Assembly: GCA_029246415.1 (NCBI GenBank)
Contig: JAQWNF010000036.1
Coordinates: 1 to 32,188, forward strand
Source of the DNA: Glaciecola sp.
GTDB lineage: Bacteria > Pseudomonadota > Gammaproteobacteria > Enterobacterales > Alteromonadaceae
Direction of reading: 5' to 3'
Length of the DNA: 32,188 nucleotides
In this document: positions 1-32,188 of the stretch, piece after piece
How positions within the stretch are numbered: the stretch's first letter is position 1
How the letters are laid out: the number at the start of each line of letters is the position of its first letter
The notes under the pieces: model-generated
Database searches by the model: none
Seen by the model: only the letters and a program-made list of their open reading frames with translations
Told to the model about the DNA's origin: nothing
Made by a program: the position numbers and the translations under genes

Positions 1-65
1 AAGGCTTTCTTGTCGCCTTCTTTGACTTTATCAACGAGTTGTTGGTCGGTAAAATGCTCGCTCAT
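1..65 (-). CDS. rpoE: RNA polymerase sigma-E factor, N-terminal fragment
   Basis: Only the first 21 codons lie in the window; the gene runs off the left edge. The peptide begins MSEHFTDQQLVDKVKEGDKK, close to the amino terminus of gammaproteobacterial RpoE. Divergence from nadB is the usual enterobacterial and Shewanella arrangement. RpoE is the ECF sigma factor for envelope stress, normally held by the anti-sigma factor RseA. A sigma-E-like promoter lies about 90 bases upstream, consistent with autoregulation. The identification rests on this short stretch plus context. Confidence 0.85.
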   Translation of the reverse strand, partial: MSEHFTDQQLVDKVKEGDKKA

Positions 66-155
66 TCGAGCTACTACTCCTATGGTGCATGAAAAAATGG
101 GCACATTTGACTAGCTCAGATGATATTTCATCATGATTGTGCGCTCAATGCCCTC

Positions 156-185
156 TCTAGACTGCCATTTTAAACTAAAGTTCGC
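156..185 (-). promoter_or_regulatory. Probable sigma-E promoter of rpoE
   Basis: On the minus strand GCGAACTT (185–178) is followed by a 16-base spacer and TCTAGA (161–156). Sigma-E promoters have GGAACTT near -35 and TCnnA-type -10 elements with 16-base spacing, and rpoE of E. coli has such an autoregulated promoter. Transcription would start near base 150, leaving a leader of about 85 bases. This is a motif match only. Confidence 0.6.
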
Positions 186-245
186 TATTATTCGTTTTTT
201 TTATGAATAAGTGTTCGTAAACTTTTAATCAATAGGTAACTGATT

Positions 246-1853
246 GTGTCGATTCAACATGCTTGTGATGTATTAATTGTAGGAAGTGGTGCGGCTGGAT
301 TAAGTGTGGCGTTGAGTTTAGCCGAGCATTGTCAAGTCATCGTGCTGTCCAAATCAAACATCAAAGAAGGCTCGACCCGCTATGCACAAGGCGGTATCGC
401 TGCAGTATTTGATCAAGAAAATGATTCTATTGATTCGCACGTCCAAGATACATTAATTGCCGGCGCGGGGTTATGCAATGAAGAGGCCGTTAGGTTTACT
501 GCTACAAACGCCCAAGCAGCGATGGAATGGCTAATTAATTTTGGCATGCCATTTGACAGGCTAGACGATAAATCAGACAGCCAGTATCATTTAACACGTG
601 AAGGTGGTCATAGCCATCGCCGAATTTTGCACGCAGCGGATGCCACCGGCGAAGCAGTTCAAGTCACATTAGTTGATGCTGTCTTACAGCACCCTAATAT
701 CCATATTTTTGAAGATTACAATGCAATTGATCTCATTCCATCACAACATAATCAACAACATGCACTAGGTGCTTATGTTTATAATTGTAAAACCAAACAC
801 GTAGAAGTCGTCAAATCTCGCTTTGTGGTTCTGGCCACCGGTGGTGCCAGCAAAGTTTATCAGTATACATCCAACCCTGATGTGTCTAGTGGTGATGGTA
901 TTGCGATGGCTTGGCGTGCAGGGTGCTCAATTGCGAATATGGAATTTAATCAATTTCATCCCACCTGTTTATTTCACCCTGAGGCGGGTAATTTTTTAAT
1001 TTCTGAAGCCTTACGCGGTGAAGGTGCTAGACTAGTGCACGCCGATGGTACGCCGTTTATGCACAAGTTTGATGAACGTGGCGATTTGGCTCCGCGTGAT
1101 ATCGTGGCCCGTGCTATCGATTATGAAATGAAGCGTTTGGGTCAAGATTGCATGTATTTGGATATTACGCACAAATCCAATGATTTTATTATTAAGCATT
1201 TTCCGAATATTTATCGTAAATGTCGTTCCATTGGCATTGATATAACGCGCCAGCCTATCCCAGTAGTACCTGCTGCACATTATAGTTGTGGTGGAGTGGT
1301 GACGGATCAACACGCTAAAACGGATCTGGATAATGTCTATGCGGTAGGCGAAGTTGCCTACACGGGATTGCATGGTGCAAATCGAATGGCTAGTAACTCT
1401 CTCCTCGAATGCATTGTGTTTGCTCGCGCTGCAGCACTCAATATTCAAGATAACTTGCAGTCAACACATTATAGTGAGGTTATTTCAGATTGGGATGAGT
1501 CCCGCGTCACTGATTCTGATGAAGAAGTAATTATTCAGCATAATTGGCACGAGCTACGTTTATCCATGTGGGATTATGTGGGGATCGTGCGGACAGATAA
1601 ACGTTTACAACGTGCCTTGCGTCGAATTGAATTACTGCAACAAGAGATCCACGAATATTATTCACACTTCAGGGTATCGAATAATTTACTCGAACTACGT
1701 AATTTAGTTACTGTTGCACGCTTAATTGTTTTGTGTGCGATGCAGCGTAAAGAGTCTCGTGGTTTGCACTACAACTTAGATTATCCAAATCTGTTAACTG
1801 AAGCCAAGCCAACTATCTTGACTCCTCCACAAAACGAACAAGCTAACGAATAA
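246..1853 (+). CDS. nadB: L-aspartate oxidase NadB
   Basis: Flavoprotein that oxidises L-aspartate to iminoaspartate, the first step of de novo NAD synthesis; NadA then makes quinolinate. The 535-residue length is normal for NadB. The amino terminus carries the FAD-binding loop VGSGAAG, followed by the [12 protein letters not shown] segment typical of the succinate dehydrogenase/aspartate oxidase flavoprotein family. The [14 protein letters not shown] and [13 protein letters not shown] blocks form the rest of the active site and FAD pocket, and the carboxy-terminal helical domain includes [13 protein letters not shown]. The start is GTG, with AGGTAA a few bases upstream. It is divergent from rpoE, the usual neighbour. 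NadE, which finishes NAD synthesis, lies at 5546–6382. Confidence 0.97.
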
Positions 1854-1865
1854 TTTAGCGCTGCA

Positions 1866-2828
1866 TCAAGGTTTGCAAATACGCATTTGTAAATAAGGTT
1901 TGGGTCGGTCTGCGGATACGACCCAACCGAATACCTCACCTCCATTATCCTGCATTCGAATATCAACCTGTCCAGGCAAATATAACATTTGCAAAAACTG
2001 TACATCAATCGTCAGTGGTTGGGGAAATGGTGGGGATACATTTTGCTCAATCGCATCAGCCCAAAGCTGTTTAGTCAAAGTGCTAAATGTTTTGGCTTTA
2101 GTCCACATTCCATGAGCAATATGGCGTTTTAAGCCAAAAAGCTTTGCGCTTAATGGATACAAATGAATCGGATTATAATCACCGGATATCTTAGCATACA
2201 CTTTACCAAGATCGCTGGGTAAAGGTAGCTGTGACGTGACTATTTCACTTTCATCATAGGCCTGTATTAACGGTACTGGATATGCAGGTAAACTAGCCGT
2301 TTGCAGCTTATCTTGGCGTGCCAAATAATGCGAGTCAATCGTCATGACCACCTGCGCATCAGCATCTGCATCTGCATCTGCATCTGCATCTGCATTGGCG
2401 TTAGTATTATCACTGTGCTTTGATTGATTTGAACTGTGTTGAGTTACCGTCGACAACACATTAAACATATAGCCGCGTGGATGCGACCACACTTGACCAA
2501 AGCGACATGTTATCGTCACATTTGCAGTGTCGTTAACCCATTGCTTAATTTGGATATTATTAGCAACATGCACCAATCCTAATACTTTAAAAGGTTGGGC
2601 CTTATCGGTAAATAATTGTGCCTGTTGTTGAATCGCTTGCATAGCAAACCAACAAGGGTGAACCACACCGATTTTCGATGGCCAATCAGTGCAACAATGA
2701 TACTGATAAATGTTGTCTTTAAATGTCGTTAAATCGAAAGCTTGGTTACTGCTAATGTTCGGTAACACTGGCACCATGTCGCCTTGAGTCACGGCTTTGA
2801 TACCGTTTTGGAACAATAATTCGAGCAT
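1866..2828 (-). CDS. MaoC-like hot-dog fold protein with an Asp-Ala repeat linker
   Basis: A 320-residue protein with a carboxy-terminal MaoC-type region. The segment at about residues 213–242, containing ISGDYNPIHL and IAHGMW, matches the hydratase motif of MaoC/R-specific enoyl-CoA hydratases (catalytic Asp and His in D-x-N-P-I-H and the following HG). The amino-terminal half (about 50–135) looks like a degenerate second hot-dog repeat. The halves are joined by a polar linker containing alternating Asp-Ala (about 146–157), encoded by a hexanucleotide tandem repeat. The likely substrate is an acyl-CoA or acyl-ACP thioester, but the sequence does not show which. It is convergent with nadB (12-base gap) and sits just downstream of the sdhE pair, where many relatives have nothing. 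The AGGTGGAG-like site before 2828 supports the start. Confidence 0.75.
   Translation of the reverse strand: MLELLFQNGIKAVTQGDMVPVLPNISSNQAFDLTTFKDNIYQYHCCTDWPSKIGVVHPCWFAMQAIQQQAQLFTDKAQPFKVLGLVHVANNIQIKQWVNDTANVTITCRFGQVWSHPRGYMFNVLSTVTQHSSNQSKHSDNTNANADADADADADADAQVVMTIDSHYLARQDKLQTASLPAYPVPLIQAYDESEIVTSQLPLPSDLGKVYAKISGDYNPIHLYPLSAKLFGLKRHIAHGMWTKAKTFSTLTKQLWADAIEQNVSPPFPQPLTIDVQFLQMLYLPGQVDIRMQDNGGEVFGWVVSADRPKPYLQMRICKP
2356..2397 (-). repeat. Hexanucleotide tandem repeat (AGATGC)n encoding Asp-Ala
   Basis: Five perfect plus-strand copies of GCATCT lie at 2362–2391, flanked by one variant copy on each side (GCATCA at 2356–2361 and GCATTG at 2392–2397). Because the unit is six bases, copy-number change adds or removes Asp-Ala pairs without shifting frame. 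It falls in the linker between the two halves of the MaoC-like protein. Confidence 0.95.
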
Positions 2829-2843
2829 AGGTGGAGCCTCTGG

Positions 2844-3176
2844 TTAGCTTTGACGTAGGGCTTGGATAGCACGCGATAAACGCTTGAATCCTCGTTGCGA
2901 TAACTGCGAACGATGCACAAAACGCGTAAAGTGCCCATATACCAACATCAACCAACTACCGAAACGGTTAGATAAGCGCGACAAACTGACATGGTAGCCG
3001 TTAATAGTAATGCTAATTGGCGTTGTTTGAGAAAAATCTTGAGTCAGTTTGATGCGATATCTTAATGCAGTGCGATGGCATTCACGATTGCTGTCTGAAG
3101 AACTAGGGCGAAAGCCAAAGCGGCGCCATGCAACATAAAAATGTCGAGGCGGCGGTAGCAGTAACTTACTCGCCAT
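2844..3176 (-). CDS. Short YgfX (CptA)-like protein, no membrane segments
   Basis: A 110-residue basic protein whose ATG lies inside the end of sdhE, overlapping by 11 bases, so translation is probably coupled. In many gammaproteobacteria the gene after sdhE is ygfX (cptA), an inner-membrane protein of about 135–150 residues with two amino-terminal helices. Here the last 55 residues (SRLSNRFGSWLMLVYGHF, then QLSQRGFKRLSRAIQALR) resemble the cytoplasmic end of YgfX, but the two hydrophobic helices are absent. No other frame in the interval supplies them. It could be a reduced YgfX, a decayed copy, or an unrelated small protein. The position argument is stronger than the sequence argument. Confidence 0.5.
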   Translation of the reverse strand: MASKLLLPPPRHFYVAWRRFGFRPSSSDSNRECHRTALRYRIKLTQDFSQTTPISITINGYHVSLSRLSNRFGSWLMLVYGHFTRFVHRSQLSQRGFKRLSRAIQALRQS

Positions 3177-3426
3177 AAACCTTAACGCGGCGTAAAACCA
3201 TATCTACCATCGCAGCTAAATCCGGATCGTGACATGTTTGGTGGCCCATAAACCACGCAAATAAATCAGGATCGTCACACGTCAATAAACGCTCGAACGT
3301 CAATTTATCTGCATCATCCAACTCGTCAAATGCAGCTTCTACAAATGGCAAAAATAGTACGTCGAGTTCTAACATCCCGCGACGACAGGCCCATTTTAAA
3401 CGATTTACGCGCTTTTCTGTGAACAT
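3166..3426 (-). CDS. sdhE: FAD assembly factor SdhE (YgfY/CptB)
   Basis: An 86-residue protein of the SdhE/Sdh5 family, which helps attach FAD covalently to the flavoprotein subunit of succinate dehydrogenase and fumarate reductase. The conserved RGMLELD motif (the RGxxE signature) is at about residues 16–22, with the LTFERLLTCDDPDLFAWFMG helix region after it. Length matches E. coli SdhE (88 residues). It is divergent from ygfZ, its usual neighbour, and overlaps the short YgfX-like gene downstream. The ATG follows AAGGGTCATT, a reasonable ribosome site. Confidence 0.95.
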   Translation of the reverse strand: MFTEKRVNRLKWACRRGMLELDVLFLPFVEAAFDELDDADKLTFERLLTCDDPDLFAWFMGHQTCHDPDLAAMVDMVLRRVKVYGE

Positions 3427-3645
3427 AATGACCCTTTACTCTATGTTATTAAAAATGATTTAAAGAAGTTTATCATGATAGCGTAAAACGTCATAGTCGC
3501 ACCCTATCCTTTGGGCTAGTTTACAACTAAGTCTCGTAAAAACACATATTTAGGCTTGTTTTTTTTGGTAAACACGCAATATAAGTCATACTATAAAACA
3601 TATTTTTCGTCATCGACCGAATTGATGACAGTAGCAGGAGTGGTA

Positions 3646-4566
3646 ATGAGTGAATTTAATGCACAATGGCAAGCTAAACTAACCCATTTAGGCGCGATTA
3701 AAGTAACCGGCGTAGATACTCAAAAATACATTCAAGGCCAAGTGACTTGTAACGTAGAAAGCTTGTTACCTGAACAATGGACCTTCGGTGCTCATTGTGA
3801 CTTTAAAGGTAAAATGTGGAATTTTTTCACTGCGTTTTATTGGCATGATGCAATGTATTTATTATGCGATCGAGATGTTATCCCTAGTGCATTAGCCGAA
3901 CTTAAAAAATACGGCGTGTTTTCAAAAGTAGAGATCACTGATGCAAGCGCAGAATTAGCTATTGTGGGCGCTGCAGACCTGAGTCCTATAAATAATCAAT
4001 TATTTGCGCAGATTGCATCTGCCGACAAATCTGTCGCGGCAAAACAAGCACATATTCGCCTGACGTTAGGCAGTAACGATCGTCTGCGTCATATCATTCT
4101 TTCCACCGACTGGAGTATCACGGACGGGCTGACTGAAGGATCATTAGTATGGCAGGCGTTGGATATTCAAGCAGGTATAGGCTCGATTAGTAGTGCAACC
4201 AGTAATGAATATGTACCTCAAATGTTAAACCTTCAATCTTTGAATGCTATCGACTTTAAAAAAGGCTGTTACATGGGTCAAGAAGTCGTCGCGCGAACTA
4301 AATACTTGGGTAAAAATAAGCGTGCAGGCTATATTTTATCAGCTCCAGCGGCATTTGATGTTGCTGTTGGCGAATTACTAGAAGTCCAAGTTGGCGAAAA
4401 CTGGCGCCGTGGTGGTCAGGTCTTGAGTTGTGGCGTACTTGATGGTCACACATGGCTGTTTGCAGTACTGCCGAATGACACGCAAGCGGGTACAGACTTG
4501 AGAGTCAAATCACAACCTGACATAATAGTCACTACTCAGGTACTACCCTACTCTTTAGACGCTTAA
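3646..4566 (+). CDS. ygfZ: Folate-dependent Fe-S assembly / tRNA-modifying protein YgfZ
   Basis: Member of the GcvT-like folate-binding family. YgfZ uses tetrahydrofolate and supports repair or assembly of certain Fe-S enzymes such as the tRNA methylthiotransferase MiaB. The diagnostic motif KGCYMGQE with its reactive cysteine is at about residues 206–213, followed by VVARTKYLGKNKR. The reading frame is open back to 3556, but ATG at 3646 is preferred: AGGAG (3636–3640) lies five bases ahead of it, and the resulting 306 residues fit the family (E. coli 326) without an odd hydrophobic extension. It is divergent from sdhE, and slyD follows after 14 bases. Confidence 0.93.
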   Translation: MSEFNAQWQAKLTHLGAIKVTGVDTQKYIQGQVTCNVESLLPEQWTFGAHCDFKGKMWNFFTAFYWHDAMYLLCDRDVIPSALAELKKYGVFSKVEITDASAELAIVGAADLSPINNQLFAQIASADKSVAAKQAHIRLTLGSNDRLRHIILSTDWSITDGLTEGSLVWQALDIQAGIGSISSATSNEYVPQMLNLQSLNAIDFKKGCYMGQEVVARTKYLGKNKRAGYILSAPAAFDVAVGELLEVQVGENWRRGGQVLSCGVLDGHTWLFAVLPNDTQAGTDLRVKSQPDIIVTTQVLPYSLDA

Positions 4567-4580
4567 TTTAGGAAGCTTTT

Positions 4581-5066
4581 ATGAATATCGCTAACAATAC
4601 TGTTGTCACAATGCATTACACTGTCTCTACAACAGATGGTACTCAAATCGACTCATCACGCGATGGCGAGCCAATGGTTCATTTACAAGGTAGTCAATAC
4701 CTGATCCAAGGCCTTGAAAATGCATTAACAGATAAAGTAAAAGGCGATACGTTTGTTGTTGCTGTAACTCCAGAAGAAGCTTATGGCGATCGTCATGAGC
4801 AATTAGTTCAACATGTACCAAAGACAATGTTCGGTGATAATGAAGTCAATGTCGGTATGACGTTCCGTGCAAGCACAGACGAAGGCGAACAAACTGTTAT
4901 GATAATCGACGAAACTGAAGATGAAGTAGTAGTAGATGGTAATCACCCATTAGCAGGTATGGATTTATCTTTTGATGTTGAAATTTTAGACGTACGCGCA
5001 GCAACCGAAGAAGAAATTGCACATGGTCATGCCCATGCGCCGGGCGGTTGTGGTCACAGCCACTAG
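4581..5066 (+). CDS. slyD: FKBP-type peptidyl-prolyl isomerase, SlyD type
   Basis: A 161-residue FKBP-fold isomerase. The FKBP core (about residues 1–70 and 125–140) encloses the inserted chaperone flap (about 70–125), and NHPLAGMDLSFDVEILDV is the conserved end of the fold. The protein ends in a short histidine-rich metal-binding tail (HGHAHAPGGCGHSH). In E. coli, SlyD delivers nickel to hydrogenase maturation and has a longer tail of about 50 residues, so this form is closer to the short-tailed SlyD of marine gammaproteobacteria. AGGAAG at the ygfZ end provides the ribosome site. A strong hairpin terminator lies 27 bases downstream. Confidence 0.92.
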   Translation: MNIANNTVVTMHYTVSTTDGTQIDSSRDGEPMVHLQGSQYLIQGLENALTDKVKGDTFVVAVTPEEAYGDRHEQLVQHVPKTMFGDNEVNVGMTFRASTDEGEQTVMIIDETEDEVVVDGNHPLAGMDLSFDVEILDVRAATEEEIAHGHAHAPGGCGHSH

Positions 5067-5093
5067 TTGCTAGTGAGATAATAGCTAGATACT

Positions 5094-5130
5094 AAAAAGG
5101 CGCTCAGTGATATCACTGAGCGCCTTTTTT
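5094..5130. terminator. Bidirectional terminator between slyD and glnB
   Basis: A perfect inverted repeat of GGCGCTCAGTGA (5099–5110) and its complement (5113–5124), flanked by A5 on the left and T6 on the right. It therefore forms a rho-independent terminator in both directions and serves the converging slyD and glnB transcripts. Confidence 0.95.
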
Positions 5131-5203
5131 AATGCTCAATATACTCATATCCAGGCATATCCCGGTTATGGGGCAGATATTCGCAGATGATCGCGATGCT
5201 GAA

Positions 5204-5545
<342 letters not shown>

Positions 5546-6382
5546 TTACTCGCTATCGTAAATTGTTGGAATAGGAACTCGTTTATGTTGTGTCTTTTGG
5601 TAAATCGACACTAGCTTGTCGCTTACGGCTGGGCTGACATCTCGCCCTTCTAGAAAATCATCTATCTCATCATAGCTTAAACCTAGCGCCTGTTCATCAG
5701 ATAATTGCGGCGTTAAGGATTCTAAATCCGCAGTAGGTGCTTTAGTGATGACTTGTTCTGGTGCCCCTAAATAAGCGGCGACTTGACGAACCTGACGTTT
5801 ATTCAAACCAAATAACGGTGCTAAATCACACGCTCCGTCACCATATTTGGTATAAAACCCTGTGATATTTTCGGCACTATGATCTGTGCCAAGTACTAGC
5901 CCGCCTAACATGCCAGCAATTTCATATTGCGTCACCATCCGAGTTCGCGCTTTGACGTTACCTTTAACAAAATCCACATGATGAGCATCAGTAGGCATTA
6001 AACCTGCTTGCGCCAGAGCCAATTCGGTTTGCGCATGAATCGCATCAGTCCCAGGTTGGACATTGACACTGACACTATACGTGGGTTGAATAAATGCAAT
6101 CGAATCTTGGGCATCCGCTTCATCGGCTTGAGTAGAATAAGGTAAACGCACCGCGATAAATTGGTAATCGCTGGAATCCGTTGAACTATTTAACCCATCA
6201 ACAGCCAATTGCGCAATACGACCCAAGGTACAAGAATCAATGCCACCGCTTATGCCCAATACTAAAGCTTTGCAGCCAGAAGCTTGCATCTGGGCTTGAA
6301 TAAAGCCTACACGACGTTGCACTTCGAATTCTGGATCGATGCTCGCAAGCACCTTCATTTCAGCTAAAATTGTGGCGATCAT
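5546..6382 (-). CDS. nadE: NH3-dependent NAD+ synthetase NadE
   Basis: Last step of NAD synthesis: amidation of nicotinate adenine dinucleotide using ATP and ammonia. At 278 residues it matches the stand-alone ammonia-type enzyme (E. coli 275) and lacks the glutaminase domain of long forms. The pyrophosphatase P-loop [13 protein letters not shown] is at about residues 42–54. [35 protein letters not shown] is the conserved nicotinate/ATP pocket in the second half, quoted here only as a region near residues 166–199. AAAGGG precedes the ATG. It is first in a two-gene operon with glnB. Confidence 0.96.
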
Positions 6383-6639
6383 GACACACCCTTTGAATTA
6401 ATTAATCATTATGAAACTATTGTGAGAAATTCGTAATTAACATGGATAGTTAAATCCACAACTAACGGACAGTTTCCCAATGGCTTCATTTATATGAAAA
6501 TGCCGCTACTATATTGCTAAACACGAATGAAATGCAATTTAGGTATACAAAACAAGGTCTTTAATGTTTTTAGGATACCTAAAAACACTGCTTAATGCAT
6601 TATTATTATACTGTTAATACACAATTTAAGGTCATTACG

Positions 6640-7224
6640 GTGCTAAATTATCAAACTTTCATCACCCAGCAAGCGACAGCTTCTAGCCAGCGTGGCTTAA
6701 CCTTATTAGAAATGATGATGGGAGTGAGTATTATTGGGTTAACGATGACATTTGTTGTGCCAAGCGCACATAGTATTTTCACTCAAAATCGCATTATCAG
6801 TGAAATTAATCGCACCAGTAGCCTGTTACAGTATGCACGGTTACATGCGTTAGAAAGCAAGCAAACTATTTCTGTTTGCCCTGCCAGTAATTTCAGTACC
6901 TGCTCCAATGATTGGAGTGCAAGTAAAATCGTCTTCGCAGATATCAATGACAACAATATCAGAGAATCCAATGAGCCCTTATTATTGAGCAGTGAAGTGA
7001 GTGAGTTACAAAATGTTGTCTCTGGGCCTGAAAATGCGATTCGATTTTTCTTTAACGGAAGCAGTGCAACACCAAGCACGATCCAAATTTGTGATGCCAA
7101 CGAAGCTGCTCAGTTTTCTAGAGCGCTGTTTGTCAGTTTACAAGGGCGTGTAACGATGAGTAAAGACAGTAATGGTGACGGGATTTATGAGACTAATTCA
7201 GGAACAGCGTTAACTTGTGAATAA
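6640..7224 (+). CDS. fimT: Type IV minor pilin, FimT/GspH family
   Basis: A prepilin-like protein with the PilD cleavage site QRG|LTLLEMMMG, followed by one hydrophobic helix; Glu at +5 is present. The later region has the GspH/FimT layout (FTQNRIISEINRTSSLLQYARLHALES) and ends with a cysteine pair (Cys near the middle and TCE at the end). The frame is open to ATG 6595, but GTG at 6640 has TAAGGT six bases upstream and gives a leader of normal size, while the ATG has no ribosome site nearby; I prefer GTG with moderate certainty. It stands alone on the plus strand, facing the pilVWXY1E cluster 44 bases away. It probably belongs to the pilus initiation complex. Confidence 0.8.
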   Translation: MLNYQTFITQQATASSQRGLTLLEMMMGVSIIGLTMTFVVPSAHSIFTQNRIISEINRTSSLLQYARLHALESKQTISVCPASNFSTCSNDWSASKIVFADINDNNIRESNEPLLLSSEVSELQNVVSGPENAIRFFFNGSSATPSTIQICDANEAAQFSRALFVSLQGRVTMSKDSNGDGIYETNSGTALTCE

Positions 7225-7268
7225 ACCTCTAGTTTCTCTTGGTACACAGCATGAAATGCTAAAATACA

Positions 7269-7781
7269 TTAGCACTGCCAACAATATTCATCCGCACTGA
7301 TACTGCCATTATTGTTTTTATCCCATGCTTTGCGTCCGTCACTAAAATACACTAACACCCCAGTATTAGCCATTGCCCCACCCGTTACAGGTGTTGCGGT
7401 GATGGTATACGCTGTGCCATTGGTGTTCACACTACTGATAGTCAAATCAAAACGCTTATTGCTCGCACTTTCTTGTGAGGGCGAATATGTCGCAAACACA
7501 GTTGGCATCCCCGTATTTGCTCCACTAGCTGCTGCACCTTGATAGCTATAATTAGCTAACTTGTGGCGCTCCATCGCGCCTGCAAATGCCATCAAATCAC
7601 TTTGTCCCGCAGTGCGATAAGTAGATTGACTGACATTAATAAAGCTGGGGTAGCCTACCGTTGCAATGATACCGACTATCGCAATAACAATCATCAATTC
7701 GACTAAGGTGAAACCATTTTGATTAGGTGTATTCATAATTGAGCTATCTATCAATGGGATATTTTTGATTGCACTATTCAT
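7269..7781 (-). CDS. pilE: Type IV minor pilin PilE-like
   Basis: A prepilin with cleavage site NGFTLVELMIVIAIVG (leader, then F at +1 and Glu at +5) and the canonical hydrophobic helix, followed by YPSFINVSQSTYRTAGQSDLMAFAGAMERHK, the PilE/PilA-type alpha domain that lies at about residues 45–75. The carboxy end YCWQC supplies a closing disulfide pair. The start at 7781 overlaps the pilY1 stop as ATGA, so it is translated by coupling; this gives a 22-residue leader, and an internal ATG at 7736 would give a more usual seven-residue one. It is last in the minus-strand pilus operon. Confidence 0.85.
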   Translation of the reverse strand: MNSAIKNIPLIDSSIMNTPNQNGFTLVELMIVIAIVGIIATVGYPSFINVSQSTYRTAGQSDLMAFAGAMERHKLANYSYQGAAASGANTGMPTVFATYSPSQESASNKRFDLTISSVNTNGTAYTITATPVTGGAMANTGVLVYFSDGRKAWDKNNNGSISADEYCWQC

Positions 7782-10700
7782 GGCTGTCTCTCTATTTCAG
7801 TTGTCCAGGATTGCGGTTGGACGCGTTCAAAACGCCCATAGATATTTTGAGCTAAGCAGGCAAAATCGCTAAGACAAGCAATCTCTTGTCCACTGCTGTC
7901 AAACTCAATGACTGCTGAGGTGCATTCCGCCCCCAAGCACACTACCGGCTTCACAATATTTTCAATCAAAATTTTGGTATCTGGGGCAATCCCTGTCTGA
8001 TTTAATAATGCAAAGCGATCGGTATGCGTGTCTAGGGTATCTTGGTTTAAATCTACCACCGCATTGCCAGTAAACAGATTTACTAAATACGCTCGCGCAT
8101 TGCCCGCTGGAGGGGCACAAGCACTGGTGCTAGCACTAGCAGGTAAGTAAGTGGTAAAAAATACTTGGTAATCTAAGATCAGCGGGGAAGCTAAGACTTT
8201 TTCGCCACCAGTTTGTAAATCAATCCGCCAGCCTTGTTTGGCACGAAAACTGGCTTGGGCGACTTCTTTGACAACCGTATCACTAGAGGTCAACTGATGA
8301 CTGGTTGCATCGTATAAGCTATCGGGCGTATATGGCGAAGACGGCAGGGTAAAGTATCCGTACTCATCTTTAATATATACACCTTCATCTTTGAGCATAT
8401 AAAAGCTATCTTGAATATCAGTATTTAATGGACCAGCACGAAACCCCGAACCTAGCGCAACAGCAAAATATTGTTCATCTCCTGTCGCCACTTCGGTGAC
8501 ATCTGGGCCATAATAAAAGCGACGATTAGTGTTTGCTGAGTTACCGTTAAAATCGGCGAGCAATCCTCCTTTAACTAAGTTAACGCCAGTTGCACCATTG
8601 TAAATATCAAAGCGAAACACTTGCCCACCGAGATCAGCTGCGTATAAGTGATCAGCTAATCCGTCCGCATCGCGATCAATGGTTGAAATGCGTCCAGCAA
8701 TCGCATATTGCATGCTTGAGACATTCACATCAGCATTATCAGAGGCGATTTCAAATAGTTTAGCCCCGGTATTTGCATCAATAATATAAATGACATTACC
8801 GACACTATCCGGTGAGCGTACCGTTTTGCCGTCTTGACTATCATCATATCCACCACCGACAATCATCACATCTTTAACCGTCGTGCCAATTCTAATTTTG
8901 GTCAACGTAGGGCGTGACCACGTTTGTCCTAACCGAGCATACTCCCCTTCTCCACCTTTTATGCTAAACACTAATTTAGGGTCGAGTTTACTCGTCACAT
9001 CAAAGACATAATAATGGTTACCGCCACGTCGCATGCCCACGTACAAATACGTTTTCTCACCATAACTGCGTAATACTAAATCACCATCCATTCCATATAT
9101 ATGATTAAACGTCGAAGTATCTTGGTAAAACGGATACAAATTACCTAACAATGCTTGCGGGATAATCGCAAAGTTTTCGGTTCCCGTTTGTGCATCGATT
9201 GAGTGAATAAAGCCATGATTCGTTGCCACAAACACCGCTGAATCGGTTTCACTATAATTAACAATGACTGGTTGCGAATGAATCGGATCGCCCATTTGTA
9301 AGCGCACATCAGTTGTACTGCCGTCGTCATCATCATCCCTAACATCAACCCCGCGTGCCCATTTTAAAACGAGTGAACGTAACCCGTTCGGATCTGGTAA
9401 GTGAGTTAACGCTAAATCAGTGGTATCGATTAGTGTATTACTTTCATGTAATTTATTTGCTGATTGTAAAATACTGCCAGTATCATTAAATGTATACACA
9501 TTGCGCGCTAACGATAGCCGACTTGCAGCTCCTCCCTCACGCACATCATTACCGTCAGTTAATACAGACCATAAGCTGTGTGCATACTCAGAAAAAAAGC
9601 CAGTAGCACTATCTACCGCATGCACGCCATTCTTGTCCAACACGTCATTGCCATTGATCTTATATTTTTTTAAATTCCCTGGCCATAACGCGCCCTCTGA
9701 AGGCTTGAACAGCGCAAAGTACAACTCATCTTTATGGGTCAAACGATTAAGTTGATTGACCGCAACCCCTGGGGAAACAAATGTCGCATTAACATCTTTG
9801 ACTGAGCGCAGTATTTGTTGAAACGCGTCGACGAGCTCTTGTGAATCATCAGCTTGATAAAAGCCACCACCACCATGCAGTGCTAACTGATTTAAGAAAT
9901 TATTAGCGTTGGTGTTCGCAGCAAAACCTATGGTATGCGTGATCACTCTAGCATCAATCACCGATGTATTTGATTGCGATAAATTATCCACTAAATCAAG
10001 GCCGCATTTTTCACCACCGCTGCCGCTACAGGATTGATTCAGTAAGGTTTGGATTTTGCTGACACTATGATTATTGTTGGCTTGCCCATCTGATAACAAG
10101 ACAATATGATTATTCGTTTGGCATTGTAAATCCGACACTGGAGAAATATAGGTCGCCGGACTCGGGATAGTTTCATTAATACAATCACTATCACTTAAAT
10201 TATCCTCATCACAGCCGTTTGGGCGGATCGGATCGGCGCCTGTATAAGATTGACGATGACTCACTCTGGTACTTTTACGCACAGAGCTACTGGCACTATT
10301 TGTGCCTCGCTGCAAACCATAATCAACTTGCCGACCACCAAAGTACTGCGCGGCCTCATATAAGGTATCAACAATTGGGGTATAACCCGTGTGAGTTAAA
10401 CTATCCACTTTGGATTGCAGTAGTTCTCGAACAGTAGAAGAACTGCCAGGTATTGCATTAGCTTGATATTTTATGATGAGTTTGGCTGCACCAGACGGCT
10501 TCCCCTGATAAGTATATCCACCACGCTTTGAAGAACCAAAATCAGATAAAATAAACATCATCTCATTGTTCGGTTGCCAACCAGAGCGGTTCACGATTTG
10601 TTGAACGATACTGGTGACGGCAGGACTTTGATACACTCCTTTATAATACCAAGGCTCGATTGAGTTCCATTGCACACTCACTGTTTTGGGTTTATCCCTT

Positions 10701-11863
10701 TGCATATATCGGGTGTAAGGTGAAAAATCATTGGGGTCGTTTTGGTTGACGCCTTGGATAAGCATTTTAGCTTGGCTGCCAGTGCCATTTTGATATGCGG
10801 TAAATTCCAGATGCGCATCCAATATCACCGCACCTTGCGGTAAATTAATATTACTAAAGCGCAAGCCCACATAATCGTTCGACGAATCTTTAAATGTCAG
10901 CTCGCTCCCCGTATTTTGATATCCATTAGCGCGCTCCTCAGCATTATTACCTTGCTTGGAGACTTGATACACTAGCTCGCCAGCAACACAACCGGTTGCA
11001 GTTGTATCATCATATTCGATTACCAGTTGCGGTACTTGCCCCGTGCCTGATTCAAAACTGAATGTCTGTCTGGCAGAGCTGCCCGATGACGATTGTGTTT
11101 CTAATAACAAGGCTAAATCATTGCCCCCGCACCAACTAGTTTGATCGACAATAGCTTGTATTACTGCACTTAAATCAGGTGAATTATGTACCTCATCAGT
11201 AAAACCGAACTCATTACCCGTTTCCCATGCAGTAAATTCTGTAGTGCGTGAGCGAGTTGAAATTGGATTACTGGCGTTAAAGGCAACGGCATTAGGCTCA
11301 AGCTGTCCATAGATGTTAATAGTGGTATCACTTGAGTTAACAGCAGCAGAGGTTAGGCGTAAAAATGCGCGAGTAATAGTCGCACCTTGTGGAATAGCAA
11401 TATCTTGATAGCGCAATCCTGTATGCACCACAGCAGTACCTTGAGAAATAGGCAAGACTGTATTGGTGACACTAAGTATACCGCCACTTTCTATCGCATC
11501 ATCAGTCCCTTCAGTGATCGGTAGTACCAGTTCAGGTTTAACAAACTCGTCAATATCTTTGACTGGAAATAACACCGGGCCGCCACTATCAGAAAAGCGC
11601 ATTAGACCCGCATTAATATTAGTCGCGTTAGCTAACGCATCATTGAGGGCATTTTGTACCCGTAATAAACGAGTTTGACTCGTGCCGTCTTTATTACTCA
11701 TGCTCCCCGATGTATCCATAATAAACAGTACATTGGGATTGTAAGTAACGGCTTGATTGCCGGTACCTAAGTAGATCTCTAAATCATCCGCAAACGCTGA
11801 CCAGCTTATACCTATACTTATTAAGGCACTGCAAAGAACGTAACAAATATGTCGAAGAGACAT
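7778..11863 (-). CDS. pilY1: Type IV pilus tip adhesin / assembly protein PilY1
   Basis: A 1361-residue exported protein with a signal peptide (residues 1–25, ending SAFA). A von Willebrand A domain begins with the metal site DTSGS (50–54) and resumes at about 480–690 with VRELLQSKVDSL, IVLLSDGQANNN and ITHTIGFAAN. Between the halves lie two related beta-rich domains, about 140–290 and 325–470. The carboxy-terminal PilY1 beta-propeller spans roughly 830–1200, with the calcium loop DRDADGLAD (1063–1071). PilY1 controls pilus extension and retraction through calcium binding, mediates adhesion, and works with PilVWX to prime pilus assembly. It lies 17 bases after pilX and overlaps pilE by four bases. 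It is longer than the P. aeruginosa protein because of the inserts. Confidence 0.93.
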   Translation of the reverse strand: MSLRHICYVLCSALISIGISWSAFADDLEIYLGTGNQAVTYNPNVLFIMDTSGSMSNKDGTSQTRLLRVQNALNDALANATNINAGLMRFSDSGGPVLFPVKDIDEFVKPELVLPITEGTDDAIESGGILSVTNTVLPISQGTAVVHTGLRYQDIAIPQGATITRAFLRLTSAAVNSSDTTINIYGQLEPNAVAFNASNPISTRSRTTEFTAWETGNEFGFTDEVHNSPDLSAVIQAIVDQTSWCGGNDLALLLETQSSSGSSARQTFSFESGTGQVPQLVIEYDDTTATGCVAGELVYQVSKQGNNAEERANGYQNTGSELTFKDSSNDYVGLRFSNINLPQGAVILDAHLEFTAYQNGTGSQAKMLIQGVNQNDPNDFSPYTRYMQRDKPKTVSVQWNSIEPWYYKGVYQSPAVTSIVQQIVNRSGWQPNNEMMFILSDFGSSKRGGYTYQGKPSGAAKLIIKYQANAIPGSSSTVRELLQSKVDSLTHTGYTPIVDTLYEAAQYFGGRQVDYGLQRGTNSASSSVRKSTRVSHRQSYTGADPIRPNGCDEDNLSDSDCINETIPSPATYISPVSDLQCQTNNHIVLLSDGQANNNHSVSKIQTLLNQSCSGSGGEKCGLDLVDNLSQSNTSVIDARVITHTIGFAANTNANNFLNQLALHGGGGFYQADDSQELVDAFQQILRSVKDVNATFVSPGVAVNQLNRLTHKDELYFALFKPSEGALWPGNLKKYKINGNDVLDKNGVHAVDSATGFFSEYAHSLWSVLTDGNDVREGGAASRLSLARNVYTFNDTGSILQSANKLHESNTLIDTTDLALTHLPDPNGLRSLVLKWARGVDVRDDDDDGSTTDVRLQMGDPIHSQPVIVNYSETDSAVFVATNHGFIHSIDAQTGTENFAIIPQALLGNLYPFYQDTSTFNHIYGMDGDLVLRSYGEKTYLYVGMRRGGNHYYVFDVTSKLDPKLVFSIKGGEGEYARLGQTWSRPTLTKIRIGTTVKDVMIVGGGYDDSQDGKTVRSPDSVGNVIYIIDANTGAKLFEIASDNADVNVSSMQYAIAGRISTIDRDADGLADHLYAADLGGQVFRFDIYNGATGVNLVKGGLLADFNGNSANTNRRFYYGPDVTEVATGDEQYFAVALGSGFRAGPLNTDIQDSFYMLKDEGVYIKDEYGYFTLPSSPYTPDSLYDATSHQLTSSDTVVKEVAQASFRAKQGWRIDLQTGGEKVLASPLILDYQVFFTTYLPASASTSACAPPAGNARAYLVNLFTGNAVVDLNQDTLDTHTDRFALLNQTGIAPDTKILIENIVKPVVCLGAECTSAVIEFDSSGQEIACLSDFACLAQNIYGRFERVQPQSWTTEIERQP

Positions 11864-11880
11864 GCCGCTTACTCCTTATA

Positions 11881-12465
11881 TTATTGTGATGCAGGCGCAA
11901 ACACAGTCGCAGACAGCGAATTGGCTACCGCATAAGGACTGTTTTGTACTTGACCACAACCACGAATGATAAATACATGACAATTAATATTACTGCCCCC
12001 GATAACACTAGACGACCCTCTGCATGCTTGTTCTTGAACAAAGGCACTACGCGACCAACTGGCCAACCGTGCTTGGCTATCATAACTACCCGTCGTGATA
12101 TGCCTAGTGCCGGTTTGTAAACCGCTTTGAGTTAATGTGCGTTGCACATACCCTTGCTGTGCAAAACAACTTAACGACGTCGTTGTTAGATCTATCGCAT
12201 TGATTTGGCGCGCCTCTGATAAGGGGTCCGTTAGTGTATTATCGACCAAAACACTTTCATCTTCAGATTCAAATACCGCGCCAGCTAGCGCCGACTCAGC
12301 CGCATCAAACGCTAAGGATTGCTGCTCCATCGCACTGGCCATTTTGGTTTGAATTAAGCCGCTTGATACCGAGGCAATTCCAAGTAAGGTTAATGATAGT
12401 AAAACCAATAATGCAAATATCATCACCACACCCTGTTGTTTTTTCAAACCTGTAGACAACATCAT
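11881..12465 (-). CDS. pilX: Type IV minor pilin PilX
   Basis: A 194-residue protein with a short cytoplasmic leader (KKQQG) and a hydrophobic helix GVVMIFALLVLLSLTLLGIA, the PilX amino-terminal pattern, followed by QTKMASAMEQQSLAFDAAESAL (about residues 31–52), which is the conserved PilX N-domain block. It lacks Glu at +5, as is usual for PilX and for its GspK counterpart at the pilus tip. Several cysteines sit in the globular part. Its ATG overlaps the pilW stop by four bases (ATGA). Expected role: part of the PilVWX–PilY1 tip and priming complex. Confidence 0.88.
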   Translation of the reverse strand: MMLSTGLKKQQGVVMIFALLVLLSLTLLGIASVSSGLIQTKMASAMEQQSLAFDAAESALAGAVFESEDESVLVDNTLTDPLSEARQINAIDLTTTSLSCFAQQGYVQRTLTQSGLQTGTRHITTGSYDSQARLASWSRSAFVQEQACRGSSSVIGGSNINCHVFIIRGCGQVQNSPYAVANSLSATVFAPASQ

Positions 12466-13301
12466 ACTCGACTCCGCTTAATCATATTTTGCATGTTGCG
12501 TAACATAATAGTCGCTTCAAATTGGCGATATAAATGCGAGGTTGCAGGTGTAACTGATGCTTCATTTAACAATGTAAATCCTCGGGTATTATTGATATTG
12601 ATCGCATCATCACTGCGGATCAATAAAGCGATACGCACCGCAACGACTCTCTCAGGGGCGCTAATATTATCTGCTGTCACATATTGATTGGGTGTGGCAA
12701 GTGCTGAACCATTGGCATGATTGGCCACGCCGTAAAGCACCTGAAAACCCTCGACATTATCAAGCAAAGTAAACGCGTTGTGATTATTATGGCCAGTCGC
12801 GACCTGCATGCCTCGCAATACTCGTAGATCAAACCCTCGGCATTTTAATTTACGGTCTTCAACAAAGTATTCGTTCACCACTGGAAATTCAACACCAGTA
12901 GCATAACCTAATGAGTAACCTCGGCAATCACGGCTATCAACTTTACTGATCACCAAACTATCATTACCTCCACTGCTACCTTGAGACACGCCTAACTCTG
13001 CTCTGTTGGCAAACGTATTGGGTAACACCAAGGCATTGTTTTGTAAGAATACCGCTTCTTCAGTGATGTCTTGGCCACGGTCTAATTGCACAGAGAGCAT
13101 ATCGTAGCGACCAGTTAACATAATATCTTGTTGTAACTTCACCACGGCATAGCGACCATTTTCTTGAACACTTGCCAATGCCCGATTTAATTTATCGGTG
13201 ACGGATTGACTGACCATAACTTGGATCACTGTCACACTTAAGATTGCACCTAATGCCAGACTGATCATGATTTCAACTAAACTAAACCCTGCTTGCTTCA
13301 T
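12462..13301 (-). CDS. pilW: Type IV minor pilin PilW
   Basis: A 279-residue prepilin with a minimal leader (MKQAG) and the FSLVEIMISLALGAILSVTV helix with Glu at +5. The region VQENGRYAVVKLQQDIMLTG at about residues 44–63 is characteristic of PilW, which resembles GspJ. The start overlaps the pilV stop by four bases and the end overlaps pilX by four, so the three minor pilins are translated as a coupled series. Expected role: core of the pilus-initiating tip complex with PilV, PilX and PilY1. Confidence 0.9.
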   Translation of the reverse strand: MKQAGFSLVEIMISLALGAILSVTVIQVMVSQSVTDKLNRALASVQENGRYAVVKLQQDIMLTGRYDMLSVQLDRGQDITEEAVFLQNNALVLPNTFANRAELGVSQGSSGGNDSLVISKVDSRDCRGYSLGYATGVEFPVVNEYFVEDRKLKCRGFDLRVLRGMQVATGHNNHNAFTLLDNVEGFQVLYGVANHANGSALATPNQYVTADNISAPERVVAVRIALLIRSDDAININNTRGFTLLNEASVTPATSHLYRQFEATIMLRNMQNMIKRSRV

Positions 13302-13951
13302 AAAAATACCTCAACAATGATGCAATCATTATCATCATTGGTATTGGGGTTACAGGATGGATTGCTGATGACCGAGCTATTGGTGTTGACGCCCCAATGT
13401 GCCGCTGGCCAGCTCAGCATAATGGTGTGTCGAGAACCGGCGCTACAGGCTGTGGAGTCTGTGGTATTAGCATCTGCACAAGTCACCGACACGCGCATAT
13501 TGGGGTTATGCTGAATGCTGGCACAAGATAATTGATACGCATCAAATGCCGCAACTTGTGAGCTGTCACACTGTGTCGTATGACAGTTGGCTAAAGTTGC
13601 TGGGAATTGTTGGCAAAAGCACTCGTATTGATTCGCTGAACTGGTACAACTGAGATTGGCAAAATTATAAAAGTTACTATTTACATAACCATCATCAATA
13701 ATTTTACCATCGGCATCTGGCGCACTAAACGCGGAGACTCGCATACGTTCTGAGACTTGCTCGGCAACCAATACCGCTTGAGAGCGCGATAGTGCATCAG
13801 CATTATTAAAAGAGGCGACTAATTGTAAGGTGGCAACGCCAAGTAAACCGATAGCCAAGATGACTAATGTAACTAATATTTCAATCATGCCTAACCCTCG
13901 CTGGCTAAAGCGAGTTTTACGGGCAATGACGGAAACAAAAAGTAGATTCAC
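13298..13951 (-). CDS. pilV: Type IV minor pilin PilV
   Basis: A prepilin with cleavage site SQRG|LGMIEILVTLVILAIG (Glu at +5) followed by LLGVATLQLVASFNNADALSRSQAVLVAEQVSERMR, the conserved PilV block at about residues 35–72. The remainder is cysteine-rich. The frame is open to ATG 13996, which would give a 34-residue hydrophobic leader without a ribosome site. GTG at 13951 has GAG seven bases upstream and gives a 19-residue leader, so I use it, with moderate certainty. It is first of the pilVWXY1E run, 140 bases after ispH; no clear terminator separates them, so read-through from the ispH operon is possible. Confidence 0.82.
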   Translation of the reverse strand: MNLLFVSVIARKTRFSQRGLGMIEILVTLVILAIGLLGVATLQLVASFNNADALSRSQAVLVAEQVSERMRVSAFSAPDADGKIIDDGYVNSNFYNFANLSCTSSANQYECFCQQFPATLANCHTTQCDSSQVAAFDAYQLSCASIQHNPNMRVSVTCADANTTDSTACSAGSRHTIMLSWPAAHWGVNTNSSVISNPSCNPNTNDDNDCIIVEVFL

Positions 13952-14091
13952 AATACGGCTCAACAAAATTAATAGGTAATTAATATGTATAACCATATGC
14001 GAAGAAGATCCAGTTAAGCGTATGCAGAACCGATCTTAGGTATAGGATTTAAGTGGAAAACAGATCTGATGATCAGGGTGTATTTGTCGAG

Positions 14092-15033
14092 TTAAAGCTG
14101 TTTAAGTTGCAACTCTTTCGGTACTGCAAACTCAATATTTTCTTCACGCCCGGTAATTTCAGTAACTGAACCTGCACCATGAGCTTTTAGGGCATCTATC
14201 ACACCTTGCACCAACACTTCTGGCGCTGATGCACCTGCGGTTACACCCACCGCGTTTTTACCGACTAACCATTGCGGATCAATCATTGCAGCGTCATCGA
14301 TCAAGTACGATGGCGTACCCAATTTCACTGCTAACTCACTTAAACGATTAGAATTAGAGCTGTTGGTCGCACCAACAACTAATAACAAATCACAACTTAC
14401 GGCTAGCTCACGTACAGCATCTTGACGGTTTTGAGTGGCGTAACAAATGTCATCCTTACGCGGTCCATCGATATTCGGGAATGTTTCACGTAATGCATCA
14501 ATCACATCAGCTGTGTCATCTACCGACAATGTGGTTTGTGAGCAGTAATATAAAGCATCGGGATTTTTGACTGTTAAATGGCGGGCATCTTCAGCTGTTT
14601 CAACCAGATAAATGCCACCTTGGGGATTATCGTATTGCCCCATTGTCCCTTCAACTTCAGGATGGCCTTTGTGTCCAATCAAGATACATTCAATACCTTT
14701 TTTACTGGCACGCATTACTTCCATATGAACTTTAGTCACGAGTGGACAGGTTGCATCAAATACTTTTAGACCGCGTTTATCTGCTTCATTGCGCACGGCT
14801 TGAGACACGCCATGAGCAGAAAAGATAACAATACAATCATCGGGCACTTGGTGTAACTCTTCGACAAATACCGCACCACGGGCTTTTAATCCATCGACCA
14901 CAAATTTGTTATGCACGACTTCATGACGCACATAAATCGGATGTTCAAACAATTCTAATGCACGTTCAACAATAGTGATGGCACGGTCTACACCGGCACA
15001 AAAACCACGAGGATTGGCTAATTGAATTTGCAT
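14092..15033 (-). CDS. ispH: 4-hydroxy-3-methylbut-2-enyl diphosphate reductase IspH
   Basis: Last enzyme of the MEP isoprenoid pathway; it reduces HMBPP to IPP and DMAPP with a [4Fe-4S] cluster. The three cluster cysteines are in place: [11 protein letters not shown] (Cys12), [12 protein letters not shown] (about Cys96) and [11 protein letters not shown] (about Cys197). Conserved histidines lie in [11 protein letters not shown] and [11 protein letters not shown], and the substrate glutamate region is [13 protein letters not shown]. The 313 residues match E. coli (316). AAGGAT precedes the ATG. It closes the ribF–ileS–lspA–fkpB–ispH block, 71 bases after fkpB. Confidence 0.97.
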
Positions 15034-15104
15034 GTTTTGAATATCCTTAATAATTTATGCACAAGTGTCATTTTTCATGTTTAGGGTGTTAATACCAACA
15101 GGCA

Positions 15105-15554
15105 TTAAGCATTTATAACGTCAATAATTTCCACATCAAATATGACAGTTTGACCCGCCAATGGATGGTTAAAATCTACCGTCACCGAATGCCCTGCAAT
15201 ACTGCGGATCACGCCGGGTAATTCACTACCATCAGGTTGTGCAAAAGCGATAATCATACCTTCGGCGACTTCTAATTCAGCTGCAAATTTAGTGCGGTCG
15301 ACATGATAAATATTGTCTGGATTAGGCTGACCAAACGCATCATCAGCGTTCAGAGTGAATGAGGCTTTTTCACCTTGTGTTAATCCGCGTAAACACGCTT
15401 CAAAATTAGGTGTTAAGCTACCATCGCCCATTACCATTTTTGCAGGCTTATTGTTCACTCTGGTACTATCAGCGGCAGAGCCATCTTCTAGTTTCAAATC
15501 AAAGTGTAAGATAACTTCTGAGTTATCGGTAATCACGCTCGTATTTTCACTCAT
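15105..15554 (-). CDS. fkpB: FKBP-type peptidyl-prolyl isomerase FkpB (SlpA)
   Basis: A 149-residue FKBP of the SlpA branch. The FKBP core surrounds an IF (insert-in-flap) domain; GEKASFTLNADDAFGQPNPDNI at about residues 65–86 and the closing FNHPLAGQTVIFDVEI are family hallmarks. It has no histidine-rich tail, unlike the SlyD-type gene at 4581. A GTG at 15563 is in frame but sits too close to the ribosome site; ATG at 15554 has GAGAG eight bases upstream. It lies 15 bases after lspA, the usual partner. Confidence 0.93.
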   Translation of the reverse strand: MSENTSVITDNSEVILHFDLKLEDGSAADSTRVNNKPAKMVMGDGSLTPNFEACLRGLTQGEKASFTLNADDAFGQPNPDNIYHVDRTKFAAELEVAEGMIIAFAQPDGSELPGVIRSIAGHSVTVDFNHPLAGQTVIFDVEIIDVINA

Positions 15555-15569
15555 TACTTTCACTCTCTG

Positions 15570-16127
15570 TTAGTCTTTTGTTGTTTCAGGTGTTTGGGCT
15601 GGGTCATCGTCTTTGTTGATAAACATATCAATAATCAATAACGCCGCACCAATGAAGATCACACTATCGGCAATATTAAAGGCTGGCCAATCATAACTTT
15701 TATAATATAAATGAAGAAAATCAATGACGTAACCATGCACTAAGCGGTCATATAAATTACCAATTGCCCCACCTAAAATGAATGCAAAGGCGACAGGTAA
15801 AAGGCGTTGTGAACGTGGCGAATGATATAACCACCAGACGATCACACAACTCACCACTGCAGCAATAGCAGTAAAGAAATAGCGCTGCCAACCACCTGCA
15901 TCACTTAAAAAGCTAAATGCTGCGCCATAGTTATGCACATAGGTAAAGTTAAAAAATGGCAAGACCTGCACCGATTCATACAAGGTAAAACTATCCATCA
16001 CAGCGTATTTGGTATATTGATCGAGGATAAACCCAATAATCGCAATCCAAATAAACCGTAGGCCGGTTTGGCTAATATGCCCCCAGCCAGATAGTGATTG
16101 GGTGTCTTTTACTTCTTGCTTTTCCAT
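15570..16127 (-). CDS. lspA: Lipoprotein signal peptidase LspA
   Basis: An inner-membrane aspartyl protease that cleaves signal peptides of diacylglyceryl prolipoproteins. The 185-residue sequence has four hydrophobic segments (about 24–42, 72–90, 98–120 and 145–168). The catalytic aspartates lie in GNLYDRLVHGYVIDFL and FNIADSVIFIG. The conserved amino-terminal DQYTKYAV motif follows the first helix. The amino and carboxy tails are short, charged and cytoplasmic. It follows ileS by 65 bases and precedes fkpB, the standard order. Confidence 0.96.
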   Translation of the reverse strand: MEKQEVKDTQSLSGWGHISQTGLRFIWIAIIGFILDQYTKYAVMDSFTLYESVQVLPFFNFTYVHNYGAAFSFLSDAGGWQRYFFTAIAAVVSCVIVWWLYHSPRSQRLLPVAFAFILGGAIGNLYDRLVHGYVIDFLHLYYKSYDWPAFNIADSVIFIGAALLIIDMFINKDDDPAQTPETTKD

Positions 16128-16192
16128 GACGCTAGTTACCCTTTAATGCACTCTTACTGCATAAGCTACACAGCAAGAACGCAAATTAACTG

Positions 16193-19030
16193 TTATGCAA
16201 ATGCGCGGGCTTCGCCTGCACCATCGATATTTTCTACGCAACGACCACATAACTCTGGATGCGCGGTAATCGTGCCAACCTCTTCACGGTGGTGCCAACA
16301 CCGAACACATTTTTCACCACTGGATTTGCTGACTTTAACAAATACGTTTTCTATGCCTGTTGCACTGGCATCGGCAGGTTTATCGGCTAATTCAGATACG
16401 GTTGCCGTTGATGTAATCAATACAAAACGCAATTCATCGCTTAATTTAGCCAACTGTGATTGCATCGCTGCATCGGTGTAAATCACCACGTCAGCTTCTA
16501 ATGAACCACCTAACACATCATCTTTACGTGCTTGCTCTAACGCGCCGTTAACCGCATCTTTTACTTGTAACACATCTGACCAAAACGCATCGTCATACCC
16601 GTCTTTTGCACTGACTTCTGGCCATGCATCATACCAAGTACCAGTAAATACGAATTCATCTGGATTTTGATCAGCTTGTGGTAATACTTCCCAAATCTCT
16701 TGTGCCGTAAAACTGGTCACAGGCGCCATCCAGCGCACCATTGCTTGTACAATATGATACAAAGCGGTCTGGCATGAGCGACGTGCTAAACCATTTGCTT
16801 TGGCCGTGTATTGGCGATCTTTAATGATATCCAAGTACAAGCTACCCATATCAACCGAACAAAACTGCATCAGCTTTTGGGTAACGCCTAACAAATCATA
16901 CTTTTCATAGGCTGCTGTGATATCAGCTTGTGTTGCCTGTGCTTTAGCCATCGCCCAGCTGTCTAATGCGACCATATCTTCTGGTGCGACACAATCGGTT
17001 GCAGGGTTGAAACCATTGAGGTTAGCTAATAAGAAACGCGCAGTGTTACGAATACGACGGTACGCATCCGCTGAACGCTTGAGGATCTCATCGGAAACTG
17101 CGATTTCAGAACGATAATCAGTAGAAGCCACCCACAAACGTAAAATATCAGCACCGTACTTGTTGAATACTTCTTGTGGAGCAACCACATTACCTACGGA
17201 CTTAGACATCTTACGACCATGTTGGTCGACGGTAAAACCATGCGTTAACACTTGTTTGTAAGGTGCATGCCCATGCATTGCGACACTGGTCATTAATGAA
17301 GACATGAACCAACCGCGATGCTGATCTGATCCTTCTAGATATAAATCTGCCGATGCCGGGATATCGTCGCGGCGATCGACTACAAACGAATGGGTTACAC
17401 CTGAGTCAAACCAGACATCTAATGTATCGGTCACTTTTTCATACTCAGCGGCATCAGCGCCTAATAATTCTTCATCAGTCAGATCCCACCAAGCTTGTAT
17501 GCCTTTTTGTTCAACAGCTAATGCGACGGTTTCCATGATCTCCGTTGAACGAGGGTGTAACTCACTGGTCACGCCATTAACGAATAACGGGATCGGTACA
17601 CCCCACGTACGTTGACGTGAAATACACCAGTCTGGACGACCTTCAACCATCGTTGAGATGCGCGCTTCGCCCCACTCAGGGATCCACTGAGTATTTTTAA
17701 TTTCTTCTAATGAGGAACTGCGTAGCCCATTTTTATCCATCGAGATAAACCACTGTGGCGTAGCACGGAAAATAATCGGCGTTTTATGACGCCAGCAATG
17801 TGGATAACTGTGCTCATATTTGGTTGCTAACATCAACGCATCAACACTGCGTAAATGCTCAACAATCACATCATTGGCTTTAAATACATGTTGTCCAGCA
17901 AATAACGGCGTATCTTCGATATACACACCATTTGCTGCTACAGGGTTATACACTTCAATGCCGTATTGTTTACCGACATTAAAATCGTCAACACCATGTG
18001 CAGGTGCAGTATGTACACAACCCGTACCTGATTCTGTCGTAACATGTTCACCTAAAATAAGCGGCACTTTAATCTCTAAGTAAGGATGAGCGACTAATGC
18101 ATTTTCTAAATCTTGACCTAAACATGTCGCAACAACTTGATAGTCGCCTTCAGCTACACCATAACGCACCATACAAGCTTCGACTAAATCTTGAGCAATA
18201 ATAATCTGTTGGCCAGCCAACGCCACCAACGCATACTCTAAAGTCGGGTGAATTGAAATTGCACGGTTAGCAGGGATAGTCCAAGGTGTGGTTGTCCAGA
18301 TAACTACCGAGGTATTACTGACTTGTTCAGCAGTGACACCGAACGCAGCGGTAAACACACCTGCATCATCACTGGTGTTATCAATAGCAAATTTAACATC
18401 GATGGCAGGTGAAACTTTATCTTGATATTCAACTTCCGCTTCAGCTAACGCAGAGCCACAATCGGTACACCAGTGAACCGGCTTAAAGCCTTTTTCTAAA
18501 TGCCCTGAATTAACAATACCCGCTAAGGCACGAATAATATCGGCTTCAGATTGAAAGTTCATGGTCTTATAAGGGTTGTCCCAGTTACCAAATACGCCTA
18601 GACGGATAAAGTCTTTCTTTTGACCTTCGATTTGACGCTCGGCATACGCACGACACTTTTCACGAAACTCAGCCGCGGTGACTTTTTTACCTGGCTTGCC
18701 GACTTTCTTTTCAACCATTAATTCAATAGGCAGACCATGACAATCCCAACCGGGTACATAAGGCGCGTCAAAATCAGCAAGTGTCTTTGATTTAACAATC
18801 ACATCTTTTAGGATCTTGTTCACAGCATGCCCAATGTGGATATCTCCATTGGCATACGGAGGTCCGTCGTGCAAAATAAACGGCGTTTTACCTGCTTTGG
18901 CGTCACGGATCTGCTGATATAGTTTTTTCTCAGTCCATGTTTTTAGCATTTTCGGCTCGCGTTGGGCAAGATTGCCACGCATTGGAAAAGCGGTTTCAGG
19001 TAAATTCAGGGTGGCTTTGTAATCACTCAT
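16193..19030 (-). CDS. ileS: Isoleucyl-tRNA synthetase IleS
   Basis: Class I synthetase charging tRNA-Ile. The 945-residue length fits the bacterial enzyme (E. coli 938). The HIGH motif is in [12 protein letters not shown] (about 65–72) and the KMSKS loop in [10 protein letters not shown] (about 608–615). The editing domain lies between, with [13 protein letters not shown] and [16 protein letters not shown]. The carboxy-terminal zinc finger is present (CVRCW and CGRCVENI). The AGGAT before the ATG lies in the eight-base gap after ribF. Confidence 0.98.
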
Positions 19031-19038
19031 ATTGACGT

Positions 19039-20031
19039 CTATCCTGGATGCTTATTGCAAGGGTTGGGTTGCAAAGGGTTGGTTGTTGCAAAAGATGGAG
19101 TTGCAAAAGGGTCGCTAAGTAATGCACGGGCTTGCTGTGCATCATGCGCAATTTGTGTTTTTAGTTGTGCAAAGGTATCAAATTTTTTGATCCCGCGCAG
19201 TTTATGTTGCACAGCAACATGTAGATATTGACCATATATATCTTGGTCAAAATCAAAAATATGGACTTCTAATAAGCCTTGATGGCCATCCGCTGTTGGA
19301 CGCGTACCAATATTGGCAACACCATTATAGCGTTGACCTTGGCATAGTACTTGTACTGCAAACACACCCACTATTGGTGCTTTGGCACGTTGTAGATTGA
19401 CATTTGCAGTCGGAAAACCAATGGTACGCCCACGAGCTTGCCCATGAACGACGCGACCATTGATGGTGAATTCACGTCCTAACATATCGTTGGCTAATGT
19501 AAACTTATCTGCCGCTAGTGCTTCACGGATCGCAGTTGAACTAATCCGATTATTATCTAAGCGGTAACTAGCCGTATTGACGACAGCAAAATTATGCTGC
19601 TGACCTGCGGCTTGTAACATCGCAAAATCACCTAGTCGGGCTTGGCCAAACCGAAAATCATCACCTACCACCAAAAACTCAACGCCTAAGGCATCGACCA
19701 ATGTGTGCTGAATAAAATGTTGTGGTGATTGACTAGCAAACTTTTGTGTAAAATGAACACAGATTAACCGATCGATACCAATCGTTTTGAGCGCATCATA
19801 CTTATCGCGCCAGCGAGATAATCTAGCAGGGGCATGTTCTGGGGTAAATACTTCTTCAGGTTGTGGTTCAAAGACCATCACGGTTGAAGGTAAGCCTAAC
19901 GCTTTAGCTTGCTTAATTAACGAGGTCAGAACAGCCTTGTGCCCTAAATGCACACCGTCAAACTTACCAATAGTCATCACACAACCTTTGTGTTGTGTAC
20001 GAATATTATGTAATCCTCGAATTAATTCCAC
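19039..20031 (-). CDS. ribF: Bifunctional riboflavin kinase / FAD synthetase RibF
   Basis: Makes FMN from riboflavin and then FAD. The amino-terminal adenylyltransferase domain (about 1–180) shows [14 protein letters not shown] and [11 protein letters not shown]. The carboxy-terminal kinase domain (about 185–310) shows [13 protein letters not shown] and [13 protein letters not shown]. At 330 residues it is slightly longer than E. coli RibF (313) because of a polar tail. The start [10 protein letters not shown] is typical, preceded by AGGACG-like bases. It is first in the ribF–ileS–lspA block; in relatives it follows murJ directly, but here two extra genes intervene. Confidence 0.97.
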
Positions 20032-20106
20032 AAACCGTCCTAACTGAAGTTAAAGCATTCATTTTAGGCGCGTGATTATAAACGACTCAGCAATGATAAT
20101 CTAATG

Positions 20107-20134
20107 AAAATCCAAGCAATATTACTTGGATTTT
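20107..20134 (-). terminator. Terminator after the XRE regulator gene
   Basis: A perfect 10-bp inverted repeat AAAATCCAAG (20107–20116) and CTTGGATTTT (20125–20134) with an eight-base loop. On the minus strand it ends in TTTT just downstream of the regulator stop at 20140, so it isolates the two-gene cassette from ribF. Confidence 0.75.
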
Positions 20135-20139
20135 AATCC

Positions 20140-20337
20140 CTACTCGATTTCATCATCAAAAATAGTTTCTATCGGCTGTGCAAATAATCTTGCCGTTTTA
20201 AATGCCAGTGACAAACTTGGGTCATATTTGCCTTTCTCAATTGCCACTATGGTTTGCCTTGAAACGTCCAAGCGAGAGGCTAAATCAGCCTGCGTCCAAT
20301 CGCGCTCAGCGCGTAATACTTTTAATCTATTTTTCAT
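20140..20337 (-). CDS. Small XRE-family (Cro/CI-type) transcription regulator
   Basis: A 65-residue protein that is almost entirely a helix-turn-helix domain: RAERDWTQADLASRLDVSR with the recognition helix followed by QTIVAIEKGKYDPSLSLAFK, ending in an acidic FDDEIE tail. Proteins of this size and pattern are commonly encoded next to a small membrane protein and repress their own operon. It begins one base after the stop of the membrane-protein gene, so it is co-transcribed. Palindromic candidates for its operator flank the operon promoter at 20831–20898. Confidence 0.88.
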   Translation of the reverse strand: MKNRLKVLRAERDWTQADLASRLDVSRQTIVAIEKGKYDPSLSLAFKTARLFAQPIETIFDDEIE

Positions 20338-20338
20338 A

Positions 20339-20809
20339 TTACAAATACTTTCTATGTGCGATTAGCATGCCGATGCCATAAGTGATCCCCGTGACAAATA
20401 AAACAGAGGATGGATTGGGTGAACTTTGCATGATTTTCACCCCTTCCAATAACCCGAAGACCGCCCCGAAGACGACACTGCAACCTAATGACAAGGCCAT
20501 TGCTTCAAGATGAATGCGTTGTTGCAATTCATCCAGTCCTTCTAAGTGCTCTTTGTTGGCAATAATCATTTTGTAGCCCATGAAAATGTTGGTCACAATT
20601 AACGTGGTAGTGACAACAGTATGAAAGTCCCACAAAAATTTAGGACCAAAAGCGACTAATGCTAAGGAAGCTAGCCATAGTCCTGTCCACAAAGCGAGCT
20701 TTTTGGTATTGGTTGCGGTGCGTTTATCTATGGTATTCGATTTTTTTGCTGTGTTAGCTCCTTGCTGTGGCTTAGGCTGGTTCTGAGGTGACGATGTTGG
20801 CGTATTCAT
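20339..20809 (-). CDS. Membrane protein of unknown function paired with the XRE regulator
   Basis: A 156-residue protein with a polar, Gln/Thr/Lys-rich cytoplasmic amino tail (1–37) and four likely membrane helices (about 38–58, 63–83, 103–123 and 133–151). The segment LDELQQRIHLEAMALSL between helices 2 and 3 is the conserved core I associate with small membrane proteins that accompany XRE regulators. I do not know its function. AGGAT lies before the ATG. Its promoter is near consensus, and with the regulator it forms a self-contained cassette inserted between murJ and ribF. Confidence 0.75.
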   Translation of the reverse strand: MNTPTSSPQNQPKPQQGANTAKKSNTIDKRTATNTKKLALWTGLWLASLALVAFGPKFLWDFHTVVTTTLIVTNIFMGYKMIIANKEHLEGLDELQQRIHLEAMALSLGCSVVFGAVFGLLEGVKIMQSSPNPSSVLFVTGITYGIGMLIAHRKYL

Positions 20810-20830
20810 TAGTATGATCCTTTTGACATT

Positions 20831-20898
20831 AAGTAAAACAAACTTTACTTTTAATCACTATATATAGCGCTTTACATTATGTCAAGCAAACTTTACTT
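20831..20898 (-). promoter_or_regulatory. Strong sigma-70 promoter with two palindromic operator candidates
   Basis: On the minus strand TTGACA (20885–20880), a 17-base spacer and TATAGT (20862–20857) form a near-consensus promoter, with start near 20850. Downstream of it is a perfect palindrome AAGTAAA-n6-TTTACTT (20831–20850), and across the -35 edge lies AAGCAAA-n1-TTTACTT (20884–20898). Both contain CAAACTTTACTT, repeated 48 bases apart. The placement fits repression by the small XRE protein encoded in the same operon; that link is inference. Confidence 0.7.
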
Positions 20899-20929
20899 AT
20901 TGTTAATACTTAATCCTTAGGCGTACAAT

Positions 20930-22471
20930 CTAAGATTTAAAATCACTAGGTCGAACACCCAATACCAACAATGCACTCACATACGTTAGCAGTGCAGCAG
21001 ATAACCATGCGCAAACATAGCCAATACGGGCAGTAAAATCTAATACGCTCCAATCAATTTGCTCACGCAAGAACCAAACACACAACGCCATAACAGCAGC
21101 CGCAAGCAACATTTTAAGCAAACGCCACACGACTAAAGACTCACAGCGATACACACCTGCTTTGACTAATCCGCGATACAACAAAAACGCATTGAGTGTG
21201 GCAGATAAACTTGTTGCTATCGCTAGTCCGACATAGCCAAACGGTACCGCAAATATGATGTTAAACCCCATATTCGCAATCATCGCAATGATCCCAAATT
21301 TTACGGGAGTTTTAGTATCTTGACGGGCGTAGTAACCTGGAGCAAAGATTTTAATCAACATAAAACTGACTAAACCGGCAGCATAAGCAAGTAAACTCAT
21401 TCCTGCCATCGACACATCATTAGCGGTAAATGCACCGCGTTCAAAAATCACTGATAATATCGGCTGAGCAAGTACCATTAACCCAAGACAAGATGGGATC
21501 CCTAAGGCACAGACCATGGTCAATGCCCAATTCATATTGCGCTGAAACTTGTCCTTATCTTGGCTGACGTGATCACGCGATAACGCTGGCAATATAACGG
21601 TCGCAATCGCAATACCAAACAAACCTAAAGGAAACTCCAATAAACGGTCAGAGTAATACAACCAGCTCACAGAGCCCGTCATTAAGAAACTGGCAATCAA
21701 CGTATCAAACAACAAATTAATTTGACTGACTGATACACCAAATAAAGCAGGTATCATCAAGGTCCGTACTTTTTTGACATTCGGATCAGACCAGCCCCAG
21801 CGTGGTCTAACTAAGACACCAGCGCGATATAAAAATGGTAATTGAAACGCTAATTGAATTAACCCACCAAAAAATACGCCCCAAGCAAGCGCAAAAGCTG
21901 GCGTTGAAAACTGATCATGGAGCAACCATGCACAGGTAATAATCGAGATATTGAGTAACACCGGTGTAAACGCGGCCACCGCAAACCGATTTAACGTGTT
22001 TAAAATAGCACCAGACAAACCAGTCAACGTAATGAAAAATAAATAAGGAAACGTAATTTTGAGCATAGTGCTGGCCAATTCAAATTTTTGACCATCAGGC
22101 TCATCATTAACAAAGGCAATAAACCATCCCGTTCCAAATAATGCGGCAATCACTGGAGAAGCTATCACACCAAATACGGCGGTGAAAAACACAATCATAC
22201 CTAACGTACCAGAGATCTTTGCAATAAAATCAAGACTCAGTTTACGATCATCTTGTGCATGCACTTGTGATAACACAGGGACAAATGCTTGGGCAAAGGC
22301 CCCTTCAGCAAACAATCGACGTAAAAAGTTAGGAATTTTGTTGGCAAAGAAAAAGACATCTGCACTTGCCCCTGCCCCCATTAGATTTGCTACAACCACA
22401 TCCCTAACAAGGCCTAGAACGCGGGAAAGAAGTGTCATGACACTGACAATAATGCCTGATTTTAACAGCAT
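20930..22471 (-). CDS. murJ: Lipid II flippase MurJ (MviN)
   Basis: An inner-membrane flippase of the MOP superfamily that moves lipid II outward for peptidoglycan synthesis. It begins MLLKSGIIVSVMTLLSRVLG and continues with RDVVVANLMGAGASADVFFFANKIPNFLRRLFAEGAFAQAFVPVL (about residues 22–66), highly typical of MurJ. About 14 hydrophobic helices follow, as expected. The frame is open to 22576, but ATG at 22471 gives 513 residues, matching E. coli (511), and no homolog I know carries the extra 35 hydrophobic residues. The ribosome site is weak, so the start is likely rather than certain. It is divergent from rpsT. Confidence 0.94.
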   Translation of the reverse strand: MLLKSGIIVSVMTLLSRVLGLVRDVVVANLMGAGASADVFFFANKIPNFLRRLFAEGAFAQAFVPVLSQVHAQDDRKLSLDFIAKISGTLGMIVFFTAVFGVIASPVIAALFGTGWFIAFVNDEPDGQKFELASTMLKITFPYLFFITLTGLSGAILNTLNRFAVAAFTPVLLNISIITCAWLLHDQFSTPAFALAWGVFFGGLIQLAFQLPFLYRAGVLVRPRWGWSDPNVKKVRTLMIPALFGVSVSQINLLFDTLIASFLMTGSVSWLYYSDRLLEFPLGLFGIAIATVILPALSRDHVSQDKDKFQRNMNWALTMVCALGIPSCLGLMVLAQPILSVIFERGAFTANDVSMAGMSLLAYAAGLVSFMLIKIFAPGYYARQDTKTPVKFGIIAMIANMGFNIIFAVPFGYVGLAIATSLSATLNAFLLYRGLVKAGVYRCESLVVWRLLKMLLAAAVMALCVWFLREQIDWSVLDFTARIGYVCAWLSAALLTYVSALLVLGVRPSDFKS

Positions 22472-22561
22472 AGATGATAGAGATCTGGTGATAAAGTGCA
22501 CATAGATTAGCACTAAGTTCATGGCTTGTGTACAGTCCTGATAAAAAAGCACACAAAGGCA

Positions 22562-22590
22562 TTGACAATAAAGCATTAAAAATAGATAAT
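22562..22590 (+). promoter_or_regulatory. Promoter of rpsT
   Basis: TTGACA (22562–22567), exactly 17 bases, then GATAAT (22585–22590). Transcription would begin near 22597, giving a leader of about 35 bases. The following CTGCGCCC is a GC-rich discriminator of the kind found at ppGpp-controlled ribosomal promoters. Confidence 0.75.
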
Positions 22591-22631
22591 CTGCGCCCTA
22601 AATTTTACATGAATTTTTTTCGGAGTTCACA

Positions 22632-22892
22632 GTGGCTAACATTAAGTCTGCTAAAAAACGTGCAATTCAGGCCGAGAACCGTCGTCAGCATAATGCGAGC
22701 CGTCGCTCTTTCACCCGTACCTGCATAAAGAAAGTTCTTGCTGCGATTGCAGCAGGTGATAAAGATGGCGCGCAAGCGGCACTTGCAACTGCAACACCAA
22801 TCCTTGATCGCATGGCGACTAAAGGTTTGATCCACAAAAACAAAGCTGCTCGTCATAAGAGCCGTTTGTCTGCACAGATCAAAGCGCTTTAA
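22632..22892 (+). CDS. rpsT: 30S ribosomal protein S20
   Basis: An 86-residue basic ribosomal protein beginning [19 protein letters not shown], the standard S20 start, with [12 protein letters not shown] and the closing [18 protein letters not shown]. It binds 16S rRNA early in 30S assembly. Translation starts at GTG, preceded by CGGAG. Non-ATG starts on rpsT are known from E. coli (UUG) and relate to autoregulation. It is monocistronic, with its own promoter and a terminator 38 bases after the stop. Confidence 0.98.
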
Positions 22893-22930
22893 TTAACGCC
22901 TTATATCTTACGTAGTCACGTTTTTGATGA

Positions 22931-22954
22931 AAAGCACCTTAGGGTGCTTTTTTT
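22931..22954 (+). terminator. rpsT terminator
   Basis: AAAGCACC (22931–22938), a four-base loop and GGTGCTTT (22943–22950), continuing into a run of seven T. A standard rho-independent terminator. Confidence 0.93.
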
Positions 22955-23080
22955 GTGCTTGAAATTCAACAAACCAACATAGCATAATACGCCTGTGGTA
23001 CCTTACATCTATTAAAATATGCCTAATTACTTCTCAACCATATTTTAGATACACACAAAAATAACAACACAGGGACATTC

Positions 23081-24556
23081 ATGAACACATCTAATTTATT
23101 AGCCGTAGTTACCGTGTGCGCGAGTACACTCCTTATGGGCTGTAATGCCTCACAAAATAGTGTATTTTATTCAGCTGACAGTAATCCTGTCGCTATGCAA
23201 GATGCTGCAACATCAACAGCAGAGCAACTATCTAATAATGCAACACTGCCAGAATTAGAAGCACTCATCGCTCACTCCCAACAAAGCGATCTGGCATTTG
23301 ACATTGTTAAATCTCTTACCGTTGAAGTGGGTCCCCGTATCGCAGGTTCAAAAGGCGATAAGCGAGCTGTTGCTTGGGCAGAAGCTAAGTTTGCAGAGTT
23401 AGGCTTTGATAAAATATACAAACAACCTGTGCGAGTTCGCAACTGGGAACGTGGTTTTGCCGATGCGAAAGTCCTTGCCCCTTATCCTCAAGATTTAGTC
23501 ATCACCGCTTTAGGTGGTTCGATTGCAACCCCTGCTGGTGGACTAGAAGCACAAGTTGTCATGTTCGACTCATTAGAGACATTAGCCAAAGCCGATGCCG
23601 CATCTATTGCAGGCAAGATTGTATTTTTAAATACCCGTATGCAACGCGATAAAGCGGGTCGATTTTACGGCAAAGTCGTCCCTAACCGCGTCAATGGTGC
23701 AGTCGAAGCAGCCAAGCTGGGTGCGCAAGCGGTGATTATTCGCTCGGTAGGTACTGACAATTCACGTTTCGCTCACACGGGCGTCATGCGCTATGACGAT
23801 ACAGTTAGTAAAATTCCAGCAGGCGCAATTTCAACAGCTGATGCCGATGTCTTGGAAGCTATGTTTGAACATGACAAGCCAGTAAGGATATCAGTCAACA
23901 TGCAAGCCAAAGATGCTGGCTGGCAGACGTCTTACAATGTCATCGGTGAAATTACTGGCACAGATCGCCCTGAAGAAGTGATTTTAATTAGTGCACACTT
24001 AGATTCATGGGATGAGGGAACGGGAGCTTTGGATGATGGCGCAGGTGTTGGAATTGTGATGGCCGCAGCTAAGCATATCCAATCCATCGTGGGTCAACCT
24101 AAGCGTACTATTCGAGTTGTGTTATTCGCTGCAGAAGAAATCGGTTTGATTGGTGCGTATGAGTACGTTCGAACCAACAAAGCTGATTTATCTAACATTA
24201 TTATGGCTGCTGAGTCTGATTTTGGCGCTGGAAGTATTTATCGCATGGATACGCGTTTTGCTGATGCTGTCCGTTCACAACCTAACGCCCTATACCAACG
24301 TTTAGCATCGTTAGGCGTTGAGTTAGGTAGTAACGATACTAACGGTGGTCCTGATGTCTCTATGATGCCTAAATATGGTGTACCTGTGATAGCGCTCAAA
24401 CAAGATGGATATTATTACTTTGATTATCATCACACACCTAACGATACGTTAGATAAAATCAATCCAGATGAGATCCGTCAAAACCAAACTATTTGGGCAT
24501 TAGTCACCGCTTATATGGCAATGAGTGATTTCGACCCACGCCCTGCTCCACAGTAA
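23081..24556 (+). CDS. M28-family zinc peptidase, lipoprotein
   Basis: A 491-residue exported metallopeptidase resembling carboxypeptidase Q/PGCP-type aminopeptidases. A lipoprotein signal ends LLMGC, with Cys21 the lipidated residue. A protease-associated (PA) domain spans about 130–270. The M28 catalytic domain shows the zinc ligands expected for the family: His306 and catalytic Asp308 in SAHLDSW, Asp318 in ALDDGAG, the Glu352–Glu353 pair in AAEEIG, Asp380 in AESDFG, and His450 or His451 in YHHTPNDT. The residue after Cys21 is Asn, so outer-membrane sorting is likely. It stands alone, with its own upstream region. The substrate is probably short peptides, but this cannot be told from sequence. 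Confidence 0.9.
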   Translation: MNTSNLLAVVTVCASTLLMGCNASQNSVFYSADSNPVAMQDAATSTAEQLSNNATLPELEALIAHSQQSDLAFDIVKSLTVEVGPRIAGSKGDKRAVAWAEAKFAELGFDKIYKQPVRVRNWERGFADAKVLAPYPQDLVITALGGSIATPAGGLEAQVVMFDSLETLAKADAASIAGKIVFLNTRMQRDKAGRFYGKVVPNRVNGAVEAAKLGAQAVIIRSVGTDNSRFAHTGVMRYDDTVSKIPAGAISTADADVLEAMFEHDKPVRISVNMQAKDAGWQTSYNVIGEITGTDRPEEVILISAHLDSWDEGTGALDDGAGVGIVMAAAKHIQSIVGQPKRTIRVVLFAAEEIGLIGAYEYVRTNKADLSNIIMAAESDFGAGSIYRMDTRFADAVRSQPNALYQRLASLGVELGSNDTNGGPDVSMMPKYGVPVIALKQDGYYYFDYHHTPNDTLDKINPDEIRQNQTIWALVTAYMAMSDFDPRPAPQ

Positions 24557-24577
24557 CTAGCCCTAGATAACAAATCA

Positions 24578-24613
24578 GACGCAGGATTGTCATTTAACCG
24601 TCAAACCTGCGTC
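24578..24613 (+). terminator. Possible terminator hairpin after the M28 peptidase gene
   Basis: GACGCAGG (24578–24585) pairs with CCTGCGTC (24606–24613), with three further inner pairs (TTG/CAA) after a mismatch and a 12-base loop. The bases that follow (ACCTCTTTGTC) are only weakly T-rich, so termination is uncertain. The hairpin overlaps the first three PHO half-sites. Confidence 0.4.
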
Positions 24614-24626
24614 ACCTCTTTGTCAT
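24587..24626 (+). promoter_or_regulatory. Two tandem PHO boxes (PhoB-binding candidates)
   Basis: Four seven-base half-sites stand in exact 11-bp register: TTGTCAT (24587), CCGTCAA (24598), GCGTCAC (24609) and TTGTCAT (24620), each with a GTCA core and a four-base spacer. The first pair matches 15 of 18 positions of the E. coli PHO box CTGTCATAWAWCTGTCAY as I count it. Two boxes 22 bp apart is the standard tandem layout. The last half-site lies ten bases before TAATTT (24637), a weak -10, as expected of an activator-dependent promoter. The metallophosphoesterase gene starts 45 bases after the last half-site. Confidence 0.65.
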
Positions 24627-24671
24627 ATTATTGCGCTAATTTGGATACATCAACACCAAATTGAGCTATCT

Positions 24672-25475
24672 ATGACGACTCATTACAATGCCATTTTTTT
24701 ATCCGATATCCACCTTGGTAATCCAGATTGTAAAGCTGAACTATTATTAGAATTTTTAGCACTTCATACCTGTAATTCTCTGTACCTGGTGGGCGATATT
24801 GTCGACTTGTGGCAAATGCAAAAACAATTTACTTGGCCAGAAAAACATAATGAAGTTTTACATAAAATAATCGCGCTAAGCCACACAAATTGCCAAGTAA
24901 AATACTTACCCGGAAATCATGATGCACCATTACAAAAATACAATGATTTGCACATAGGTGATATTGAAGTCAAACGTAAAATGGTTCACACCACTATACT
25001 TAAACAACAATTTTTGGTGTTACACGGTGACCAGTTTGATGAATACGTCACCTTAGGTAAATTCCAAAATTGGTTAGGAAATACCGGATACGATTTAGTA
25101 CTCTTACTGAATCGTCAGTACAATCTTTTTCGTTCGTGGAAAAAAGCACCTTATCGTTCATTAGCTGGTTATATTAAAAGTCGAATTAAAGGAGCTCAGG
25201 CGGCGATACACCGCTACAAAGTAGCCTGTATTGATGAAGCTAAATTTTTAAATCTAGACGGGGTGATATGTGGTCATATCCATCATCCAGAACAAGACGA
25301 GATTGATGGAATTTTATATTTTAATGATGGTGATTGGATCGAAAATTGTAGTGCCCTGTGCGAAACACAGTCAGGAGATATGATTTTACTTGATTGGGTA
25401 GCAGAGCGCGAACGGCAAAAAAGTGAGCTCAGATCCATTAAAAATGATTCTTCTACTAATCTAAATGCAGCGTAA
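24672..25475 (+). CDS. Metallophosphoesterase, LpxH/PlcP-like (candidate phospholipase C)
   Basis: A 267-residue calcineurin-fold phosphoesterase with every metal motif: SDIHLG (about 11–16), GDIVDLW (about 42–48), GNHD (about 81–84), HGDQFDEY (about 117–124) and GHIHHPE (about 198–204). This family (COG2908) includes LpxH of lipid A synthesis and PlcP, the phosphate-starvation phospholipase C of Sinorhizobium and many marine bacteria. It is longer than LpxH (about 240), is not beside the usual lpxH neighbours, and forms an operon with an OlsF-like acyltransferase behind PHO-box-like repeats. I therefore favour PlcP, hydrolysing phospholipids to diacylglycerol. There is no signal peptide, so it acts on the cytoplasmic membrane face. 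The exact substrate is inferred. Confidence 0.82.
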   Translation: MTTHYNAIFLSDIHLGNPDCKAELLLEFLALHTCNSLYLVGDIVDLWQMQKQFTWPEKHNEVLHKIIALSHTNCQVKYLPGNHDAPLQKYNDLHIGDIEVKRKMVHTTILKQQFLVLHGDQFDEYVTLGKFQNWLGNTGYDLVLLLNRQYNLFRSWKKAPYRSLAGYIKSRIKGAQAAIHRYKVACIDEAKFLNLDGVICGHIHHPEQDEIDGILYFNDGDWIENCSALCETQSGDMILLDWVAERERQKSELRSIKNDSSTNLNAA

Positions 25476-25478
25476 ATT

Positions 25479-27182
25479 ATGTTTTCAGTCGCCGATGTAA
25501 TCCACAAACAATATCCTCAAATTGCTGAAAAGCCATACTTGGCCAAACCTCTGATCTATTTTTTGCGTCAGTTATTGCATGAATCGGATATCAAAGCGTT
25601 TGTCGAACAATACCCACATTTAACTGGTATTGATTTTGTTGAGCAAGTGTTGGATTACTTTAATGTGACCTACTCCGTTAGAGATGCTGAAAAACAGCGG
25701 ATCCCGACAACGGGAAAAGTCGTCATTATCGCAAATCACCCAGTTGGTTCACTTGACGGCTTGGCGTTATTAAAAATGGTTCATGAAATCCGTCCTGATG
25801 TGAAAGTGATGGCCAATCAAATGTTGATGAGTGTGACCGCTTTAAATCAAGTCTTATTACCGGTCAATAATATGTCTGGTGCTACTGCACGCCACGATAT
25901 GGACAAGATTAAGCATCATCTACAGCACGAAGGGGCGTTGTTAGTGTTTCCGGCTGGAGAGGTATCGCGTCTGCGCCCACAAGGAGTCCGAGATAGTAAT
26001 TGGCGTAGCGGTTTCTATCGCATTGCAAAACAACACCAAGCGCCTATTTTACCGGTGTTTATTGATGCTAAAAATTCACCACTATTTTATAGTTTATCTA
26101 TGTTGTACAAACCGCTGTCGACAGTATTGTTAGTGAAAGAAATGTTCAAACAGCGCAAAGCGCATTTTCCCATTCGGATCGGTGAAATAATCCCAGTATC
26201 ATCGTATACATTGCCTAATCTTCCAATGAAAACGTTGATCAAGCTCTTTAAAAAGCACCTGTACGCAGTTGGATTTGACAAGCCTGTAGTGTTTCAAACT
26301 CAGACGCCCATTGCGATGCCAGAAAACCGTTCACAGGTATTACGTGAATTACAAGAACAGTGTGAATCACTAGGCCAAACCTCTGATAACAAAGCTATAT
26401 ATTTGTATCGCCATACTAATTCAAGTGCTTTAATGCGTGAAATAGAACGTTTACGCGAGGTGTCGTTTCGTGCCGTCGGTGAAGGAACGTATCACAAGCG
26501 TGACATTGATCAATACGATTCACATTATTTTCATTTGATTCTATGGGATCAAGACGCACTTGAAATCGTGGGTGCTTATCGGTTTGCCGATGCAGCCCAA
26601 TTAAGCCAAGCACAGCATGAAACCGGATTATATAGCACGACATTATTTGACTATAATGAACACATGCAACCTTATTTCGAACAAGGCTTAGAATTAGGGC
26701 GCAGTTTCGTTCAGCCTCAATATTGGGGCAAACGTTCGTTAGATTATTTATGGTTTGGAATTGGCGCGTTCATCCGTAAATACCCAAAATACCGCTATTT
26801 ATTCGGGCCGGTTAGCTTATCTGATACCTACCCCGACGAAGCAAAACAGTTGATCATTGCTTTTTACTCAACATACTTTGGGGCGACAAGACCTTGTGCG
26901 CAGGCAACCATACCTTTTGTTCGCAAAAACAATGAGACCACTCACTTCACTGGTACAGATTACAAAACAGAATTCACACATTTCAAACACGTGCTTTCTT
27001 CAATGGGCTACGCTGTACCAACATTGTACAAACAGTATTGTGATATAGCACAACGCGAAGGGGTCACATTTCATGGTTTTAATATTGATCCTGACTTTAA
27101 TAACTGTGTTGATGGATTAGTTATGGTTGATGTTACACAGTTAAAACCCAAAAAATATCGGCGCTACATCGCTACAGATTAA
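25479..27182 (+). CDS. olsF: Two-domain acyltransferase, OlsF-like (ornithine lipid synthesis)
   Basis: A 567-residue fusion. The amino-terminal half is a PlsC/OlsA-type O-acyltransferase with ANHPVGSLDG (His87…Asp93) and FPAGEVSR (about 157–164). The carboxy-terminal half (about 305–490) is an OlsB-type N-acyltransferase with YHLILW-like strands, ELGRSFVQPQYWGKRSLDYLWFGIG near 405–429 and FGPVSLSD. OlsF of Serratia has the same domain pair and makes ornithine lipid from ornithine and two acyl chains. It starts three bases after the metallophosphoesterase stop, so the two are one operon. Ornithine lipid contains no phosphorus and replaces phospholipids in starved cells, which agrees with the PHO boxes upstream. 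An alternative is another amino-lipid acyltransferase with a different head group. Confidence 0.82.
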   Translation: MFSVADVIHKQYPQIAEKPYLAKPLIYFLRQLLHESDIKAFVEQYPHLTGIDFVEQVLDYFNVTYSVRDAEKQRIPTTGKVVIIANHPVGSLDGLALLKMVHEIRPDVKVMANQMLMSVTALNQVLLPVNNMSGATARHDMDKIKHHLQHEGALLVFPAGEVSRLRPQGVRDSNWRSGFYRIAKQHQAPILPVFIDAKNSPLFYSLSMLYKPLSTVLLVKEMFKQRKAHFPIRIGEIIPVSSYTLPNLPMKTLIKLFKKHLYAVGFDKPVVFQTQTPIAMPENRSQVLRELQEQCESLGQTSDNKAIYLYRHTNSSALMREIERLREVSFRAVGEGTYHKRDIDQYDSHYFHLILWDQDALEIVGAYRFADAAQLSQAQHETGLYSTTLFDYNEHMQPYFEQGLELGRSFVQPQYWGKRSLDYLWFGIGAFIRKYPKYRYLFGPVSLSDTYPDEAKQLIIAFYSTYFGATRPCAQATIPFVRKNNETTHFTGTDYKTEFTHFKHVLSSMGYAVPTLYKQYCDIAQREGVTFHGFNIDPDFNNCVDGLVMVDVTQLKPKKYRRYIATD

Positions 27183-27260
27183 TTTAACCATTGACCTTTA
27201 TGCCTTTGTCATGCGTAATAAGAAATATAAATCTGACACAGCTACAAAGGTGCTAACCCA

Positions 27261-27437
27261 GTGATTCGACTACTATTTCTTATTCCCCTTGTTTTAAGTA
27301 TTATTTGGATACTTTACCTTCGTGCTAATGACTACACTCTCAAGCAAGGCAAACAAGGCTTTCTCTATATTTTTATCTTTAGTGGTGTGATTGCTATTTT
27401 TTATACCGTCATGATGTTTCTAACCCAACAACAATAA
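27261..27437 (+). CDS. Small two-helix membrane protein, function unknown
   Basis: A 58-codon frame starting GTG, with AAAGG about ten bases upstream. Residues 3–20 (LLFLIPLVLSIIWILYLR) and 34–54 (FLYIFIFSGVIAIFYTVMMFL) are hydrophobic helices separated by a short polar loop with ANDYTLKQGKQG. It lies 78 bases after the olsF stop and just before a strong bidirectional hairpin, so it could be the last gene of the olsF operon or have its own promoter. I do not recognise a family. The two-helix layout and the terminator directly after the stop argue that it is real. Confidence 0.65.
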   Translation: MIRLLFLIPLVLSIIWILYLRANDYTLKQGKQGFLYIFIFSGVIAIFYTVMMFLTQQQ

Positions 27438-27453
27438 GCGTTAATTCACACAC

Positions 27454-27490
27454 AAAAAAAGGCGTATACAGTTTCCTGTTACGCCTTTTT
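27454..27490. terminator. Bidirectional terminator between the small membrane protein gene and ppiD
   Basis: A-run, GGCGTA (27461–27466), inner ACAG/CTGT pairs, TACGCC (27480–27485), T5. Symmetric A and T flanks allow termination of both converging transcripts. Confidence 0.92.
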
Positions 27491-27508
27491 GCATAGGTAA
27501 ATTGTGTA

Positions 27509-29389
27509 TTAGTTATTTAATACCACGATTTCAGCATCTGCTTTTAATGCATCAACAAACGCTTCATAACCGGACTGTGCGCGTTGACCCGTTAAACGGT
27601 TACGCAAGTCAGCACCTAGTGCTGCGTCTTGTTCTACAGAGTTATTAACCGATACCAGCTCAACAATTGCGACATCACCAGTTGGTAATGTTACTGTTGC
27701 CTGTGCATTGGCTTGAGACAAAGTAAATAATACCTCTACCGCAGCTTGGTCAATATCGGTTGCACCAGTTCGGCCAACTGCAGCAAGCTCAGTTAAACTA
27801 ACATTTTGTTCAGCTAAAATAGTCGCTCGATCTGCATCCGCAGCAGAAACATAACGCTGTGCATAAGCTAGCGCCGCTTCTTGGGCTAGTTGAGCGCGTA
27901 ATGACGCTTCGACTTGATCTTGTACTTCAGCTAGCGCACGAGTACGTTGTGGCTCGTATGCAGCCACTCGCATTACAATCACATGCTCGTCATCTAGTTC
28001 AATCACATCTGAATTTAAACCCGCTTCGATGAACTCTTGAGAAAAAGCATTAGCCAGTACCGCACCGTTATTTAATAACGCAGGAACTGAGTTAGCAGTA
28101 AATAATTCAGTAGTCGTAACCGATTTATTTAGCGCTGCCGCGACTTCTTCCAAGGTATCAGGCACTTCAAATGCTAATTCAGCCATCTGTTGCTGTTGCA
28201 TGAAGAACTCTTCTGCAGCAAGCTCTTGTTTAACCGCTGCTGTGACTTCATCAACAACATCATTAAAAGGCGTAATCTCTTCAGCTACTAGTTCAGTTAG
28301 TTTGATCAAATGTAAACCAAACTCAGTTTCAACAACATCAGTCACCTCACCAACTGTATCCAATGCTAAAACAGCAGCATCAAACGCAGCATCCATGTCA
28401 CCAACAGCCACATATTCTAAGTCACCGCCATTTTCAGCACTGAACGTATCATTTGAATACTCTTTTGCAAGTTCAGCAAAGTCTTCACCGGCTGCTAGCT
28501 TAGCTTGAATTTCAGTCATCGTTGCTAACGCGGCAGAAGACTCATCACCCATTTCAATTAAAATGTGTGAAACGCGACGTTTTTCATCGGCACGGTAGTT
28601 ACCAATATTAAACTGGTAATACTCTTGAAGTTGCGCATCAGTAACCGTCACTGTAGGCAATAAATCTGCAACATCTAATTCTACATAAGCAACACTGACT
28701 TGCTCTTGGGTATCATAGCTATCAATATTTGTTTGATAATAGTTATTGATTTGCTCATCTGATAACTCAATATCTGCTACAAACTGCTCAGTGGCAATGG
28801 TTGCATACTTAGCATCACGTGTTTGGCGACCAAGATTCAGTTGGGTAATCACTTCAGCAGGTACGACAAAATCAGTCGCTAAAAGCGCGCGAGAAAGCTG
28901 CTCTTTAGTCATCGTATTACGCATGTAATTTCTGAAGTCATCAACCTGGAAACCCGCTTGACGCAATACCGCTAAGTAACGGTCATTATTAAACGTACCA
29001 CCAACTTGAAACTCAGGCATGCTCACAATCGTTTCTTTAATTTGTGCATCAGAAACACGTAAACCTAAAGATTGTGCTTTTTGTTCTACTAATTTGTCAG
29101 CTATTAAACGATCAAGTACACCTTGACGGAAGTTAGCTAAATAGTCAGGATTTGCAAATAAGCTGCTGATCCCTTCACCAAATTGTGATTCTAAACGACC
29201 ACGTTCATTTTGATATGCTTGATCAAGTGCTCGAGCAGAAATATCTTCGCCATTAACTTTTGCTGCAGCGGTTTCAACCGGCGCAGTTAAGTAGCTACCA
29301 ACACCAGCAAATACGAAACTCAATACGATAAGCGCTACGATAATCATAGCCCAAGGACCTTGTAGTCCTTCTCTCATTCTCTCTAACAT
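27509..29389 (-). CDS. ppiD: Periplasmic folding chaperone PpiD
   Basis: A 626-residue inner-membrane-anchored chaperone near the SecYEG translocon. The amino terminus (MLERMREGLQGPWAMIIVAL onward) gives a short cytoplasmic part and one helix (about 14–35). The SurA_N-like region with RALDQAYQNERGR and LADKLVEQ-type helices follows. The parvulin domain (about 264–360) shows RRVSHILIEM, FAELAKEYSNDTFSAENGGDLEYV and EFGLHLIKL. In E. coli this domain is nearly inactive as an isomerase. Length matches E. coli PpiD (623). It follows hupB after a terminator, the conserved lon–hupB–ppiD order. Confidence 0.97.
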   Translation of the reverse strand: MLERMREGLQGPWAMIIVALIVLSFVFAGVGSYLTAPVETAAAKVNGEDISARALDQAYQNERGRLESQFGEGISSLFANPDYLANFRQGVLDRLIADKLVEQKAQSLGLRVSDAQIKETIVSMPEFQVGGTFNNDRYLAVLRQAGFQVDDFRNYMRNTMTKEQLSRALLATDFVVPAEVITQLNLGRQTRDAKYATIATEQFVADIELSDEQINNYYQTNIDSYDTQEQVSVAYVELDVADLLPTVTVTDAQLQEYYQFNIGNYRADEKRRVSHILIEMGDESSAALATMTEIQAKLAAGEDFAELAKEYSNDTFSAENGGDLEYVAVGDMDAAFDAAVLALDTVGEVTDVVETEFGLHLIKLTELVAEEITPFNDVVDEVTAAVKQELAAEEFFMQQQQMAELAFEVPDTLEEVAAALNKSVTTTELFTANSVPALLNNGAVLANAFSQEFIEAGLNSDVIELDDEHVIVMRVAAYEPQRTRALAEVQDQVEASLRAQLAQEAALAYAQRYVSAADADRATILAEQNVSLTELAAVGRTGATDIDQAAVEVLFTLSQANAQATVTLPTGDVAIVELVSVNNSVEQDAALGADLRNRLTGQRAQSGYEAFVDALKADAEIVVLNN

Positions 29390-29492
29390 AAGACTCTGCC
29401 AACTCCGTGAGGATTTTTATTGTTAAATTTTAGCGTTGCATAATAAACGAAAACACAAGCAATCGCTAGTAATTACGCGGTTTTTGGGCAAT

Positions 29493-29520
29493 AAAAAAGG
29501 CTCTAAAAAGAGCCTTTTTT
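29493..29520 (-). terminator. hupB terminator
   Basis: A6, GGCTCT (29499–29504), a four-base loop, AGAGCC (29509–29514), T6. It lies just after the hupB stop on the minus strand and is symmetric enough to work in both directions. Confidence 0.93.
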
Positions 29521-29538
29521 GAATAAGAGATACGGGTC

Positions 29539-29811
29539 TTAGTTACACGCGTCTTTTAATGCTTTACCAGCTTTGAAAGCAGGAACTTTAGCTGCTGCGA
29601 TTTGGATTTCCGCACCTGTTTGTGGGTTACGGCCAGTGCGAGCAGCACGGTCACGAACTTGGAAAGTACCGAAACCAACTAGTTGTACAGAACCACCAGC
29701 TTTTAATTCAGCAGTAACCGCGTCGATGAATGCATCTAATGCACGACCAGCTTCAACTTTTTTGATATCAGCAGCTTCAGAAATTTTTTCGATTAGTTCA
29801 GATTTATTCAC
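29539..29811 (-). CDS. hupB: DNA-binding protein HU-beta
   Basis: A 90-residue nucleoid protein that bends DNA without sequence specificity. It begins [22 protein letters not shown] and carries the HU signature [21 protein letters not shown] at about residues 46–66, with the DNA-intercalating Pro in RNPQTG. Length equals E. coli HupB. GGGGATCTTAC precedes the ATG. It sits between lon and ppiD, with its own leader of 267 bases upstream. Confidence 0.98.
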
Positions 29812-29979
29812 GTAAGATCCCCTACATTATTTTTATGAAAGTACACATTTATTATTATATTGATTATCTTAAATATTAAGATGGACAATTAATGCTTCAA
29901 GTTTTAATTGCTGAACTCAATAAAATAAAGGGCTGCAAGCAATTAATGAACTTAAGGTATCACAATTTGACTAAGTTGA

Positions 29980-30047
29980 AAGCCCTAATTTAAAAAAAAT
30001 TAACATTTTAGTCGATTTTAAAAAAAAACTTCATAAAACTAGGGCTT
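29980..30047. repeat. Inverted repeat in the hupB upstream region
   Basis: AAGCCCTA (29980–29987) and TAGGGCTT (30040–30047) enclose 52 very AT-rich bases with A8 and A9 tracts. It lies between the lon stop (30079) and hupB. The whole 267-base gap holds no convincing frame. The tracts could be UP-element or nucleoid-protein sites for the hupB promoter; I see no clear -35/-10 pair. Confidence 0.6.
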
Positions 30048-30078
30048 AAAAACAATATGCGGTTATTTTTTAATCAAA

Positions 30079-32188
30079 TCACGCGGGCTGTTTGATTGAA
30101 ATTTGAGCGATCGGGTTTTCCAATGCTAACTCCAATACCTCATCAATCCACTGAACAGGATGAATATCTAGGTCAGCTTTGACATTTTCAGGGATATCCT
30201 CGAGATCTCTGGCATTATCTTTAGGAATAATAACCGTCTTAATTCCACCTCGATGAGCCGCTAGCAGCTTTTCTTTCAAACCGCCAATTGGTAACACTTC
30301 TCCGCGTAACGTAATTTCTCCAGTCATTGCAACATCACATTTCACCGGATTACCAGTAAGCGAAGATACTAAGGCAGTACACATACCAATACCCGCACTG
30401 GGACCATCTTTAGGTGTCGCACCTTCAGGAACGTGTACATGGATATCGCGTTTTTCATGAAAATCACTATTAATTCGCAATTTCTCTGCACGAGAGCGCA
30501 CTACAGTCATCGCTGTTTTGATCGATTCCAACATGACATCACCCAAAGAGCCAGTACAAGTGGTTTTACCCTTACCAACTACCGAAGTACTTTCAATCGT
30601 TAATAAGTCACCACCGACTTGTGTCCACGCGAGGCCGTTAACTTGACCAATCTGATTATTTTTCTCAGCACGACCATAATCAAAACGTTGCACCCCCAAG
30701 AACACGTTTAAGTTTTCTTGATTAACAATCACTGGTGCTTTGGTTTCTTTTAGTAAGATCATCTTGACTGCTTTACGGCATATTTTTGAGATCTCACGCT
30801 CTAAACTACGCACGCCCGCTTCACGTGTATAGTAACGAATGATCCCAACGATTGCCGAATCTTCAATAGTCAGTTCTTTGGCTTTAAGACCGTTGCGCTC
30901 AACTTGCTTGCCAATCAAATGCTGTTTAGCAATGTTGAGTTTTTCATCTTCGGTATAACCCGATAAACGGATGACTTCCATTCGATCTAATAATGGACCT
31001 GGAATATCCATACTGTTCGACGTCGCCACAAACATCACATCAGACAAGTCATAATCGACTTCTAAATAGTGATCACTAAAGCTCGAGTTTTGTTCCGGAT
31101 CTAATACTTCAAGCAATGCAGAAGAAGGATCGCCCCGCATATCCGATGACATTTTATCAATCTCATCAAGCAAGAATAATGGGTTCTTTACTTCTACCTT
31201 CGCCATTTTTTGAATGAGTTTACCCGGTAACGAACCAATGTAAGTACGACGATGCCCGCGGATCTCTGCTTCATCACGCACGCCACCTAGTGCCATACGC
31301 ACATATTTACGCCCTGTCGCTTTTGCGATAGATTGACCCAGTGAGGTTTTACCAACACCAGGAGGGCCAACAAGACACAAAATAGGACCTTTGAGCTTAC
31401 GCATGCGTTGTTGTACAGCTAAATACTCTAAAATCCGTTCTTTTACTTTATCCAAACCATAATGGTCAGAATCTAAAACCTGTTCAGCACGACCAAGATC
31501 TTTCTTAACCGGACTACGCTTATGCCATGGTACCTTTGTCAGCCATTCGATATAACTGCGCACTACCGTGGCTTCTGCGGACATAGGCGACATCATTTTA
31601 AGCTTTTGTAACTCAGCACGCGCTTTATCTAGCGCATCTTCTGGCATTTTAGCCTCTTTAATTTTTAGTGCTAATGCCTCAAACTCATCAGGCGTGTCAT
31701 CTAACTCACCCAACTCTTTTTGAATCGCTTTCATTTGCTCATTGAGGTAATACTCTCGCTGAGACTTTTCCATTTGTTTCTTTACACGTGTACGGATTTT
31801 CTTTTCGACCTGCAATAAGTCAATTTCGCCTTCCATCAACGCCATTAAATATTCTAAGCGCTCTTCAACTTTTACCATCTCTAGCACTTTTTGCTTTTCA
31901 GATAGTTTAAGAGGCATGTGCGCAGCCATGGTATCAGCTAGGCGAGCAACTTCTTCAATCCCCGTTAACGAAGTTAATACCTCAGGTGGGATTTTTTTAT
32001 TTAATTTAACATAGCCTTCAAACTGTGAAATAGCGGTACGAGAAAGCACTTCTTGATCACTTTCAGGAACCGGCTCATCGATCATTGACAAGATTCGGCC
32101 TTTAAAGAATGGCTCATGTTGATCGTATTCTAAAATTGAACCACGCACTGACCCTTCAACCAATACCTTGACAGTTCCGTCTGGCAAC
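30079..32188 (-). CDS. lon: ATP-dependent protease Lon, amino end cut off by the window
   Basis: About 702 residues are visible; comparison with the E. coli Walker A position suggests roughly 82 amino-terminal residues lie beyond the right edge. The rest of the substrate-binding domain and coiled coil (about 100–200) lead to the AAA+ module with Walker [10 protein letters not shown] (274–282) and the Walker [11 protein letters not shown]. The protease domain follows, with catalytic Ser in [11 protein letters not shown] (about 597) and Lys in [14 protein letters not shown]. Lon degrades misfolded proteins and specific regulators. It is followed by hupB and ppiD, as in E. coli. Confidence 0.98.

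Follow-up and report, generated by a model that had tools for sequence, protein, structure and literature searches.

A predicted Pho-regulon plcP-olsF gene pair for membrane lipid remodelling in a Glaciecola genome

Lipid remodelling through PlcP lets ocean bacteria get by with less phosphorus, and the usual account is that the diacylglycerol formed feeds the synthesis of glycolipids or betaine lipids. The known PlcP-Agt and PlcP-BtaAB systems (Sinorhizobium, marine heterotrophs, Pseudomonas aeruginosa, Methylosinus) resemble the locus described here in having a PlcP homologue, a Pho box and a nearby gene for a phosphorus-free lipid. In our locus, however, the partner is OlsF and the predicted replacement lipid is not diacylglycerol-based. 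PlcP of P. aeruginosa is required at low Pi for MGDG and most GADG, according to the accessible text of PMC8528852. Section 13 of PMC4796936 names btaAB, agt and other glycosyltransferases as neighbours of plcP, and OlsF is not among them in that section. New marine strains carried plcP in all but two cases, with no partner gene named in the accessible part of PMC11165706, and the available text of PMC8231724 mentions Alteromonas, plcP and phosphorus.

Phosphate control of an ornithine-lipid enzyme is also on record. The Vibrio cholerae OlsF, VC0489, depends on PhoB (PMC12186959, accessible text) and, as in our genome, a second OlsF-like protein is encoded; our locus differs in having plcP in front of olsF with a 3-nt gap, and the V. 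cholerae paper does not mention PlcP anywhere in its main text (0 occurrences). In Pseudomonas putida BIRD-1, PlcP (PPUBIRD1_1390) and the ornithine-lipid enzymes OlsAB (PPUBIRD1_0974 and PPUBIRD1_0975) are both PhoBR-dependent (PMC5082522, accessible text), but OlsAB is a two-protein system and plcP and olsAB are separate loci, whereas our locus has OlsF. No description of a plcP-olsF operon was found in the accessible text of papers naming both (PMC9239053, PMC5082522, PMC6298996, PMC9938194), and no paper joining Alteromonas, ornithine lipid and phosphate limitation was retrieved; both searches covered mostly literature open without subscription.

The window, by which we mean the whole 32,188-nt stretch of Glaciecola sp. 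DNA analysed (GCA_029246415.1, contig JAQWNF010000036.1), carries the following features.

24587..24626, + strand: PHO box, four 7-bp half-sites with an 11-bp period (repeat search; same architecture in relatives)
24672..25475, + strand: PlcP-type metallophosphoesterase, 267 aa (PF00149; below LpxH cut-offs; tree; identity to PlcP references)
25476..25478, + strand: 3-nt gap between plcP and olsF (ORF coordinates)
25479..27182, + strand: OlsF, bifunctional aminolipid synthase, 567 aa, O-acyltransferase PF19576 plus GNAT PF13444 (NF052615; Pfam)

We give a probability of about 85% to the reading that this is a Pho-regulon lipid-remodelling pair, in which PhoB-driven plcP-olsF swaps phospholipids for a phosphorus-free aminolipid. 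Upon phosphate starvation, PhoB would bind the four-half-site box at 24587-24626 and switch on plcP and olsF, which would be transcribed jointly. PlcP would release phosphorus by splitting phospholipids into diacylglycerol and a phosphorylated head group, and OlsF would refill the membrane with an aminolipid free of phosphorus (ornithine lipid in all likelihood), made from acyl-ACP and an amino acid. Comparison of sequences has brought out the box, the predicted identities of both genes, their co-occurrence, and Pho boxes at most copies of each arrangement examined.

Pho boxes are 11-bp direct repeats of a CTGTCAT-like half-site. The 7-mer half-sites of the window start at 24587, 24598, 24609 and 24620, with GTCA cores at 24589, 24600, 24611 and 24622, and the box ends 45 nt before the ATG at 24672. 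An earlier note on this DNA had reported four GTCA-core half-sites at this spacing, followed by a metallophosphoesterase and, three bases on, a fused acyltransferase; the repeats and both reading frames lie exactly where it placed them. A three-unit repeat pattern gave 2 matches on the + strand of the window against a shuffle expectation of 0.00, and 0 of 100 shuffles reached 2. When all 2.96 Mb of the genome were scanned with the four-unit pattern, at most 2 mismatches being allowed, there were 8 matches, compared with 2 for the backwards control. A chance origin of the window repeat is excluded. Exact four-unit matches were found in the window and, as two overlapping matches, at a single other place, where five half-sites in a row precede a pstS-like gene and, behind it, a gene for a phosphate-transport permease (L208). 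This second repeat is an internal positive control for the box; the pstS-like protein scored 147.8 bits with the PstS-family model (cut-off 206.6) and was above the cut-off of Pfam PBP_like_2. The genome also encodes PhoB (365.3 bits, cut-off 296.2), with PhoR adjoining after it (542 bits, cut-off 390), so that both sequence marks of a Pho regulon, the 11-bp repeats of a CTGTCAT-like half-site and a PhoB, are present. Generic scans were uninformative for promoters (7 sites, shuffle mean 9.0) and for terminators (1 site, shuffle mean 2.6).

The 267-aa protein is over the cut-off for Metallophos (PF00149), the superfamily to which LpxH also belongs, and its metal-binding alignment columns are common to PlcP-type proteins and LpxH. 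Among public plasmid records with a homologue, 24 of 32 label it UDP-2,3-diacylglucosamine diphosphatase and 8 list no gene there. These points would favour a second, LpxH-like lipid A enzyme that merely adjoins olsF. We consider this highly improbable, and an LpxH identity was rejected: the protein scored 31.1 bits with TIGR01854 (cut-off 190.35) and 34.5 bits with NF003743 (cut-off 134), a separate lpxH over cut-off (311 bits) lies elsewhere in the genome (G000:C3), and LpxH splits off in the tree at an SH-aLRT of 100. The conserved Pho boxes described below argue in the same direction. The plasmid labels bear out the expectation in the earlier note that this gene would be annotated as LpxH.

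The two PlcP references are likewise low with the LpxH models (38-55 bits). That of P. aeruginosa (L063) comes from a plcP-glycosyltransferase locus; that of Sinorhizobium meliloti (L062), which we take to be SMc00171, stands beside a luxR/luxI pair assumed to mark the sinR/sinI position. L062 was taken as the S. meliloti PlcP because of this neighbourhood and its 47% identity to the P. aeruginosa protein, near the published 46% (PMC8528852, accessible text). The window protein is 38% identical to the P. aeruginosa PlcP, 35% to that of S. meliloti and 21-22% to two LpxH proteins. It carries the motifs SDIH, GDIVD, GNHD, HGDQF and GHIH, and the same motif types occur in both PlcP references. 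A quick maximum-likelihood tree was built from 101 of 120 rows, 4 of them LpxH, after near-copies had been removed. In it the window protein nested among Alteromonadaceae PlcPs on the same side as the two references, outside LpxH, and from these named neighbours Alteromonadaceae is taken as the family of the window; seven long end branches, away from the window protein, are uncertain. These findings support a PlcP-like rather than LpxH identity, as the earlier note had proposed, with predicted phospholipase C activity on membrane phospholipids. A PDB sequence search at 0.001 returned no match for either window protein.

The GN-x-D motif was rejected as a discriminator, as GNRD occurred in 4 of 4 LpxH rows and also in 10 PlcP-like rows. 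First regex matches over the 116 PlcP-like rows were GNHD (79), GNKD (23), GNRD (10) and four others once each; the single GNPD in that count is an N-terminal false match within the window protein.

The 567-aa protein scored 857.7 bits with the curated equivalog NF052615 (cut-off 620), with the O-acyltransferase domain PF19576 at 10-242 fused to the GNAT N-acyltransferase domain PF13444 at 325-425. The OlsF-like fusion of the earlier note is thereby substantiated; its PlsC/OlsB-type label holds as to an acyltransferase fusion and needs a minor correction, the N-terminal half having its best match in PF19576 (115.5 bits) and a weaker one in the PlsC-type PF01553 (43.7 bits). The product is most likely ornithine lipid, possibly another aminolipid. 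A head group other than ornithine, for example lysine or glycine, is improbable in our judgement, the OlsF model being far above its cut-off; the glycine-lipid models GlsA and GlsB do match the two halves of OlsF below cut-off, at 180.8 bits (cut-off 260) and 163.7 bits (cut-off 300), and a homologue of OlsF is suspected of making lysine lipid (PMC11631085, accessible text).

The two genes were then compared across 147 genomes of the family, with kinship uncorrected in the Fisher tests. PlcP-like matches at E ≤ 0.001 were found in 80; we count as strong the 72 with E below 1e-48, dropping 8 weaker ones, of which three (G011, G028, G136) look like PlcP pieces. OlsF was over cut-off in 90 of the 147, namely in 70 of 72 strong-PlcP genomes versus 20 of 75 others (P = 7e-21). 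The two exceptions are G059 and G081 (OlsF in two frames beside plcP). Within the 70 pairs, plcP-olsF stood in this order in 53 and as olsF-plcP in 2, one was divergent (G006, same genus as the window) and 14 were unlinked. Four other genomes of the window's genus (G055, G090, G118, G142) have neither gene, only a weaker OlsF paralogue. Outside the family, in a class-wide sample of 369 genomes minus 3 family genomes (OlsF E ≤ 1e-150, PlcP E ≤ 1e-25), PlcP was present in 13 of 19 OlsF genomes versus 87 of 347 others (P = 1.5e-4); 18 of those 19 OlsF proteins were over the curated cut-off and one (G152) below. Other arrangements occurred there too: olsF-plcP in G419 and G206, and a divergent pair in G232 with plcP-agt on the other side. 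Among 56 named loci, mostly Alteromonadaceae, olsF followed plcP in 50, one of them (L169) partial.

An Agt match was found in none of these 56 loci. Outside the family, the 27 best-scoring loci of 100 genomes with a match included 19 with an Agt-like glycosyltransferase match and 8 with none, and in 14 of these best 27 a strong Agt match (over 250 bits) lay directly downstream of plcP. The plcP-olsF pairing recurs in relatives, is distinct from the sugar-lipid pairing seen elsewhere, and is a variant of known PlcP remodelling.

For scoring the box in relatives, windows from named loci served as background for the four-half-site score (n = 1120; 99th percentile 32.4, maximum 40.0). The percentile was reached by 50 of 57 family plcP upstreams, drawn from the 72 strong-PlcP genomes, and by 56 of 56 named ones, so that the repeats are conserved in related genomes, as the earlier note had anticipated. 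The seven below it were L005, L019, L040, L041, L056, L069 and L076; two of these seven, from G023 (23.9) and G035 (26.8), were clearly low. The 56 named loci are a subset of 68 and overlap with the family genomes; the 12 set aside are mostly distant homologues, none with olsF, and 6 of them (L183-L187, L194) score ≥ 32.4. Unlinked plcP copies reached the percentile in 12 of 14 cases (exceptions L069 and L076), and all six olsF copies examined without plcP beside them (from 3 of the 14 unlinked pairs and 3 of the 20 genomes without strong PlcP) scored 35.1-36.7. Beyond the family, a score of at least 34 was reached by boxes at G206, G232 and G463 (before olsF); of the five loci there with plcP and olsF linked or nearby, G419 and G294 had no four-unit box at that level. 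Pho control of both genes thus appears to be usually kept whatever their arrangement, and their joint phosphate control is well supported by these comparisons.

A second box before olsF reached the background percentile in 40 of 49 named operonic loci. In the window, the 150 bp ahead of olsF contain no such box (best score there 24.4), and its single-box form is a compact exception among named loci. The single transcript proposed in the earlier note therefore fits the window, but as a general rule it was rejected on account of those 40 loci. Glaciecola sp. KUL10 (L165) resembles the window in having no second box, and there plcP and olsF overlap.

Several observations weigh against the Pho-regulon remodelling reading: the 7 low boxes among 57 family upstreams, the one background window scoring 40.0, the low identity of PlcP to the references (35-38%), the loci G419 and G294 with no box, and the 20 of 90 OlsF genomes without strong PlcP.

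OlsF uses acyl-ACP and ornithine, and the PlcP product, diacylglycerol, is not an OlsF substrate. The pairing therefore points to a shared purpose, not a pathway, and diacylglycerol from PlcP needs another fate. The strip-and-replace link drawn in the earlier note accordingly survives in a looser form, since OlsF does not consume what PlcP releases. The PlcP-typical diacylglycerol-using gene, Agt or BtaA (typical, not obligatory), was not found in the window's genome. P. aeruginosa Agt1 gave no match there at 1e-15, and partial matches alone in 4 of 147 family genomes; BtaA was likewise lacking there and was found in 3 of 147.

DgkA is encoded in this genome, and this would suit an incidental metabolic pairing of two Pho-regulon genes, with PlcP scavenging phosphorus, DgkA re-using diacylglycerol and OlsF acting independently. 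The DgkA route would cost phosphate from ATP. The 20 of 90 OlsF genomes that have no strong PlcP (one, G028, with a partial PlcP match) fit such independence, as do the 14 unlinked pairs of 70, olsF having its own box in 3 of 3 of those examined. Strong PlcP without over-cut-off OlsF in just 2 of 72 genomes does not, nor does the fact that the genes are again neighbours, in other orders, in other families (G206, G419, G232), and we regard an incidental pairing as possible but rather doubtful.

For part of the family, a class-3 lipase is a candidate for the fate of diacylglycerol. Alteromonas genovensis and A. hispanica have a Pho-boxed plcP with a class-3 lipase gene 43 and 7 nt behind it, in the same orientation and in the position that olsF takes elsewhere. 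We picked 77 of the 147 family genomes for a search (45 with PlcP, 32 without a PlcP match) and found lipase relatives in 12 of 45 versus 0 of 32 (Fisher P = 0.0009, kinship uncorrected). The lipase was also present in the 3 named genomes included, two of which gave the query family. Eight genera contain both PlcP and non-PlcP genomes (g1, g3, g5, g9, g19, g30, g36, g39); in g3, g5 and g19 the lipase is in PlcP genomes and missing in others, and in the remaining five no genome has it. Of 13 unlinked lipase loci, 8 had a two-half-site box (shuffle P ≤ 0.013) and 5 had none, and GHSSG is kept in all 15 distinct lipase copies. This pattern suggests that diacylglycerol may be hydrolysed in some relatives. 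The window's genome has no class-3 lipase at 1e-10, and the lipase can therefore account for no more than a part of the family. Nor would a lipase acting on diacylglycerol be a novelty in itself, since S. meliloti is known to have one (title of a reference in PMC7779409). We tentatively raise a further scheme, which we think unlikely as a whole: PlcP would have been cut from diacylglycerol-based glycolipids and rewired to aminolipids, with diacylglycerol hydrolysed instead of glycosylated (by the class-3 lipase in some members of the family) and its acyl chains re-used by OlsF; the window would represent a compact version of such an acyl-recycling circuit, with a single box.

Genes labelled LpxH can thus be PlcP. 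The plcP-olsF pair probably lets a marine bacterium dismantle phosphorus lipids and build a phosphorus-free one. In this marine family the main partner of PlcP appears to be an aminolipid synthase unable to use diacylglycerol, and the pairing of PlcP with OlsF makes the fate of diacylglycerol a concrete, testable question.

In 40 of 49 named loci with the two genes in an operon, the stretch ahead of olsF scores for a Pho box additional to that of plcP; unlike most of these relatives, the window lacks this box. A hydrophobic small ORF of about 58 aa (window 27261-27437) lies 3' of olsF on the same strand. Another Pho-like box was located elsewhere in the Glaciecola genome (G000), in the fetched stretch L212, and the lipoprotein-like gene that it precedes is possibly a further member of the Pho regulon.

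L212:2918-2957 (G000:C19), four-unit Pho-like box
L212:1056-2840, choice-of-anchor I family lipoprotein-like gene

G000 also encodes a second OlsF-like protein, resembling in this respect V. cholerae with its two OlsF homologues.

G000:C1:171956-173644 (L214:1442-3181), second OlsF-like protein, 299 bits, under the OlsF cut-off (620 bits, model NF052615)

No four-unit Pho box scoring 34 was found near this gene in the fetched stretch L214.

G081 is one of just two strong-PlcP genomes in the family sample without an OlsF above the cut-off; the OlsF adjoining its plcP is split over two overlapping frames (G081:C7:81755-83462).

In two Alteromonas species, A. genovensis and A. hispanica, a class-3 lipase gene stands immediately 3' of a plcP bearing a Pho box.

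L131:4836-5657, class-3 lipase gene, one species
L138:4800-5621, class-3 lipase gene, the other species

When 77 family genomes were searched, relatives of this lipase were detected in 12 of the 45 PlcP genomes and in none of the 32 that had no PlcP match. Copies unlinked to plcP had a two-half-site Pho box in 8 of 13 cases.

On a single strand of the G206 locus (L204), a box is followed by olsF, plcP and a methyltransferase-like ORF, after which come another box and agt, the glycosyltransferase gene of the known lipid-replacement pairing with PlcP. Both replacement-lipid routes appear to be present side by side in this lineage.
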